Positions 1 through 64,000 of a stretch of DNA of 64,000 nt are shown piece by piece. Numbering within the stretch: the first letter of the stretch is position 1; every line of letters begins with the position of its first letter. A model generated the notes under the pieces. It was not told the origin of the DNA. It ran no database searches and saw nothing but the letters and a program-made list of their open reading frames with translations. A program made the translations under genes and the position numbers. Origin of the DNA: Rippkaea orientalis PCC 8801 (GTDB taxonomy: Bacteria; Cyanobacteriota; Cyanobacteriia; Cyanobacteriales; Microcystaceae); assembly GCF_000021805.1 (NCBI RefSeq), contig NC_011726.1:1674001-1738000 (forward strand). The letters are read 5' to 3'.

Positions 1-2
1 GG

Positions 3-1139
3 GAATATGTCCGTCTAATTGGGATTGATACCCAAGCCAAACGGCGCGTTCTCGAAGAAATCGTCCAACGGCCTGACGATACCCCCGGAACCCCCTCTCG
101 AATCACCACCACCAAGAGCTATGGCAGCAACGGCCATAGCTCAAATAGTAGCAATGGCAATGGCCATGGTGGACTAGCCTCCGATGTGGTGTCCCAAGTT
201 CGGGCTCTGATCCATCAAGGCTACAAAGTGGGAACCGAAGTGGCTAACCAACGCCGTTTTAAAACGGGTTCTTGGTTAACTGGCCCCGCTATTAGTAGTC
301 AACGAGAAGCCGACGTAATACGGGCTTTAGACGGGATTATTGCTGAGCATGGTGGGGAGTATGTTCGCCTGATTGGAATCGACCCCAACGCTAAAAAACG
401 GGTAGCTGAGGTGATTATTCACCGTCCAGGGGAAGGCTCGTCAGCCTCCTCTAATGGAGCAGCCCCTTCTGCTAGTTATGGTAATCGCTCTAGTGGCAGC
501 AATGGCAGTTCTAGTGCGGGATTAAGTGCTGAAACCCTTAATCAAGTACGGGGTTTATTATCTCAAGGCTACAAAATCGGTACAGAACACGCTGATAAGC
601 GTCGTTTTCGGACTAAATCTTGGCAAAGCTGCGCTCCCATTGATAGTAACCGCGAATCAGAAGTGATTGCCGCTTTAGAAGCTTGTTTAGCCGAACACCA
701 CGGGGAATACGTTCAGTTGATTGGGATTGATACCCAAGCCAAACGCCGTGTCTTAGAAGCGATTATTCAACGTCCTGGAGAAGCCTCAAGCAATGGTGCT
801 AGTCGTGCCTCTGCAACAGCAGCTACCCCAAGCTATTCTAATGGTGCGAGTCAAGCGAGTAACAATATTAGCCGCACGAATCTCGATTCTGATGCGATTA
901 ACCAAGTGCGATCGCTACTTTCCCAAGGCTACAAAATTGGCACGGAACACGCTGATAAACGCCGTTTTCGGACTAAATCTTGGCAAAGTTGTCAACCCAT
1001 TGAGAGTACCCGCGAATCAGAAGTGATTGCCGCGCTAGAAGCCTGTTTAGCCGAACATCAAGGGGAATATGTGCGCTTACTCGGTATTGATACCGTAGCC
1101 AAACGCCGTGTTCTAGAAACCCTGATTCAACGTCCCTAA
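3..1139 (+). CDS. ccmM: CcmM, carboxysome assembly protein, C-terminal part (5' end outside window)
   Basis: The frame is open from base 3, so the gene begins upstream of the window and only its C-terminal repeat region is seen. Three complete Rubisco-small-subunit-like (SSUL) modules lie at about 186-425, 525-780 and 888-1137, and the end of a fourth is at 3-80. Each has an opening helix with QGYKxGTE, an RRF motif and a closing Y(V/Q)xLIGID strand. The modules are joined by Ser/Asn/Gly-rich linkers. In beta-carboxysomes CcmM cross-links Rubisco through these modules; shorter isoforms made from an internal start are known in the family. An internal ATG at 186 sits at the start of the second module seen, but I cannot say it is used. 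The gene is followed by ccmN, the usual ccm operon order. Confidence 0.95.
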
Positions 1140-1275
1140 TTCTAGTGAACAGTCATCTGTTATTAGGCAAGGGTGTCAGTGAACCATAGATAAAAGCGTA
1201 TACTTTCAATTCTTAACGCACGGATGCCTTAATCCCAGATAACAGGTGACTAATCACTCATTTTTCATTAAAAGT

Positions 1276-2010
1276 ATGTATTTACCCTTGATTCGTCCTG
1301 CTACCCATTCGGATATTTGCGTGATTGGTGATGTTACCATTCATGACAATGCAGTGATCGCACCAGGGACAATTCTTCAAGCTGCACCCGGATGTCGTAT
1401 TCTCATTAAGGAAGGAGCTTGTATTGGGATGGGAAGTCTTCTCAATGCCTATAATGGGGATATTGAGGTGGCATCGGGGGCAATGTTAGGAGCGGGTGTT
1501 TTGGTGGTAGGTCACAGTCAAATTGGACAAAATGCCTGTATTGGCTCTTCTACAACAATTATTAATAGCTCTATTGACTCAGGAACCGCGATCGCACCAG
1601 GATCGTTACTCGGCGATCAATCTCGTCAAGTTACCGCCGAAACATCTGAACCGACCAAGGAACTCAAATCCGAAAATAATGGTTCTGTTACTAATAATAA
1701 TAGCTCTATTTCTAATAAAAATAATATTTTTTCTAAAGTACAACCTACTGAGGATAAAAAACCTAATTTTGTTGAAGAAATGCAAGATTTATGGGCAGAA
1801 CCAGAACCAGAAGTTGAACCAATTGCTGAAGTTTCACCACCCCCTAAACCCTCTGTTGATCCTATTCCTGAAGTTGTAGCCGAACCTAAACCCTCTCCTG
1901 AACCTCAAAATGCTCCCGTAGTCGGTCAAATTTATATTAATCAACTTTTATACACATTATTCCCTGAACGTCAAGCCTTTAATCGTTCTCAAAATGGTTC
2001 TTCATCCTAG
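1276..2010 (+). CDS. ccmN: CcmN, carboxysome adaptor protein
   Basis: The N-terminal half is a left-handed beta-helix of hexapeptide repeats (for example GDVTI, APGTI, GACIGMG). A long acidic and proline-rich linker follows, and the last 30 residues contain an encapsulation-peptide-like amphipathic helix (VVGQIYINQLLYTLFPER). In beta-carboxysomes CcmN binds CcmM through the helix domain and recruits the shell through this C-terminal peptide. The ATG at 1276 (MYLPLIRP) matches the start usual for the family; a GTG at 1246 would add ten residues and looks less likely. It lies 136 bp after ccmM and is probably co-transcribed. The linker is unusually rich in Asn, Glu and Pro. Confidence 0.93.
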   Translation: MYLPLIRPATHSDICVIGDVTIHDNAVIAPGTILQAAPGCRILIKEGACIGMGSLLNAYNGDIEVASGAMLGAGVLVVGHSQIGQNACIGSSTTIINSSIDSGTAIAPGSLLGDQSRQVTAETSEPTKELKSENNGSVTNNNSSISNKNNIFSKVQPTEDKKPNFVEEMQDLWAEPEPEVEPIAEVSPPPKPSVDPIPEVVAEPKPSPEPQNAPVVGQIYINQLLYTLFPERQAFNRSQNGSSS

Positions 2011-2071
2011 GGAATGGGCAATAGAAAATAAGAAAAGCTAGAATGATTGAAAGAGTTGAGAGAAAAATAAC

Positions 2072-2674
2072 ATGACAGTTACTACAGAAAAAACTATTTA
2101 TACTCCAGAAGAATATTTAGAATTAGAAGAAAACTCTACCGATAAACATGAATACCGTGATGGAGAAATCGTTCTGATGACTGGAGGAACAACTAATCAT
2201 AATCGTCTTGTTATTGATTTTTGTACGTACTTAAATCTTGCTTTAATGGAACAAAATGCTGAAGTTTTTGCCGGGGATGTTCGTTTATGGATTCCTCAAT
2301 ATCGGGAATACACTTATCCTGATATTATGGTTGTTCAAGGCAAACCCAATTATCAACCCCCAGGAACGACAACTATTATTAACCCTAGTTTAATTGTCGA
2401 AGTTTTATCAAAATCTACTAAAGGAAGAGATCGCGGTGATAAATTTCGCTATTATCGTTCTATTCCTGAGTTTAAAGAATATATTTTAATCGATCAATAT
2501 AGTATTTTAGTAGAACATTTTATTAAAATGGCTGATGGTAAATGGCTTTTAACAGAATACAAGAGTCAAGACGCTATTTTAAAGTTATCATCTGTTGCGT
2601 TTGAAATGAGTTTACAAGACTTATATAAACGGGTTGATTTTAACGAAAGTGAACAAGAACAAATAGAACAATAA
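2072..2674 (+). CDS. Uma2-family (DUF820) putative endonuclease-like protein
   Basis: A 200-residue protein with the features of the Uma2/DUF820 family that is heavily amplified in cyanobacteria: an opening YTPEEYLELEE segment, EYRDGEIVLM, a YPDIMVV motif with the conserved acidic residue, and a late LIVEVLSKST motif giving the E of the PD-(D/E)XK-like core. The cellular role of these proteins is unclear; the restriction-nuclease-like fold is family knowledge. The C terminus (SEQEQIEQ) ends early compared with longer members, and a short stretch resembling the usual Uma2 tail lies just downstream in another frame. Confidence 0.85.
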   Translation: MTVTTEKTIYTPEEYLELEENSTDKHEYRDGEIVLMTGGTTNHNRLVIDFCTYLNLALMEQNAEVFAGDVRLWIPQYREYTYPDIMVVQGKPNYQPPGTTTIINPSLIVEVLSKSTKGRDRGDKFRYYRSIPEFKEYILIDQYSILVEHFIKMADGKWLLTEYKSQDAILKLSSVAFEMSLQDLYKRVDFNESEQEQIEQ

Positions 2675-2716
2675 TATTAAGCTTTAAAAATCTCTTCTGG
2701 GGTTAAATTGAGTTCA

Positions 2717-2809
2717 GGAAAAAGGGAAGAAGCAGAAATTGAGCGTCAAGGTGCAGAACGTTTAGCTACTCGTTTGCGAGAATTAGGGGTTAATCCTGAC
2801 GAAATCTAA
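2717..2809 (+). pseudogene. Remnant of a Uma2-family C-terminal tail
   Basis: A reading frame without its own start encodes REEAEIERQGAERLATRLRE followed by LGVNPDEI and a stop. This closely resembles the coiled-coil tail of the Uma2 gene at 22899-23630 (ending TARLRELGINPDEIG). It lies about 40 bp after the stop of the upstream Uma2 gene, so it is either the detached tail of that gene, lost by a truncating mutation, or a relic of a second copy. Confidence 0.6.
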
Positions 2810-3471
2810 CCGCCCAATTTTGTCTCTCTTGAAATGTCCTTACCCATAAATGGCTTTTTTGTCAATGTGGGTTTTTTGTTGCCATTGATGTCCTCAATGT
2901 ATTTAAGTGAGTTTTCTCTATATAATTGCTTGAAAGAACTTTTTTTGAAAAATTAGGCGTTTTTTTGCTACCTTAATTTAAGTCAGTTTCATTAGGAGTT
3001 GTTTGGGTTAACATCGAGGGTTTGATCTCCATCGGACTAGATACTCGATTATCAATTAAGCTCTGCAATTTATCTAGATAACTAAGCAACTATACTCAGG
3101 GAACTCAAGGACAGATGATAACTTTTTATAAAAAATTTAGGATAAGTGATCCAAAGTATGATATTGAGGAAAACAGCGAAAGGCTGGAGAAAAATGGCAA
3201 GGGGAAAACAGATTAGTTAAATTAATCAGACTGTATACAAATTGTAATTAAAAAATTCTGAGAAAGGGGTAAAGAGAATGTTAAAAAGTGATACCCCCCA
3301 TGATATGATTAGGACTCGAAGAACAGATAAGTGAACTAACGGTTAGCTACAGTCCCCTTTTAGCAGCCGAAATAACTTTCTAAAGTTTTCTCTTATAGAC
3401 GGGTAGGTTGAGACTAACTTGCACGCAGATCAATGAGAAATTAACGATGCCATTCATGGAGGAATTACTAG
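2810..3471 (+). promoter_or_regulatory. Long rbcL upstream region
   Basis: About 660 bp with no convincing gene on either strand. It precedes the Rubisco operon and presumably contains its promoter and a long 5' leader; I could not fix a promoter with confidence. The rbcL ribosome binding site is strong (GGAGGAATTACTAG before the ATG at 3472). Confidence 0.5.
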
Positions 3472-4890
3472 ATGGTACAAGCCAAATCTAAATCAGGGTT
3501 TGAGGCAGGCGTTAAGGACTATCGCCTGACCTATTACACCCCCGACTACACCCCTAAAGATACTGATCTTTTAGCGTGCTTCCGTATGACCCCCCAACCG
3601 GGTGTTCCTCCTGAAGAAGCTGGTGCAGCCGTAGCAGCCGAATCTTCGACAGGAACCTGGACAACGGTTTGGACAGATAATTTAACTGACCTAGACCGTT
3701 ATAAAGGTCGTTGCTATGACATCGAAAAGGTAGAAAACGAAGATAACCAGTATTTTTGCTTTATCGCCTATCCTTTAGATTTATTTGAAGAAGGCTCTGT
3801 TACCAACGTATTGACCTCTTTAGTCGGTAACGTTTTCGGTTTCAAAGCCTTACGGGCTCTACGTTTAGAAGATATTCGTTTCCCCGTTGCTTTAATTAAA
3901 ACCTTCCAAGGTCCTCCCCACGGGATCACCGTTGAACGGGATAAATTAAACAAATATGGTCGTCCTTTATTGGGTTGTACCATTAAGCCCAAACTCGGTC
4001 TATCAGCTAAGAACTACGGACGCGCTGTTTATGAGTGCTTACGCGGTGGCTTAGACTTCACCAAAGACGACGAAAACATCAACTCCCAGCCCTTCATGCG
4101 CTGGCGCGATCGCTTCCTCTTCGTACAAGATGCGATCGAGAAAGCCCAAGCAGAAACCAACGAAGTTAAGGGTCACTACCTCAACGTCACCGCCGGAACC
4201 TGCGAAGAAATGCTCAAACGGGCAGAATTTGCCAAAGAGATCAAAACCCCCATCATCATGCACGACTTCTTAACAGGGGGTTTCACTGCGAACACCACCT
4301 TAGCGAAGTTCTGTCGTGATAATGGCTTATTACTGCACATCCACCGGGCGATGCACGCGGTTATTGACCGTCAGAAAAACCATGGTATTCACTTCCGCGT
4401 GTTAGCCAAGTGTTTACGTCTGTCCGGTGGTGATCACCTCCACTCTGGAACCGTCGTCGGTAAATTAGAAGGAGAACGGGGCATCACCATGGGGTTTGTT
4501 GACCTCATGCGTGAAGACTACGTTGAAGAAGATCGTTCTCGCGGTATCTTCTTTACCCAAGATTATGCTTCCATGCCTGGCACCATGCCTGTTGCGTCTG
4601 GTGGTATCCACGTTTGGCATATGCCCGCGCTGGTGGAAATCTTCGGTGACGACTCCTGCTTACAGTTCGGTGGTGGTACTTTAGGACACCCCTGGGGTAA
4701 TGCTCCTGGTGCAACCGCTAACCGTGTGGCTCTCGAAGCTTGTATCCAAGCGCGTAACGAAGGTCGCTCTTTGGCTCGTGAAGGTAACGATGTTATCCGC
4801 GAAGCTTGTAAGTGGAGCCCTGAGTTAGCTGCTGCTTGCGAACTCTGGAAAGAAATCAAATTCGAGTTTGAGGCAATGGATACACTCTAA
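3472..4890 (+). CDS. rbcL: Ribulose-1,5-bisphosphate carboxylase/oxygenase large subunit, form IB
   Basis: A full-length 472-residue RbcL. It carboxylates or oxygenates ribulose 1,5-bisphosphate in the Calvin cycle, here inside carboxysomes. Visible landmarks are the catalytic [17 protein letters not shown] segment, the carbamylated-lysine region [10 protein letters not shown] with its metal ligands, the HRAMHAV motif, and the loop 6 segment [11 protein letters not shown] with its mobile lysine. Codon use is strongly biased, as expected for a highly expressed gene. It is the first gene of rbcL-rbcX-rbcS; rbcX follows after 77 bp. Nothing is truncated. Confidence 0.99.
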
Positions 4891-4967
4891 TCGAGAATTA
4901 GTTGTTAGTTTTGAGTGAAAATACTCATTACTAACAACAGTCTCCCCGTTGGGACAGGTAGGTATCC

Positions 4968-5372
4968 ATGAACTGCAAACAAGTGGCTAAAGATACGGCA
5001 AGGGTTTTACAAAATTACCTGACCTATCAAGCTGTCCGTACTATTATTAACCAGTTATCCGAAACCAATCCGAGTCAGGCTCTTTGGCTTAGGCAATATA
5101 CCTCATCCCATAATATCCAAGAAGGAGAAGTGTATTTAGAAGAGCTAATGAACGAAAATAAGGAATTAGTGTTGCGGATTATGTCAGTGCGTGAGCATTT
5201 GGCTGAAGCTGTGCTGGAATTTCTTCCAGAGATGGTGCGGGTGGGTATTAGCCAAGCAAACATGGAACACCGCCGTCAGTTGTTAACACGATTAACTCAG
5301 TCCCAACCTGTGTCTTCCACCCCTCATCCAGAAGCCTCCGAGTCTGAGGTAGATGACTCATTTAATCCCTAA
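4968..5372 (+). CDS. rbcX: RbcX, Rubisco assembly chaperone
   Basis: A 134-residue, mainly helical protein with the RbcX pattern: TARVLQNYLTYQAVRTI at the N terminus, QLSETNPSQALWL, and a helix ending in the conserved REHLAEAVLEFLPEMVR. RbcX dimers bind the C-terminal tail of RbcL and help assemble the L8 core. The tail after residue 115 is Ser/Pro/Glu-rich and probably disordered. Its position between rbcL and rbcS is the classic order in beta-cyanobacteria. Confidence 0.96.
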   Translation: MNCKQVAKDTARVLQNYLTYQAVRTIINQLSETNPSQALWLRQYTSSHNIQEGEVYLEELMNENKELVLRIMSVREHLAEAVLEFLPEMVRVGISQANMEHRRQLLTRLTQSQPVSSTPHPEASESEVDDSFNP

Positions 5373-5402
5373 TTGGTGTACTTGATACCGAAGAGATAAC
5401 CC

Positions 5403-5738
5403 ATGAAAACTTTACCTAAAGAGCGTCGTTACGAAACCCTTTCCTATTTACCCCCTTTAACCGATCAACAAATCGTTAAACAGATTGAGTATATGTTGGA
5501 TCAGGGATTTATTCCTGGTGTGGAATTTGAAGAAAATCCCGAACCCCAGACCTATTTCTGGACAATGTGGAAGTTACCTTTATTTGGTGCTTCTTCTTCT
5601 CAACAAGTCTTAGCTGAAATCCGCGAATGTCGTTCTGAGTATCCCAATTCCTACATCCGTGTGATCGGTTTTGACAACATCAAACAATGTCAAACCATGA
5701 GCTTTATTGTTCACAAACCTAATACTCGTGGATACTAA
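5403..5738 (+). CDS. rbcS: Rubisco small subunit
   Basis: A 111-residue RbcS with the canonical opening [19 protein letters not shown], the central [19 protein letters not shown] segment and the late [14 protein letters not shown] strand. It caps the RbcL octamer to form L8S8 holoenzyme. It starts 30 bp after rbcX and closes the operon; a hairpin 40 bp downstream may terminate transcription. It can be compared with the SSUL modules of CcmM at the start of the window, which mimic this fold. Confidence 0.99.
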
Positions 5739-5778
5739 GATCTAATTGGCTTTAAATAGCTTTTAGATTGACTTTCAG

Positions 5779-5809
5779 AGCCTATCTACTCTTATAGTAG
5801 GTAGGCTTT
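5779..5809 (+). terminator. Probable terminator of rbcLXS
   Basis: A hairpin with arms AGCCTATCTACT and AGTAGGTAGGCT, loop of five bases, then a short TTTG tract. It is 40 bp after the rbcS stop. The T tract is weak, so efficiency is uncertain. Confidence 0.6.
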
Positions 5810-5866
5810 GTGGTGCGTTATGTGATAGCTCTCCCGTACTTGTGGTGATAAACAAATCTTATATTG

Positions 5867-5950
5867 TGTAGGGTGGGTTACGCACGGGGTTGATTTTGGG
5901 GAAAACCCAATCAGTCTTCATCCGTGCCGTAACCCACCAGATGATTTAAT
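5867..5950. repeat. Dispersed palindromic element, copy 1
   Basis: The element begins TGTAGGGTGGGTTACGCACG and ends CCGTGCCGTAACCCACCAGA, so its ends are inverted repeats. A second, diverged copy lies at 42484-42568, in the same orientation. Both are intergenic. It contains no gene and may be a non-autonomous mobile element or a folded RNA-level repeat. Confidence 0.75.
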
Positions 5951-6105
5951 GTAACTAATTATACATTTTTAACCAAGGTGTCGACAGAGCCGTTTTTATC
6001 AGGTTTTGTTCAGTTTTTTCTAATATCTAAATTGTTAATTTGCAGTTTCATGAATAAAATATACACGAAAACTGTTTTTTTGATCTTTTCATCTCCAAAA
6101 AGCGT

Positions 6106-6903
6106 ATGAGACATTTACAGTTGAGTAATATCTTCCTCAAGACTCCCGTTCACAACTTCCTGTTGGTAGTGGGATCGGCTCTTAGCGTCTTAGCATCGTC
6201 AGTTTCACCGAGTCTAGCAGCGAGTATTGGGGTCAATTTCTCTGGGACTGGTGTGAATACAGTCGCCTCGTCTGCTAGTCCTGGGATCGTTCCAGGGATT
6301 AACTGGAATAATATTGCTGGCGCATCGGGAAATAATATTATTTTATCGGATGATAGTGGAACAGCCACAACGACGTTATTAACGTTTAGTGCTGCCGGTT
6401 TCTTTAATGGTTTTAGCCCGACGAGCACGGCTAATCCAGCCACGAATACCCTGTACACTTCTGGTCTTTTCGGTAGCAATATTATTTCCGAAATCTCTCT
6501 CTCCCTATCGGGAATTCCCTACTCCTCCTATGACCTTTATGTATTCGCTTCTGCGGACACATCGGCAAATAATCAGTTATCAATTACTGACGGGAACACT
6601 ACTTTCTATTACGCGAGTAACGGTCAATTCAATTCGGCGGCAACAACGTTATTACAAACTACGAGTACGATACCAGGTTCACCGACTACAGGACCCGGAC
6701 AGTACCAGTTATTTGCCGGGCTAACTGGATCGAGTATCACACTCACCACAGGAGGTTCGCTTACTAACATTCTCTCAAATAACGTTTTCGGTTTCCAGAT
6801 TGTCAGTACCACGAGTACGACCATTCCTGAACCTTCAATGATCATAGGTCTACTATTTCTCGGCGGGGGTTTGTTTGCAGGTAGTAAACGAAAAAATTCG
6901 TAA
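6106..6903 (+). CDS. PEP-CTERM sorting-domain protein (exported, function unknown)
   Basis: A 265-residue protein with an N-terminal signal peptide (hydrophobic stretch FLLVVGSALSVLASSVSPSLAA, shown as position about 18-39), a Ser/Thr/Asn/Gly-rich beta-type body, and a C terminus consisting of the PEPSM motif, a hydrophobic helix and basic residues (KRKNS). This tripartite C terminus is the PEP-CTERM signal processed by exosortase in the family model. The protein is probably exported and anchored or released at the cell surface. No enzymatic motif is seen. A strong terminator follows. Confidence 0.85.
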   Translation: MRHLQLSNIFLKTPVHNFLLVVGSALSVLASSVSPSLAASIGVNFSGTGVNTVASSASPGIVPGINWNNIAGASGNNIILSDDSGTATTTLLTFSAAGFFNGFSPTSTANPATNTLYTSGLFGSNIISEISLSLSGIPYSSYDLYVFASADTSANNQLSITDGNTTFYYASNGQFNSAATTLLQTTSTIPGSPTTGPGQYQLFAGLTGSSITLTTGGSLTNILSNNVFGFQIVSTTSTTIPEPSMIIGLLFLGGGLFAGSKRKNS

Positions 6904-6934
6904 TTGACTATACTTGACCATCAAAACACTTAAC

Positions 6935-6971
6935 AGTGCGTTAAAAAATTTTTAGCGCACTATTTTTTTAT
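6935..6971 (+). terminator. Rho-independent terminator after the PEP-CTERM gene
   Basis: Arms AGTGCG(T)TAAAAA and TTTTTAGCGCACT form a long hairpin, followed by a run of T. It starts about 30 bp after the stop and lies between convergent genes, so it could serve both. Confidence 0.85.
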
Positions 6972-6989
6972 TTATTCCTCTGATATCGA

Positions 6990-7415
6990 TCATTTGCAAC
7001 TCCAATCTTCGATCAATAAATCTAAAATTTGTTTGAAGTCAGTATTATTTCGAGTTAATAAAACTGATTTATTGACCATTACAACTGACGCGATTTTCAG
7101 ATCCATTGTACCTAGTTTTCGATAAATTTTTCTAAGCCTTTCAAATTGTTGAGCAGCCTCTTCATTAAACTCAAAAATTGGGATTTTACAGTAAATCTTT
7201 ACCTGTTGATTTAGCTTTTTATAAGCTTGAACTTGCTCTGCTATTGTTTTACTTTTAGTGATATAGTTTAGCCATCCTCGTAGTTGTTCTTCATAAGTAA
7301 TAATAGTTACTCCTACTTGGTTAGGATTGATCTTCGCTAATCTATTCCGCAAAGGTTCAGCAGTAACTCCTCCACGCTGTAAAATACTTATATGATCAGT
7401 ATCTAAAATATACAT
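6990..7415 (-). CDS. PIN-domain ribonuclease toxin (VapC-like)
   Basis: A 141-residue PIN protein. It opens with YILDTDHISIL, giving the first metal-binding Asp (residue 5), has the conserved Glu in TYEEQLRGW, and ends with MDLKIASV and LLTRNNTDF, which supply the remaining acidic and Asn positions. VapC toxins cleave RNA, often tRNA, and are neutralised by a partner encoded just upstream. Here the upstream gene ends 9 bp before this start and carries an antitoxin-like C terminus, so the two likely form one toxin-antitoxin operon. Confidence 0.88.
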   Translation of the reverse strand: MYILDTDHISILQRGGVTAEPLRNRLAKINPNQVGVTIITYEEQLRGWLNYITKSKTIAEQVQAYKKLNQQVKIYCKIPIFEFNEEAAQQFERLRKIYRKLGTMDLKIASVVMVNKSVLLTRNNTDFKQILDLLIEDWSCK

Positions 7416-7424
7416 CTAAAACTC

Positions 7425-8228
7425 TTATTGATCAGAAGAATTTGGGCGAAGAGACTCGCGATATTCACGTCCTAGCTTCATTGCTTCATCATAAACTGAA
7501 TCGTCTGCAAATGTTCCCACTATTTGTTCCCACCACGGTTTAGAGGATAAATCAATTTCTTCTTTGTTTTCACCCTGTGTAGTTTCAGTTTCTATTGTTG
7601 ATTCTTTCTGTTTAAAATGCTCCTCAATCTTTAATATAATAAGGCTACTACAAGATCTAATTTGAGTAACTAATACGGATAACTTTGGATTTTCCTTTAA
7701 TTCTTTATCATATTCTGCTATATTACGATTAGTTCCAGAGATCCACTCTTTACAACTATCATAAAGTTGATTTAATTGTGAATCAGGGAAAAATTCGATA
7801 AAAATATCAACAGTTTCAGCTAATTGCAAGAAACCGTTAGCTACTTGTTGTGCTTGTCTTTCACTTTCATTAATCAAAGCTAAGCTAGAGAATAAACAAT
7901 AGTATGATCTGAATAAAATAAAAACATCCTCGATATATTTTCGTTGATCAATTGGCATTATATCTAGTATCTTTTTATGATCTTGGCAAAATTCATTCCA
8001 AAAACTATATAATCGTTTAAATATTTGACTTCTTTCTTTATAGCTTTTTGAATTATCCAAAACTTCTTGCCACACAAAATATGTTTCTTGGCAAAGATGC
8101 TCAAATTGAATTTTATCTGAGGCTTCAAAAACATTATTTAACTGTTCTTTAAGATTTTGAATAGGATTCTCTGAAGACACTTGAATACTATCAATATCAA
8201 TTCCTTCGATTAAAATAGTATCTATCAT
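7425..8228 (-). CDS. Long putative antitoxin: unknown helical domain plus VapB-like tail
   Basis: A 267-residue protein. The last 40 residues (PWWEQIVGTFADDSVYDEAM, then LGREYRESLRP) resemble the toxin-wrapping tail of short cyanobacterial antitoxins that precede PIN toxins; this comparison is from memory of the family. The first 225 residues are helical, without recognised domain or DNA-binding motif. Normal antitoxins of this type are about 70-90 residues, so the N-terminal part is an unusual addition. It starts with ATG at 8228 and lies directly upstream of the PIN gene on the same strand. Confidence 0.6.
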   Translation of the reverse strand: MIDTILIEGIDIDSIQVSSENPIQNLKEQLNNVFEASDKIQFEHLCQETYFVWQEVLDNSKSYKERSQIFKRLYSFWNEFCQDHKKILDIMPIDQRKYIEDVFILFRSYYCLFSSLALINESERQAQQVANGFLQLAETVDIFIEFFPDSQLNQLYDSCKEWISGTNRNIAEYDKELKENPKLSVLVTQIRSCSSLIILKIEEHFKQKESTIETETTQGENKEEIDLSSKPWWEQIVGTFADDSVYDEAMKLGREYRESLRPNSSDQ

Positions 8229-8396
8229 ACCGATCTCCCTAAATACTAAACAGTTTCGTCTAAAAATTGATCAATTTTCTGCCTAACTGTTTCTAATACT
8301 TTAAGCGTGTTGTCACCCCGTGAGAGGAAACAGCCTACGACCTCTTTTAGTATACAGGGTAGGCACGGGGGTAAAATAGTTATTGTTAAAAATGCT

Positions 8397-9674
8397 TCAA
8401 TTATTAGAAGTCGTTTTTTGAGGCGGTTTTGCGGGTTCTGGTGGGTTAACCTTGGGGCGAACTTGATACCATTTAAAATGTTGGTATGTAGTCCGAGAAA
8501 AATCTTGAATCAAAGCTCTACCCATGGGATCATTATAGGGACGAGACGTAAAGACAGCCCCAATATACCGCTTTCCGTTGGGAATATCGATAATCCCTGC
8601 ATCCCCGATGATTGAACCAATATCCCCGGTTTTGTGGGAAATAATGGCATCTTTTTCTAAACCTTGGGGTAATAGCGTCCGAGTACGGGTTTCCTGCATG
8701 ATTCCTAAAAGGCGATCGCGCGATCGCAGGGTTAAGACCTCCCCCCGTTCAATACGAGCCAACAATTTGCTTAAATCTTCAGGAGTCGTAGTATTGGTTC
8801 CTTCTAGATCGGGTAAACGGTTATTAATCACGGTGTTAGTCATACCCCAGTCACGAAAACGGGCATTTAAGGCTTCTTTACCCCCTAAACGTCGGATTAA
8901 CATATCCGTTGCCGTATTATCGCTAATAACAATCATTTGGGTAGCCGTTTCTAGGGCAGTAAACTTAGTTCCAGGGGGTTTATATTGCATATTTCCTGCC
9001 CCACTGGTGATGATTGCCTTATCCATGATGAGGATTTCATCAAGGTGAATTTTCCCGGCATCCAATGCTTCAAAAAACGCCACTAGAACAGGAATTTTAA
9101 TGGTACTAGCTGCCGGAACCGGAACCGAACCATTTACACTCACATAAGCCCCATTATCCAAATCCATAAACCACGCTTGGGGCTTTAATTTGGCGTATTT
9201 GGATTGGGTAGCAATCTTGTCTAATTTGGCTTTAAGATCGGTCAATTCTTGACCCACAGCAATAGCAGTAGCTGTGCTGGAGGGTGTTGGGACTTTTTCC
9301 TCAGTTTTGGCACTTTCTTTCTTGGCAGAAGACAGTGGAGGGGTTTTCAAGTAAGCAGCTAATAATCCTGTGGGATCAAAAACCGTTAAAGCGGTTCCGG
9401 CGATCGCACTAAGACCCACTCCCAGAATGATTAAGCGTAAAATCCCGAAAAAAACGGCTGTAACAGGATTGATCGGACGACTTTGAGAAGAACTGCGACG
9501 GGAACCCTTTTCGCTTTCGCTATCAGCCTGAAGGGGTTCTGGTTGAGAAGCTCCTTTAACACCAGAAACAATGGTTGCCCGTTGACGACGAGGGCTATTT
9601 TGACTATTAACAGAACGATTAGGGGCAGATTGGTTGGTTTTGGAGGAAGAAGCGTTAATGATTCGACGGGGCAT
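8397..9674 (-). CDS. Serine hydrolase, class A beta-lactamase-like / penicillin-binding fold, membrane-anchored
   Basis: A 425-residue protein with a disordered Ser/Arg-rich N terminus, one membrane segment near residues 75-100, and a C-terminal serine hydrolase domain. The motifs are SxxK as STIK (nucleophile Ser), SDN as SDNTATDML, and KTG as KTGDIGS, in the order of class A beta-lactamases. It probably acts on beta-lactams or peptidoglycan in the periplasm. An E166-like motif is not obvious, so beta-lactamase activity is not assured. The ATG at 9674 (MPRRIINASS) was chosen over a TTG 36 bp upstream. Confidence 0.85.
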   Translation of the reverse strand: MPRRIINASSSKTNQSAPNRSVNSQNSPRRQRATIVSGVKGASQPEPLQADSESEKGSRRSSSQSRPINPVTAVFFGILRLIILGVGLSAIAGTALTVFDPTGLLAAYLKTPPLSSAKKESAKTEEKVPTPSSTATAIAVGQELTDLKAKLDKIATQSKYAKLKPQAWFMDLDNGAYVSVNGSVPVPAASTIKIPVLVAFFEALDAGKIHLDEILIMDKAIITSGAGNMQYKPPGTKFTALETATQMIVISDNTATDMLIRRLGGKEALNARFRDWGMTNTVINNRLPDLEGTNTTTPEDLSKLLARIERGEVLTLRSRDRLLGIMQETRTRTLLPQGLEKDAIISHKTGDIGSIIGDAGIIDIPNGKRYIGAVFTSRPYNDPMGRALIQDFSRTTYQHFKWYQVRPKVNPPEPAKPPQKTTSNN

Positions 9675-9800
9675 GATTAGGGTTCCTGGGTATAGAGATT
9701 GGTCTGACAATTCCCGACTTGAAGTAAGAAGTCTAATCCGAGCAGGATGATTGCCTTGCCAGACGGTAATCTTAGGATAAATGTTGCCAGACTTTGATAA

Positions 9801-10892
9801 TTAAACGCTCCCCAGATCGGGAAAGACTTCTACCACAGCAGGATGAACAATCTTACGATCTTTGATATTTAACCCTTTTGCTAAAGCAACATCTTTATCT
9901 AAGGCATTTAGTCCTTGATCAGCTAGTTTAATGATATAGGGTAGGGTACTATGGTTAAGAGCTTGAGTCGCTGTCCAAGGAACCGCTCCAGGCATATTGG
10001 GAACCCCAAAATGCACGACTCCTTCTTTGATATAAGTCGGATAACTATGGGAAGTCGGACGCAGGGTTTCGATACATCCCCCCTGATCGACAGCAACATC
10101 GATAATAACCGATCCTGGCCGCATTTTACTGACTAATTCCTGTGAAACCAGAATAGGAGCCCGTTTTCCTGGGACTAATACCGCTCCGATTAATAAATCC
10201 GCTTGGGGGACAATGGTTTCAATATTAGAAACGTTGCTGTAGAGCAGTTCTACGCGCGATCCAAAGAGGGTTTCAAGATAGGCCAAGCGATCGACGTTAA
10301 TATCGAGAATCTGCACCTGTGCTCCCATTCCTACCGCAATTTTAGCCGCTTCGGTTCCCACGATACCACCCCCTAAGATAGCAACGCGGCCAGAACTGAC
10401 CCCTGGAATACCGCCTAAAAGAACCCCTCGACCTCCCTGTTGTTTCTCTAGATATCTAGCTCCAAATTGTACCGATAAGCGTCCCGCGATGATGCTCATG
10501 GGGGTTAGCAACGGGAGTCTACCATCGGATAATTCTACCGTTTCGTAGGCGATCGCGGTAATTCCTGACTGCATCAAAGCTTCGGTAAGGGTGCGATCAG
10601 CCGCCAGGTGAAGATAGGTAAATAGTAACTTAGGTTTTTCTAAATAGGGGTATTCTTCTTTGAGGGGTTCTTTGACTTTAATAACCAATTCCCTAGACCA
10701 AGCGGCGAGTGCTGTTTCTACAATTATAGCCCCTGCTTGTTGGTAATCACTATCATTAAAACCCGCACCCATCCCTGCATCGGTTTCCACGAAGACTTGA
10801 TGACCGCGATCACATAACACCCTTACACTACTCGGACTTAACCCGACGCGAAATTCTTGGTCTTTAATCTCCTTGGGTACACCTATTTCCAT
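9801..10892 (-). CDS. ald: Alanine dehydrogenase
   Basis: A 363-residue enzyme that interconverts L-alanine and pyruvate plus ammonium with NAD. The family opening MEIGVPKEIKDQEFRVGLSP is intact, with the pyruvate-binding VKVKEPL lysine region, the catalytic His in FTYLHLAAD, and the Rossmann motif LGGGIVGTEAAKIAVGMGA. The end of the NAD domain and the substrate segment (VPNMPGAVPWTATQAL) are also present. The ATG at 10892 fits the family start; the longer frame adds four residues. It lies 126 bp from the serine hydrolase on the same strand. Confidence 0.97.
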   Translation of the reverse strand: MEIGVPKEIKDQEFRVGLSPSSVRVLCDRGHQVFVETDAGMGAGFNDSDYQQAGAIIVETALAAWSRELVIKVKEPLKEEYPYLEKPKLLFTYLHLAADRTLTEALMQSGITAIAYETVELSDGRLPLLTPMSIIAGRLSVQFGARYLEKQQGGRGVLLGGIPGVSSGRVAILGGGIVGTEAAKIAVGMGAQVQILDINVDRLAYLETLFGSRVELLYSNVSNIETIVPQADLLIGAVLVPGKRAPILVSQELVSKMRPGSVIIDVAVDQGGCIETLRPTSHSYPTYIKEGVVHFGVPNMPGAVPWTATQALNHSTLPYIIKLADQGLNALDKDVALAKGLNIKDRKIVHPAVVEVFPDLGSV

Positions 10893-10996
10893 ACTACTCC
10901 TCATCCAGTCTATGCCATCTCATGATAAACTGTCTAACTTCTAAATGCTAGTTAAGATTACCGTAGGAGCATAATATTATTATGCTCTAGACATAA

Positions 10997-11287
10997 TTAG
11001 ACCTCACGATAAAAGCTATTGAAGAGATCGGTTACAATGCGATCGCGGTGTTCTTTGATTTTTTCTACACTATCCACAGGAGAACTATTCGCCTGATTTT
11101 TTTCTCGGGTTAGAATTTTTTTGGCTCTTTCTAGATAGGTGTCTAAATGTCCATTAAACCTTGGTTGATGGTCTACTAATTCAGGTAAAGAATCTCTAAT
11201 TTGTTTAGAGTATTGCTTAGTAAAAGTATCTCTTATTCTAATACAATCATGGAAGCTGTTGATTAAGTCTTCAAGATCTTGACATAG
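10997..11287 (-). pseudogene. Start-less gene remnant of unknown family
   Basis: On the minus strand a frame of about 96 codons runs from just after an in-frame TAA to a stop at 10997 without an ATG, GTG or TTG at its head. The translation is coding-like (for example LVDHQPRFNGHLDTYLERAK and EKIKEHRDRIVTDLFNSFY), helical and charged. This looks like the 3' part of a gene that lost its beginning. I do not recognise the family. The rest of the 10893-11452 gap holds no other feature I can support. Confidence 0.5.
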
Positions 11288-11452
11288 TTAAAACTATAGC
11301 CGTTGTATACCTTTGCGTATTTTCCCTGAGACCAATGAAGTTATGGCATCAAATAGTGTGTAAAGTTCTGCTCAAAATGGATCAACAAATAGTAATTTTT
11401 CAGGAAGCGTGGGGAACAATAAAGACATCTAAGAAAGCTATGATTACCCCCT

Positions 11453-13474
11453 ATGACTTATTCGTCTTCCACCAAGCGATCGCGTGCAGTCGCCCTGAGA
11501 AACTACTTCTCCCCCTTTGGGAATAAGTTGGTTGAAACCGGATACATCGCACCCGATCAAATGCAGCAAGCCCTAGTTGAAACTCGTAAAACTGGACTTC
11601 CCCTTGTCGAAGTGGTACAATCGCTAACCGGTCGTCAACTGCCCCCTGATTTACAACGACAATATAAAAAACACCATTTATTTGAACTAAAAATCCTCTA
11701 TGGAGTAGATTCAGTCGATCCCGAAATTAGTCCCGTCGCGGATCGACAAATGGCCGAACTGATTGGCACTCTAATCTCTTTTGACATCTGTCGTCGTCAT
11801 AAACTGTTACCTATTTCTAAGCACGAAGGAGATCCCCCATATATCTTAGTGGCTATGGTTGATCCCGACAACTTAGCCGCCCAAGACGATCTCAATCGCA
11901 TTGTAAGATCTAAAGGACTCAACCTCAAACGCATGGTCATTACCCAAGAAGATTATGACCGACTCCTAGAACAATATCATGAATTGCAAACAGAACTAGA
12001 CCAAGAAAAAGAACGTCTAGATAAAGAAAAAGCCCTGGAAAAACTGGCTGACATCTCCAGTTTAGTCGATAATATGGACAATATAGGGGAGGTAAATGAT
12101 GACGATGCCGATTCCCTAGATGCCAATGAAGCTAACAACGCCCCTATTATTAACCTAGTTAACAAAATTCTCGCCAAAGCCCTACAAGAAGGGGTATCGG
12201 ATATCCACGTCGAACCCCAAGAAGAATCCCTACGCATTCGTTTTCGTAAGGATGGGGTCTTACAACAAGCCTTTGATCCCCTGCCCAAAAAAATCATTGC
12301 AGCAGTGGTAGCACGGTTTAAGATTATGTCAGACTTAGACATTGCCGAACGCCGTCTGCCTCAAGATGGAAAAATCCGCCGCATCTACCAAGGACGCAAA
12401 GTAGACTTTCGGGTGAATACCCTACCCAGTCGCTACGGCGAAAAAGTCTGTTTACGGATCTTAGATAACTCTGCTACCCAACTGGGATTAGATAAATTAA
12501 TCACCAATCAAGAAACCCTACAAATTGTCCGCGACTTAGCCAGTCGTCCCTTTGGCTTAATTTTGGTAACAGGACCGACGGGAAGTGGAAAATCCACCAG
12601 TTTGTACTCCGTGTTAGCCGAACGCAACAACCCAGGGGTTAACATTAGTACCGCCGAAGATCCCATTGAATACTCCTTACCCGGCATTACCCAAGTCCAG
12701 GTGATTCGGGAAAAAGGCATGAACTTTGCTTCTATTCTACGCGCCTTTATGCGACAAGATCCCGATGTCATTCTGGTGGGGGAAACGCGAGACGTAGAAA
12801 CCGCTAAAACCGCCATTGAAGCTGCCTTAACGGGTCACTTAGTCTTAACCACCCTCCATACTAACGATGCCGCCGGTGCGATCGCCCGTCTCGATGAAAT
12901 GGGAGTAGAACCCTTCATGATTTCTGGTGCCCTCCTCGGAGTCTTGGCGCAAAGGTTGATGCGACGAGTTTGTACTGAGTGTCGGGTTCCCTATAACCCC
13001 ACTAAAGCTGAACTCGCCCGTTTTGGTCTATCGGCCTCCAATCAAGAAGAAATCACTATCTACAAAGCCAATAAACTTACCCCAGAGGAAATTACTGAGG
13101 CTAAGACCAAGGGAAGCCTTTGTGCCAAATGTAATGGTAGCGGTTATAAAGGACGGGTCGGGGTCTATGAAGTGATGCGCAATACCGAAAAGATTCAAAG
13201 TCTAATCAACCAAGGGGCGACGACAGACCGCATTAAAGAAGCAGCCGTTGAAGAAGGGATGGTAACTATCCTTGCATACAGTTTGCAATTGGTGCAAGAA
13301 GGCTATACCACCCTCGAAGAAGTGGAACGGGTGACGTTTACCGACACGGGACTCGAATCGGAATTAAAAGCAAAACGCAAGAGTTCCCTCGAATGTCAAA
13401 CCTGCAACGCCGAATTACAGCAAGAATGGTTGGACTGTCCCTATTGCCTCACCCCCAGATTTATTAACAATTAA
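11453..13474 (+). CDS. pilB: PilB, type IV pilus extension ATPase (GspE/PulE family)
   Basis: A 673-residue secretion ATPase that drives pilus extension in the cytoplasm. The N1 domain (LPPDLQRQY region) is followed by an acidic coiled coil near residues 175-225, then the catalytic core: Walker A GPTGSGKST, Asp box, Walker B DPDVILVGETRD and His box TLHTNDAAG. A tetracysteine zinc motif (CTEC...CAKC) sits in the C-terminal domain as in PilB. There is in addition a second CxxC...CxxC zinc ribbon at the extreme C terminus (CQTC, CPYC). It is followed by pilT and pilC. In cyanobacteria these genes are needed for motility and DNA uptake. Confidence 0.96.
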   Translation: MTYSSSTKRSRAVALRNYFSPFGNKLVETGYIAPDQMQQALVETRKTGLPLVEVVQSLTGRQLPPDLQRQYKKHHLFELKILYGVDSVDPEISPVADRQMAELIGTLISFDICRRHKLLPISKHEGDPPYILVAMVDPDNLAAQDDLNRIVRSKGLNLKRMVITQEDYDRLLEQYHELQTELDQEKERLDKEKALEKLADISSLVDNMDNIGEVNDDDADSLDANEANNAPIINLVNKILAKALQEGVSDIHVEPQEESLRIRFRKDGVLQQAFDPLPKKIIAAVVARFKIMSDLDIAERRLPQDGKIRRIYQGRKVDFRVNTLPSRYGEKVCLRILDNSATQLGLDKLITNQETLQIVRDLASRPFGLILVTGPTGSGKSTSLYSVLAERNNPGVNISTAEDPIEYSLPGITQVQVIREKGMNFASILRAFMRQDPDVILVGETRDVETAKTAIEAALTGHLVLTTLHTNDAAGAIARLDEMGVEPFMISGALLGVLAQRLMRRVCTECRVPYNPTKAELARFGLSASNQEEITIYKANKLTPEEITEAKTKGSLCAKCNGSGYKGRVGVYEVMRNTEKIQSLINQGATTDRIKEAAVEEGMVTILAYSLQLVQEGYTTLEEVERVTFTDTGLESELKAKRKSSLECQTCNAELQQEWLDCPYCLTPRFINN

Positions 13475-13497
13475 GGAATTTTTTAGGAGAATCAATC

Positions 13498-14616
13498 ATG
13501 GCTATGGATTTAATGATCGAAGACTTGATGGAACAGTTGGTCGAAATGGGGGGCTCGGATATGCACATCCAAGCGGGAGCCCCCATCTATTTCCGCATCA
13601 GTGGTAAACTTGCTCCCATTTCAGAAGAACCCCTGTCTCCCCAAGACAGCCAAAAACTGATTTTTAGTATGCTCAATAACTCCCAACGCAAAGAGTTAGA
13701 GCAAAACTGGGAATTAGACTGTTCCTATGGGGTCAAAGGGTTAGCGCGGTTTCGGGTGAATGTTTATAAAGAAAGGGGCTGTTATGCGGCTTGTTTACGC
13801 GCCCTGTCTTCTAAAATTCCCAATTTTGAACAGTTAGGACTACCAACGATTATTCGAGAAATGGCCGAACGTCCTAGAGGGATGGTTCTGGTAACAGGAC
13901 AAACGGGATCAGGAAAAACGACCACCCTTGCAGCGATTTTAGATTTAATTAATCGCACCCGTGGAGAGCATATTCTAACGGTGGAAGATCCCATTGAATA
14001 CGTTTTTCCTAATATTAAAAGCCTGTTTCATCAACGCCAAAAAGGAGAAGATACCAAATCCTTTGCCAACGCCCTCAGAGCCTCTTTGCGTGAAGATCCT
14101 GATATCATCCTTGTGGGGGAAATGCGGGACTTAGAAACCATTAGTTTAGCCATTACGGCGGCTGAAACGGGACACTTAGTCTTTGGAACCCTACACACCA
14201 ACTCCGCCGCAGGAACTATTGACCGGATTATTGATGTGTTTCCAGCTAATCAACAGGCACAAATTCGCGCCATGCTGTCTAATTCTTTATTAGCGGTTTT
14301 TAGCCAATGTTTAGTCAAAAAGAAAAGCCCCAAACCAGGGGAATTTGGACGAGCCATGGCTCAAGAAATTATGGTAATTACGCCAGCGATCGCTAACTTG
14401 ATTCGGGAAGGAAAAGCCTCTCAAATTTATTCGGCTATTCAAACGGGGATGAAACTGGGAATGCAAACTATGGAACAAGCCTTAACCAACCTAGTAGTGA
14501 GTGGTGTAGTATCATTTGAAGAGGCGATCGCTAAAAGTGGCAAACCCGATGAATTACAACGTTTAATTGCTGGTGCGGGGATGGGTAACGCGGCTAAAGC
14601 CAAAGCTCGCCTTTAA
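13498..14616 (+). CDS. pilT: PilT, type IV pilus retraction ATPase
   Basis: A 372-residue ATPase with the PilT signature: N-terminal GGSDMHIQAGAPIYFRISG, Walker A GQTGSGKTT, Asp box, Walker B DPDIILVGEMRD, His box TLHTNSAAGTIDRIID and the C-terminal AIRE-like helix region (FEEAIAKS). It powers pilus depolymerisation. It begins 23 bp after pilB with a GGAG ribosome binding site, so the two are one transcription unit. Confidence 0.97.
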   Translation: MAMDLMIEDLMEQLVEMGGSDMHIQAGAPIYFRISGKLAPISEEPLSPQDSQKLIFSMLNNSQRKELEQNWELDCSYGVKGLARFRVNVYKERGCYAACLRALSSKIPNFEQLGLPTIIREMAERPRGMVLVTGQTGSGKTTTLAAILDLINRTRGEHILTVEDPIEYVFPNIKSLFHQRQKGEDTKSFANALRASLREDPDIILVGEMRDLETISLAITAAETGHLVFGTLHTNSAAGTIDRIIDVFPANQQAQIRAMLSNSLLAVFSQCLVKKKSPKPGEFGRAMAQEIMVITPAIANLIREGKASQIYSAIQTGMKLGMQTMEQALTNLVVSGVVSFEEAIAKSGKPDELQRLIAGAGMGNAAKAKARL

Positions 14617-14619
14617 TGA

Positions 14620-14711
14620 CAGTTATCAATTATCAGTTATCAGTTATCAGTGATTAGCTTTGAGTCTTAAATTGCTTACTGTTAACTATTCACTATTCAC
14701 TATTCACTATA
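14620..14711 (+). repeat. Heptanucleotide tandem repeats between pilT and pilC
   Basis: Two short arrays of 7-bp units: about four units of GTTATCA at 14620-14652 and about three units of ACTATTC at 14692-14711. Such short tandemly repeated sequences are well known in cyanobacteria. The second array runs up to the pilC start and explains the spurious N-terminal extension of that frame. Confidence 0.75.
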
Positions 14712-14716
14712 AAACG

Positions 14717-15931
14717 ATGCCTACATTTGTTGCTCAAGTTAAGGATATCAAGGGCAAAATCTCTAACGCTAAAGTTCAAGCGGCCTCTCCTGAACAAGCG
14801 CGGATGATGCTCCGACAACAATATCCCGCTATTGGTCGCATTAAAAAGTCTGGGATGGATATTGATCTGTCTGCCATTGAATTAGCCTTAAGTAACGTTA
14901 AAGTTAAGGATAAAGCAGTTTTCTCTCGTCAATTTTCCGTGATGATCAACGCGGGGGTTGCCATTGTTCGATGTTTAGGCATTTTATCAGAACAAGCGAG
15001 TAATCCCAAACTCAAAAAAGCCTTAGGTGCTATTAGTGCTGAGGTACAGCAAGGGGTCAGCCTCTCTGAAGCCATGGGAAAACATCCTGAGTGCTTTGAT
15101 GAACTCTATGTCAGTATGGTCGAAGCCGGGGAAATGGGGGGGGTACTTGATGAAGTGCTTAACCGTCTGTCAAAACTGCTTGAAGATATGGCCAGACTGC
15201 AAAACCAAATTAAATCTGCGATGGCTTATCCCGTAACAGTCGGTGTTTTAGCGGTGTTAGTTTTCTTTGGGATGACCATCTTCTTGATTCCCGTTTTTGC
15301 CAAGATTTTTGAAGATTTAGGCGCAGAACTGCCTATGTTGACCCAAATCATGCTCAATATTAGTGGTATTATGAGAAGTTGGAAAATTTTGATTCCCATT
15401 GGCACAATTATGGGAGGAAGTTTTGCCATCACTCAATATTACAGAACACCAGCAGGACGGTTACAAATCGATGCTCTGATGTTGAAACTTCCCTTATTTG
15501 GGGATTTGAATGAAAAGTCGGCTGTAGCACGATTTTGTCGGGTTTTTGGGACGTTAACCCGTTCTGGGGTTCCTATTCTTTCTTCCCTAGAGATTGTTTG
15601 TAATACTGTGGGAAATAAAGTCATTGCCAATGCCATTGATGCCGCTAAAAGTGAAATTCAACAAGGGGGAATGATGAGTTTAGCGTTACAACGGGCTAAT
15701 GTTTTTCCGCAGTTGGCTATTCAAATGATTAGTATCGGTGAAGAAACGGGAGAACTCGATGCGATGATGATGAAAGTGGCAGATTTCTACGAAGATGAGG
15801 TGGAACAAGCCATCAAGGCTATGACGAGTATGCTAGAACCGTTGATGATGGTGGGTATCGCTGGTATGGTTGGGGTGATTCTCCTCTCTATGTATTTACC
15901 CATGTTCAAAATCTTCGATCAACTGGCTTAA
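14717..15931 (+). CDS. pilC: PilC, type IV pilus inner-membrane platform protein (GspF family)
   Basis: A 404-residue polytopic membrane protein with two GspF repeats. Each has a helical cytoplasmic part (FSRQFSVMINAGVAIVRCL; FCRVFGTLTRSGVPILSSL) and the conserved EAGE/GEETGELD segments, followed by membrane helices (VLAVLVFFGMTIFLIPVF; VGIAGMVGVILLSMYLPMF). It anchors the PilB/PilT motors to the pilus base. The ATG at 14717 (MPTFVAQVKD) fits the family; the reading frame extends upstream only through repeat sequence. Confidence 0.95.
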   Translation: MPTFVAQVKDIKGKISNAKVQAASPEQARMMLRQQYPAIGRIKKSGMDIDLSAIELALSNVKVKDKAVFSRQFSVMINAGVAIVRCLGILSEQASNPKLKKALGAISAEVQQGVSLSEAMGKHPECFDELYVSMVEAGEMGGVLDEVLNRLSKLLEDMARLQNQIKSAMAYPVTVGVLAVLVFFGMTIFLIPVFAKIFEDLGAELPMLTQIMLNISGIMRSWKILIPIGTIMGGSFAITQYYRTPAGRLQIDALMLKLPLFGDLNEKSAVARFCRVFGTLTRSGVPILSSLEIVCNTVGNKVIANAIDAAKSEIQQGGMMSLALQRANVFPQLAIQMISIGEETGELDAMMMKVADFYEDEVEQAIKAMTSMLEPLMMVGIAGMVGVILLSMYLPMFKIFDQLA

Positions 15932-15938
15932 TAAGTTT

Positions 15939-16511
15939 ATGTCTGTTAAGTCCTCAGAGTATGAAACACTGTTGTGTGAGTATAGCGATCGCCTAGGTGC
16001 GATCGCTCTCCTTAAACAGCATCGTCCCTATTTAGAGATGATCCCCAGTTTGCGTCGTCCTGAAGCAAGTTTGATCACCATTCCTTTACCCGTCGTTAAA
16101 GTTCGTCGTCCTCAACTTTCTAATAAACAGCAATTAACCGTTCCATCGGTTCAAGAAACGATTCATGTACCTTGTGATGTCGCTATTGTTATGTGTGACC
16201 CTGAATGGAAAATTAAGTTAGGCTCAGAAATTTTAGTGTTTATTCATCGTCCTCATGAAGATTTTTCCCATTTATTAAATCGTTGGCGTAATTGTCAAGT
16301 CTATCTTTCCCAAGATTATGAATGGTTAATGCCGCCCCATGAAGACCATATGTTGAGTGAAGGCGCAGACTCCATTCATCCCTTATTTGTGCTTTTTGAA
16401 AAAACGCCTCACAGAATCAGAAAAGGCTTAACAGGAGCATTTCTTCCCTATATCATTCCATCTTTTATGCCGGAAGACACACAAGAAACGCCGGAGATGA
16501 TTTCAGACTAA
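15939..16511 (+). CDS. Conserved hypothetical protein linked to the pil operon
   Basis: A 190-residue soluble protein with no signal peptide, membrane segment or recognised domain. It starts 7 bp after pilC, so it is probably translated from the same message. The middle contains a basic stretch (VVKVRRPQLSNKQQL) and the C-terminal half is rich in His, Trp and Tyr. A role in pilus function is suggested by position only. Confidence 0.7.
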   Translation: MSVKSSEYETLLCEYSDRLGAIALLKQHRPYLEMIPSLRRPEASLITIPLPVVKVRRPQLSNKQQLTVPSVQETIHVPCDVAIVMCDPEWKIKLGSEILVFIHRPHEDFSHLLNRWRNCQVYLSQDYEWLMPPHEDHMLSEGADSIHPLFVLFEKTPHRIRKGLTGAFLPYIIPSFMPEDTQETPEMISD

Positions 16512-16589
16512 AATTATTGATCGTCAACCTTGAGGAATTTTTCGATTATGATGTAGTCAATAACAATAATCTGATTAAATAAAAGAATC

Positions 16590-17549
16590 ATGTCTACTGT
16601 TAGTTTAATCTCGGCTGATTCCTACGATCTCCCAAGGTTACGTCATTCACTAGAAAGGGTCTTGGAACCCCTAGGAGGCATCAAGACCTTTGTGAAACCA
16701 GGCGATCGCGTTCTCCTCAAACCCAATCTCTTAACCGCGAGTCGTCCGACAAAAGAGTGTATCACCCGTCCTGAAATTGTCTATTGTGTCGCCCAATTAG
16801 TTCAAGAAATTGGCGGAAAGCCCTTTTTTGGCGATAGTCCCGCCTTTGGTAGTGCAAGGGGAGTCGCTAAAGCCAATGGTTATTTACCTTTGATGGAAGC
16901 CTTAAACATCCCGATTGTGGAATTTCAGGGACAACGTTACCCTATAGAGAATGAGAGTTTTAACCATCTACGTCTGTCTAAAGAAGCGATGGAAGCCGAT
17001 GTCGTGATTAATCTGCCTAAAGTGAAATCCCATGTTCAGCTTACCGTTACTTTGGGGGTAAAAAATCTCTTTGGCTGCGTTCCGGGTAAAATGAAAGCTT
17101 GGTGGCACATGGAAGCGGGAAAGGACGCTAACCGCTTTGGGGAAATGTTAGTCGAAACGGCTCGCGCGATTAATCCTGATTTAACTATTATAGACGGTAT
17201 TATCGGCCATGAAGGCAATGGACCCAGTGGAGGAGAACCCCGTCCTCTTGGTATTTTGGGGGCTGCTGCTGATGTTTTTGCCCTAGATCGGACGATGGTA
17301 GACATTTTGGGGGTTAATCCGCAATTAGTCCCCACTGTCGCAGCGCAAATGCGCTTAGGACTGGCTTCTGATTTGTCTAAAATGCAATTTCCCCTAGCCC
17401 ATCCCTCCAAGTTAAAAGTCGATGATTGGGGTCTACCAGACGCTTTAATGCCCATTGATTTTGGTTTACCGAGGGTCCTACGTTCTACCTTTAAACACTT
17501 TTATATTCGCTTTTTGCAAGAACCCCTGAAGGCCTATTCAGGAAAGTAA
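16590..17549 (+). CDS. DUF362-domain protein
   Basis: A 319-residue protein of the DUF362 family. Visible family landmarks are VKPGDRVLLKPNLL near residue 40, GDSPAFGSARGV near 85, ADVVINLPKVKSH near 135 with TLGVKNLFGCVPG, and DGIIGHEGNGPSGG near 210. The C-terminal ferredoxin domain found in some members is missing here, although the core is complete. Biochemical function of the family is not established; iron-sulfur or redox roles have been suggested. Confidence 0.85.
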   Translation: MSTVSLISADSYDLPRLRHSLERVLEPLGGIKTFVKPGDRVLLKPNLLTASRPTKECITRPEIVYCVAQLVQEIGGKPFFGDSPAFGSARGVAKANGYLPLMEALNIPIVEFQGQRYPIENESFNHLRLSKEAMEADVVINLPKVKSHVQLTVTLGVKNLFGCVPGKMKAWWHMEAGKDANRFGEMLVETARAINPDLTIIDGIIGHEGNGPSGGEPRPLGILGAAADVFALDRTMVDILGVNPQLVPTVAAQMRLGLASDLSKMQFPLAHPSKLKVDDWGLPDALMPIDFGLPRVLRSTFKHFYIRFLQEPLKAYSGK

Positions 17550-17559
17550 GGGATCAGGA

Positions 17560-17791
17560 ACAGATTTTTTACACTCACTAAAAAGACTTTTTCAGCAATA
17601 CTATTGGAACGATAAAATCGTGTCTTTTCTCTATTATGGACTAAAAAATCAACACTAATAAATGATTTAATTTCACAAATCAGTAATAAACCGTTTTTAA
17701 TAATCAAATCTCACTCACTTTGATCAGGATAACCAAACACTTCTCTTTCTTGAATCAAATTAGGTAATTCTTGTTCAATTAACGTTTTCAT
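17560..17791 (-). pseudogene. Remnant of a PD-(D/E)XK-type gene (DUF3782-like) with an internal stop
   Basis: On the minus strand, from an ATG at 17791, the frame reads LPNLIQEREVFGYPDQSE, then a TGA, then DLIIKNGLLLICEIKSFISV and continues with LVHNREKTRFYRSNSIAEKV. The spacing D...EIKS is the metal-binding core of the PD-(D/E)XK fold and resembles a nuclease-like family common in cyanobacteria. The stop codon falls beside the catalytic Asp, and the N-terminal part of the family is missing, so the gene is dead. Confidence 0.7.
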
Positions 17792-17883
17792 GGTATTTCA
17801 TTAGCATAAAAACTGCTATATTAAATAGATTATAGCACTACGCATTTTAGTTAGGACATTTGTTATCCCTCAAACCTTGTCAT

Positions 17884-17911
17884 GTAGGGGTCAACGTCCG
17901 TTGACCCCTAC
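17884..17911. repeat. Short palindrome, GTAGGGGTCAACG family
   Basis: A near-perfect inverted repeat GTAGGGGTCAACG-TC-CGTTGACCCCTAC. Related copies occur at 23982-24008, 42396-42423 and 46410-46437. All are intergenic. Confidence 0.85.
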
Positions 17912-17960
17912 TTAAACTTTTCCGGTAATGCTATAGCTTAATTAATGAGATAAAAAAATT

Positions 17961-19634
17961 ATGAAAATAAATCAAACTCAAATTAAAATTATTCTCTTGA
18001 TTGCTATTGTAATAGCAGTTATTTTAAGAGTAGCGAATTTAAGCAATCGAGAATTTTGGTACGATGAAGTTTTATCGTTACTATTATCCACAGGACAAAA
18101 AATTAACTATCAAACCCCCCAAGATGTCCCAGTAATATTAGCTAACTATACTAACTTACTACAATTACCCCCAGAAAATAGCTTAACTGAGACTGTCCAA
18201 ACCCTTCAAACATTCCTTCAAGGATTAGTCGCAGAACCCCATCCTCCTTTATTTTTTATTGAACAACATTTGTGGTTAAGGCTATGGGGAAATTCAGAAA
18301 TTGCCATGCGGAGTTTAGGGGTTTTATTTAGTCTTGCTTCAATGGGTTGTGCCTATGGGTTGGGACGATGTTTGTTAGGCAACACGGGAGGATTAATTTT
18401 TGCAGTATTTCTCGGTTTAAATCCCTATTATTTGTTCCATTCTTTGAATGTTAGAATGTATGTTTCTCTGGTTTTTTGGACATTACTGAGTAGTTGGTCT
18501 TTATTAGAATTAATTAATCTGAATTGTTCAAAAAATATAACAAAAAAATCTGTTTCCAAAAGCAAAATAATGTTTTCGCAAATGGGGTGGATATCTTTAT
18601 TAATAATTTCAGTAACTGCTGGATTAATGACTTTTTATTATTTTGCTTTTTTTGTCGCTTTTTTGGGAATAATTGTGCTTTATTTAGATCGACAAAGATG
18701 GTGGCAATATGCCATTTATTTTGCTGGTAGCATTGTGATAACAAGTCCTTGGTTATGGTGGGGAACTCGACAACAATTAAGAAATGCAGATTTAGAACGA
18801 TTTTCTCCTAATAATAGTTGGCTAGAAGCCATGTTAAGACACCTACAAGAATTAATTCAAGTATTAGGAATCCATTTAATTATTGGAGACTGGGTTAGTA
18901 TTTTACCTTTGGGTGTTTCAATAATCAGTGGATTAATAGCGATCGCTTTATTAACTTTCTGTAGTTGGAGTCTTTGGAAACATGAGCAAAAACAGTTATT
19001 AATCATTGGTTTATTATTAGGTATTTTGCCTTTGCTATTCATGTTAACTCTTGATATTTTTACTGGCAAATTTACTTTAGGATTTGGTTTTGGACGCTCA
19101 GTTATTTTTGTTCTTCCAGGGTGTTTATTATTAGGAATAATTTGGCTAGAAAAAGTTGCCAAAAACTCGAAAAATATGATAATTATTGCTATAATTAGTT
19201 TATACTTAATGACCAATATAGCTGACTTTGCGTTACGTCCTCGTCAGATGTTTCATCAGATAGCAGATATTATTAATCAACAATCTCAAACCCCAACGTT
19301 AATTATTATCAATTCCCAAGCTTGGGGTCACATACTGCGTTTAGCGTACTATCTTCCTCCTAATGAACCTCTGAGTCTATTGGCTCAAAATTCTAAAAAT
19401 TTGGCTCCTACATTAGAAAAAACCCTAGCTAATCAACCACAAAACTATCAACGTATTATCTGGCTAGATAGTCAACGTCCCGTCTGGGGAAAACCAGCAA
19501 CTGAACAACAAAAACAGCAAATTCAACAGATTTTAAACAGACAATTTGAATTAAAAGATAGCAAATTTCTGTCAGGAACGTGGGAGTTAGATAATTTTAC
19601 TTTAACAGAAATGTCAAAACAAGTCCCTATCTAA
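17961..19634 (+). CDS. Polytopic membrane glycosyltransferase (GT39/ArnT-like family)
   Basis: A 557-residue integral membrane protein with about 11 hydrophobic segments. After the first helix there is SNREFWYDEVLSL, the conserved acidic motif of the first periplasmic loop in GT-C enzymes, and further on HPPLFFIEQHLWLRLWGNSE, which matches the HPPL motif of dolichyl-phosphate-mannose/ArnT-type transferases. The C-terminal part is periplasmic. These enzymes use polyprenyl-phosphate sugars; the acceptor is not known. No obvious operon partner. Confidence 0.82.
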   Translation: MKINQTQIKIILLIAIVIAVILRVANLSNREFWYDEVLSLLLSTGQKINYQTPQDVPVILANYTNLLQLPPENSLTETVQTLQTFLQGLVAEPHPPLFFIEQHLWLRLWGNSEIAMRSLGVLFSLASMGCAYGLGRCLLGNTGGLIFAVFLGLNPYYLFHSLNVRMYVSLVFWTLLSSWSLLELINLNCSKNITKKSVSKSKIMFSQMGWISLLIISVTAGLMTFYYFAFFVAFLGIIVLYLDRQRWWQYAIYFAGSIVITSPWLWWGTRQQLRNADLERFSPNNSWLEAMLRHLQELIQVLGIHLIIGDWVSILPLGVSIISGLIAIALLTFCSWSLWKHEQKQLLIIGLLLGILPLLFMLTLDIFTGKFTLGFGFGRSVIFVLPGCLLLGIIWLEKVAKNSKNMIIIAIISLYLMTNIADFALRPRQMFHQIADIINQQSQTPTLIIINSQAWGHILRLAYYLPPNEPLSLLAQNSKNLAPTLEKTLANQPQNYQRIIWLDSQRPVWGKPATEQQKQQIQQILNRQFELKDSKFLSGTWELDNFTLTEMSKQVPI

Positions 19635-19695
19635 AATCACCTTAGCTAAAAAAAACAAACCAGATTTAGGTAGCGATGAATTTTGACCAAAAAAG

Positions 19696-19725
19696 TCATG
19701 TCATTGCGAGGAACGAAGCAATCAG
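19696..19725 (+). repeat. Short repeat-like sequence
   Basis: TCATTGCGAGGAACGAAGCA is followed by ATC. This resembles a short repeat that I recall from intergenic regions of many bacterial genomes. Only one copy is in the window, so the identification rests on memory. Confidence 0.35.
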
Positions 19726-19792
19726 ACTTGCGTAGCACCATTTTTATGGGTTACAATATTATAGTCAAGTATACGGAGTCAGTTGAGTTATA

Positions 19793-19837
19793 TTGTATTG
19801 AAACTGCGATATAATTATAAGTTAGGTTTCAATACAA
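19793..19837 (+). promoter_or_regulatory. Inverted repeat flanking a -10-like box upstream of the SDR gene
   Basis: The arms TTGTATTGAAAC (19793-19804) and GTTTCAATACAA (19826-19837) are perfect 12-bp inverted repeats. A TATAAT hexamer sits between them at 19810-19815. The site ends about 20 bp before the SDR start at 19859. It fits an operator overlapping a promoter, or a 5' hairpin. Confidence 0.5.
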
Positions 19838-19858
19838 ATATTATTACGAAAGACCGAG

Positions 19859-20548
19859 ATGCAGTTAGAGAAAAGGCAAATTCTTGTTGTAGGAGCTAGT
19901 CGGGGTATTGGTGCTGCTGTTGCTCAACATTTTGCTCAAAAAAGTGAGAATGTCATCTCTGTTTCAAGAAGTCAACCTATTGCAGGCAAGTGGATTCAAG
20001 CGGATATTTCCACAGCACAAGGAATACAGTCAGTCGTTGATCAGGTTGGCGAATCTCGATTGGATGCACTGCTATTCATGGGAGGAGTGTGGGAAGATGG
20101 CGCATTTACAGCTCAATATGACTTCTTGCAAAGCTCTGATCAAGAAACTCGTTATGTGATAGCGGTCAATACAATTGCTCCTATCGAACTCACTAAAAAA
20201 CTCACTAAAAATCTTGTTAAATCAGACAACCCAAGAACTATATTTATTGGCTCATTATCTGGTCTAGATAACGCCGCGTCGATCGAGGTAGCTAATACAG
20301 CATCAAAATTTGGGTTAAGAGGCGCAGCACAGGCATTAAGTATAGCTCTGTATGATTACAAGATTGGTGTTACAATTATTAATCCTGGAAATGTCGCCAC
20401 TGAAGAAGTGCTTGCAGATATAAAAGAAGGAAGATTTGGGCAGCAAGTTCCGATTCCTCTTGCGGATATAATTTCTTCAATTGATTGGATTCTAACGCTC
20501 TCAAATGCTGTAAACATCGCAGAGATCAATATGCAACAGAAAGGCTGA
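19859..20548 (+). CDS. Short-chain dehydrogenase/reductase-like protein lacking the catalytic Tyr
   Basis: A 229-residue Rossmann protein. The nucleotide motif VGASRGIGAAVA (TGxxxGIG type) is at residues 10-22, the VNTIAP segment corresponds to the NNAG/N helix region, and FIGSLSGLD holds the catalytic Ser. The expected YxxxK reads NTASK, so the Tyr is replaced by Asn while Lys remains. The usual proline-glycine PGNVATEE segment follows. It is related to SDR enzymes but may be inactive as a dehydrogenase or use a different residue. Neighbours are not related in function. Confidence 0.85.
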   Translation: MQLEKRQILVVGASRGIGAAVAQHFAQKSENVISVSRSQPIAGKWIQADISTAQGIQSVVDQVGESRLDALLFMGGVWEDGAFTAQYDFLQSSDQETRYVIAVNTIAPIELTKKLTKNLVKSDNPRTIFIGSLSGLDNAASIEVANTASKFGLRGAAQALSIALYDYKIGVTIINPGNVATEEVLADIKEGRFGQQVPIPLADIISSIDWILTLSNAVNIAEINMQQKG

Positions 20549-20626
20549 GTACTCAACGTTGTTAAGCATACATGGATATTAAATGTTAAAATCTCACTTG
20601 GTCAATAAGATGGGCGATCGTATCAC

Positions 20627-21928
20627 CTATGACTCCTGAGTGCTATTTCTGGATTTTATCGGGATAAAAAAGATCAGAATGATTCCAGGGATCGTTAATA
20701 AACAAGAGATGAGAAAAAATAGAGAATAGCCAACTTGTTCTTGAATGTAACCACTAATTAATCCGGGTAACATCATTCCTAGTGCCATAATACCCGTAGA
20801 AATGGCATAGTGAGCGGTTTTATAGTTTCCTTCCGAAATTTCCATCAAGTAAACCATAAAGGCAGTTAATCCTAACCCACTGCCGAATTGTTCTAGGGAG
20901 ATAAAAACGGTAATCGCGGGTAAAGAAGGTTTAACTATAGACATATAAAAATAAAGAAGATTCGGTAAATTGAGTGCTAATGTCATGGGTAAAATACTCT
21001 TTTGTAACCCATATTTGGCAATTAAAAATCCTCCTAATATTCCCCCAACGATTAAAGAAATCACCCCAAACCCACCATAAATTAATCCAACTTGTTCGGT
21101 AGCTAATCCTAAACCCCCTTGATTAACGGTATCTAATAAAAAAGGATTACTTAACTTAATTAACAAAGCTTCTCCAAACCGATAAAAAACAATAAAAGCA
21201 ACAATCATTAAGATGTTAGATTTACGAAAATAGGAAGTAATAATTTCTAAGTATTCTTGCTTTTGAATAGGTTGCTCTTGGGCAATTGTTTTTTTGATGG
21301 CTAAATTTTCAGCATAATACTGGAGAGATTTAGACCAATTAAAATAAAAATAATGATAGACAGATAACGCTAAAAAAATCAACGCTGAAAGACTGAGGGT
21401 CGTTGTCCAACTTAACGTCACATTGTTCCACTGATTCGCCAATTTACCCGCTAAAACCACTAAAAAGCCTGAGCCAAAAATGACAGCACCCCGATAAAAA
21501 ATGGGTCTAATTCCTGCAAATTGAGCTTGCTGAGTAAAATTTAAGGCCTCTAAATAAAAGCCATCAACCGCTATATCATGGGTAGCAGAAATAAACGCCG
21601 CGATTGCTAACGTGACTAAAGAAAGATAAAAAAAGTTAGGTAATTGCAAGACTAACCCCGTTATCCCCAAACAAGTAAACATCGCTAATTGCGTCAAAAT
21701 AATCCAATCTTTGGTTTTCCCAATTTTTTCCACCCAAGGCGACCAAAACATTTTAATTACCCAAGGGAGATAGAGAAGACTTGTCCAGAAGGCGATTTTA
21801 GCGTTATCTACCCCTAAATTTTTATAAATAATAACCGAAACAGAATTAATCAGAATATAAGGAAGTCCTTCGGCAAAATAAAGCGTAGGAATAAAAAACC
21901 AGGGTTGAACGTTTGAGGTTGATTTCAT
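20627..21928 (-). CDS. Major facilitator superfamily transporter, AmpG-like
   Basis: A 433-residue membrane protein with about 12 helices. The start FIPTLYFAEGLPYILINSVS and the loop LPWVIKMFWSPWVEKIGKTKDW match the AmpG-like branch of MFS permeases, which in proteobacteria import anhydromuropeptides from cell-wall turnover. The central cytoplasmic loop (about 205-225) is charged. In cyanobacteria the substrate is unproven. Confidence 0.82.
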   Translation of the reverse strand: MKSTSNVQPWFFIPTLYFAEGLPYILINSVSVIIYKNLGVDNAKIAFWTSLLYLPWVIKMFWSPWVEKIGKTKDWIILTQLAMFTCLGITGLVLQLPNFFYLSLVTLAIAAFISATHDIAVDGFYLEALNFTQQAQFAGIRPIFYRGAVIFGSGFLVVLAGKLANQWNNVTLSWTTTLSLSALIFLALSVYHYFYFNWSKSLQYYAENLAIKKTIAQEQPIQKQEYLEIITSYFRKSNILMIVAFIVFYRFGEALLIKLSNPFLLDTVNQGGLGLATEQVGLIYGGFGVISLIVGGILGGFLIAKYGLQKSILPMTLALNLPNLLYFYMSIVKPSLPAITVFISLEQFGSGLGLTAFMVYLMEISEGNYKTAHYAISTGIMALGMMLPGLISGYIQEQVGYSLFFLISCLLTIPGIILIFFIPIKSRNSTQES

Positions 21929-21999
21929 TACTTTGTGTGTGGGTCGAATCTGTTGTCAGCGACGTTATTTACTAACCTGAGTTCCATGACGTTAAAATA

Positions 22000-22026
22000 A
22001 AAAGGCGATCATTGCGATCGCCTTTT
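22000..22026. terminator. Bidirectional terminator hairpin before rpe's 3' end
   Basis: Arms AAAAGGCGATC and GATCGCCTTTT around a 5-base loop, flanked by A and T runs. The second arm contains part of a GCGATCGC site. It lies 20 bp past the rpe stop (minus strand), fitting a terminator for rpe. Confidence 0.8.
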
Positions 22027-22046
22027 AAGAAAGTCAATAACAGAGC

Positions 22047-22751
22047 TTAAACAGTTGCTAATTCACGCTCAGCAGGACGCTTACTGTTGCGAATCCCTTC
22101 GATCGCTTCAGCATAATTCGGGGCATTAAACACGGCAGATCCGGCAACAATCGCATTAGCACCCGCTTCTAAGACTTGCCAAGTATTACCGCCTTTTAGC
22201 CCGCCGTCTACTTCAATCCAAGGATCAAGCCCGCGCTCATCACACATCTGACGTAGCTTGCGGATTTTGCTCACCACCGCCGGAATAAAGCTTTGTCCAC
22301 CAAAACCGGGGTTAACACTCATAATGAGTACTAGATCGCAAAGTTCCAAGACATACTCAATCAACTCTAGGGGGGTAGAAGGATTGAGAACAACCCCGGC
22401 TTGTTTACCCAGTTCTTTAATTTGTCCCAAGGTACGATGGAGGTGGGGAGAAGCGTTATGTTCTGCATGGACGGAAATAATATCCGCACCCGCTTTGGCA
22501 AAATCAGCGACGTACTTTTCGGGTTCGACGATCATTAAGTGTACGTCTAAGGGCTTTTGGGTATAGGGACGAATGGCACTGACGATTAATGGACCAATGG
22601 TGATGTTGGGAACGAAGCGACCATCCATAACATCAACATGAATCCAGTCGGCTCCAGCTTTGTCTACAGCTTGAATTTCTTCGCCTAAACGACTGAAATC
22701 AGCAGAAAGGATGGAAGGGGCGATAACAATGGGTTTAGTAGATTGGCTCAT
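22047..22751 (-). CDS. rpe: Ribulose-phosphate 3-epimerase
   Basis: A 234-residue TIM-barrel enzyme that converts ribulose 5-phosphate and xylulose 5-phosphate in the Calvin and pentose phosphate cycles. Seen are [14 protein letters not shown] at the start, [16 protein letters not shown] with metal-binding His and Asp, [24 protein letters not shown] and [10 protein letters not shown] with the catalytic Asp. The length is normal. Confidence 0.98.
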
Positions 22752-22898
22752 AATGGGTGTTTGTCTCTTTGCGGATCGCTTTTATGATAATGATATTAAC
22801 AAAGTCTTTACAATTTCCCTAATCATATCAGACTTTTAGGATGAGTCAAAAGGCGATTATGCGATCACGGGTTGACTTTTGCCTTCTGCGTAGCGGTA

Positions 22899-23630
22899 TT
22901 ACCCTATTTCGTCGGGATTGATGCCTAATTCTCTTAATCTTGCGGTTAATTGATCAATTTTTTGTAAAGCTAACTCTTTCTGCTGACGTTCATATTCTTT
23001 GCCTTGTTTCTCCAGAATAGCTGCTTCTTCAGGTGTCGGGATTAATTCCCCATTAGGACTAAAATAACGCAATTTATCGGCGTATATTCCTAAGTATAAA
23101 CCCAATTCCTCACTCCATAACCATCCTTGTTCATTGGGTTCAATCGGTTGATATTTTCCCCTAATTAATGTATATCCTTCAAACTCTAAGCTATAGGGGT
23201 CAAACCAAAAATAATCAGGGGTTCTAAAGGTATTTTGATAAATTTCTTTCTTTTCTTCCCTATCTGTTTTGGCGGTACTATCTGATAAAATCTCAATAAT
23301 TACATTAGGATATTTTCCGTCTTCTTGCCACACTACCCAACTTTTCCGCTTTGGGTTTCTCGTTGTTCCTAATACGACAAAAAAGTCGGGACCCCGAAAG
23401 TATTCTGATTTCTTTTGATTGGGACTATAATAAATCGTTAAATTGCCTGTGGCAAAGTAATCTTCTCTATCTTGCCATAGCCATTCTAAACATTGAATCA
23501 ATAAAATAATTTGAGTTAGATGTAAGTTGCTTTCCAATGGTGGCTCATCACTCCAAAATTCCCCTTGAGGGTAGATTATCTCATGATTGGGTTCAGTCGT
23601 TGGTTGAGATAGCGTTGGAGAAGTAGTCAT
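22899..23630 (-). CDS. Uma2-family (DUF820) protein
   Basis: A 243-residue Uma2-type protein. Core motifs are YFRGPDFFVVLG, SWVVWQEDGKYPNVIIEILS with the E of the nuclease-like core, and TPDYFWFDPYSLEFEGY. The C terminus is a charged coiled coil (KQGKEYERQQKELALQKIDQ) ending in TARLRELGINPDEIG, a tail shared with many cyanobacterial members and with the remnant at 2717-2809. Role unknown. Confidence 0.85.
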   Translation of the reverse strand: MTTSPTLSQPTTEPNHEIIYPQGEFWSDEPPLESNLHLTQIILLIQCLEWLWQDREDYFATGNLTIYYSPNQKKSEYFRGPDFFVVLGTTRNPKRKSWVVWQEDGKYPNVIIEILSDSTAKTDREEKKEIYQNTFRTPDYFWFDPYSLEFEGYTLIRGKYQPIEPNEQGWLWSEELGLYLGIYADKLRYFSPNGELIPTPEEAAILEKQGKEYERQQKELALQKIDQLTARLRELGINPDEIG

Positions 23631-23691
23631 CAGAGATAGAATCTTTAGAGCAAGAACTAATATCTATGTTAGCGTGTTAAGTTGTTGATTT

Positions 23692-23943
23692 TTAAGAATT
23701 AGATTGTTTATCGAAGGTTTGAGAGATTTTATTAATCAGCCAACTGAGAATGGCTCCTAAGAATAGAATAGCGATCGCCGGATTAAACAGGGGTTGCCAG
23801 AGTTTGTACCACAGATCAAACCCTAGGGGAACGCCGATAGATTGTCCAATCACTGCCACAGCGAACCACAAAAACCCAAACATTACTAAAAATACATCAG
23901 CAACTAATAATCGATTGAGCCAAGTTAATACAATTTCTTTCAT
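23692..23943 (-). CDS. Small two-helix membrane protein
   Basis: An 83-residue protein with two strong hydrophobic segments (LLVADVFLVMFGFLWFAVAV and PAIAILFLGAILSWLI), separated by a short loop. The ATG at 23943 (MKEIVLTWLN) is preferred; the open frame extends 16 codons upstream. Not recognised as a named family. Confidence 0.65.
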   Translation of the reverse strand: MKEIVLTWLNRLLVADVFLVMFGFLWFAVAVIGQSIGVPLGFDLWYKLWQPLFNPAIAILFLGAILSWLINKISQTFDKQSNS

Positions 23944-23981
23944 ATCAGGATATTCATAAAAGTTGAAAATTCGCCGGACTA

Positions 23982-24008
23982 TAGAGGTCAACGGTCGTTG
24001 ACCCCTAT
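23982..24008. repeat. Short palindrome, GTAGGGGTCAACG family (diverged copy)
   Basis: GAGGTCAACGGTCGTTGACCCCT, an inverted repeat related to the copies at 17884, 42396 and 46410, placed just past the stop of the DUF1269 gene. Confidence 0.75.
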
Positions 24009-24025
24009 TTACCCCAATTGTCCGA

Positions 24026-24526
24026 TTATGACACGGGAAGTCCTCGGTTAGTGAGGACTTCTTGTAATTCCTCTTCCTTATCTTTAGTTAACGAAGTGCG
24101 TAAAACCTTACCCCCATAGGGAGCAATTTCTTCAAGCACTTTATCAGGGGTGACTTTGCGAACTAAGACAAACAAAGCTGAGGTTTCTGGTTGAAGCGTT
24201 TCTCCGAGTTCTCTCATGAAATTATCATCAACCCCAATGTCGCTTAAAGCACCACTGAGAGCCCCACTAGCTGCCCCAACAGCCGCCCCCACAAGGGGAG
24301 CAAAAAATAGTGTCCCAATCAATAATCCCCAAAAACTCCCACTAACGGCTCCGGCGGCTGTTAAATTAATCGCTTGGTTTAATTTGACCTTTCCCTCCTT
24401 GTTTTTAACCACAATGGCAGCATCTTCAAGTTCGATCAAATGTGCTTTCTGAAGCTTGGCCAGGGTAAGACGGACTTCTTCGGCTTTAAATTCATCATCG
24501 TAGGCAATGGCAATTAGGTCACTCAT
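24026..24526 (-). CDS. DUF1269-family protein
   Basis: A 166-residue protein. It opens with SDLIAIAYDDEFKAEEVRLTL, continues with an EDAAIVVKNKEGKVKL strand segment, and has a central glycine/alanine-rich hydrophobic region (GSFWGLLIGTLFFAPLVGAA) that could be membrane-inserted. It matches the DUF1269 pattern; the function of that family is unknown and a stress role has been proposed for some members. Confidence 0.85.
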   Translation of the reverse strand: MSDLIAIAYDDEFKAEEVRLTLAKLQKAHLIELEDAAIVVKNKEGKVKLNQAINLTAAGAVSGSFWGLLIGTLFFAPLVGAAVGAASGALSGALSDIGVDDNFMRELGETLQPETSALFVLVRKVTPDKVLEEIAPYGGKVLRTSLTKDKEEELQEVLTNRGLPVS

Positions 24527-24750
24527 AGTGATCGCTTTCCTCCTGAGTTAAAGCTCAAATCAATTTTACCTGGAGCAGACCCTGAACAAAAGTTGTTTAG
24601 CCAAGGCTTTTGAGCCTATCCTTTATCATTCGTAATGATTTTTGCAGAATCCCATAAGATGGGGTAATGTTACAATTCTTTATTAAAATTCAGTAATCTT
24701 GTAAACTACCGAAGAATAAGGATCACGTTTAGAAAGGAGCAAGCGATACA

Positions 24751-25626
24751 ATGCAGTCGGCCCAGACCCTGCTGACAGTCCCCAAGGAATATCTTCAAGC
24801 ACCAGGCGGATTTAATCCCAATGTCTGGATGTTTTTTAGCGCAATCTCCCTGATTGGCCTTTCAATCTGTGGTTATTGGTTGTGGGAATGGCCTGGTTGG
24901 ATCTGTTTTTTTTCTAATGTTCTCGCCCTTCATTTATCGGGAACAGTCATTCACGATGCCTCCCATAATTCTGCCCATAGCAATCGCATTTTAAATGCCG
25001 TTTTGGGACACGGTAGCGCGTTAATGTTAGGATTTGCGTTTCCAGTGTTTACCCGCGTCCATTTACAGCATCATGCCCATGTTAATGATCCTGATAATGA
25101 TCCCGATCATTTTGTCTCTACGGGGGGACCACTATGGATGATTGCTGCCCGTTTCTTCTACCATGAAATTTTCTTTTTTAAGCGTCGTTTATGGCGTAAT
25201 TACGAGTTATTAGAGTGGTTTTTAAGCCGACTCTTTTTGTTTACGGTGGTTTTTTTGGGGATTCATTACGGATTCATCGGTTATGTGATGAATTTTTGGT
25301 TTGTCCCTGCGTTGGTGGTGGGAGTCGCTTTAGGATTGTTTTTTGATTATCTACCCCATCGGCCGTTTAAGGAACGCGATCGCTGGAAAAATGCGCGGGT
25401 GTATCCCAGTGCCATTTTAAATATCCTAATTTTCGGACAGAACTATCATTTAGTTCATCATCTTTGGCCGTCTATTCCTTGGTATAAATATAAACCAGCT
25501 TATCATGTCACTAAACCGTTATTGGATGCTAAAGGCTGCGATCAATCTCTGGGTTTATTAGAGGCAAAAAACTTCTGGAGTTTTCTCTATGATGTTTTCT
25601 TAGGCATTCGGTTTCATCATGATTAA
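24751..25626 (+). CDS. crtR: Beta-carotene hydroxylase
   Basis: A 291-residue di-iron membrane hydroxylase of the fatty-acid-desaturase type, which makes zeaxanthin from beta-carotene in cyanobacterial membranes. The three histidine boxes are present: HDASHNSAH near residue 70, HLQHHAHVNDPDNDPDH near 107 and NYHLVHHLWP near 231. Hydrophobic segments lie between. A strong hairpin terminator follows directly. Confidence 0.95.
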   Translation: MQSAQTLLTVPKEYLQAPGGFNPNVWMFFSAISLIGLSICGYWLWEWPGWICFFSNVLALHLSGTVIHDASHNSAHSNRILNAVLGHGSALMLGFAFPVFTRVHLQHHAHVNDPDNDPDHFVSTGGPLWMIAARFFYHEIFFFKRRLWRNYELLEWFLSRLFLFTVVFLGIHYGFIGYVMNFWFVPALVVGVALGLFFDYLPHRPFKERDRWKNARVYPSAILNILIFGQNYHLVHHLWPSIPWYKYKPAYHVTKPLLDAKGCDQSLGLLEAKNFWSFLYDVFLGIRFHHD

Positions 25627-25630
25627 AATT

Positions 25631-25666
25631 CTCCCGTTAAGTCGATAGAATTTAACGGGAGTTTTT
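25631..25666 (+). terminator. Rho-independent terminator of crtR
   Basis: Arms CTCCCGTTAA and TTAACGGGAG around an 11-base loop, followed by TTTTT, five bases after the crtR stop. Confidence 0.9.
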
Positions 25667-25779
25667 AACCTACAACCTAGATCCATCATTTTAAATTTAG
25701 TCTCAACTGTGTGCTAAGTTCTGTTGTGATTTGTCTGGGGATATTAGTCATTAATATTGCTCCTAACTTCTACATTAAC

Positions 25780-26094
25780 TCAAGAGGATTTGCCTTGAAA
25801 CGATAATTGAATCGCCAAAAGAATTAAGCCAAAAGCCACAAAAGCAAAAATAAAGGTTCCTAAAGAAGCCACTCCCATGACTAAAGTCCGGACTAATGAG
25901 CCAATTCTCAAAACTAAGGCATTATTAGAGGTTAAGGGTTTAGTCGCAAAACTGTGGAAAATCGAAGCAGTCAAGGAATAAAGCGCGATCGCTAAAGTTC
26001 CGGAAATCGTTGAACCAATCAGACACCGTAAGGGTGTTACCTTTTCTTTTTCAGGATCAGGGTTTGATGGAGAAGGGTTAGGAGAATCTGTCAT
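25780..26094 (-). CDS. DUF3082-family small membrane protein
   Basis: A 104-residue protein with a Ser/Pro/Asp-rich N terminus and two hydrophobic segments (CLIGSTISGTLAIALYSLTA and LGTFIFAFVAFGLILLAIQL). The pattern matches DUF3082, found in cyanobacteria and plastids, of unknown function. Confidence 0.78.
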   Translation of the reverse strand: MTDSPNPSPSNPDPEKEKVTPLRCLIGSTISGTLAIALYSLTASIFHSFATKPLTSNNALVLRIGSLVRTLVMGVASLGTFIFAFVAFGLILLAIQLSFQGKSS

Positions 26095-26414
26095 AATTTT
26101 AGAGGGATAGTCAATGCTATTATTTTAACGAAATTATTGCCACTAAATAGTTTAAATTAGCATTTATTCAGACAAAAATCGCTATTTAGCAAAGTAAACA
26201 AATATTCGCTTTAACCTGGTATCTTAACAAAAACATAAACGAAAAGAAGAACAAGTCAGGCTAAAATCAAGGACATACTGCCATGGGCAAGGCAAAGCGT
26301 AAAATAGGTATTAATCGACTATTACCTATCTATAGCCTAATGATAGCCTTTGCTCCTGTCTAACCTTAAAACCTAGTGCCATATATTAAAATTTAACCAT
26401 TCCTCTTACTAAGT
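26095..26414 (+). other. Intergenic leader region before ppk
   Basis: About 320 bp between divergent genes. I see no gene. There is an inverted sequence around 26304-26332 (AATAGGTA...TTACCTAT) that could form a hairpin in the ppk leader, but nothing more can be said. Confidence 0.3.
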
Positions 26415-28583
26415 ATGTCCCAAGCTAAAGTAGCCCCTGATACCATCAATCTCCAAGACCCCCAATATTACTTTAATCGAGAATTAAGCTGGTTAGAATT
26501 TAATTATCGCGTTCTCCACGAAGCATTAGACGAACGAACCCCACTGCTAGAACGGCTCAAATTTTGTGCTATTTTTAGTTCTAACCTGGATGAATTTTTC
26601 ATGGTACGAGTAGCCGGGTTGAAACAGCAAGTTGAAGCAGATGTCAGCAAACTCACCCCCGATGGACGTACCCCCAGTGAACAACTCACTGCCATTGGTG
26701 AACGTCTGCGTCCTTTAGTACAACAACAAGATCATCTGTTTGAATACACCCTCAGAAAACAGTTAATCGCTCAAGGGATATACTTAATTAACTACGTTGA
26801 TCTCGATCAAGAACAACGCACTTATCTCCATCAATACTTTGATGACCAAATTTTCCCGGTTCTCACCCCCTTAGCGGTTGATCCAAGCCATCCTTTCCCC
26901 TATATTTCTAATTTAAGCCTGAATTTAGCGGTTGTGGTGCGAGAACCCGATACGGATGAAGAACGCTTTGCTAGGGTTAAAGTCCCCCGCGTCCTCCCCC
27001 GTTTTGTGGCTTTACCCAAGGAATTACGTCACCAAGAAGATGATCAAGCGGCTGTCTGGACAGGTGTTCCCCTAGAACAAGTGATCGCCCATAACCTAGA
27101 AGCCTTATTTCCAGGGATGATTGTACAGGAATGTCACCCCTTCCGCTTAACCCGTAATGCAGATTTAGCAGTAGAAGAAGATGAAGCGGATGATCTTCTC
27201 CTAGCAATTGAACAGGAATTACGCAAGCGTCATGTTGGAAAATCGGCGGTTCGCTTAGAAATTCAGTCTTCAACCCCTTCTCATATCCGACAACGACTGA
27301 TGGAGGATTTAATCCTAGAAGAAAATGATGTGTATGAGATTGATGGATTATTGGGACTCAAGGATTTATTTTATTTTATGTCGATTCCCCGTCCTGATTT
27401 AAAAGATGAACCTTGGAGTCCTGTAATTCCGTCTTTTTTACAACGGGTAAAAGAGGTAGTTGATGGCAATGGAGATGGGACGATTCAACTAGAAGGAGAA
27501 GATATTTTTTCCTTAATTCGTCATTCAGATTTATTGGTTCATCATCCCTATGATTCTTTTAGTGGTTCGGTACAACAATTTATTACCCAAGCAGCCTATG
27601 ATCCCAATGTTTTAGCTATTAAAATGACTCTCTATCGGACTTCGGGAGATTCTCCGATTGTTAATGCGTTAATTGCTGCCGCCGAAAACGGAAAGCAAGT
27701 AGCAGCATTGGTGGAATTAAAAGCTCGTTTTGATGAAGAAAATAACATTATTTGGGCTAAACGATTAGAACAATCAGGGGTTCATGTTGTCTATGGATTA
27801 GTAGGCTTAAAAACCCATACTAAAATTGTTTTAGTTGTCCGTCGAGAAGGTAATAAAATTCGACGTTACGTTCATATTGGAACGGGCAATTATAATCCTA
27901 AAACTGCTAAATTATATACCGATTTAGGCTTATTAAGTTGTCGGGAAGAATTGGGGGCAGATTTAACGGATCTTTTCAATTTTTTAACTGGATATTCCCG
28001 CCAAAAATCCTACCGTAAACTGTTAGTTGCTCCCGTGAATATGCGTGAGCAAATGATAGCAATGATTCATCGTGAAATCGACCATTCTCAAAAGGGAGGA
28101 ACGGGACGGATTGTTGCTAAAATGAATGCGTTAGTTGATTTTCAAATGATTAAAACCCTTTATGAAGCGTCCCAAGCGGGGGTGAAAATTGACTTAATTA
28201 TTCGGGGAATTTGTTGTTTACGGCCAGGCATTGAAGGGATTAGTGATAATATCAAAGTTATCAGTATTATCGGTCGCTTTTTAGAACATTCTCGGATTTT
28301 TTATTTTCACAATGGAGGCGAAGAAGAAATCTACATTGGTAGTGCAGACTGGATGACTCGTAACCTTTCCCGACGGGTTGAAGCGGTTACTCCAATTGAA
28401 GATCCTAATTTAGTTCAGGAATTACAAGAAATTTTGGGCATTATGTTAGCTGATAACCGTCAAGCTTGGGAATTACAGGCTGATGGAACCTATCTCCAAC
28501 GACATCCTGGCGAAAATGGCATCGAACAAAGTGCACAAAAGATTTTCATGGAAATGTCCTTAAAATCTTCAGGAACCTCTTAA
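26415..28583 (+). CDS. ppk1: Polyphosphate kinase
   Basis: A 722-residue PPK1 that makes polyphosphate from ATP reversibly. The N-terminal domain begins with RELSWLEFNYRVLHEALDE. The phospholipase-D-like catalytic halves include MTLYRTSGDSPIVNALIAAA, the autophosphorylated histidine motif RRYVHIGTGNYNP, and IGSADWMTRNLSRRVEA near the end. Full length, no defect seen. A short palindrome follows the gene. Confidence 0.97.
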   Translation: MSQAKVAPDTINLQDPQYYFNRELSWLEFNYRVLHEALDERTPLLERLKFCAIFSSNLDEFFMVRVAGLKQQVEADVSKLTPDGRTPSEQLTAIGERLRPLVQQQDHLFEYTLRKQLIAQGIYLINYVDLDQEQRTYLHQYFDDQIFPVLTPLAVDPSHPFPYISNLSLNLAVVVREPDTDEERFARVKVPRVLPRFVALPKELRHQEDDQAAVWTGVPLEQVIAHNLEALFPGMIVQECHPFRLTRNADLAVEEDEADDLLLAIEQELRKRHVGKSAVRLEIQSSTPSHIRQRLMEDLILEENDVYEIDGLLGLKDLFYFMSIPRPDLKDEPWSPVIPSFLQRVKEVVDGNGDGTIQLEGEDIFSLIRHSDLLVHHPYDSFSGSVQQFITQAAYDPNVLAIKMTLYRTSGDSPIVNALIAAAENGKQVAALVELKARFDEENNIIWAKRLEQSGVHVVYGLVGLKTHTKIVLVVRREGNKIRRYVHIGTGNYNPKTAKLYTDLGLLSCREELGADLTDLFNFLTGYSRQKSYRKLLVAPVNMREQMIAMIHREIDHSQKGGTGRIVAKMNALVDFQMIKTLYEASQAGVKIDLIIRGICCLRPGIEGISDNIKVISIIGRFLEHSRIFYFHNGGEEEIYIGSADWMTRNLSRRVEAVTPIEDPNLVQELQEILGIMLADNRQAWELQADGTYLQRHPGENGIEQSAQKIFMEMSLKSSGTS

Positions 28584-28621
28584 ACTAAATATCCAATAAA
28601 TTTAACTTTACCATACATAAA

Positions 28622-28652
28622 TGTAGAGATATTTCCTGAAATGTCTCTACAC
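28622..28652. repeat. Palindrome after ppk, possible terminator
   Basis: TGTAGAGATATTTC-CTG-AAATGTCTCTACA forms a nearly perfect hairpin between the convergent ppk and secreted-protein genes. It resembles the other GTAG...CTAC palindromes in this window in style but not in sequence. Confidence 0.65.
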
Positions 28653-28668
28653 AAGTTTTATACATAAC

Positions 28669-29085
28669 TTAGTTAAATAGCTGACTTTCTAATTCTGTCT
28701 TAACAATGCTTAAATAATCTTGATTATTGAGGGTATCGCTTGATAATCTTCCTTTTTTTATAGCGGTTATCACTAATATTTCTTCATCAATTTTGTTAGA
28801 CATTAAAGCATTTTTAAATCCTCCATGACTGGGAATCCCTAAATCAGTAAAATATCCCGCATAAGCTAATTGAACAAGATTCACAGGTGATAATTCAGAA
28901 GCTACTTTTTTTTCAGTATTCAGGTTAATCTCAGAGGGGATAACGTTTTGATTGAAACTGTTAAGATTCTCCATTTCGGTTGGCATTTGTCCTGCTGTTT
29001 TAACATCAGAGGGTTCAGCTAAAGTCGGTAACGTCATTAAACCGAGGATAGAGAAGGTAACGATACTAATAATAGAACGCTTCAT
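28669..29085 (-). CDS. Small exported protein of unknown function
   Basis: A 138-residue protein with a clear signal peptide (KRSIISIVTFSILGLMTLP, then TLAEP with AxA-like cleavage). The mature part has no recognised domain; it contains LAYAGYFTDLGIPSHGGF and a helical C terminus. Of three ATG codons near the beginning, the one at 29085 has a GGAG at the best spacing. Not recognised as a named family. Confidence 0.72.
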   Translation of the reverse strand: MKRSIISIVTFSILGLMTLPTLAEPSDVKTAGQMPTEMENLNSFNQNVIPSEINLNTEKKVASELSPVNLVQLAYAGYFTDLGIPSHGGFKNALMSNKIDEEILVITAIKKGRLSSDTLNNQDYLSIVKTELESQLFN

Positions 29086-29301
29086 GACCATTGACTCCAA
29101 AAATTAAAAAGAAAAACTGTCAATTTAAACAGTTGTTTTGCTTGTTAGTGAGACATACAATCCCTCTTAGATAAATTTCGGAAAAAGTCCAGAATGTTCT
29201 TAGGAAAATTTTTGGCAAGGTTTAAGCTGTTGTACATTTAAACTGGATATACTAAAAATCATTAAAAGCATTTAATGCCCCTCTCCCCCTCTCTTTCTCA
29301 A

Positions 29302-29541
29302 TTACCAGACGGGATCAGAATAAATATGGATGGTTAAAGACTCAGTTCCAATAGGAATAGAACTAATACAAGAACAGACGGGAGTCCCATCATCTAATTC
29401 TACTTCACACGCATGACAAGATCCCATTAAACACCCCGTAGGAATAAAAATTCCTGCTCTATTGGCTACTTCTAGCATGGGTTCTCCAGGTTCAGCGTTA
29501 ACGGTAATATCATCGGGTAAAAATCTTACTTGAACTGTCAT
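29302..29541 (-). CDS. 2Fe-2S ferredoxin-like protein
   Basis: A 79-residue beta-grasp protein with the cysteine pattern CLMGSCHACEVELDDGTPVCSC, that is Cx4-Cx2-C...C, which binds a plant-type [2Fe-2S] cluster. The sequence is shorter than PetF and belongs to the small ferredoxin-like group. Its partner is unknown. The gene stands alone between cobQ and an unknown secreted gene. Confidence 0.88.
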   Translation of the reverse strand: MTVQVRFLPDDITVNAEPGEPMLEVANRAGIFIPTGCLMGSCHACEVELDDGTPVCSCISSIPIGTESLTIHIYSDPVW

Positions 29542-29610
29542 AATACTCCATTAAAAATTGATTAAAAACTATCAACTAACTAGGTCGGCATAATTAAATG
29601 AACAATATCT

Positions 29611-29635
29611 GTAAGGTGGGCATTGCCCACCCTAC
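29611..29635. repeat. Short palindrome, GGTGGGCATTGCCCACC family
   Basis: GTAAGGTGGGCATTGCCCACCCTAC, a near-perfect palindrome. Related copies occur at 32516-32537, 41908-41932 and 49710-49733, with a degraded one near 42636. Confidence 0.85.
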
Positions 29636-29655
29636 CTTTATCTATATCCACCTAC

Positions 29656-31143
29656 TTATTTAGGGAAAACAGGTTTTAAGTTGACAAACTCCTCCACTAA
29701 ATCAGCGATCGCATCTAGATTGGCTTCCCGTTGTTCACGGTAATTAGCAATCCCTGTCGGTAAAGAAGGCAAACCACGCCGTTGACGCAGATAATTTAAC
29801 CAAGAACGCCTCCATGCGCCATTATCAAATAGACCATGTAAATAACATCCCCAAATTGTTTGGGACTCATTAACAAATCCTAAACTAATATCATCAAATA
29901 ATTGATCAAGAAGTATCGTTTGTTCTGTCTCATAAGACTGAATTAATTGAGTTATTCCTTGATGAATTTCATACCCTGTTACGGGAAGTCCAGAATAAGG
30001 ATAATTCGACATGATTTGTCGTTGTCGGACAATTTTATTAGAGGTTATAATTGTCTCTAGAGGAAGTAAATTTAATCCTTTATAAGCCTTTTGACCGCCT
30101 TCTAGTTGATCGGGATCAAAGACTGTTTGTCCTAACATTTGAAATCCTCCACAAATTCCTAAAATCACGCCTCCTGCTGATACATAATCTTGTAATTGTT
30201 GTGCCATCCCAGTTGTATGTAAAGCAATTAAATCGGCTATAGTGGTTTTAGAACCTGGAATAATTACCGCATCAGGATACCCTAAAGTTCCTCTAAGATC
30301 TAGATAGTTTAAATTAACCGTTGTTTCTGCATCCAGGGGATCAAAATCTGTAAAATTGGAAATATGAGGAAGACGAAGAATGCTAATTTTTAGGGAAGTT
30401 GTTGATCGATAGGATGGTCGATCTAATAATCCTAAAGAATCTTCTGAAGGAAACATGATTTCCCGCCAGGGAATCACTCCTAAAACGGGGATACTTGTAT
30501 AATTTTCTAGCCATTCAATTCCTGAATCTAATAGCGATCGCTGTCCCCGAAATTTATTAATCACAATGCCTTTAATTAATGCTTTTTCTTCGGGTTCAAG
30601 TAATTGCAATGTTCCCACTACATGAGCAAAAGCCCCACCGCGATCGATATCTACCACTAGGATTGTAGCAGCATTCAAATGGTGAGCAACCCGCATATTG
30701 GTTAAATCTCGATGTTTTAGGTTAATTTCTGCCGGACTTCCTGCCCCTTCACAGACTACCACATCATATTCACTTGCTAGACAATCAAGGGATGAGGTAA
30801 TCGCTTTCCAACCTCGATCAAAATACTGTTCATAGTATTCTTGTGCGCTAGTTGTTCCCACTGCTTGACCATGAATAATCACCTGAGAGGTCATATTTCC
30901 TTGGGGTTTCAGCAAAATAGGGTTCATGTCAACGCTAGGGGTAATTTTCGCTGCCCAAGCTTGTACCGCTTGGGCGTGGCCAATTTCTCCCCCAGTGGGG
31001 GTAACATAGGCATTCAAAGCCATATTCTGTCCCTTAAAAGGGGTGACGTGCCATCCTTGACGGGCTAAAATTCGACAGATTGCCGTAGTTATAAAGGATT
31101 TCCCGGCGTGAGATGTGGTTCCCACCACCATAATAGCTTTCAT
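29656..31143 (-). CDS. cobQ: Cobyric acid synthase
   Basis: A 495-residue amidotransferase that amidates four side chains of the corrin ring in cobalamin synthesis. The N-terminal ATP-binding part begins MVVGTTSHAGKSFITTAICR and has CEGAGSPAEINLKHRD. The C-terminal glutaminase part has the nucleophile in GICGGFQMLG and the His in CYLHGLFDNG. Length and motifs are normal. No other cob genes are in the window, and I saw no cobalamin riboswitch. Confidence 0.96.
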   Translation of the reverse strand: MKAIMVVGTTSHAGKSFITTAICRILARQGWHVTPFKGQNMALNAYVTPTGGEIGHAQAVQAWAAKITPSVDMNPILLKPQGNMTSQVIIHGQAVGTTSAQEYYEQYFDRGWKAITSSLDCLASEYDVVVCEGAGSPAEINLKHRDLTNMRVAHHLNAATILVVDIDRGGAFAHVVGTLQLLEPEEKALIKGIVINKFRGQRSLLDSGIEWLENYTSIPVLGVIPWREIMFPSEDSLGLLDRPSYRSTTSLKISILRLPHISNFTDFDPLDAETTVNLNYLDLRGTLGYPDAVIIPGSKTTIADLIALHTTGMAQQLQDYVSAGGVILGICGGFQMLGQTVFDPDQLEGGQKAYKGLNLLPLETIITSNKIVRQRQIMSNYPYSGLPVTGYEIHQGITQLIQSYETEQTILLDQLFDDISLGFVNESQTIWGCYLHGLFDNGAWRRSWLNYLRQRRGLPSLPTGIANYREQREANLDAIADLVEEFVNLKPVFPK

Positions 31144-31176
31144 TAATAGGATTGACCTCTAGATTCTGTTGTTTCG

Positions 31177-31593
31177 CTATAGCAAGGGAAGACGCAGCCA
31201 ACGGGTTAGAGTATTCACCAAACGATCCCACCAAGAGGGGTGAGGCAATTCGCTGCCAATGTCTTCCCATTTGCCGATAATTTGCCGTCCTAGGGGGGTT
31301 AAACGAAAACTATCGGTAATACCCTGTCCATCCACTTCTCGCCTCAGAATACCGACGCTAATTAACCACATTAAATCTCGTTCGGTTTTTTGTTCAGAGA
31401 GGGGTTTTTGGGTATATCCGCGTTCCATGCCTGTTTTATGGGCAATATTGGGTAAAGGAACGCTATCGGTCTTCATAGCGATAAATAGGGGCAATTTAAA
31501 GCTAGTACAAGCCAGGGCTCGTTCTGCCCGTTTTAGGGTTTGATGAGAATAGGTTAGGTCAGAGGGTTTTACGGGTTGGGTTGTCGTTGTCAT
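31177..31593 (-). CDS. Npun_F0494-type conserved cyanobacterial protein
   Basis: A 138-residue protein. A winged-helix-like core is suggested by ERDLMWLISVGILRREVDGQ followed by FRLTPLGRQIIGKW. From memory it resembles a conserved cyanobacterial family known by the Nostoc locus Npun_F0494; function unknown. The ATG at 31593 was taken over a TTG 21 bp upstream. The gene ends close to the cobQ start region and both are on the minus strand. Confidence 0.65.
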   Translation of the reverse strand: MTTTTQPVKPSDLTYSHQTLKRAERALACTSFKLPLFIAMKTDSVPLPNIAHKTGMERGYTQKPLSEQKTERDLMWLISVGILRREVDGQGITDSFRLTPLGRQIIGKWEDIGSELPHPSWWDRLVNTLTRWLRLPLL

Positions 31594-31725
31594 AGAATAA
31601 TTTTTAACCAACAAGATTATTGATTGTTAAAGATTTTAACCTATTTTTTAATTTAACTAATTAGCTTCACTAAAATCAACTATAATTTAGATTAATCTTG
31701 TTTTTGGTTATTTCTGCCTAAAATT

Positions 31726-31992
31726 ATGACCCCAAAAGAAAGATTAACTCAAACCGAAAACCTATTAGAAACAGCCGCCCGATATATTGATCGTCATTCG
31801 CAAATGATTGAACAAAATGCTGAAGAAATTCGTCATTTAAGAACTTCAATGAATGAGGTTTTAGAATTATTTTCAGAGTTGGCTACCTATCAACGGCAAC
31901 ACCAAGCAGAAATTCAACAAAATCAAGCAGAAATTCAACGCATTTGGGAATATCTATTACGACAAAGCGGGAATGGCTATTCAGGCAATTAA
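31726..31992 (+). CDS. Small coiled-coil protein
   Basis: An 88-residue protein, nearly all coiled coil with heptad-like Gln/Glu/Ile pattern (EQNAEEIRHLRTSMNEVLEL; QQNQAEIQRIWEYLL). The end is short and Gly-rich. No family can be named. Similar small coiled-coil ORFs are common in cyanobacteria. Confidence 0.6.
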   Translation: MTPKERLTQTENLLETAARYIDRHSQMIEQNAEEIRHLRTSMNEVLELFSELATYQRQHQAEIQQNQAEIQRIWEYLLRQSGNGYSGN

Positions 31993-32068
31993 TTTAAGAT
32001 TAAACGTTGAGCATAAGAATCGGATATGATCAAAACTGACAAACTTTTGAGTTAAGGAACGCGAAACG

Positions 32069-32503
32069 ATGGCTTTAGCAGTTGGAACAGTTGCGCCAAA
32101 CTTTACTACCGTCGATGATGAAGGCAAAACCGTCTCTTTGTCTGACTTCAAGGGCAAAGTAGTTGTTTTGTATTTCTATCCCAAAGACGATACCCCAGGT
32201 TGTACGAAAGAAGCCCAAAGCTTTCGCGATAATTACGAACAGTACAAAGGGAAAGATATGGTCGTTTTAGGGGTTAGCATGGATGATCAGACTTCTCATA
32301 AGCAATTTAAGGAAAAGTATGGCTTACCTTTCCAACTTCTGGTTGATACCGATGGAACCCTAACTAAAGCTTATGATGTTGACGGTGGTGGCTATTCCAA
32401 GCGTGTCACCTATATTATCGACGAGGAAGGGAAAATCAGCTACGTTGATGATAAGGTACAAACGGCTACCCATGCCCAAGATATTTTATCAATAGTCGGG
32501 TAA
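32069..32503 (+). CDS. bcp: Peroxiredoxin, BCP/PrxQ family
   Basis: A 144-residue thioredoxin-fold peroxidase with the active-site motif YPKDDTPGCTKEAQSFRD. The peroxidatic Cys is present, but the resolving Cys that often lies five residues later (as in PGCTxxAC) is replaced by Gln, so it acts as a one-Cys type or uses an external thiol. It reduces hydroperoxides in the cytoplasm. A palindrome lies just downstream. Confidence 0.93.
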   Translation: MALAVGTVAPNFTTVDDEGKTVSLSDFKGKVVVLYFYPKDDTPGCTKEAQSFRDNYEQYKGKDMVVLGVSMDDQTSHKQFKEKYGLPFQLLVDTDGTLTKAYDVDGGGYSKRVTYIIDEEGKISYVDDKVQTATHAQDILSIVG

Positions 32504-32515
32504 TTTGATTTTGTC

Positions 32516-32537
32516 AGGTGGGCATTGCCCACCCTAC
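32516..32537. repeat. Short palindrome, GGTGGGCATTGCCCACC family
   Basis: AGGTGGGCATTGCCCACCCTAC between bcp and the next gene; see the copy at 29611. Confidence 0.85.
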
Positions 32538-32604
32538 TTTGGCAAGGGAATTTTTCAAGCAAATTTGCTATAGTTTTAAAGAAATTAGTGAGGATGATAT
32601 TCGC

Positions 32605-33072
32605 ATGAACAAAACGTTATTATTAATCCCAGTCCTATTAGGAATCTTAGCAACTCCGGCTAAAACCCTAGCCCATGCGATGGAGACAAACTTCCAGTTT
32701 TTAGACAAATTAGAATTTCAATCGGTTTATAGTAGCGGAGAACCCGCCAAAAAAGCTAAAGTTATTGTCTATGCTCCTAATAATCCTGATGAACCCTGGA
32801 TGGTGGGAGAAACGGATGAACAAGGCAAGTTTTCCTTTCTTCCTGATAAGTCTATTCCTGGGGACTGGGAAGTAGAATTTGAACAAGAAGGACATGGGGA
32901 TATTTTAACGGTTCCAGTGAATGAAAACGGAGTCGATGTGGATAATATTACTCAAGTTCATAGCACTGATATTCATTATGGTGCAGCACCGCTTAATCCC
33001 TTACAATCAATTTTAATTACTGCGGGGGTAGGGGCAACTTGGTTCCTTGCTTTGCGTAAACGCCAAGCTTAG
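32605..33072 (+). CDS. Exported carboxypeptidase-regulatory-like protein with C-terminal anchor
   Basis: A 155-residue protein: signal peptide (LLLIPVLLGILATPAKTLAHA), a small beta domain with PAKKAKVIVYAPN and ETDEQGKFSFLPDK typical of carboxypeptidase-regulatory/DUF4198-like folds, and a C-terminal membrane helix followed by RKRQA. Such proteins are often next to metal uptake genes, but no metal transporter is adjacent here. The ATG at 32605 precedes the signal peptide directly; the upstream extension runs through a palindromic repeat and is not coding. Confidence 0.72.
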   Translation: MNKTLLLIPVLLGILATPAKTLAHAMETNFQFLDKLEFQSVYSSGEPAKKAKVIVYAPNNPDEPWMVGETDEQGKFSFLPDKSIPGDWEVEFEQEGHGDILTVPVNENGVDVDNITQVHSTDIHYGAAPLNPLQSILITAGVGATWFLALRKRQA

Positions 33073-33084
33073 AAATTAACGTCA

Positions 33085-33115
33085 GTAGGGGCTTAACTAT
33101 TAATAAGCCCTGTAG
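33085..33115. repeat. Short palindrome, GTAGGGGCTTAA family
   Basis: GTAGGGGCTTAACTATTAATAAGCCCTGTAG, an imperfect inverted repeat. Related copies are at 35750-35775 and 50992-51020. Confidence 0.7.
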
Positions 33116-33165
33116 AACCACATTGTCCAACAGAGTTAGGGTAAATATATAACACTCCTCAAGAG

Positions 33166-33396
33166 GTGATTTCTAAGGCGTTTCAGCTATTAGAAGAACA
33201 AGAGAATGAAATTGTGTTACCGTCTTATATTAAGGCGACTAATTTGCGTAATTATTTAGCCGATGAATTAGACATTATCTGTCAAGATGCTTTAGGTTTT
33301 GTCCAACAAAAAACAGGTTTCTGTGTCACTTTTCCTGAACATTGTCCCTATACCTTAGAACAATTATTAGATAAAAGTTGGTATCCTATTCACTAA
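33166..33396 (+). CDS. Hypothetical protein, possibly a 5'-truncated gene
   Basis: A 76-residue frame starting at a GTG. Coding-like sequence (YNTPQE) continues six codons upstream of the GTG to a stop codon without an ATG, so the gene may have lost its beginning or use another start. The content is acidic and without recognised domain. It ends 8 bp before a convergent gene. Confidence 0.45.
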   Translation: MISKAFQLLEEQENEIVLPSYIKATNLRNYLADELDIICQDALGFVQQKTGFCVTFPEHCPYTLEQLLDKSWYPIH

Positions 33397-33404
33397 ATTT
33401 TGGG

Positions 33405-33911
33405 CTAATTTTGAGTATATCCTTGTAGGTTTTCGGGGTTACATTTTTGTAAGATTTCTGTGGCTTTATTTTTAATATTTCCTGACCCTTGAACGATCAC
33501 TAAATATTTACCTTGGTTCAGACGGTTACGGTAGGGTAAAGCATCGCCACTATCGGTTGATAAGGCTACACCACCCCCAACAAAAACGCTACCCATTGCG
33601 CCACCAATTGCCCCGGCAATACCCCCTAATATATGATTACCTGGTTCGCCAGCCCAGTCAAAGGTATCGAGTCCGGTTATTAAGTTAAAAAGGTATCCTC
33701 CGGCAAACCCAAAAGGAACTAACCAATAGGCCATCATGGTAGCGCGTTTTTTGGCTTTTTCACTAGGATCAATAAAGCCAAATTCATCGGCGGTTTTATA
33801 GCCTTTTCCGAGTATCATAATTTGCTTGAGGGGAATACCTGCTTTTTCTAAAGCGGTGTAGGCTTCTTCGGCTTTAATTCTATCAGAAACAACGGCAATA
33901 AGATAGTTCAT
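33405..33911 (-). CDS. Conserved hypothetical membrane-associated protein
   Basis: A 168-residue protein with an N-terminal alpha/beta part (YLIAVVSDRIKAEEAYTALE), a Gly-rich hydrophobic centre (MAYWLVPFGFAGGYLFNLIT; GGIAGAIGGAMGSVFVGGG), and a C-terminal strand (YLVIVQGSGNI). The general plan recalls the DUF1269 protein at 24026, though sequences differ. Function unknown. Confidence 0.7.
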   Translation of the reverse strand: MNYLIAVVSDRIKAEEAYTALEKAGIPLKQIMILGKGYKTADEFGFIDPSEKAKKRATMMAYWLVPFGFAGGYLFNLITGLDTFDWAGEPGNHILGGIAGAIGGAMGSVFVGGGVALSTDSGDALPYRNRLNQGKYLVIVQGSGNIKNKATEILQKCNPENLQGYTQN

Positions 33912-33995
33912 AATTAATAGTTGATAGTTAAGATAGTAGAGTCAAATTATTCAGCGATCGCATCCTATTTTACCTCATTATTTAAGATGCTTGAT

Positions 33996-34976
33996 TTAGG
34001 AAAAAATGATCTGAGATCCTGGGGCATTAATTTTTATAGATAGTACTTGATGATTGGCAAAGGTTTCTTTTAGTTTATCATGTAATTCTGGAGGGGCAAA
34101 AAATAGCATAAACCCTCCTGCCCCTGCCCCTAATAGTTTACCACCCCATGCCCCTGCTTCTTGTCCTAGTTGATAAAGCTGATCAATTTCTGGGTTAGAA
34201 ATCACCGTATCTAAGCTACGTTTTGCGATCCAAGCTTGATGTAATAATTCTCCAAAAGCAGATAATGGTTGGTTGCTGGTTAAAATATCCCACCCTTTAT
34301 CTACCATTAAACGCATTTTTTTGAGGGTTTCGGTGTTATCCGCAACCCGTTGTAATTGTTTTTCTACTACTTGAGAAGCTTTGCGTTTAATCCCCGTAAA
34401 AACAATAAAAATATGGGCTTCAAATTCGGCTAATCGTTCAGGAGAAAGGGGAACTCTTGTGACAACAATATCGTCTTCTGTTCTAAATTCAACTAAGTTA
34501 AATCCTCCCATTGCTGCCATTAATTGATCCTGACAACCTACCCTATCTTTAACTAAGTGACGTTCGACATAAATAGCTTCATAGGCTAAGTCTAGAGGAC
34601 GAATAAATTCACCTTTAAAACTGTGTAAAGCTTGCAGCAAAGAAACGGTAAAAGCAGAGGAAGAACCTAACCCCGTAAAAGCAGGTAAGTCGGCAACATT
34701 ATGTAATTCAATATCCTTTTCTAACCCACAAAATTTTAAGCATTCTCGATAGACGCTATGTTCTAATTCATCGGCTGTTTTAACTAATTCAACTTTGCGG
34801 TAAGAAACGCGAATGGAATAGTCAAATAAATGACTAGGAAAAGGGCTTGCTGTGACAAACGAATATTTATCAATGGCAGTGGCTAAAACTGCCCCTCCTT
34901 GCTTTAAAAAGTACTCAGGATAGTCAGTTCCTCCACCAAAAAAACTAATTCTAACGGGTGCGCGTGAAATTAACAT
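33996..34976 (-). CDS. hddA: GHMP-family sugar kinase, D-glycero-alpha-D-manno-heptose 7-phosphate kinase-like
   Basis: A 326-residue GHMP kinase. The start ISRAPVRISFFGGGTDYPEY and the ATP motif PAFTGLGSSSAFTVSLL are diagnostic, and LLGAGAGGFMLFF is the third GHMP motif. Sequence style and pairing with a nucleotidyltransferase fit HddA, which phosphorylates heptose 7-phosphate for GDP-heptose synthesis. Other sugar kinases of this family look similar, so the exact sugar is inferred from context. It starts 8 bp after the partner gene. Confidence 0.82.
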   Translation of the reverse strand: MLISRAPVRISFFGGGTDYPEYFLKQGGAVLATAIDKYSFVTASPFPSHLFDYSIRVSYRKVELVKTADELEHSVYRECLKFCGLEKDIELHNVADLPAFTGLGSSSAFTVSLLQALHSFKGEFIRPLDLAYEAIYVERHLVKDRVGCQDQLMAAMGGFNLVEFRTEDDIVVTRVPLSPERLAEFEAHIFIVFTGIKRKASQVVEKQLQRVADNTETLKKMRLMVDKGWDILTSNQPLSAFGELLHQAWIAKRSLDTVISNPEIDQLYQLGQEAGAWGGKLLGAGAGGFMLFFAPPELHDKLKETFANHQVLSIKINAPGSQIIFS

Positions 34977-34984
34977 AAACTTGA

Positions 34985-35716
34985 TTAATCATTAATTAAT
35001 TGACTAAAATTTTCGATGATAAATGACTCTGCTTGAGGTAAGGTTTCTGGTGTGCCAATATCTAAAAATGGGGCTTGAATTTTATGCACTTTTATGGTAA
35101 GGTTTTCTTTTAGTAAGATTGGAAAAACATCGTATTCAAAACTCAAAGGAACCCCCGATGGAAACTGCTGTAAAACTTGATGACGCAATAAGTAAACTCC
35201 TCCATTAATTATCCCTTGTCCTGGTCGTTTTTCAGCAAATTTCACTAAATTTCCTGACTCATTTATCACTAAGGAACCATAGCGAGAAGCATCTTCAACG
35301 AATACCCCTAACATTACACCATCTATCCGATCATCTGCTAAATAATCCACCATTTCAGGAAATTTAGCAACAATTAAAGAATCGCCATTGATCACTAACC
35401 AAGCATCGGGGAATAAATTCGTATTTTTGACAGCGTTTAAAAAACCTCCTGCGGTTCCTAGGGGTTCTGTTTCTTGACAACAATAAACCTCAATTTCTGG
35501 GATAGGTTTCTGTTGGAAGTATTCCTCAATAACGTCTGATAAATAACCCGTTGAGAGAATATTTTGAGTAATTCCTTGATGTTTAAGATAGCGTAAAATC
35601 CATTCTAAAAATGGCTTTCCTGCAACGGAGGCCATCGGTTTAGGAACATTAGGAAGTAAGTGTTTAACTCGCGTTCCATACCCTCCTGCTAAGATAACGG
35701 CTGCAATTTTTGTCAT
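34985..35716 (-). CDS. hddC: Nucleotidyltransferase, D-glycero-alpha-D-manno-heptose 1-phosphate guanylyltransferase-like
   Basis: A 243-residue nucleotidyltransferase with the start VILAGGYGTRVKHLLPNVPK (GxGTRxx...PK), the metal-binding VINGDS and a late DIGTPE motif. Together with the adjacent GHMP kinase it would form a heptose-activating pair for surface polysaccharide. A sedoheptulose-7-phosphate isomerase (gmhA) and a phosphatase are not in the window, so the pathway is only partly visible. Confidence 0.82.
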   Translation of the reverse strand: MTKIAAVILAGGYGTRVKHLLPNVPKPMASVAGKPFLEWILRYLKHQGITQNILSTGYLSDVIEEYFQQKPIPEIEVYCCQETEPLGTAGGFLNAVKNTNLFPDAWLVINGDSLIVAKFPEMVDYLADDRIDGVMLGVFVEDASRYGSLVINESGNLVKFAEKRPGQGIINGGVYLLRHQVLQQFPSGVPLSFEYDVFPILLKENLTIKVHKIQAPFLDIGTPETLPQAESFIIENFSQLIND

Positions 35717-35749
35717 GGTTAACTATTAACGGTTGAATATTGACTGAAA

Positions 35750-35775
35750 AGGGCTTAATATTATTAAGCCCCTAC
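35750..35775. repeat. Short palindrome, GTAGGGGCTTAA family
   Basis: GGGCTTAATATTATTAAGCCCCTAC between aroC and hddC; see copies at 33085 and 50992. Confidence 0.8.
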
Positions 35776-35783
35776 AGGTTGAT

Positions 35784-36872
35784 TTAAAACAGTCCACATT
35801 GGCCTTCTTGACGTAATAAATGATCGCATAAAACTAATGCTACCATGGCCTCTACCATGGGCACAGCGCGAGGCAAAACACAAGGATCATGTCTTCCTTT
35901 TGCTGCTAGAGTCGTTTCTTCTCCCGTATTGGTGACGGTTTTTTGTTCTTTTCCTATCGTTGCAGTGGGTTTAAAGGCAACGCGAATAATAATATTTTCA
36001 CCGTTACTAATTCCTCCTTGAATACCTCCTGAACGGTTGGTTGTTGTGCGAATTTCTCCCGTTTCATCTAAATAAAATTCGTCATTATGTTCACTTCCTG
36101 TTAATAACGTTCCGGCAAACCCTGACCCAATTTCAAACCCTTTACTCGCGGGTAAAGACATCACCCCTTTGGCTAAGTCTGCTTCTAATTTATCAAAAAC
36201 AGGTTGTCCAAGTCCTTTAGGAATATTACGCGCGACGCATTCAACAACTCCCCCAATAGAGTCTTTATTTCGTCGCGTTTGATCGATGAGATCGATCATT
36301 TTTTCAGCCATTTCTGGGTCAGGACAACGCACAATATTACTTTCAACGTTTTCCAGGGTAACAGTTGATGGATCGACCATTCCTTCTAAGTCTTTGATGC
36401 GTTTGACATAGCCAATAATTTCGACGTTTGCTACTTGTTTGAGGATTTTTTTTGCGATCGCACCTGCAGCTACCCGTCCGATGGTTTCCCTCGCAGACGA
36501 CCGACCTCCCCCTTGCCAATTCCGAATCCCATATTTTGCCTCGTAGGTTGCATCCGCGTGGGAAGGCCGCAATTTAACGGACATTTCATCATAATCCTGC
36601 GATCGCTGGTCTTTATTGCGTACTAGGATGGCAATAGGAGTTCCGAGGGTTTTTCCTTCAAAGACCCCTGAAATAATCTCACAGGTATCGCTTTCGTGTC
36701 GTGGGGTGGTAATTTTGCTTTGTCCTGGCCGACGACGATCTAAGTCGTACTGAATATCGCTTTCGGAAATTTCTAAACGGGGAGGACACCCATCAATAAC
36801 TACTCCTACCCCTCCCCCGTGGGACTCTCCAAAGGTGGTAATGCGAAATAAATGGCCGAAGGTATTACCCAT
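35784..36872 (-). CDS. aroC: Chorismate synthase
   Basis: A 362-residue enzyme for the last shikimate-pathway step, which makes chorismate from EPSP with reduced FMN. Signatures: [17 protein letters not shown] at the start, [38 protein letters not shown] and [12 protein letters not shown]. Length and motifs are normal. Transcribed toward the hddC-hddA pair. Confidence 0.98.
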
Positions 36873-37075
36873 AAATGTTGATCGCTACTGAGACTCTTTT
36901 TTAGTTTAGCGGTTAATTGTCCTTGAGAAAAGTCTGAGTCGATCAAGCCTATTGAGACTTAAACAAGGAAAAAAAGAGATTAAAAACTCGTTGAAAGGCA
37001 GCCAAAAAAGCAATTAATATGTTATTTTGTGTTGTTAATTGATAATTCTTGAATAGTTGATTTAGACGATCTTTA

Positions 37076-37392
37076 TTAAAAAATCATAGCACCAACATGA
37101 CTATCACCCTGCCCATAAAAAGCATATAAACCATCTTCTTTGTTAACTAATGCGGTTCTCCAGGACAAGAAGTTAAAGGAATTTGTTTAGTGCCAATTTC
37201 AGCAAAATCAAACGATAAATAGGGTTCTGTGGGGGCATCAAAATCCACATCCAAATAACCCACCCAGTAACCTGCTTGACCACTAACATCACCATCGGTA
37301 AACACTTGAGAGAAGTCCAAAGTTCCAAAGGCCGATTGCTTAAATTGACAAGGAACATCACTCTTGAGTGAGAGGATGAGCGATCGCTTTCC
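37076..37392 (-). pseudogene. Frameshifted gene remnant (acidic, probably secreted protein)
   Basis: On the minus strand the frame from 37392 reads SDVPCQFKQSAFGTLDFSQV, then FTDGDVSGQAGYWVGYLDVD and EIGTKQIPLTSCPGEPH before a TAG. The next frame immediately continues with VNKEDGLYAFYGQGDSHVGA and ends at 37076. Both halves look coding and join into one plausible product, so one base has been gained or lost. The upstream part is also missing. No family is recognised. Confidence 0.5.
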
Positions 37393-37432
37393 CTATAGTT
37401 TAGGAGAATTACTGGCTTGATTTTTCCCGTTT

Positions 37433-39832
37433 CTAAATAATATCTTTTCGTTTCTGGACAATAAAAGTTATTCCCCAAGAAATCAAACTTTGTAATAATA
37501 ATATACCCCAGTTTAATGCTAAATTATTCCAGTTTGTTTGATACACCTCTAGGGGAATATCGACAGAAACGGGGTTTAAGGGAGAAACGGTCGGAACCAT
37601 TTCTTCGATATTAACTAATGCTCCCAATGCACCAACAGACCAGCGACTGATCATGAGCCATGAGATAATTTTACCCATACCTTCCATCTTAAATAAAATA
37701 CCAGAAAAGATAATTTGAGGTAAGAGTAATATGGGTAAAGAACTATTGGCTTGAGTTGTATTTTTGACGCAAGCAGAAGCCATTATCCCTAAACTTATTG
37801 TTGTAAATAGGGTTAAAAATATAGTTATTTCTAAGCCTAAAAACCAAGGTATCATTAAAGAATTAGGAGATTGAAATAACATCAAAATAGTCAAAGAAAT
37901 GAGAAAGCTTTGAATGAAGGCTAGTCCCCCTAAAATAGCTAATTTAGAACCTAAATAAGCAACTAATCCTAAATTAACTAATCTTTCGCGTTGATAAATT
38001 TTGTCTTCTTTGATAATTTCTTGTAGGGAACTGGCTAACCCTACCCAAATGGCAGCACAGGTAAAAACAAAGAGAACTTTTAAGGCTAACGGTGCTGCAC
38101 TGGGACTATTCTCTATCGGTTTAATTAAGGGGTTTTTATCCGCAATAGCTAAGTCAATTAAGATGATTCCTAAGGGTGCAGTTAATAACGATAAACTGAG
38201 ATTAATGGGATCTCTGAGAATTAATTTAAAATACCGTTGACTAAGAATAGAAAACTGTCGCCAAAAGGAGCTCTTAATTTGTTGAGTAGAGGGTTTAAAA
38301 GTTGATAATTGATCCTGAAACACTTGATGATACAAACGATCATCAATATAGTGTTTTTTCTCTTGAGATTGTTCAAATTTTGCTCTAGCTTGTTCGACAG
38401 ATTCTAGGGTTTCAAGTTGAAGATAAATATCAGCAAAATCATTATTAACTAAGTTAAAAAATTGACTCACTTGTTGGGGAGTTCCAAAGTAACAAAGATT
38501 TCCTCCCTTCCCTAGAAAAATCACGCGATCGCAGAGATTAATATTGAGAGTGGCATGGGTAACTAAAATAATAGTTCTTCCTTGATTGGCTAAATTTCGT
38601 AGCAATTGCATCATCTTTTTATCTAACCCTGGATCAAGTCCAGAAGTGGGTTCATCTAATAAAAAGAGTTTAGGATCGGCTAATAATTCTACCCCAATAC
38701 TGACCCGTTTTTTCTGTCCTCCACTCAAATCTTTAACTAAAGTATCTAGACGATCTGATAATTCAACTTGTTTAACAGTTCTTTCGATTATTTCTTCGGT
38801 ATTAATGTCTGATGAAAGAATCCTTTTTGCGGTATAATACAATACCTCTTTTACCGTTAAATTCTCATGAACAATATCATTTTGTGGAACATAACCAATG
38901 AGATTACGATAAATATTAAAATGATTTCTCAGATTTTCTCCATTTAATTCAACCGTTCCTTTTATCACAGGATTGATCCCTAATAATGTTCGTAATAACG
39001 TTGATTTTCCTGACCCGCTTCCTCCGACAATCGCCACAAATTGTCCAGGGTCAATGGGGAAAGAAATATTATTTAATAATCGAATAGGTTGCCCTTGTTT
39101 ATCTTGAGCAATACACAGTAAATTTTTGGCATCAAGACGAATATTGTCTCCCCGATCTGCGAGAATTAATTCGTCCCCTCGCAGGACTAAAATATAGGAA
39201 CCAATACGAATAATTGCTCCTGGCACAAGTAACGCACTACCAACAACTTTTTGTCCATTAACAAAAACCCCATTAGTGCTATAATCATAAATTAAATATT
39301 GTCCCTGATTATTGCGATCAATCACTGCATGACGACGGGAAACAATGGGAGAATCTAACTGTAAATTCGCCGTCGGATCTCGTCCAATCATCACCGATTG
39401 ATTGAGCAAAGAAATGACACTTTTTTCAGGAGTTTTAGCAGCACCTAGTTGATTAGGATTAGAATAAGTAATAATAATCCAAGTCGCCGGATTTTGTCCG
39501 ATTTTTATCTCCATTCCATCCTGTAATAAATACCCCTCTTTAGGGGATAACATTTTATGATTAATGAAAAGACGATTGGTACTGGGGTTAACTCCATCTC
39601 CATCGTAGATATAATAATCATTCCCTTGACGACAAAAATAGGCTTGAGTCCGACTAATAATTCCCCAACTTTCAGGCAGATTAAAATCTACTTTTGGTCC
39701 CCCGCGTCCTAAATAATGCTTCTCTTTAATTAACTCAAACTGAGGACTCATTATCCCTTGATTATTAAGGATAATAGAAGGAACCTGAGTTAAAACTGTA
39801 CGAATGCCTGAAGATGGATTCATAAAAGTCAT
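37433..39832 (-). CDS. ABC transporter with two N-terminal FHA domains (ABCG/ABC-2 type)
   Basis: A 799-residue half-transporter. Two forkhead-associated regions come first: one near 40-120 (YLGRGGPKVDFNLPE) and a clear one near 145-215 with MIGRDPTANLQLDSPIVSRR and DYSTNGVFVNG. The ABC domain follows: Walker A GGSGSGKST near 270, Q-loop, signature LSGGQKKRVSIG and Walker B LFLLDEPTSGLD. The C-terminal half has six hydrophobic helices of the ABC-2 type. FHA domains bind phosphothreonine, so activity is probably controlled by Ser/Thr kinases. Substrate unknown. Confidence 0.92.
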   Translation of the reverse strand: MTFMNPSSGIRTVLTQVPSIILNNQGIMSPQFELIKEKHYLGRGGPKVDFNLPESWGIISRTQAYFCRQGNDYYIYDGDGVNPSTNRLFINHKMLSPKEGYLLQDGMEIKIGQNPATWIIITYSNPNQLGAAKTPEKSVISLLNQSVMIGRDPTANLQLDSPIVSRRHAVIDRNNQGQYLIYDYSTNGVFVNGQKVVGSALLVPGAIIRIGSYILVLRGDELILADRGDNIRLDAKNLLCIAQDKQGQPIRLLNNISFPIDPGQFVAIVGGSGSGKSTLLRTLLGINPVIKGTVELNGENLRNHFNIYRNLIGYVPQNDIVHENLTVKEVLYYTAKRILSSDINTEEIIERTVKQVELSDRLDTLVKDLSGGQKKRVSIGVELLADPKLFLLDEPTSGLDPGLDKKMMQLLRNLANQGRTIILVTHATLNINLCDRVIFLGKGGNLCYFGTPQQVSQFFNLVNNDFADIYLQLETLESVEQARAKFEQSQEKKHYIDDRLYHQVFQDQLSTFKPSTQQIKSSFWRQFSILSQRYFKLILRDPINLSLSLLTAPLGIILIDLAIADKNPLIKPIENSPSAAPLALKVLFVFTCAAIWVGLASSLQEIIKEDKIYQRERLVNLGLVAYLGSKLAILGGLAFIQSFLISLTILMLFQSPNSLMIPWFLGLEITIFLTLFTTISLGIMASACVKNTTQANSSLPILLLPQIIFSGILFKMEGMGKIISWLMISRWSVGALGALVNIEEMVPTVSPLNPVSVDIPLEVYQTNWNNLALNWGILLLQSLISWGITFIVQKRKDII

Positions 39833-39978
39833 TTAAAGTCAATCTATAGAATAAGACTGTCACAATTTTTAAAGAATTAAAAATGCTTAATAACGCTAAG
39901 ATAGTAAATAGCCCCAAAAATCTGACTTAGCGACAGAGCAACAAAAGCCAAATTAATTCCCTGTTTAATGTTATTGCA

Positions 39979-41895
39979 ATGGTTCATACTCCAACGTCCC
40001 CTCCCCAGAAATTATCCAAGCTAGAAGGAATTAAAGAAAATAGTAACTTTTTAAGAGAACCTCTAGCCACTGAGATTTTAGAAGAGACAACCCATTTTAC
40101 AGAAAATGCCGTTCAAATCCTCAAGTTTCATGGCTCCTATCAACAGGATAACCGAGATAATCGCGTCAAAGGCCAAGAAAAAGACTATCAAATGATGTTG
40201 CGGACAAGAAACCCAGGAGGGTTTATTCCACCGCAATTGTACCTTACCCTCGATCGCCTCAGCGATGAGTACGGCAACCAAACCCTGAGAGTGACCACCC
40301 GTCAGGGTTTTCAACTCCATGGTATCCTCAAGAAAAACCTAAAAAGCGCGATCGCAGCGATCGTCAACAGCATGGGCTCTACTCTAGGGGCCTGTGGGGA
40401 TCTCAACCGCAACGTCATGGCTCCCCCCGCACCCTTCAAAAATCGCCCAGAATACCAATATGCTTGGAAATACGCCGATAATATCGCCGATTTACTGACC
40501 CCGCAAACCGAAGCTTACTACGAAATTTGGCTTGATGGGGAAAAATTCCTCAGCGCGGAAGAGTCCCCCGAAGTCGTGGCAGCGCGACAACGCAATAGCA
40601 ACAAAACCCTTTTTCCCAACAAAGAAGAACCGATCTATGGGGTACATTATATGCCCCGTAAATTCAAATGTTCTGTCACCGTGCCGGGAGATAACTCCAT
40701 TGATGTGTACACCCACGATGTCAGCTTAGTGGTGATCACCGATGAACACGGACAACTCCAAGGGTTCAATATCCTGGCCGGGGGAGGAATGGGACGCACC
40801 CACGGCAAAGAAGAAACCTTTGCCAGACTATCCGACCCCTTGGGATATGTGGCTAAAGAAGACGTTTACGACGCAATGAAAGCCATTGTCGCCACCCAAC
40901 GGGACTACGGCGATCGCGTGCAACGTCGCCATGCTAGGATGAAATACCTACTGCATGACTGGGGAGTTGAGAAATTCCGTGCTAAGGTTGAAGAATACTT
41001 CGGAAAGCCCCTAGAACCCTTTAAACCCCTGCCTGAGTGGAAATATCAAGATTATTTAGGCTGGAACGAACAGGGAGACGGCAAATTATTTCTCGGTATT
41101 TCCGTCGAAAATGGACGGGTCAAAGACGAAGGCAGTTTTCGGCTTAAAACGGCCTTAAAGTCGATTATTGACCAATTTGAATTGCCCATGCGTCTGACGG
41201 CTAATCATAATATCATTCTCTACGAAATTGAACCTAGCCAAAAAGCTGCCATTGAAGGAATCTTGCACGATTGTGGCATCATTACCAACCCCCAAGAAGT
41301 CGAGAGTTTAACCCGCTATTCCATGGCCTGTCCCGCGTTACCGACCTGTGGGTTAGCCATTACCGAGTCAGAACGGGCATTACCCGGTATTATTGGACGA
41401 ATTAAGCAGGTTTTGACCAAAGTAGGACTAGAAGACGAAGAAATTGTCATCCGTATGACCGGGTGTCCCAATGGATGCGCTAGACCCTATATGGCCGAAT
41501 TGGGGTTTGTCGGCAGTGCTCCCAATAGTTACCAAATTTGGCTAGGGGGAAGTCCCAACCAGACTAACTTAGCCCAACCCTACACCGACAAACTACCAGA
41601 CAAGGACATCGAGAAGTTTTTAGAGCCTCTGTTTGCCTATTTTAAGCAAGAAAAGGCTTCTAAAGAGAGTTTTGGTCAATTTTGTCATCGCGTTGGCTTT
41701 GAGGCGTTAAGAGCCTTTAGCGAGGGGTATCAGCCCATTAAAGTGCGTCGCATTCGCAAAAATCAACATCGTGTCAGTGTCCCTGATGAAATGTTTACCC
41801 GACTCAAAGAAGCGTCTGAAGGCGAAAAACGCCCCATGAATCATATTGTTCAGGAAGCCTTAGAAGCCTATTTTAGTCAAAAACAATCGAATTAA
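39979..41895 (+). CDS. sir: Ferredoxin-dependent sulfite reductase with a ribbon-helix-helix-like tail
   Basis: A 638-residue siroheme/[4Fe-4S] reductase. The siroheme-binding part has [12 protein letters not shown] and the Cys clusters [13 protein letters not shown] (Cx5C) and [18 protein letters not shown] (Cx3C). It reduces sulfite to sulfide with ferredoxin. After the catalytic part (about residue 590) comes a separate 45-residue tail, [20 protein letters not shown], then [13 protein letters not shown], which has the pattern of a ribbon-helix-helix DNA-binding motif. Nitrite reductase is a less likely alternative. Confidence 0.92.
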
Positions 41896-41907
41896 CCCAA
41901 CTAACCC

Positions 41908-41932
41908 GTAAGGTGGGCATTGCCCACCTTAC
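41908..41932. repeat. Short palindrome, GGTGGGCATTGCCCACC family
   Basis: GTAAGGTGGGCATTGCCCACCTTAC, a perfect palindrome apart from its centre, between convergent sir and DUF3750 genes; may act as a terminator. Confidence 0.85.
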
Positions 41933-42331
41933 CTAATAATCTTTTCCGATCGCCTTAATCTTTAAACGATAATTACAGTTAGCCTGGTTTAAAATCCACT
42001 GTACATAAGTATTACTATTAGGACCAGGGAAATAACGATAAAAGTCGTTGTAAGGGTAAATCATCGGACTATTTTCAATGATTTTGCCTAATTCATGCCC
42101 GAGTTGCCCTGTCCACGAGGTTTCTAACCAACTCTGGCCATTCCCGACCCCAGAGACGGGAGACATTAAATTTTTGTGTAAATGTCCCCAACTTTCAGGT
42201 GATAAAGCAGGTTTTTGCCAAATTTCCCAACGATCTTGTTGTTCTTCTCTAATCACAACATACCAATAATGAAAGGCAATAAAGCCAATAAAAGGGATTT
42301 TAGCGGCTCTTAATTCAACAATGGTTTCCAT
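41933..42331 (-). CDS. DUF3750-family protein
   Basis: A 132-residue protein. It begins METIVELRAAKIPFIGFIAF followed by HYWYVV, which matches the DUF3750 pattern, and has LETSWTGQLGHELGKI and DFYRYFPGPNSNTYVQWILN, including conserved Asn/Ser/Trp residues. Function unknown. The ATG at 42331 has an AGGAAG ribosome binding site and is preferred to a start five codons upstream. Confidence 0.78.
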   Translation of the reverse strand: METIVELRAAKIPFIGFIAFHYWYVVIREEQQDRWEIWQKPALSPESWGHLHKNLMSPVSGVGNGQSWLETSWTGQLGHELGKIIENSPMIYPYNDFYRYFPGPNSNTYVQWILNQANCNYRLKIKAIGKDY

Positions 42332-42395
42332 CGTCTTCCTAATCAATCTTGTCTATAATAATATCCATTCTCTAAATTTAAGCTACACATCTCAG

Positions 42396-42423
42396 GTAGG
42401 GGTCAACGGCCGTTGACCCCTAC
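42396..42423. repeat. Short palindrome, GTAGGGGTCAACG family
   Basis: GTAGGGGTCAACGGCCGTTGACCCCTAC, a perfect 28-bp palindrome in the intergenic region upstream of mgtE (seen here as the family's best copy). Confidence 0.9.
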
Positions 42424-42483
42424 AGCATTGCTATCTGTCGTCAGATTTTGGAGAATTGGTATAATCTACCTCTCCTTTAGTTT

Positions 42484-42568
42484 TGTAGGGTGGGTTAAGC
42501 ACAGGATTGATTTTAGTGAAAACTCAATAAGTTTTCATCCGTGCCGTAACCCACCAGATGATTGAATA
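42484..42568. repeat. Dispersed palindromic element, copy 2
   Basis: Second copy of the element at 5867-5950: it begins TGTAGGGTGGGTTAAGCACA and ends CCGTGCCGTAACCCACCAGA. The right half is better conserved than the left. The rest of the 42332-42731 gap contains only this and the shorter palindromes. Confidence 0.75.
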
Positions 42569-42731
42569 TCACTAACTGTACTTTGTACGATCTTGGCAAC
42601 TATAAATCCTGCTTATATAATTCTCCCTTAGTCCAGTAGGGTAAGCATTGCCCAACCGACAATTCATTGGGCTGACCTTTTAGTGTTTTAATTGGAGTAG
42701 ACAAACGCCTAGACCCAGGAAAGTATGAACC

Positions 42732-44120
42732 TTGAGTGAGAATGTAACCCCGATACAATCCAATTCTCGCCATGAGTTGCGACAGCTAGTTCGCAGCCAG
42801 TTACAGCTTTTATTAGAACAAGGCAACCTCCAGGGAGCAAAAGCCCTACTGGTTCCCGTTCAACCCGTAGATATTGCCGATGCCATTGAAGGACTGCCTG
42901 AGTCCATGGAGTTAATTGCCTTTCGCTTGTTAGGCAAAGCAGAAGCCATCCAAGTTTATGAATATTTAGACTCTACCGTCCAACAGTCCTTAATTGAGCA
43001 GTTTAAACAGCAAGAAGTCCGAGAAATCGTCGATCAGATGTCCCCGGACGATCGCGCTCGATTATTTGACGAATTACCCGCCAAAATTGTCCGACGCTTA
43101 CTTGAACAACTCAGTCCCGAAGAACGGCAAAACACCGCGTTACTCTTGGGGTATGAAGAAGATACCGCCGGACGGATCATGACCCCTGAGTATATTTCCC
43201 TCAAAGAAAGCTTAACCGTTGCCCAAACCCTAGAAAGAATCCGAGGATTAGCCAAAACCTCAGAAATCATTTATTATCTCTATGTTACCGATGCCTTCCG
43301 TCGTCTAACGGGGATTGTCTCCCTACGGGAGTTAGTTTTATCCTCTCCAGAAACCACCCTGGGGGAAATCATGGCGCGTGACATTGTGTGGGTGAATACA
43401 GGGGATGATCAAGAAGAAGTAGCCCGAATGATTCAACGCTACGACCTCCTGGCCGTTCCCGTGGTAGACCTCGAACAGCGACTGGTAGGGGTGGTAACGG
43501 TGGATGATGTCATTGATATTTTGCAACAGGAAGCCACCGAAGATATCTATGCTTTAGGGGGGGTGCAGTCCGATGGGGATAACTATTTTCAAATGAATTT
43601 AGTCACCGTTGCGCGTAAACGAGTGGTCTGGTTGTTGGTTTTGTTACTGACAAATACGGCAACAACGACGATCATTAAATCTCAGGTGACTTTATTAGAA
43701 CAGATGGCAATTTTAACAGCGTTTATTCCCTTACTGACGGGAACGGGGGGCAACGTCGGGGCACAGTCTTCAACGGTGGTCATTCGCGGGTTGAATACCG
43801 ACGATCTCAGCGATCTCGGTCCGGGACAAGTGGTGTTGCGCGAACTGATAGCCGGAGCATTATTAGGCATCTTCTTGGGAACTTTAGCCACCGTTTGGGC
43901 GTATTTTTTACAGGGGAATTGGTTTGTTTCGATCGCCGTGGGAATCAGTTTAGTGGCGATCGCTATTTTAGCCTCGGTCGCCGGGTCAGCCTTACCCTTT
44001 CTCTTTCGTTCTCTGGGACTCGATCCGGCTTTAATGTCCGCACCCTTTATTACAACAGCAGTAGATGTGGTGGGGGTTTTGATTTATTTTATGATTGCCC
44101 GTATCATTTTAGGCCTTTGA
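42732..44120 (+). CDS. mgtE: MgtE magnesium transporter
   Basis: A 462-residue Mg2+ channel/transporter. The N-terminal helical domain (SPDDRARLFDELPAKIVRRL) is followed by two CBS domains (MTPEYISLKESLTVAQ; VVDLEQRLVGVVTVDDVIDI) and five membrane helices, including the pore-forming LLTGTGGNVGAQSSTVVIRG. The start is a TTG at 42732: the frame is closed by a stop immediately upstream and no ATG is available. A short ATG-initiated peptide (four codons) overlaps this start. Confidence 0.92.
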   Translation: MSENVTPIQSNSRHELRQLVRSQLQLLLEQGNLQGAKALLVPVQPVDIADAIEGLPESMELIAFRLLGKAEAIQVYEYLDSTVQQSLIEQFKQQEVREIVDQMSPDDRARLFDELPAKIVRRLLEQLSPEERQNTALLLGYEEDTAGRIMTPEYISLKESLTVAQTLERIRGLAKTSEIIYYLYVTDAFRRLTGIVSLRELVLSSPETTLGEIMARDIVWVNTGDDQEEVARMIQRYDLLAVPVVDLEQRLVGVVTVDDVIDILQQEATEDIYALGGVQSDGDNYFQMNLVTVARKRVVWLLVLLLTNTATTTIIKSQVTLLEQMAILTAFIPLLTGTGGNVGAQSSTVVIRGLNTDDLSDLGPGQVVLRELIAGALLGIFLGTLATVWAYFLQGNWFVSIAVGISLVAIAILASVAGSALPFLFRSLGLDPALMSAPFITTAVDVVGVLIYFMIARIILGL

Positions 44121-44124
44121 TGGT

Positions 44125-45687
44125 ATGAACTTCAAACAATTGCACTGGCTTGAAGTGGCTGAATGTTTAGCCTTGGGACTGGCGGTGGTTTTCCTCTTGG
44201 TGGCTATCGCGTCCCAAGATTGGTTATTACCCTTGGTTTTTTTGACCTTTGGGTTGATTTTTAATAGCCTTAACCGCATTCGTTGGCAATATCTGATGCG
44301 CCAGCGACTTTCAGCGACAACTAAGCAACTCAAGCAACAAATTGCCCAAGAACTCGAAAAGATTCAGGTTTCTGCTCCCGTCACCCCCGCAGAAGAAACA
44401 GAAAGCCGCGCGATCGCCCGTCTACAAGACAATTGCGTCAGTCTGGAGCAATCTCTCAATAGTGTGGTGCAATACCTCAATACCCAAGTGTTACCCGAAA
44501 GAATCGAACATTTGGAAAAAGCCTACCTACAATTGAGTCAAGATCTGCGGACACTGACTCGCCAAGTTGAAGATCCTTCCGTCGAACCTCTTGCCCCTTC
44601 ACCGCCTGAATTGGAACCCTTTGACATTTCTTCAGCCACAGGGCTCAATGTTTCCCAAGTAACAACCCAACTTCCCATCGTTGCGCCGACTTCCTTTGTT
44701 TCTCAGTCTCCAAGTATCCCGACTTGGCAAGAACTTGACCCCCTGATGGCTCATGATGATGCGGTTAGTTGTTTGGCCATCAGTCCTGACGGACAATGGC
44801 TAGTCAGTGGCAGTTGGGATCAGACGTTACGGGTTTGGGACTTAGCTACCCGAACCCTAAAAGCTCAAGTGAGTGCCCATTATCAGGGGTTACTCGCGGT
44901 GGTGGTTGTTCCCATACAAGCCTCTGGAACGGGTTATCGGATTGTCACAGGGAGTTTTGACCATACGATTAAGGTCTGGTTAGCGGATACGGAAGATCCT
45001 GAGCATTTGACCCTAACGATTGAGGAGACATTAACCCAACATACGGGCTCGGTGCAATCTTTGGCTTTATCCTACAACCCCTTATTATTGGTCAGTGGTA
45101 GTTACGATCAGACGGTGAAACAATGGCAATTATTAACAGGGGAGATGGTGTGTAGTTCCTATGATCCTTTGGGGGCAATTTATGCGATCGCAGTTGATAC
45201 GTCTCAGGAGTTAATTGCTAGTGCCGGAGGAGATGGCCGAGTCACGCTTTGGAAATTGGGGACAGGCGAACAAATTGGCTTTTTAGCGGGGAATGTCTCT
45301 TCAGTGGAGTCTTTGGCTTTTAGCCCCGATGGAGAAACCTTAGCGGCCGGTTGTGTCGATGGGACAATTAAATTGTGGCAACTCGATGCTAGTCGTTTTG
45401 GGGCTGGTCGTCCGTTGCAACCTGTTCGCATCTTGGAAGCTCATAATGGTCAAGTTAAGGCGCTCCTGTTCAATGGTGAGGAGCAAATTCTCTTTAGTGG
45501 GGGAGCCGATGGTTATGTGAAAATTTGGCATCCGAGTCGCCGGGAGGCGATCGCAGTTCTGGGGGTTAATGAGGGTGCTGAATCCGGCCGTAGTTCGATT
45601 TTATCCTTGGCTTTAAGCGATGATAGTTACTTATTAATCGCTGGAACGGCTGATGGCATAATTCAAATTTGGAGAAAAACCGATTGA
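44125..45687 (+). CDS. Membrane-anchored WD40-repeat protein
   Basis: A 520-residue protein. Two hydrophobic helices (residues about 10-55) are followed by a coiled coil (KQLKQQIAQELEKIQ and region to about 150), a proline-rich linker, and about seven WD40 repeats (for example VSCLAISPDGQWLVSGSWDQ). WD40 propellers are protein-interaction scaffolds; partner unknown. The gene begins 4 bp after mgtE, so the two are probably co-translated, and a link to transport regulation is possible. Confidence 0.88.
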   Translation: MNFKQLHWLEVAECLALGLAVVFLLVAIASQDWLLPLVFLTFGLIFNSLNRIRWQYLMRQRLSATTKQLKQQIAQELEKIQVSAPVTPAEETESRAIARLQDNCVSLEQSLNSVVQYLNTQVLPERIEHLEKAYLQLSQDLRTLTRQVEDPSVEPLAPSPPELEPFDISSATGLNVSQVTTQLPIVAPTSFVSQSPSIPTWQELDPLMAHDDAVSCLAISPDGQWLVSGSWDQTLRVWDLATRTLKAQVSAHYQGLLAVVVVPIQASGTGYRIVTGSFDHTIKVWLADTEDPEHLTLTIEETLTQHTGSVQSLALSYNPLLLVSGSYDQTVKQWQLLTGEMVCSSYDPLGAIYAIAVDTSQELIASAGGDGRVTLWKLGTGEQIGFLAGNVSSVESLAFSPDGETLAAGCVDGTIKLWQLDASRFGAGRPLQPVRILEAHNGQVKALLFNGEEQILFSGGADGYVKIWHPSRREAIAVLGVNEGAESGRSSILSLALSDDSYLLIAGTADGIIQIWRKTD

Positions 45688-45738
45688 CGCTTTATTGGGG
45701 GTTGGGGTGGATGTTTCCAGCGCACCCCTCCCATCCGA

Positions 45739-45770
45739 AACCCAACGTGAGATTTTCATCTCATCGGGTT
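45739..45770 (-). terminator. Hairpin downstream of psbN
   Basis: Nested arms AACCC/GGGTT and TGAGAT/ATCTCA around TTTC. It lies a few bases past the psbN stop (minus strand) and after the WD40 gene (plus strand). No clear T run. Confidence 0.45.
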
Positions 45771-45776
45771 ACTCAA

Positions 45777-45908
45777 TTAATCCTCATGATCTTCAAAGGG
45801 ATCATCTAATTGAGCCGCAGGAGGTCCAAAAGCTGTATAGATAGCAAAACCCGTGATGATAACGAGGATCACTGCGATGGCGATACTAAGAACTGTTGCA
45901 GGTTCCAT
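45777..45908 (-). CDS. psbN: PsbN, photosystem II assembly protein
   Basis: A 43-residue protein, read by hand on the minus strand: it begins [20 protein letters not shown], continues [14 protein letters not shown] and ends DDPFEDHED. This matches PsbN over its whole length. It has one membrane helix and, from work in other organisms, helps assemble the photosystem II reaction centre. It is divergent to psbH with an 81-bp gap, the arrangement usual in cyanobacteria and plastids. Confidence 0.95.
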
Positions 45909-45989
45909 AACTTATAGTGAATTTGATACCGATTCTTCTATAATATTACAGAACATTACAGAATCTAATTTAGAGACGACATTAGTAAT

Positions 45990-46184
45990 ATGGCACAACG
46001 TACTGGATTAGGAGATTTACTCAGACCCTTAAACTCTGAGTATGGAAAAGTAGTTCCTGGTTGGGGAACAACTCCTCTAATGGGGGTTTTCATGGGATTA
46101 TTCTTAGTTTTCCTGTTGATTATCCTACAAATCTATAACTCTTCTCTGATTCTTGAAGGGTTTACCGTCACTTGGGGGGGTTAG
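45990..46184 (+). CDS. psbH: PsbH, photosystem II reaction centre subunit
   Basis: A 64-residue protein with the PsbH plan: N-terminal [20 protein letters not shown], then [20 protein letters not shown] and a single membrane helix, ending in VTWGG. It is a small subunit of photosystem II near CP47. It is divergent to psbN. Confidence 0.98.
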
Positions 46185-46409
46185 TGCCATTACTTTTAGT
46201 CATTGAGCGATCGCTAATCATTCCTGTAACCCCTTCTAATATTCTAAGATATTGGTTAACAAGATAAGTTGATCGCCTATTTGGCTACTGATTAACACCA
46301 ATCAGAGAAAAATCTCAATAAATTATCTCTTTTGTCGAGGTAATAGAGATTTCTTGCTTAAGACGAACAAACTCTCATATAGTACGACGCTTTAAGGTTA
46401 GCATAAGGG

Positions 46410-46437
46410 GTAGGGGTCAACAGCCGTTGACCCCTAC
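46410..46437. repeat. Short palindrome, GTAGGGGTCAACG family
   Basis: GTAGGGGTCAACAGCCGTTGACCCCTAC, 25 bp upstream of the tatA start; see copies at 17884, 23982 and 42396. The 46185-46409 gap shows nothing else. Confidence 0.88.
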
Positions 46438-46462
46438 TTATAACGCAATAGAAGGAGATCTT

Positions 46463-46738
46463 ATGAATGTTTTTGGTATTGGACTCCCAGAAATGGTCCT
46501 AATTTTGGTAATTGCCTTATTGGTGTTCGGCCCGAAAAAATTGCCCGAAATTGGGCGAAGTTTAGGAAAAGCCATTAGAGGATTTCAGGAAGCGTCCAAA
46601 GAGTTCGAGAATGAGTTTAAGCGCGAAGCACAACAATTAGAAGAATCTGTCACAATGAAAGCAGAGTTAGAGGGTAATCAAACTTCTGAGTCATCCTCCT
46701 CTGAAAAACCCCCCATCAACGGGGTGGAAAAATCATAA
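46463..46738 (+). CDS. tatA: TatA/E, twin-arginine translocase subunit
   Basis: A 91-residue protein with an N-terminal membrane helix (GLPEMVLILVIALLVFGPKK), the FGPKKLPEIGRSLGKAIRGF amphipathic helix of TatA/E, and an acidic tail. It forms the pore that exports folded proteins into the thylakoid lumen or periplasm. The ATG at 46463 (MNVFGIG) with GAAGGAG at correct spacing is the start; the open frame upstream passes through a palindromic repeat. No tatC is nearby. Confidence 0.96.
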   Translation: MNVFGIGLPEMVLILVIALLVFGPKKLPEIGRSLGKAIRGFQEASKEFENEFKREAQQLEESVTMKAELEGNQTSESSSSEKPPINGVEKS

Positions 46739-46812
46739 ATGATCAATTTTATTGATTATATTAACTTATTAGATAGCTTAAGTTAAAGGCAAATATAGTA
46801 AGGAGGTTTTCA

Positions 46813-47430
46813 ATGAACGAACAAACTCCCTATGAAATCTTAGGGGTAAGCGAAGAATCATCCTTTGAGGAAATTCAAGACGCTAAAAATCGTTTAATCC
46901 AAGAATACAAGGATAATAACAAGGTTATCGAAAATATTGAAACTGCCTATGATGCGATTATCATGGAACGGTTGCGGATGAGACAAGAAGGAAAAATTAA
47001 AGTTCCTGATCGCATCCGCTTTCCTGAAAGATCCGAAGAGATTCTACCGACTGTTCCCTCTGTTTCTTTAAATAATTCCCCCTCTTGGTTACAGCGTTTG
47101 ATTGATACTCCCTCTTCTCAAGATTTAATTATTGCAGGAGGAGTATTTGCTGCCTTAGTCACCTTGACCATCTTTGCCCAAGTCAGTCAAATGGCCTTAA
47201 TCCTAGTATTAGGGGTATTTGCTAATGTTTATTTATTAAACCGCAAAGAACAGCGATTTGGGCGTTCTCTGTTAATGACTCTGGTGGGTTTATTGATTGG
47301 GGTAGCATTAGGAACCGGGTTAACTAACTTGATGGGAGGGGCTAACCTAATCGTTGCTTTACGCGAAGATCAGTTAGCAAGTATCGTCACATTGATTATA
47401 TTTTGGCTAATCAGTAGTTTTTTGCGATAA
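46813..47430 (+). CDS. CPP1-like (DUF3353) membrane protein with degenerate J-like domain
   Basis: A 205-residue protein. The N terminus (PYEILGVSEESSFEEIQDAK) is a DnaJ-like domain lacking the HPD motif. After a linker come four hydrophobic helices (DLIIAGGVFAALVTLTIFAQ and later). This is the CPP1-like/DUF3353 family; plant CPP1 is a chaperone for protochlorophyllide oxidoreductase. Function in cyanobacteria is inferred. It is 75 bp after tatA and may share its transcript. Confidence 0.85.
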   Translation: MNEQTPYEILGVSEESSFEEIQDAKNRLIQEYKDNNKVIENIETAYDAIIMERLRMRQEGKIKVPDRIRFPERSEEILPTVPSVSLNNSPSWLQRLIDTPSSQDLIIAGGVFAALVTLTIFAQVSQMALILVLGVFANVYLLNRKEQRFGRSLLMTLVGLLIGVALGTGLTNLMGGANLIVALREDQLASIVTLIIFWLISSFLR

Positions 47431-47556
47431 AAACTTAAATTTATTCCATTGACCCTTTTTATTTGAAGCCAGAAGTTCAAATTTTTTCTGCCTTGACTTC
47501 TCATTTTCTGTTTTTTGTATTATACTTGTAATATAAAGAGAGTTGATGTTAAATCA

Positions 47557-49704
47557 ATGCCGTACGAACCCTTAAAACTTTCCACCCCAACCCCTGTCTT
47601 ATCTTGGGCAAATCACCGTTTGGGGTTAGAAGAAACCCAGATGGCCAAAAATATGGCCAGCTTACCTTTCGTGTTTAAACACATTGCCTTAATGCCTGAT
47701 GTCCATTTAGGAAAAGGGGCTTTAGTGGGGTCTGTCATTGCTACCAAAGATGCGGTTATTCCAGCCGCCGTAGGGGTCGATATTGGTTGTTTTACTGGAG
47801 ATACTTTAATCCCTTTAATTGATGGAAAATCCTATCCTCTCAGAGAATTAGCCGACTCAGGTAAGCCGATCTATGTCTATTCTTGTACTAAGACAGGAAA
47901 AATTGTGGCTACAGAAGCGATCGCTCGTTTAACTCGTCAAAATGCACCCTTAGTCAAAGTTATTTTGGATAATGGTGTGGAAATTAAATGCACCCCCGAT
48001 CATCCTTTTATGCTAAGAGATGGAGAATATCAGGAAGCTTCTCAATTAAGAAAGGGAACTTCTTTAATGCCTTTTTACTCCAAAGTTGATCGAGATGGTT
48101 ATACCTTAATTCAACAAAATTATTCTGGAAGATGGCAAAAAGCCCATTGGATTATTGCTCGTTCTGGTTTATTAGGAAAAGTTCCTAAATTTGAAAACCA
48201 AAGAACAGTTATTCATCACAAAAACTTTAATCAAGCAGATAATAGTCCCGACAATTTAGAATTTATGGGAAATAGAGATCATTCTGCTTATCATGGTTCT
48301 CTTGTTGATAGAAGTACTCATTGGCAATCTCCAGAATTTGAAAAACAAAGAAAAGATGCTCTTGCTGCTAAATCAAAAACTTCTGAAGGATACCAATATT
48401 ATGCTGAGAGAGGCACAAGAAATATCCTTCAATATATGCAAAATAATCCTGAACATTTTCAACAATCTGTTTCGGGAAATGGAGAACGAGGAAAACAGTA
48501 CCTTGTCCATTACAATCAGAGTCCAAAAGGACGAGCGAAAAGCAAAGAAATTGCTAATCGTTTTTATACCTGTGAAATTTATGGCGAACAGGTAAAAAGT
48601 CCAATTGGATTAGACAATCATAGAAAATATCAACATACTTATAACCATAAGGTTGTTGATATTATTTTCTTAAATGAATCTCAAGATGTTTACTGTTTAA
48701 GCGTTCCAGAATACCACAATTTTGCTTTAAGTGCAGGTGTTTTTGTTCATAATTGCGGCATGGCCGCGCTAAAAATGCCTTTTACTGCTGATCAATTAGA
48801 GGTAAAATTAAAGCAAATTCGCCTAGAAATTGAGGCAGCTATTCCTGTTGGCTTTGAGGAAAATAAGGACGCAGAAAAAGCCGTTACCAACTGGCAAGGA
48901 TGGCGAGAATTTAAAGAATTGCATCGAGGGGTTAAAGATTTAGAAACTAAAGCGATTCGACAATTGGGGTCATTAGGAGGGGGTAATCATTTTATTGAAT
49001 TGTGTCTGGATACTGACGATCAAGTCTGGTTAATGCTGCATTCAGGATCCCGTCATATTGGTAATAAATTGGCTGAATGTCATATTTCTACAGCCAAGAA
49101 TTTGGCTAAATTGGCACAGATTTCTTTACCCGATCCCGATCTCTCCTATTTTGTTGCGGGAACCCCTGAATTTGCGGCTTATTGGCATGATTTACAATGG
49201 GCACAAGAGTATGCCAAATTTAACCGCGATGTCATGATGAATCGTTTTAAAAAGATTGTCGAAAAACATCTGGCTGGAGGGAAACCAACGAAACCGTTAT
49301 TATCGGTTAATTGTCACCATAATTACGCTGAAAAAGAAGTCCATTTTGGTGAAGAAGTTTATGTTACCCGTAAGGGAGCAGTGAGGGCAAGAACCGAAGA
49401 TTATGGCATTATTCCGGGATCAATGGGGGCTAAATCTTTCATTGTTAAAGGTAAAGGTAGCTATGAAAGTTATTGCTCCTGCTCCCACGGGGCAGGACGA
49501 TTAATGTCTCGAAGTAAGGCTAAAAAGCAGTTTTCTATTGATGATTTGGTTGCCCAAACTCAAGGGGTAGAATGCCGTAAGGATTCGGGGGTTTTAGATG
49601 AAATTCCTGGGGCTTATAAACCGATTGATCAAGTGATGGAAAATCAGGCTGATTTAGTCGAAGTTGTTGCTACTTTAAAGCAGGTTTTATGCGTCAAAGG
49701 TTAA
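47557..49704 (+). CDS. rtcB: RtcB-family RNA ligase interrupted by an intein
   Basis: The precursor is 715 residues, of which 322 are intein and 393 host protein. The host part has ALMPDVHLGKGALVGSV, VGVDIG, then (after the intein) CGMAALKMP, GSLGGGNHFIEL, LMLHSGSRHIGN, VNCHHNYAEKE and CSHGAGRLMSR, the metal- and GMP-binding motifs of RtcB. RtcB joins RNA 2',3'-cyclic phosphate to 5'-OH ends, in tRNA repair. The intein sits exactly before the metal-binding Cys of the DIG-CGM motif. The ATG at 47557 was chosen; the upstream part resembles promoter sequence. Confidence 0.93.
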   Translation: MPYEPLKLSTPTPVLSWANHRLGLEETQMAKNMASLPFVFKHIALMPDVHLGKGALVGSVIATKDAVIPAAVGVDIGCFTGDTLIPLIDGKSYPLRELADSGKPIYVYSCTKTGKIVATEAIARLTRQNAPLVKVILDNGVEIKCTPDHPFMLRDGEYQEASQLRKGTSLMPFYSKVDRDGYTLIQQNYSGRWQKAHWIIARSGLLGKVPKFENQRTVIHHKNFNQADNSPDNLEFMGNRDHSAYHGSLVDRSTHWQSPEFEKQRKDALAAKSKTSEGYQYYAERGTRNILQYMQNNPEHFQQSVSGNGERGKQYLVHYNQSPKGRAKSKEIANRFYTCEIYGEQVKSPIGLDNHRKYQHTYNHKVVDIIFLNESQDVYCLSVPEYHNFALSAGVFVHNCGMAALKMPFTADQLEVKLKQIRLEIEAAIPVGFEENKDAEKAVTNWQGWREFKELHRGVKDLETKAIRQLGSLGGGNHFIELCLDTDDQVWLMLHSGSRHIGNKLAECHISTAKNLAKLAQISLPDPDLSYFVAGTPEFAAYWHDLQWAQEYAKFNRDVMMNRFKKIVEKHLAGGKPTKPLLSVNCHHNYAEKEVHFGEEVYVTRKGAVRARTEDYGIIPGSMGAKSFIVKGKGSYESYCSCSHGAGRLMSRSKAKKQFSIDDLVAQTQGVECRKDSGVLDEIPGAYKPIDQVMENQADLVEVVATLKQVLCVKG
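47788..48753 (+). mobile_element. Intein with HNH homing endonuclease in RtcB
   Basis: Block A is CFTGDTLIPLIDG (Cys1), block B GVEIKCTPDHPFMLRDGEYQ with the conserved TxxH, block F DVYCLSVPEYHNFALSAGVF, and block G VHN before the +1 Cys of the host protein. Between B and F lies an HNH-type endonuclease: IHHKNFNQADNSPDNLEFMG and the following H. The intein is complete and should be spliced; the HNH appears intact, so it may still home. Confidence 0.9.
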
Positions 49705-49709
49705 CAATT

Positions 49710-49733
49710 GTAGGATGGGCAATGCCCACCTAC
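49710..49733. repeat. Short palindrome, GGTGGGCATTGCCCACC family (inverted centre)
   Basis: GTAGGATGGGCAATGCCCACCTAC, 6 bp after the rtcB stop; see copies at 29611, 32516 and 41908. Could end rtcB transcription. Confidence 0.8.
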
Positions 49734-49767
49734 CCTGAAAATGTTAGGATAAAGTCGATCTGACTCA

Positions 49768-50880
49768 ATGGACTTGGCACAAAAGCCGGAGTTAGTGCGT
49801 CAACATCCCCATGAGGAGGAAGACTACCCTATGAGTTCCCTTTTGCGTAACGCTTGGTACGTTGCTTTACCTGGAAAGCAGCTAAAACCAGGGAAAATGA
49901 CCCATAAAAAGATGTTAGGAGAACCCGTCTTAGTGGGACGACGGGAAGATGGGGAAGTCTTTGCTATGCGCGATATTTGTCCCCATCGCGGTATCCCCCT
50001 ACAGTACGGATGGCTCGAAGGGGATGGGGTTTGTTGTTGCTATCATGGCTGGAAATTTAACACCAGCGATGGCCGGTGTAGTGAAATTCCCTCCTTAACC
50101 GAGTACGATGACTTAGATATTAGCCGTATTCGTGTCCCTACCTACCCTTGTCGAGAAGTTCAAGGCAATATTTGGGTCTATTTTGCTGAAGACTCCAAAA
50201 AAGAAATTAACCCTTCAGAGCTTCCTCCCGTGCCAACAATCCCCGATTTTGGTAAAGTTGAGCCTGGAATCTCGGAAACCATCCATTTTGCTTGCCATAT
50301 TGACCATGCGATTATTGGCTTAATGGACCCAGCCCATGGCCCCTACGTTCATAGTTCCTGGTGGTGGCGCAGTGGTCCACGGAAGTTTCGAGTTAAAGAA
50401 AAGCAATATGAACCCGTAGCCCAAGGATTTCGCCTCGTTCCTTATGATATGCCAGTTAGTGCGCGACCTTACAAGATTTTAGGCAATCAAGTGTCTATTG
50501 AAATCGTTTTTGAGTTGCCCAGTGTACGGACAGAGATTTTAAGAGGCGATCGCTATTCGGCTTGCTTATTGACTACCATTACCCCCATTGATGAAAACGA
50601 ATGCGAAGCCTTTCAAAGCATTTATTGGACAATTCCTTGGATGGGACTATTTAAACCCCTATTAAGTTTGTTAACCCGTCAATTTCTGGCGCAAGATCGA
50701 GATGTGGTTATTCAACAACAAGAAGGGTTAAAATACAATCCAGCCTTAATGCTAATTGATGACGCGGATACTCAAGCTAAATGGTATTTTCGCCTCAAAC
50801 AGGAATATCAAAAGTCCCAAGCAGAAAATCGTCCCTTTAAAAATCCTGTAGAACCAAGGATTTTACGCTGGCGTAGCTGA
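49768..50880 (+). CDS. Rieske [2Fe-2S] oxygenase of the aromatic-ring-hydroxylating type
   Basis: A 370-residue protein. The Rieske domain has CPHRGIPLQYGW and CCCYHGWKFNTSDGRC, which supply the two Cys and two His ligands. The C-terminal catalytic domain has HIDHAIIGLMDPAHGPYVH with the mononuclear iron ligands, as in the PAO/VanA-type oxygenases. In cyanobacteria such proteins are related to chlorophyll- or carotenoid-modifying enzymes, but the substrate is not determined. A second candidate start is the ATG 63 bp downstream (MSSLLRNAWY), with a stronger but more distant GGAGG. Confidence 0.87.
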   Translation: MDLAQKPELVRQHPHEEEDYPMSSLLRNAWYVALPGKQLKPGKMTHKKMLGEPVLVGRREDGEVFAMRDICPHRGIPLQYGWLEGDGVCCCYHGWKFNTSDGRCSEIPSLTEYDDLDISRIRVPTYPCREVQGNIWVYFAEDSKKEINPSELPPVPTIPDFGKVEPGISETIHFACHIDHAIIGLMDPAHGPYVHSSWWWRSGPRKFRVKEKQYEPVAQGFRLVPYDMPVSARPYKILGNQVSIEIVFELPSVRTEILRGDRYSACLLTTITPIDENECEAFQSIYWTIPWMGLFKPLLSLLTRQFLAQDRDVVIQQQEGLKYNPALMLIDDADTQAKWYFRLKQEYQKSQAENRPFKNPVEPRILRWRS

Positions 50881-50991
50881 CGGATTGACTAATTTTATCT
50901 TAACTTAATCTTAGGTTTAACCAACAATTTCTCACTATCAGATAAAATTGAAGTCTAAAGTTGTCTCAACATTAACGAAGTCACTAAGTCA

Positions 50992-51020
50992 GTAGGAGCT
51001 TAACATTATTAAGCCCCTAC
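50992..51020. repeat. Short palindrome, GTAGGGGCTTAA family
   Basis: GTAGGAGCTTAACATTATTAAGCCCCTAC upstream of speA; see copies at 33085 and 35750. Confidence 0.85.
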
Positions 51021-51123
51021 TGAAGTTGTTCTTGTCACGGGGATTTATGCCCCGCTACAACAACTTTTCCGCTTAAAAAGCCAGGTTTTAGACCCTAGAC
51101 CCTACTATCTCAATAAAAGCAGC

Positions 51124-53169
51124 ATGAAGGAAACTCTTCAACTTGAAACCTCTCCCTTGAATAACTCAAAAAAAACATCAACTTGGACGATAGAAAATAG
51201 CGAAAATCTTTATTATATAAAAGGTTGGGGCGAACCCTATTTTTCGATTAATGCGGCAGGTCATATTACCGTTTCTCCTCAAGGAGATCTTGGCGTTTCT
51301 TTGGACTTATACGAGTTAGTTCAATCTTTAAAAAAGCGCAATATTAGCTTCCCTTTGTTAATTCGATTTTCTGATATTTTAGCTGATCGCTTAGCTCGAT
51401 TAAATGCTTCTTTTGATCGGGCGATCGCTCGCTATAATTATCCCAATAAATATCAAGGAGTTTATCCCATTAAGTGTAATCAACATCGTCATATTGTTGA
51501 AACGATTGTTAATTATAGCAAGTCCTATCAATTTGGCTTAGAAGCAGGGTCAAAACCTGAATTAATGATTGCGTTAGCGACCTTAGATCCAAGTTTAATT
51601 GCTCCGAATTACGCGCCTATTATCATTTGTAATGGCTACAAGGATCCTGCCTATATCAAAACCGCTATCTTAGCCACTCAGTTAGGGTATAAACCCATTA
51701 TTGTTATTGAACAGTTAGAGGAACTTTTTTTAACATTAGAAATTAGTAAACAGTTAGGGATTGAACCGAGTCTAGGTGTACGGGCTAAATTAAGTACTAA
51801 AGGGTCAGGAAGATGGGGTAATTCTACAGGCGATCGCGCTAAATTTGGCTTAACCATTCCTGAAATATTAACGGTAGTTGAGTATTTAAAGTCTGAAGAA
51901 AATCTACATTATTTACAACTACTACACTTTCATATTGGCTCACAAATTGCTTCCATTAGTGTTATTAAAGATGCCATTCGGGAAGCCAGTCAAATTTATA
52001 TACAATTGGCTAAAGTTAATCCTAATATGCAATATTTGGATGTTGGGGGAGGCCTAGGAGTAGATTATGATGGCTCAAAAACCAATTTTTATGCTTCAAA
52101 AAATTACAATATGCAGAATTATGCTAATGATATTGTTGCCGAAGTGAAAGAAAGTTGTGAAGCAGCCAACATAGAAGCTCCTATTTTAATTAGTGAAAGT
52201 GGACGAGCGATCGCCGCCCATCATTCTGTGTTAATTTTTGATGTTCTCAATACGAATGATGTCTGTACTACTCCCCCTGAATTTATCGCAGAAAATGATA
52301 ACTTAATTATTCGCAATCTGTGGCAAACCTACGAATCTATTGATGTCAAAAATTATCAAGAAACCTATCATGATGCTATTCAATTTAAAGAAGAAGCTAT
52401 TAGCTTATTTAATTTTGGTTATCTTAGTTTAGCTGAAAGAGCCAAAGCCGAGCAATTATACTGGGCTTGTTGTCAAAAAATTCTTGAAATTACTAGACAT
52501 CAAGACTATGTTCCTGACGATCTTGAGGATCTAGAGAAAACAATGGCCTCAATTTATTATATCAATTTATCCGTGTTTCAATCGGCTCCTGACTCTTGGG
52601 CGATCGATCAATTGTTTCCTATTATGCCCATTCATCGCTTAGATGAAGAACCAACTCAGCGAGCAATTTTAGCCGATTTAACTTGCGATAGTGATGGAAA
52701 AATTGATCAGTTTATTGATTTGCGAGACGTTAAATCAGTGCTAGAGTTACATCGTCTTAAAACCCTAGAAAGTGGACATCATGAAACTCAATCAAAAGGC
52801 AAAAAGATTAAGAATGAAACTAAGATGGCAGAACCCTATTATCTAGGAATGTTTTTAGTCGGCGCCTATCAAGAAATTATGGGCAATTTACACAATCTTT
52901 TTGGGGATATTAATGTCATTCACATCTCCATGAGTACTAAAGGATACGAAATTGAGCATCTTGTTAAAGGAGATACCATCAAAGAGGTCTTAAGTTATGT
53001 TCAGTACGATGCCGAGGCACTGCTAGAGTCCATGCGTCAGCGTACGGAAAAGGCACTCCAAGATCATCGCTTGACTTTAGAGGAGTCTCAACAGTTATTG
53101 CAGGATTATGAGGAAAACCTTAATCACTATACCTATTTAGTCTCAGACCAAGAGAAATCAAAATCTTAG
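51124..53169 (+). CDS. speA: Biosynthetic arginine decarboxylase
   Basis: A 681-residue PLP enzyme that makes agmatine from arginine for polyamine synthesis. The PLP lysine lies in YQGVYPIKCNQHRH near residue 120. Further landmarks are FGLEAGSKPELMIAL, FHIGSQIASI, YLDVGGGLGVDYDGSK and the C-terminal LGMFLVGAYQEIMGNLHNLF. Length is normal for bacterial SpeA. It is the last clearly core gene before the tRNA and transposon. Confidence 0.97.
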   Translation: MKETLQLETSPLNNSKKTSTWTIENSENLYYIKGWGEPYFSINAAGHITVSPQGDLGVSLDLYELVQSLKKRNISFPLLIRFSDILADRLARLNASFDRAIARYNYPNKYQGVYPIKCNQHRHIVETIVNYSKSYQFGLEAGSKPELMIALATLDPSLIAPNYAPIIICNGYKDPAYIKTAILATQLGYKPIIVIEQLEELFLTLEISKQLGIEPSLGVRAKLSTKGSGRWGNSTGDRAKFGLTIPEILTVVEYLKSEENLHYLQLLHFHIGSQIASISVIKDAIREASQIYIQLAKVNPNMQYLDVGGGLGVDYDGSKTNFYASKNYNMQNYANDIVAEVKESCEAANIEAPILISESGRAIAAHHSVLIFDVLNTNDVCTTPPEFIAENDNLIIRNLWQTYESIDVKNYQETYHDAIQFKEEAISLFNFGYLSLAERAKAEQLYWACCQKILEITRHQDYVPDDLEDLEKTMASIYYINLSVFQSAPDSWAIDQLFPIMPIHRLDEEPTQRAILADLTCDSDGKIDQFIDLRDVKSVLELHRLKTLESGHHETQSKGKKIKNETKMAEPYYLGMFLVGAYQEIMGNLHNLFGDINVIHISMSTKGYEIEHLVKGDTIKEVLSYVQYDAEALLESMRQRTEKALQDHRLTLEESQQLLQDYEENLNHYTYLVSDQEKSKS

Positions 53170-53320
53170 CTAAATATAAGGTTATTTGATTTTTAACCCT
53201 GTAATCAAGCTAGAAACACGGAGTAAAATAAAAATTCAAAAAAAGTTGTCACTAAAACAGAAACCTGTGTTACAATAAATAATTGTCGGTTCACTAAGCT
53301 AATTTAGCCCGGTGCATCGC

Positions 53321-53630
53321 GGGGGCGTGGCGGAATGGTAGACGCTACGGACTTAAGTAAATTGAGCCTTGTTAGAGTAATCTATCAAGTGTAAGCTCTC
53401 AAATTCAGGGAAACCTAAGTCTAGTTAATAGATAGGGCAATCCTGAGCCAAGCTGGAATCGTAAGATTTCTGAAGGTGCAGAGACTCAACGGGAGCTACC
53501 CTAACAGGATAAGCTGAGGGTAAAGAGAGAGTCCAATTCTCAAAGCTGAGGTAAAGCAGTAGCGAAAGCTGCAAGAGAATGAAAATCCGTTGACCGCAAG
53601 GTCGTGAGAGTTCAAGTCTCTCCGCCCCCA
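53321..53630 (+). tRNA. trnL(UAA): tRNA-Leu(UAA) interrupted by a group I intron
   Basis: The acceptor arms are GGGGGCG at 53321-53327 and CGCCCCC at 53623-53629, followed by the discriminator A at 53630. CCA is not encoded. The T stem GAGAG/CTCTC with loop TTCAAGT and the D arm GGCGGAATGGTAGACGC are clear. After removal of 53355-53581 the anticodon arm reads CGGACTTAAAATCCG, giving anticodon UAA. The long variable arm is in GTTGACCGCAAGGTCGTG. This gene borders the transposon and is probably its attachment target. Confidence 0.95.
53355..53581 (+). ncRNA. Group I intron (tRNA-Leu type, IC3-like)
   Basis: A 227-nt insertion after U34 of the anticodon, ending in G. The conserved core is visible: CAGGGAAACCTAAGTCTAG (P region), AATCCTGAGCCAAGC (Q), GGTGCAGAGACTCAACGGG (R) and AAAGAGAGAGTCC (S). 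This intron is the ancient cyanobacterial and plastid tRNA-Leu(UAA) intron. No ORF inside; the minus-strand frame across it is spurious. Confidence 0.93.
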
Positions 53631-53691
53631 TTACCATTTTAAGAGATGCTGCGAGACTTTCTATTATTTAAAGTTTGTTTTTGCCGCATCG

Positions 53692-53736
53692 GCAAGGTTA
53701 TGCCTGAAAATCTGACAGCAAAGCTATGCCTGAAAA
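53692..53736 (+). repeat. Two 19-bp direct repeats, candidate TnsB sites at the transposon end
   Basis: GCAAGGTTATGCCTGAAAA at 53692-53710 and GCAAAGCTATGCCTGAAAA at 53718-53736 differ at two positions and start 26 bp apart. They lie between the tRNA and the tniQ stop, where the end of a Tn7-like element should be. Spacing and length fit transposase-binding repeats. A small palindrome TTGCCG-CAT-CGGCAA (53681-53695) overlaps the first copy. Confidence 0.6.
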
Positions 53737-53757
53737 ATTTTAAGTCAAATAGTCTTG

Positions 53758-55149
53758 TCAGGTATCTAACAATCTCCAATTACGTCGAGTTCGGTTTAGG
53801 ACTTCTCTGACTTCTTTATCTCGGAAACAACCGGGCTGACCGATATGTAATGCAACTCGTTGTTCGCTAGGGTAAATACCTTGTTGTTGAAGTTGTTTAA
53901 CTGCTTTTTCTACTTCTATACAAACTTTCTGAATACGTTCCAAGCGAGATTGTTTTTTGTAAATGAGGTAACGTTGAGAAATTTTCTTACAAAGCTCAGG
54001 AAAGTGTCTTCGCAGCACTTTATTGCTGATTCCTAATCGTTTAGCAACTTGAGTCATTGGGCGAGGATGGGTTTCTTGGAAAGCTTCTGAGAGAGCAGCA
54101 TGAATTTGCGCATGGTTTAAAGTGTTCTTGAAGATTTTCGGGCGTTCATTTACAGAAGAAGGAATACTCTTTTGATGAAGAATCATGTTTGTGATATTTC
54201 CCTCGTTGATTATTGAATCTAGTAAATCAACGCGACACAAATAGCATAGTGCTAACAAGCGACTAAGTTGAGGTAAGCTTTTACCTTTAACCCACATCCA
54301 TACCGTATTTTTCGGCATATTAGCCCATCTAGCAAATTCTGCAATGTTACCTTTTGTTGATTGGTGGATAATAGCTTGAATAATTTGAGAAATCTGTTTT
54401 TTTGAGGGAGATTTAATAGTTGAAGGAAAAGATAATAAGTTTCCCAAACAATCCGCAATCCATAAAAAATAGCTTTTATCTTTAAATTTGGTATGAATTG
54501 ATAAAGAAGTATTAAGATAATCTTCAATGTTTCCAAGCCAATTAGAACAATTAGAACAATAACCCAATTGATTCTTAGGTGATAACACTGATACAGACTT
54601 TTTACAAGAAGGACAAAGTGTTTGTAAAGAATATTGATGAATTGAACATAATCGAATTACTTCAATTTGCCAAATTAAAGGGTCAAATATAATTTGATTA
54701 TTAGTTCGCCATTCTTGATAACAAAATGGACACCATGCCTTATGGTTTCGGATTAATTTTCTGTTTGGAAAAATGTTTTTCCAATTCAACATAGTTAAAT
54801 TAGATAAATTTTGATATAGGGTGAGTTCTGATAAAGCTTGAACCGAATCTTCGGCAAGAAGACCACAACCATTGATTGCTCCTGTTTGATTGCGTAAGCA
54901 AAGTAAATTGGTGGTTTTATATGTTTTGGAAATACAAGGGATGATTTCTTTATAAATTAGAGTTCCCACATGAACCCCATGAGAATGAGCCAAACGAGTC
55001 ACATAACTGGTTAAACTCTCAACCATTGGGGTTCCTATCCCCATCGGTTGTAAATGATGCAAACGACTTCGAGGAGGCATGGGAAATTTCTCTGGACTCC
55101 ATAGCTCATCGTTGGTATAGGGTTGAATTTTGTTTATGTCTATGTCCAT
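53758..55149 (-). CDS. tniQ: TniQ/TnsD-family target-selection protein
   Basis: A 463-residue TniQ protein. The N-terminal motif region includes PMVESLTSYVTRLAHSHGV, followed by two zinc-binding sites: CPFC (140-143) with C168/H171, and CPSC (179-182) with CSNC (198-201). The C-terminal half has two probable helix-turn-helix regions (GNIAEFARWANMPKNTVWMW; MTQVAKRLGISNKVLRRHF). TniQ links target recognition to the TnsC ATPase. The length and DNA-binding C terminus fit a TnsD-type homing protein that could recognise tRNA-Leu, but it could instead be the Cascade-bound TniQ. It is divergent from the cas operon and ends next to the tRNA. Confidence 0.88.
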   Translation of the reverse strand: MDIDINKIQPYTNDELWSPEKFPMPPRSRLHHLQPMGIGTPMVESLTSYVTRLAHSHGVHVGTLIYKEIIPCISKTYKTTNLLCLRNQTGAINGCGLLAEDSVQALSELTLYQNLSNLTMLNWKNIFPNRKLIRNHKAWCPFCYQEWRTNNQIIFDPLIWQIEVIRLCSIHQYSLQTLCPSCKKSVSVLSPKNQLGYCSNCSNWLGNIEDYLNTSLSIHTKFKDKSYFLWIADCLGNLLSFPSTIKSPSKKQISQIIQAIIHQSTKGNIAEFARWANMPKNTVWMWVKGKSLPQLSRLLALCYLCRVDLLDSIINEGNITNMILHQKSIPSSVNERPKIFKNTLNHAQIHAALSEAFQETHPRPMTQVAKRLGISNKVLRRHFPELCKKISQRYLIYKKQSRLERIQKVCIEVEKAVKQLQQQGIYPSEQRVALHIGQPGCFRDKEVREVLNRTRRNWRLLDT

Positions 55150-55302
55150 CGGAGATTAATTCATCTACAATTTTTTTGATAAAATCTTTCTTAAAATTTA
55201 CATCAAGAGTTTTCCCAAATTCTTATATTAAGTTATCCTATACTATTATAGTTTATTTTAAACTAATTCATAAAAAATATAAATAATTTTTTGCTGACAA
55301 TA

Positions 55303-55968
55303 ATGACAGATACAGTTATTAACAGTGAAGAACATCTAGATATGATTTTTAAGCTGAGGGGTGCACCGATTCCTCTTGATAATGGCTATGTTATTTATTC
55401 TGCTTTGTGTCGAATTTGCCCGACGCTTCATGAACTCAAAGACGTGGGGATTCATCCCATTGCTGGGATTCCTACTCAGAATAAGTTTCTTGAACTGACT
55501 CCTAATTCTTGTCTAAAAATTCGCATTCATCATTTACAAATTCCTATAATTTATCCTTACCTAACAGGTCAAACTTTTGAAATTGGACAAGAATCTTATC
55601 AACTGAATATTCCCGATTATCAAGCAATACGTTCCTCAGATAGTCTTTATTCTCGATTAGTCGTTATTAAAGGTTATCAAGACTCCTCTAGCTTTCTTGA
55701 AGCAGTTCAGCGTCAAATGGATAGTTTAGCAATACAAGGGAATGTAGAACTTCTGACTCGACAGAATGGAACACCGCAACGACGACAATTGACCATTCGT
55801 AAGCAAGGCAATGAGTTTAAAATAAGAGGGTTTGGCGTTAAGATAAGCGAACTGAGTCCAGAGGACTCTTTAACCTTGCAAGAACAAGGAATCGGGGGAA
55901 AACGGAAAATGATGTGTGGGATATTTGTTCCGGCGACTCGTCCTAAAGATGAGAGGAAAACCCCATGA
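55303..55968 (+). CDS. cas6: Cas6, crRNA-processing endoribonuclease (I-B/Myxan type)
   Basis: A 221-residue RAMP protein. The glycine-rich loop GIGGKRKMMCG lies at 196-206 near the C terminus, typical for Cas6. N-terminal FKLRGAPIPLDNGYVIYSAL matches the Cmx6-like Cas6 of Myxan/Dev-type I-B systems. It should cut in the CRISPR repeat 3' of the GCC-GTTA-GGC hairpin. The ATG at 55303 was chosen; an upstream TTG adds four residues. The stop overlaps the cas8 start by ATGA, so translation is coupled. Confidence 0.88.
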   Translation: MTDTVINSEEHLDMIFKLRGAPIPLDNGYVIYSALCRICPTLHELKDVGIHPIAGIPTQNKFLELTPNSCLKIRIHHLQIPIIYPYLTGQTFEIGQESYQLNIPDYQAIRSSDSLYSRLVVIKGYQDSSSFLEAVQRQMDSLAIQGNVELLTRQNGTPQRRQLTIRKQGNEFKIRGFGVKISELSPEDSLTLQEQGIGGKRKMMCGIFVPATRPKDERKTP

Positions 55969-57512
55969 CGGTTGCAACTCAAAGCAAAATTTCCTTATCT
56001 TTGACTGCTTGTGATACTACCATCATGCACCGTGCAGGAATGGCCGGACTTTACCTAACTTTAAAGCGATTAGAAGAAAAATATCCTGATTTTCGTCAGC
56101 GTGAGGGAAATTTATCATGGTCATTAACCCCTGATACTATTGATTTATTTTGGGAAGCAATTGATTTTAGTGCGTTGGATTGGTTGCTGAAGGAATCTTT
56201 TCAACTGGATGATAATGGGTTGATTTGTTTGACAGGATTAGATGATTATTCAGAGTTGAGACAAAAAATTGAGCTTAATGAAGCAATAAAAGCAGTTTTT
56301 CTCCGTCATAATAAATTTTATCAAGCAGGAGAAGCTAAAAAAATCTCTTTCACCGTTGAAGAACGTGAAGTTTCCTATTCCTACAAACCTCTAATATGGT
56401 ATGCACATCAAACCTTTGCTAAAGAATTATGCGACACAGATACTCAACAATTAAAACAGGATTATCTTCAAATTACCAGTTGGTTGTATTTAGGGGGAAT
56501 TGTCCGTCATGCGAGAGCAGACAAAAAGACTAAACTAGAAGAAAAGCCTGAATATGCTTTAGCCTTGTTATTTGTTCCTGTTGTTTGTCATTATTGTCTT
56601 TTTCACCTTCCGTCTGAGGATGTAAATTCAAGGAAACCTCATCGTTATCTTGTTGTGATTCCAGAAATTAATAATTTTGAAGATGCTTCTCGAAGAAGAT
56701 GGCGATTACAGCAATTAGAACCTCAACAACTTCATGTTACTAATATGAGCGAAGCGGGACTGCTTTATTATAGTTTGGATGAAATTCAAGCAAATGAAAA
56801 TTATAGTCAAGCTTGTCAAGTTTGGTTGTATGAGAAAATGAATAAAGCATCTTATCAACGAGTGTTGACGATGGTTGAAGAGATTGAAATTGATAAGGAA
56901 ATGATTACTACCTATCAACAAGTTAAACAATACTTTCAACCCAATTATCAACATATTTACCCTAATAATATTCTGATTGAGGTAAATCTGGTTCGGTCAC
57001 TAATTGCAGAAAATTTAAGGCAAAAACAGCCTTGGTGGTTTAATTTTTGGAAGAAATTGATTGATGAAGATTCTAAAAACTATTTATTTAAACAGTTATT
57101 ATCTAATCAAAAAGGGGTTAAATTCATGACAAAAAATAGTGAACGAGATGAAAAATATCTCGCTTTTATTGAGGTATTTCAGCAAGCGATGAGGGCAAAT
57201 TTTGCCAAAATCTATGCAAAAACTGAGAGAGGAAAAAACCCTCTCTTTCAGAAGAAAGCAGAACGATTACGGGCAGAGTTAAATTGTTGCTATGATGAGA
57301 TATCATTTCAGCACTATTTAGCTGATTTTTTAGCAAGAGGCGGATTAAATAAACCATTACAAGGTCAGAAAAGAGAGGTTTTATTATTGATTCAACAAGT
57401 GCCTTGGGAAAAATTAAGAATTTGGGCATTATTAGGGATTGCTAGTTACGAACCTAAACCCAAAAATTTGCAAGAATTAGAAGGAATTAAAGATGAATCA
57501 GAAGAAGAATAA
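55965..57512 (+). CDS. cas8: Cas8 (Cmx8-like), large subunit of the type I-B effector
   Basis: A 515-residue protein. The opening LTACDTTIMHRAGMAGLYL resembles Cmx8 of the Myxan/Dev subtype. The middle part has LYLGGIVRHARADKKTKLE and LLFVPVVCHYCLFHLPS. The last 130 residues are helical and form a Cas11-like region, with an internal start (see separate entry). Cas8 recognises the PAM-proximal DNA in Cascade, and in CASTs it contacts TniQ. It overlaps cas7 by 20 bp. Confidence 0.82.
   Translation: MTVATQSKISLSLTACDTTIMHRAGMAGLYLTLKRLEEKYPDFRQREGNLSWSLTPDTIDLFWEAIDFSALDWLLKESFQLDDNGLICLTGLDDYSELRQKIELNEAIKAVFLRHNKFYQAGEAKKISFTVEEREVSYSYKPLIWYAHQTFAKELCDTDTQQLKQDYLQITSWLYLGGIVRHARADKKTKLEEKPEYALALLFVPVVCHYCLFHLPSEDVNSRKPHRYLVVIPEINNFEDASRRRWRLQQLEPQQLHVTNMSEAGLLYYSLDEIQANENYSQACQVWLYEKMNKASYQRVLTMVEEIEIDKEMITTYQQVKQYFQPNYQHIYPNNILIEVNLVRSLIAENLRQKQPWWFNFWKKLIDEDSKNYLFKQLLSNQKGVKFMTKNSERDEKYLAFIEVFQQAMRANFAKIYAKTERGKNPLFQKKAERLRAELNCCYDEISFQHYLADFLARGGLNKPLQGQKREVLLLIQQVPWEKLRIWALLGIASYEPKPKNLQELEGIKDESEEE
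57126..57512 (+). CDS. cas11: Cas11-like small subunit from an internal cas8 start
   Basis: An in-frame ATG at 57126 inside cas8 is preceded by AAAAAGGGGTTAAATTC, a Shine-Dalgarno at good spacing. It would make a 128-residue helical protein beginning MTKNSERDEKYLAFIEVF and ending at the cas8 stop. In several type I systems (I-B, I-C, I-D) the small subunit Cas11 is known to be made this way, and this operon has no separate cas11 gene. Not proven here. Confidence 0.55.
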   Translation: MTKNSERDEKYLAFIEVFQQAMRANFAKIYAKTERGKNPLFQKKAERLRAELNCCYDEISFQHYLADFLARGGLNKPLQGQKREVLLLIQQVPWEKLRIWALLGIASYEPKPKNLQELEGIKDESEEE

Positions 57513-58464
57513 AATACCAAATTATTATCTTTATGGAACAGTTTTGACTCGCTATGGCTTAGCCTCTTTAAGTCACGGGATGCGACAAGGTAATAAATCC
57601 ATTTTACAAAAAGCCTATTGGGATGGCAAAATTCATTCTTTAGTGGGGTCAAGTTCTCTACGGTGGGCGTTACGGTTTTATCTTCAAGAAGAAGGTTATC
57701 CTGTTAACAGAGTATGGGATAAAGATGAACATATTAATCGATTAACGGATGATAATTTTAACCCAGATCAATTTTATGATGATGATATTTTTGGCTTTGC
57801 GTTATTGGAATCTGTAGAAGAAGAAACGGTAGAAGATAAAACACAACCATCAACTCGAAGACGAGGAAAACGAAAGAAATCAGGGACGACTGCTCAGAGA
57901 ACAGGGGCATTAAGTATGAATAATGCTATTTCTTTAACTCCCTATGACGGTTCTTTGAAGTTAGGGGCAAAAAGTGGTAGGGATAAGGATAGCACATCGC
58001 TTCATTTTACGGAATATCATAATACTCGTTATCAATATTATTTTGGGCTTAATGCTACTCATCTTAAAGATTGTTCTCGGATTTTTCCATTAATTGATGG
58101 GATTATGGATATGCCGAAAGTGGGAGGAAGTGCTAATATTTTCAGTTATCCTTTTTGTCCTGATAGTTTAGTTTTTCAATGGACAAATCATTTTGCGTCT
58201 TATATTTCCTATTGTTTTGAATCCGTTGATGGGAAAGGGAGAAATATTAAATTGACTCAAGATTTTATCAATGAGGTGGAATGCGGACAGATTAATCCTG
58301 ATGAGTTATGGATTGGAGGGGCAATTGTTAATGATTTACGAGAACTAGAAAATTTTGAGAAATCCTTACTAAAACAGATACATCTTTATCGAAATCGTAA
58401 TGAGTTGGTAGCCGATTTAAAGGAAGTGATTAAACAAGATTTGGGGTTAAAAGACTCACAATGA
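57493..58464 (+). CDS. cas7: Cas7, crRNA backbone subunit (DevR/Cst2-like)
   Basis: A 323-residue RAMP-type backbone protein. The start YYLYGTVLTRYGLASLSHGM and the segment HSLVGSSSLRWALRFYLQEE match the DevR/Cas7 family of I-B systems. A lysine/arginine-rich loop (TRRRGKRKKSGTTAQ) lies near residues 122-136. Multiple copies coat the crRNA guide. It starts inside cas8 and ends overlapping cas5 by ATGA. Confidence 0.85.
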   Translation: MNQKKNKIPNYYLYGTVLTRYGLASLSHGMRQGNKSILQKAYWDGKIHSLVGSSSLRWALRFYLQEEGYPVNRVWDKDEHINRLTDDNFNPDQFYDDDIFGFALLESVEEETVEDKTQPSTRRRGKRKKSGTTAQRTGALSMNNAISLTPYDGSLKLGAKSGRDKDSTSLHFTEYHNTRYQYYFGLNATHLKDCSRIFPLIDGIMDMPKVGGSANIFSYPFCPDSLVFQWTNHFASYISYCFESVDGKGRNIKLTQDFINEVECGQINPDELWIGGAIVNDLRELENFEKSLLKQIHLYRNRNELVADLKEVIKQDLGLKDSQ

Positions 58465-59099
58465 ATACACCTTTAGTTATCTATCTAGATGTTCCTTTTG
58501 TGACGTTTAGGGAGTTTCATGCAAGGGAGATGGGAAGGACTTATCCTGTTCCTCCTCCAGCGACGGTATATGGGATGTTATTGTCTTTGGTGGGGGAAAC
58601 GGATGTTTATCGTCATTGTGGGGTAGAATTGGCAATTGCCATGTTATCTGAAGCAAAAAAATCGCGGATTTTGCGTCAAATGAGACGGTTTAAGCAGAAG
58701 GATTTTAGTCATGCAGAGAATGTGAATCCTAGCTATCAGGAGATTTTGTCGAATTTGAAGTGCTTAATTTGGGTTCGTTCTGAGGCTGAGATGATGCAAC
58801 CAAGCTTAAAGGAGAGGATAGAGTTTACTTTTGAGCGTCCTGAGTTAGTAAGACGGTTTGGGTGTTTATTTTTAGGGGAAAGTGACCAGTTAATTAAGAC
58901 GATACGGTTAGTTTCTGAGGATTATCGGGAGGGGGTCAGACGATGGTTAATAAGGGATAATGGAGGTAGGTTAACGTTACCCTATTGGGTTGACCATCTG
59001 GGGTCAAGAAATACCCGTTTTTTGCGGTATCGGGTAGAAGAAATGAATCAGTTATCTCCTCCTGATTTCGCATGGACTTCAATTCAATCATCGGTTTGA
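58461..59099 (+). CDS. cas5: Cas5 (DevS-like), Cascade subunit
   Basis: A 212-residue RAMP protein with FVTFREFHAREMGRTYPVPP followed by PATVYGMLLSLVGE, the typical Cas5 opening, in which the protein binds the crRNA 5' handle. The C terminus includes FLGESDQLIKTIRLVSEDYR. It is the last gene of the operon; no cas3 follows, and the short CRISPR array lies 250 bp downstream. Confidence 0.87.
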   Translation: MNTPLVIYLDVPFVTFREFHAREMGRTYPVPPPATVYGMLLSLVGETDVYRHCGVELAIAMLSEAKKSRILRQMRRFKQKDFSHAENVNPSYQEILSNLKCLIWVRSEAEMMQPSLKERIEFTFERPELVRRFGCLFLGESDQLIKTIRLVSEDYREGVRRWLIRDNGGRLTLPYWVDHLGSRNTRFLRYRVEEMNQLSPPDFAWTSIQSSV

Positions 59100-59348
59100 C
59101 AAGTACCTCATAATCGAGAAGGAGATTGAAGGGAGAAAATTGACCACAATGCTGATGGGATAAGGGATAGGACGATTTTAGCTGGTTAATAGGTGCTTGC
59201 AAAGCTTTGAAAAGTTTACAGGGACTGGGTTTTAGCAGTTGAAGGAATCAGAAAATTGGCTCAGTTTCATGTAGTTTTAAACTCTACAATCGGATTTCTT
59301 GTAAACTTTAAAATAGGCCTTCATCAGTAAAGGGTTTTCACCTTCGCT
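59100..59348 (+). promoter_or_regulatory. Leader region of the CRISPR array
   Basis: About 250 bp between cas5 and the first repeat, AT-rich and without a gene. It should hold the array promoter; I could not fix it with confidence. Confidence 0.45.
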
Positions 59349-59533
59349 GTGATTCATGGCTTCATGCCGTTAGGCGTTGCTCAATCCTTAAAAAATCGGG
59401 CTAAGTGTTAAAGAGGCTCAACGATGTGATTCATGGCTTCATGCCGTTAGGCGTTGCTCAAGGAAAATATCCAGGGATTTTCGTCCCAATTAACTGACGT
59501 GATTCGTGGCTTTATGCCGTTAGGTGTATTAAT
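59349..59533 (+). CRISPR. Mini CRISPR array: two perfect repeats, one degenerate repeat, two spacers
   Basis: The 35-bp repeats at 59349-59383 and 59426-59460 are identical: GTGATTCATGGCTTCATGCC followed by GTTAGGCGTTGCTCA. The third at 59499-59533 has three changes in the first 28 bases and a diverged end. The spacers are 42 bp (59384-59425) and 38 bp (59461-59498). The hairpin GCC-GTTA-GGC is followed by 8 nt (GTTGCTCA), fitting the 5' handle left by Cas6 in type I-B. Neither spacer matches the tRNA or another place I could see in the window. Confidence 0.93.
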
Positions 59534-59636
59534 TTAATCAAACTGCATTTATTGGAGTATATTATTATATTTCACCATCGCTATTAACTATTACAAAACT
59601 TTTAAGCAAAATCTTCAACGAGTATCTTAATTCATC

Positions 59637-62600
59637 ATGCCTTTATCGGGTGGCGCAACTGATAAAATTGGAAATCGTTACGAAGGTCTATGGACAATAG
59701 ACTGCTTGTTAGACTTAATTGACGAAAAAGCAAACAATATTGAGATAGAGTTCATTAGTTTAAATCACTTAAATGAACAAGCGACTACTATACGCTTAGA
59801 ACCTGTGGGAGAAGAAGGAGAAGGAGTTGAGTTTTGGCTTCAGAGAGAAGATATTCGAGAATATCATCAAGTCAAGCGACAAAATACAAAGGGACGTTGG
59901 ACATTAGCTGACTTAGAAACTAAACAAATTTTGACCAATTTTAAGAAAAAACTTGAGAATAATCAAACCCATTGTTATTTTATTTCGATTAATAACGCTT
60001 ATCAACTTGAGGAACTAGCAGAAAGAGCAAGAAGTTCACAATCTTGGATAGAATTTGTTAGAGAATTTTTAGATGCAAAAGATTGGCGAGAAAGCTTTCA
60101 TGATTTAGTGAAATATTGGTATAAGTATCAACAACTAGAAATCGAACAAGCGATTGAGGATTTTAAAAGTGGAAAATTAAGTCATCAACAGCAAGCTATT
60201 ATAAATGTAGCTGAAAATTCTTATGAGAAATTAAAAAGAATATATGTAGAAACAATTAGTGAGAGAAAACTACGTCAAACAGTTGTGGATAATATCAAAC
60301 GGTTAATTGAATCTAAAAGTAATGATTTTCCTTCTCATACTGACTATCAAACGGCCGTTGATATTTTAGCAGGATTCGCTTTAGACAGTATTCATAAAAT
60401 CCTAACAGCTAGTGATATTTGGAAACATTTAGACACAAGAGGTTATCAACGCTGTAATTATAGTAAAAATTATCATGTCTTAGCAGCAATAGATAAAGCG
60501 AATCAATTATATTTATCTCCTTTAGAAAAACAAACAGTAATTGCTGGACAATCTATTCCAAGGCAAGAAGCAGAAGAAGCGTTCAACTTACTGGTTAATA
60601 CTCAAAATAAAAAAGGAGTATTTCTAATGGGAGAAGCAGGAGTTGGTAAAAGTGGAGTTATGTTACAAATTGCTAAAAAATTAGAGCAAGAGAACATTAC
60701 TTTTTTTGTATTTCGGATAGATAATTTACCCCCAGAAGTTAATCCTGATGATGTTGGCAGAAAATACAGATTACCTCTTTCTCCTACAATCATACTGGCA
60801 AATATTAGTAAGTATTCCCAAAAACAAACAGTCTTGATTATTGATCAATTAGATGCAGTCAGTCAAGTATCAGGAAGAAATCCGCAGTTTTTTGATTGTA
60901 TTCATAGTCTTCTTGAACAAACAAAACAATTTTCTAAGGTGCGTGTATTAGTTGCTTGTCGTAAATTTGATTTAGATAATGACTCTCGGATTAAAAATTT
61001 AATAGGGAAGCAAGGAATTTTAGAAACAGTTGAAATCCAGAGATTATCATCGGAACAAGTTAAACAAACAGTTCAAAATTTAGGACTTGATGCAAGTAAA
61101 TTAAATCAGAAGCAAGTTGATTTATTATCTTTACCTTTACATTTAGGACTTTTAGCACAAATATCTCAGGATTCAACAATTAACAACTTAAATTTTGAAA
61201 CTGCAAATGATTTATTTGATAAGTTCTGGGAATTTAAGCAAACTAAACTTTATGGAGATGAGAAAACTAAGCATTTAGTTCAATGGAATGAAGTAATAGA
61301 TAAAATCTGCGATAATATCAGCACAAAACTCAATCAAACTTTATCAATTAGTAAGTATCTTCTTGATGATTATTTAATTGATACAAGAATAATGATTTCA
61401 GAAAATGTTCTTATTCAAGAGCAAGATAAAATTAAATTTTTTCATGAAAATTTCTTTGATTATGCTTTTGCAAGAAGATTTACTGCTAGAGAAAAACAAT
61501 TATTATCATTTTTACGAGAAGACGAACAACATTTATTTAAACGCGCTCAAGTTCGACAAATTTTGCAATTTGAAAGATCAATCAATTTTAATCAATATCT
61601 TTATGACATAGAAGAATTATTAAATAGTAAGCTATTAACGAGTGAAGATGATAGAAAGCAATTATTAAATAGTGAAGATATTCGCATTCGCTTTCATCTC
61701 AAACAATTGGTAATTAGTTTACTGTCAAATTTAGAGAACCCCGCAGAAGAAGAATGGGAAATTATTCACCTATTTCTGACAGATAACGAGTCATCTTTAT
61801 TTAATCATGCTTGGGGAATATTATATCAGCCACAATGGTTTATGTTAGCTAAAGATTTAGGTATTATTGAACAATGGTTACGAGATGATAATGATTTGAT
61901 AGTTGATAAGACGGTACGCCTAATCAGTTCGACAGCGAGTCAATTACCCGATGAAGTTTCACCTTTAATTGAACCATTTATTGAAAACTCATCAGAAAAA
62001 TGGTTGGATAGATTTCTATATATAGCAGATAGAATCTCTTTTGAACTAGACAAGAGCAGAAAATTATTAGATTTATTTTTAACCTTGCTCAATAAAGAAA
62101 AATTAGATAATTTAAGAGATACTTTAGCCATGAATGGTGATTTTTGGACACTTATTTTCTCTATATCTGAAAAAAACTCTGCATGGACTTGTGAAATTAT
62201 TGGTCATTATCTTAATCGAAGATTAGAATTATATTTAATGCAAATTTGGTTATTACACTGGATTTATCAATGTTGTCTAAATATTCATCCTTCTTTTCTA
62301 AAGCAATATACACAACTAACAATAAGGTTAAATCCTTTTGATACCTATAGTTATAATTTAAAGCAAGATAAGGCAACAATTCCAGACACACAGCATACTG
62401 AAATTTTTCTAAAAAGTGCTGATAAAGCTCCAAAAGATTATGTAATTAATGTTTTACCATTTATGCTATCTGTCATAGAATTGACATCTATCAAAGATGA
62501 TGAAAAACCCTATGAAGATAACGTATGGTATTATAGAAGTTATGGTGGAGGTCATGGAATAGAAAGTGCTATCTTCAAAGGAATGGAAATCGCCTTATCG

Positions 62601-64000
62601 AATTTAGCGAGAAATAATCCTGAAGAATTTACTCAAATTATTGACAAATATAATTTATTATCATCAGGTTCGGAAACCATTCAATTTTTACTAATACGAG
62701 CTTATACAGCAAATGGTTTTAAATTTGTTGATGAAATAGTAGAATATTTATGCGATAAACCCTATCGCTTAGAAACAGGTTATTCAGGAGTTAGCGATAA
62801 TTCTTTATCTGCTAGATTTTGGGCGAGTCGTCAATTAATTAAAGCGATTTTACCTTACTGTTCACAAAATCATCTTGATAAGCTTGAACAATTAATATTA
62901 ACTTATGGCTCTTTTAATAACGATTGGCCTAAATATCATCCTCAAATAATAATTAATCTAAACTATAAACACGCTAAATTTTTAGATGTGCAGTTAATAA
63001 GTCACTATCCTGAAATCATTGTTTATTTGGCAATATATGATTACTATAAAGAATTAAAAGAATTATTATATATTTCTCGTAACTGGCTGAGAAGAAAACG
63101 AGAATATCCTCAGTTTATTATACTAGACGGTATCAATGATATTTTAATTGAACAATTTGTAAAGCTTGTTCTCATCAAGTTTAATTTAATACAGAATATC
63201 TTTAGTTTTTCTCGATTACTTTTCTTAAATACGAAATTCTTTATTCCTAGTCAAAGACTAACACAACGATTTTTTGAGTTACAGCGTAAGTTTATGTCTT
63301 TAGGATGGATTAAAGCATCTGAAAGCATCAAACCTACACCGATAGGAGAGATAGCAAGCGTTGTCAGTTCTCCAATTCCAAAAAATGCTACTGAAAAAAT
63401 GACTGATGAGCAATGGTTAGAGGCTATTAAAACATACGATTGTGAACATGAAAATAAAATGGGAGATTTAATTGGTGAAGCCTATGAATTATCTGATAAT
63501 CTTGAAAAAGAAGTAAAAAAAGATCCTTATCGCTTTGCAAAACTAATAGATCAATTTCCTGATAATACTAATCTTTATTACTTTAATGCTATTTTAAGAG
63601 GAATTGCTGAAACTGAAGTTGAAATAGAGATGGAAACAGTATTAAATGTCTGTCAACGTTGCCACCAATTACCACACAAACCTTGTGGTCGTGAAATTAG
63701 TCAGACAGTCACAAAATTAGCTTATCTACCTTGGGATGAAATAGGATTTGATATCATTACTTATTATGCGTTACATGATCCAAACCCTGACAAAGAATGG
63801 CAACCTTTTCAAGTGATTAATGGAGATCAATCATTAGCTAACGATATTTATATTAAAGGAATTAATTCAGTTCGAGGGAGAGCGGTAGAAGCCATTGCTC
63901 ATCTAATTTTTAAAGACAAAGAACGTACAGTTTATTTTAAAGAAGCTTTACAACAAATGGTAAAAGATCCCTTTCTTGCTGTGAGGTCTTGTGTTGCTCA
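59637..64000 (+). CDS. Large P-loop NTPase with nuclease-like N terminus, 3' end outside window (possible defence cargo)
   Basis: The frame is open from ATG 59637 to the end, at least 1454 residues. The first 95 residues resemble a restriction-nuclease fold: GNRYEGLWT (12-20), GVEFW (63-67) and EYHQVKRQ (75-82), giving an E...QxK core. The P-loop region has Walker A GEAGVGKS (332-339) and Walker B VLIIDQLD (399-406). The long remainder is helical and repeat-like. The plan resembles STAND-type anti-phage proteins with an effector nuclease. No exact family is claimed. It is AT-rich and adjacent to the CRISPR array, so it is probably transposon cargo. Confidence 0.75.
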   Translation, partial: MPLSGGATDKIGNRYEGLWTIDCLLDLIDEKANNIEIEFISLNHLNEQATTIRLEPVGEEGEGVEFWLQREDIREYHQVKRQNTKGRWTLADLETKQILTNFKKKLENNQTHCYFISINNAYQLEELAERARSSQSWIEFVREFLDAKDWRESFHDLVKYWYKYQQLEIEQAIEDFKSGKLSHQQQAIINVAENSYEKLKRIYVETISERKLRQTVVDNIKRLIESKSNDFPSHTDYQTAVDILAGFALDSIHKILTASDIWKHLDTRGYQRCNYSKNYHVLAAIDKANQLYLSPLEKQTVIAGQSIPRQEAEEAFNLLVNTQNKKGVFLMGEAGVGKSGVMLQIAKKLEQENITFFVFRIDNLPPEVNPDDVGRKYRLPLSPTIILANISKYSQKQTVLIIDQLDAVSQVSGRNPQFFDCIHSLLEQTKQFSKVRVLVACRKFDLDNDSRIKNLIGKQGILETVEIQRLSSEQVKQTVQNLGLDASKLNQKQVDLLSLPLHLGLLAQISQDSTINNLNFETANDLFDKFWEFKQTKLYGDEKTKHLVQWNEVIDKICDNISTKLNQTLSISKYLLDDYLIDTRIMISENVLIQEQDKIKFFHENFFDYAFARRFTAREKQLLSFLREDEQHLFKRAQVRQILQFERSINFNQYLYDIEELLNSKLLTSEDDRKQLLNSEDIRIRFHLKQLVISLLSNLENPAEEEWEIIHLFLTDNESSLFNHAWGILYQPQWFMLAKDLGIIEQWLRDDNDLIVDKTVRLISSTASQLPDEVSPLIEPFIENSSEKWLDRFLYIADRISFELDKSRKLLDLFLTLLNKEKLDNLRDTLAMNGDFWTLIFSISEKNSAWTCEIIGHYLNRRLELYLMQIWLLHWIYQCCLNIHPSFLKQYTQLTIRLNPFDTYSYNLKQDKATIPDTQHTEIFLKSADKAPKDYVINVLPFMLSVIELTSIKDDEKPYEDNVWYYRSYGGGHGIESAIFKGMEIALSNLARNNPEEFTQIIDKYNLLSSGSETIQFLLIRAYTANGFKFVDEIVEYLCDKPYRLETGYSGVSDNSLSARFWASRQLIKAILPYCSQNHLDKLEQLILTYGSFNNDWPKYHPQIIINLNYKHAKFLDVQLISHYPEIIVYLAIYDYYKELKELLYISRNWLRRKREYPQFIILDGINDILIEQFVKLVLIKFNLIQNIFSFSRLLFLNTKFFIPSQRLTQRFFELQRKFMSLGWIKASESIKPTPIGEIASVVSSPIPKNATEKMTDEQWLEAIKTYDCEHENKMGDLIGEAYELSDNLEKEVKKDPYRFAKLIDQFPDNTNLYYFNAILRGIAETEVEIEMETVLNVCQRCHQLPHKPCGREISQTVTKLAYLPWDEIGFDIITYYALHDPNPDKEWQPFQVINGDQSLANDIYIKGINSVRGRAVEAIAHLIFKDKERTVYFKEALQQMVKDPFLAVRSCVA

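Follow-up and report, generated by a model that had tools for sequence, protein, structure and literature searches.

The right-hand part of the window, as we call the whole 64,000-nt stretch of Rippkaea orientalis PCC 8801 DNA analysed here, leads into what we consider, with a probability of about 96%, to be a complete type I-B2 CRISPR-associated Tn7-like transposon (CAST), most likely the published CAST of this strain. CASTs, which serve as tools, insert DNA without cutting their target. This one measures 16,256 bp and spans positions 53,662–69,917, its right part extending past the window (window numbering is kept throughout). The original prediction had placed a type I-B CAST beside tRNA-Leu(UAA), with its transposase genes outside the window; extending the sequence rightward revealed true transposon ends and located tnsAB, tnsC and tniQ within 6 kb, 0.8–5.7 kb past the right edge. 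The class can be refined to I-B2, a subtype assigned on the TnsA-TnsB fusion together with separate TniQ and TnsD.

Although put forward as a fresh find, the element appears to have been published: the accessible part of PMC13199841 has a table entry for an “R. orientalis PCC 8801 CAST” with the PAM ATG and the repeat end CAA, and credits it to Wimmer et al. 2022 (doi 10.1016/j.molcel.2022.01.026). The repeat of the array described below also terminates in CAA, and that part of the paper gives no known difference between the two, which are probably identical. Our additions mainly concern its history, as suggested by the homing protein TnsD and by remnant ends at other genomic places.

Genes carried by the element

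The expected TniQ/TnsD gene lies on the minus strand at 53758–55149 and encodes a TniQ-family protein of 463 aa, the putative tRNA-homing TnsD (Pfam TniQ, 2.7e-20; PADLOC TniQ_IB, 1.7e-57; PDB 8v32 TnsD, 1.8e-98). The predicted cas6-cas8-cas7-cas5 operon was recovered by profile search on the plus strand at 55303–59099. It consists of cas6 (55303–55968; profile matches to Cmx6/Cas6b2), cas8 (55965–57512; Cmx1/Csx13, NCBIfam 4.1e-75 and 7.1e-20; PDB 8fcj Cas8, 6.3e-225), a DevR-like cas7 (57493–58464; PADLOC Cas7b, 2.7e-17; 68–72% identical to cas7 of four relatives) and a DevS-like cas5 (58461–59099; NCBIfam 1.8e-39). Of the families named in the prediction, TniQ, Cmx6 and DevS were found; cas8 matched Cmx1/Csx13, and the Cas7 match to DevR (1.8e-14) fell under NCBIfam's own cut-off, the call being backed by PADLOC Cas7b and by the same gene in relatives. 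Within cas8, an ATG at codon 388, following AAAAAGGGG, marks an internal start for a predicted Cas11 (57126–57512, plus strand). The PDB Cas11 chain aligns to cas8 residues 388–514, the predicted start being where the solved chain begins, and Cas11 is likely produced from this start; Cas11 is present in the solved I-B complex, as described in the available parts of PMC11406308 and PMC12719977.

As predicted, neither cas1, cas2, cas3 nor cas4 was detected among the nine main element open reading frames (ORFs) scanned (small overlapping ORFs were left out); the genome's sole cas1 belongs to a type I-D locus at a distance of 1.2 Mb, and nothing in the genome matches Cas3_HD. Because the Cas proteins belong to MYXAN/I-B families, one might take the locus for part of a regular type I-B CRISPR defence system that adjoins an unrelated TniQ-type transposon. 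This is refuted as far as sequence allows, and we give it almost no weight: the cas genes are enclosed by true transposon ends, tnsAB, tnsC and tniQ are present, the element has no detected adaptation gene or Cas3, and relatives retain the same neighbours, TnsD and a tRNA.

The remaining transposition genes lie beyond the window on the minus strand. They encode TniQ (64829–65818; 329 aa), TnsC (65815–66936; 373 aa; AAA_22 and TniB over cut-off) and a TnsA-TnsB fusion (66930–69698; 922 aa; TnsA N-terminal, rve and Mu C-terminal domains), the last 77% identical to the fusion of the relative G075. The small TniQ and the larger TnsD are separate genes, both matching Pfam TniQ over cut-off. The three acidic DDE residues of TnsB, which we take to be the catalytic ones, find their counterparts in an alignment with an I-F3 TnsB. 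The best solved relatives are the type I-B Cas8/Cas11 and TniQ chains (8fcj, 8fcu), a TnsD (8v32) and a fused transposase (9bw1). Between cas5 and tniQ there are a CRISPR array and a cargo gene (59637–64000, continuing to 64787, plus strand) for a 1716-aa NACHT/STAND-type NTPase (NACHT 3.5e-6, over cut-off) with a HEAT-like C-terminus (below cut-off); a predicted structure of its residues 1–330 was discarded (pLDDT 37). All nine element genes are ORFs. The gene order is identical in G075 from TnsD through TnsAB and in L097 up to the edge of the compared stretch. Against the CAST reading, the relative L098 has close cas genes with no TnsD, TniQ, TnsC or TnsAB match within 10 kb on either side.

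The mini-array that had been predicted occupies 59349–59534 on the plus strand, with two identical 36-nt repeats (59349–59384 and 59426–59461) and a degenerate third with 10 mismatches (59499–59534). At 41 and 37 nt, both spacers exceed those of five relatives (34–36 nt). These traits of so small an array weigh against the CAST reading. No convincing target for either spacer was found among plasmids, phages, viral contigs and 291 genomes: blastn of both against plasmids and phages gave only matches with E of 1 or more, and two degenerate patterns, each from part of a spacer, had no match in viral contigs. When 206 array bases were searched, 23 of the 291 genomes had any match at E 0.01, and the host genome contained none besides the array itself. 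Five genomes of a related genus share an 85% match over 33 nt. Because only 29 nt of it fall in spacer 2, the other 4 being the end of the repeat, and because E is about 0.003 per genome, it was rejected as a target. Another 85% match over 33 nt (query 128–160) occurred in a further genome, G027 (E 0.002).

By analogy with its family, the element would move in two ways. In homing, TnsD would bind the tRNA-Leu(UAA) gene in its 3' portion and bring in the TnsC ATPase. The fused TnsAB would excise the element and insert it about 30 nt downstream, right end facing the tRNA, with 5 bp of target being duplicated and the tRNA staying intact. Other targets would be reached through the array: Cas6 would process its transcript, a Cas8-Cas11-Cas7-Cas5-Cas6 complex with crRNA would bind a matching target without cutting it, no Cas3 being present, and the small TniQ would link this Cascade complex to TnsC and TnsAB.

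Transposon ends and the tRNA-Leu(UAA) site

The homing site is a tRNA-Leu(UAA) gene at 53321–53630 on the plus strand, detected by ARAGORN with introns allowed. ARAGORN at default settings reported no tRNA at the site because the gene contains a group I intron (about 53355–53581, plus strand; RF00028 match at 53345–53552, 93.1 bits, 2.7e-23). The element begins at +32 from this gene. The right end (53662–53751, plus strand) faces the tRNA and comprises, besides the 25-bp terminal inverted repeat TATTATTTAAAGTTTGTTTTTGCCG, inner repeats resembling transposase sites; the left end lies at 69793–69917. The inverted repeats are perfect over 25 bp, and the 5-bp target site duplication CTTTC flanks the element on both sides, at 53657–53661 next to the tRNA and at 69918–69922 directly past the far end. 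The end-type repeats noticed beside the tRNA gene are thus genuine Tn7-like ends at a fixed distance, as in I-B2. Of the 23 TnsD loci examined (the present one included), 18 have a tRNA on the opposite strand downstream of tnsD, and the transposon terminus falls +31 to +34 from the last tRNA base at all 20 sites read.

Comparison of the tRNA region in 50 family genomes and of the lpxB neighbourhood in four same-genus genomes yielded no empty ancestral site. Some part of the tRNA region was matched in 49 of the 50, and an empty site could not be demonstrated because the matches reaching the tRNA 3' end break off within 12 bases of that end and because lpxB, which flanks the element on the right, is not next to tRNA-Leu in any of the four same-genus genomes having both on one contig. 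TnsD was not found in four same-genus genomes searched.

A 16-base end core, searched with one mismatch allowed, occurs at five places in the 4.79-Mb genome, all exact, compared with none for a reversed control. The right end holds one of them, the left end two and an extra copy just past the left end one; the fifth lies elsewhere. The extra copy, 26 bp at 69923–69948, directly follows the far duplication and suggests that an element had once before inserted at exactly this base pair. It might instead have arisen by local duplication or repair of the present element, since the copy stops after 26 bp and the end core reveals nothing more of a second element rightward; we find this rather doubtful, as the copy sits exactly behind CTTTC in right-end orientation, just where an earlier element inserted at the same TnsD distance would have left it. 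The place elsewhere is an orphan end, most similar to the end of the present element, at +32 from tRNA-Ala(GGC). From this comparison, the lineage appears formerly to have occupied tRNA-Ala(GGC) as well as the very base pair next to tRNA-Leu where it sits now.

The terminal triplet is TAT at both ends, whereas TGT was read by eye in 16 of 20 sites, and the TAT terminus could weaken end cleavage. Together with the third repeat's 10 mismatches, which look like array decay, and the two other end copies in the genome, which are remnants, this raises the thought that a former CAST has been fixed in place as a complete-looking yet immobile copy. We judge that improbable: all nine genes are ORFs, identical 25-bp sequences at both ends are not expected under decay, the target duplication is perfect, and another element, L023, likewise ends in TAT at +32 (by eye).

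TnsD and its history

TnsD is only 40% identical to its counterparts in close I-B2 relatives, whereas the other proteins are 63–83% identical and the TnsDs of three tRNA-Val elements share 67–75% among themselves. These figures suggest that TnsD is decoupled from the rest of the element through an exchange of the homing protein, and its identity to relatives stays at 39–40% whether Cas8 is 66% or 43% identical. In this comparison, the TniQ values of G566 (35%) and L099 (44%) were omitted, there being no TniQ gene at either and the match being to TnsD, and the Cas7 value of G075 was left blank, the gene matching in two pieces.

On this comparative ground, TnsD would be an exchangeable homing module in the I-B2 group. 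We put at about even odds the fuller account in which TnsD acts as a swappable head: by exchanging TnsD while retaining its transposase and Cascade, the lineage would have moved between tRNA genes, with the orphan end at tRNA-Ala(GGC) and the earlier end beside tRNA-Leu(UAA), both at +32, as its fossils.

Alternatively, TnsD was never exchanged and diverged rapidly where it was, during the lineage's move to tRNA-Leu(UAA). Its C-terminal half is indeed the more diverged (28–32% identity, compared with 51–53% for the N-terminal half), and the tree gives the present TnsD no supported nearest relative, so that no donor emerges. We nevertheless regard this as unlikely. The N-terminal TniQ half has diverged too, its 51–53% contrasting with 78–80% among the three tRNA-Val elements, while TnsC, the partner of that half, is 76–83% conserved (two of the three figures being from partial alignments). 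The indifference of TnsD identity to that of Cas8 also speaks against it, as does the grouping of a Crocosphaera I-B2 TnsD with Ala-site TnsDs (81/89, below the tree's own firm-support mark).

A tRNA code readable from the TnsD tree was considered and rejected. With tRNA labels placed on 22 TnsDs, the tree required 10 changes against a shuffled mean of 12.4, a value as low being reached in 8 of 200 shuffles. Taken by tRNA, a value as low was reached for Val in 15 of 500 and for Ala in 87 of 500, and Leu was not clustered. We claim no such code because the labels cluster only partly by tRNA.

Relation to known systems

As far as the available parts of PMC11406308 and PMC12719977 describe it, PmcCAST (Tn7744, I-B2, from the Peltigera membranacea cyanobiont 210A) has in common with the present element a fused TnsA-TnsB, TniQ, a tRNA-targeting TnsD and a type I-B Cascade, but homes to tRNA-Val rather than to an intron-containing tRNA-Leu(UAA). 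Against the TnsDs of three I-B2 elements at tRNA-Val, the present one reaches just 40% identity. CyCAST and McCAST share related TnsAB and TnsC, the dual TniQ/TnsD and tRNA homing, CyCAST inserting 30–33 nt downstream of a tRNA-Leu gene; both use a type I-D Cascade and CyCAST also has an adaptation module (PMC10293859 and PMC11406308, in their available parts), whereas the present element is I-B and no adaptation gene was found in it.

The worth of the element is comparative and lies in its precise ends and homing distance. If TnsD is indeed exchangeable, the present TnsD joined to another I-B2 system should shift homing from tRNA-Val to tRNA-Leu. Our comparison suggests that an I-B2 CAST can switch to another tRNA by exchanging a single protein and keeping the rest.

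Gene content and ends of the transposon

The window covers bases 1,674,001–1,738,000 of a 4,679,413-base contig, in a genome of four contigs totalling 4,787,694 bases. As the original prediction had it, a tnsD gene (minus strand) lies beside tRNA-Leu(UAA), the cas6-cas8-cas7-cas5 genes (plus strand) lie on the same side of that tRNA, and a mini-array is present. The transposase genes had been expected beyond the window, and extending the search to the right located them there, all on the minus strand (window numbering continued past the edge): TniQ at 64829–65818 (329 aa), TnsC at 65815–66936 (373 aa) and a TnsA-TnsB fusion at 66930–69698 (922 aa). The Mu transposase C-terminal family matched at six places in the genome, including one 3.4 kb past the window edge. 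By sequence, the element's genes for transposition, homing and Cascade form a complete set.

TnsB aligns at its acidic DDE positions with an I-F3 TnsB, and in 9bw1, the closest chain to the fused transposase, the first of these positions is Ala. A predicted internal start in cas8 coincides with the solved Cas11 chain. By analogy with the family, TnsD would direct the element to its place next to the tRNA, and TniQ would serve insertion guided by crRNA.

The cargo is a single NACHT/STAND NTPase of 1716 aa, whose long gene crosses the right window edge (59637–64000, on to 64787). By eye, its residues 1–80 resemble a restriction-type nuclease, with a Q-V-K motif; profile searches gave no confirmation. 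A defence role for this protein is a guess.

Comparison of both sides placed the element at 53,662–69,917 (16,256 bp). Its terminal inverted repeat is perfect over 25 bp (TATTATTTAAAGTTTGTTTTTGCCG), and CTTTC lies immediately outside each end. A genome-wide search for the 16-base end core, allowing up to one mismatch, returned five places, with no mismatch at any of them. The right end holds one, the left end two and a copy just past the left end another; the fifth lies elsewhere. Run as a control, the reversed core had no match in the whole genome.

The R. orientalis element is presumably the one named RoCAST; among the papers listed under that word, none has a title that looks related. It is probably already known, because PMC13199841 lists an R. 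orientalis PCC 8801 CAST (PAM ATG, repeat end CAA; source cited there, Wimmer et al. 2022). The same paper counts R. orientalis among the I-B systems that can natively transpose under RNA guidance.

Homing site and remnant ends

The tRNA-Leu(UAA) gene holds a group I intron and is therefore missed by a default tRNA search; with introns allowed it was found at 53321–53630, and the element begins at +32 from its last base. An order-level TnsD search matched 43 of 291 genomes and gave 20 loci, 18 of which were examined (L026 and L029 were left out, the best match stopping at residue 410) together with five further loci (L097, L099, L117, L118 and L119). At 18 of these 23 loci, our own counted, tnsD has on its downstream side a tRNA gene encoded on the other strand, for Leu(UAA), Leu(UAG), Val(GAC), Val(UAC), Ala(GGC) or Thr(UGU); at the remaining five no tRNA was seen in the stretch examined.

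At the 20 sites read, the distance from the last tRNA base to the terminus is +31 to +34, in agreement with the 30–33 nt given for CyCAST in PMC10293859. These sites comprise 17 of the 18 tRNA-linked loci (L097, with its tRNA 2.9 kb away, was excluded) and three loci found through their ends (L034, L074 and L075); the last tRNA base may be off by one at L013, L020 and L021. Where a site offered several candidate triplets, the one starting the end consensus was picked by eye. Read in this way, the terminal triplet is TGT at 16 of the 20 comparable sites and TAT at both ends of the PCC 8801 element; the other exceptions are L023 (TAT), L118 (TAC) and L034 (GAT, positioned by alignment).

The terminal 26 bp recur in right-end orientation directly past the far CTTTC (69923–69948), and nothing recognisable as the rest of a second element was found next to them. 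The simplest explanation of this second copy is that an element had inserted before at this very base pair. Farther right, at 70066–74653 (L008:17066–17477 and L009:1614–5653), lie a HicA/HicB toxin-antitoxin pair, a type ISP restriction-modification gene and a Uma2-family gene, followed by lpxB (named by eye); the first three may have belonged, as cargo, to that earlier insertion.

An orphan right end was found near contig base 3,921,591, at +32 from tRNA-Ala(GGC), with no left end in 20 kb on its inner side. It is identical to our own right end at 76 of 90 positions, against 62–69 of 89 for the right ends of seven other elements. Orphan ends of the same type occur in another genome of the family (G303) near tRNA-Val(UAC) and tRNA-Ala(GGC) (L074 and L075); the stretches examined around them gave no match to CAST proteins.

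Relatives and the origin of TnsD

Cas8 matches at E ≤1e-20 occurred in 19 of 386 genomes sampled over the phylum, and only three of those 19 had a Cas8 more than 60% identical over nearly the whole protein (own counted in both). A scan of named genomes yielded four relatives, in Chroococcus sp. FPU101, Nostoc carneum NIES-2107, a Crocosphaera MAG and, as a fragment, Aphanothece hegewaldii. At the N. carneum locus the cas genes are present, but Tns and TniQ had no match in the 10 kb examined on either side.

Identities with the close I-B2 elements, covering only genes within the sequence compared, were 77% for TnsAB (G075 only), 76–83% for TnsC (three compared, two partial), 68–72% for TniQ (three compared), 72–77% for Cas6, 63–66% for Cas8, 68–72% for Cas7 and 77–80% for Cas5. 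For TnsD the value was 40% with each of G075, G566, L097 and L099. A tRNA-Val(GAC) lies near G075, G566 and L097, and among these three TnsD is 67–75% and Cas8 68–82% identical. Two remoter I-B elements have Cas8 only 43–46% identical to our own, yet their TnsD is 39–40% identical. In a TnsD tree of 22 sequences (L027 omitted), the Val trio forms a clade (support 100/100), the Crocosphaera TnsD groups with Ala-site TnsDs (81/89), and tRNA labels cluster weakly.

On sequence grounds, this pattern suggests exchange of the homing protein. Our own TnsD has no supported neighbour in the tree and no donor was identified, which would also fit rapid divergence of TnsD in place, a less likely explanation. 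A TniQ 71% identical to our own adjoins a different TnsAB-TnsC-TnsD set (44%, 35% and 40%) at tRNA-Leu(UAA) in genome G021 (L105, 557–7414), as though another element had come in next to an I-B2 remnant.

CRISPR partners and other CAST loci in the genome

No cas3 or adaptation gene was found among the element's nine main ORFs. In the whole genome, Cas3_HD had no match, and the sole cas1 sits in a type I-D locus with cas3d, cas10d, csc2, csc1 and cas6. The CRISPR repeat had no further copy in the genome at up to three mismatches; these searches thus turned up no cognate partner for I-B adaptation in it. The spacers had no convincing target among plasmids, phages, viral contigs and 291 genomes.

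Mu-C was also matched at C3:3,049,004 and C3:3,054,780 (contig C3) and at 4,136,814. A V-K type TnsB (567 aa, 1.7e-194; L071:15387–18468, C3:3,075,387–3,078,468) is accompanied by ORFs of the lengths expected for TnsC and TniQ, and the one ORF above 600 aa in the surrounding 20 kb is a reverse transcriptase. A type V-K CAST core at L072:10392–17095 (C3:3,090,392–3,097,095) consists of Cas12k (682 aa, 3e-265), then another TnsB of V-K type and a pair of short ORFs whose lengths would fit TnsC and TniQ. I-B2 and V-K elements thus coexist in this genome with a type I-D CRISPR locus.
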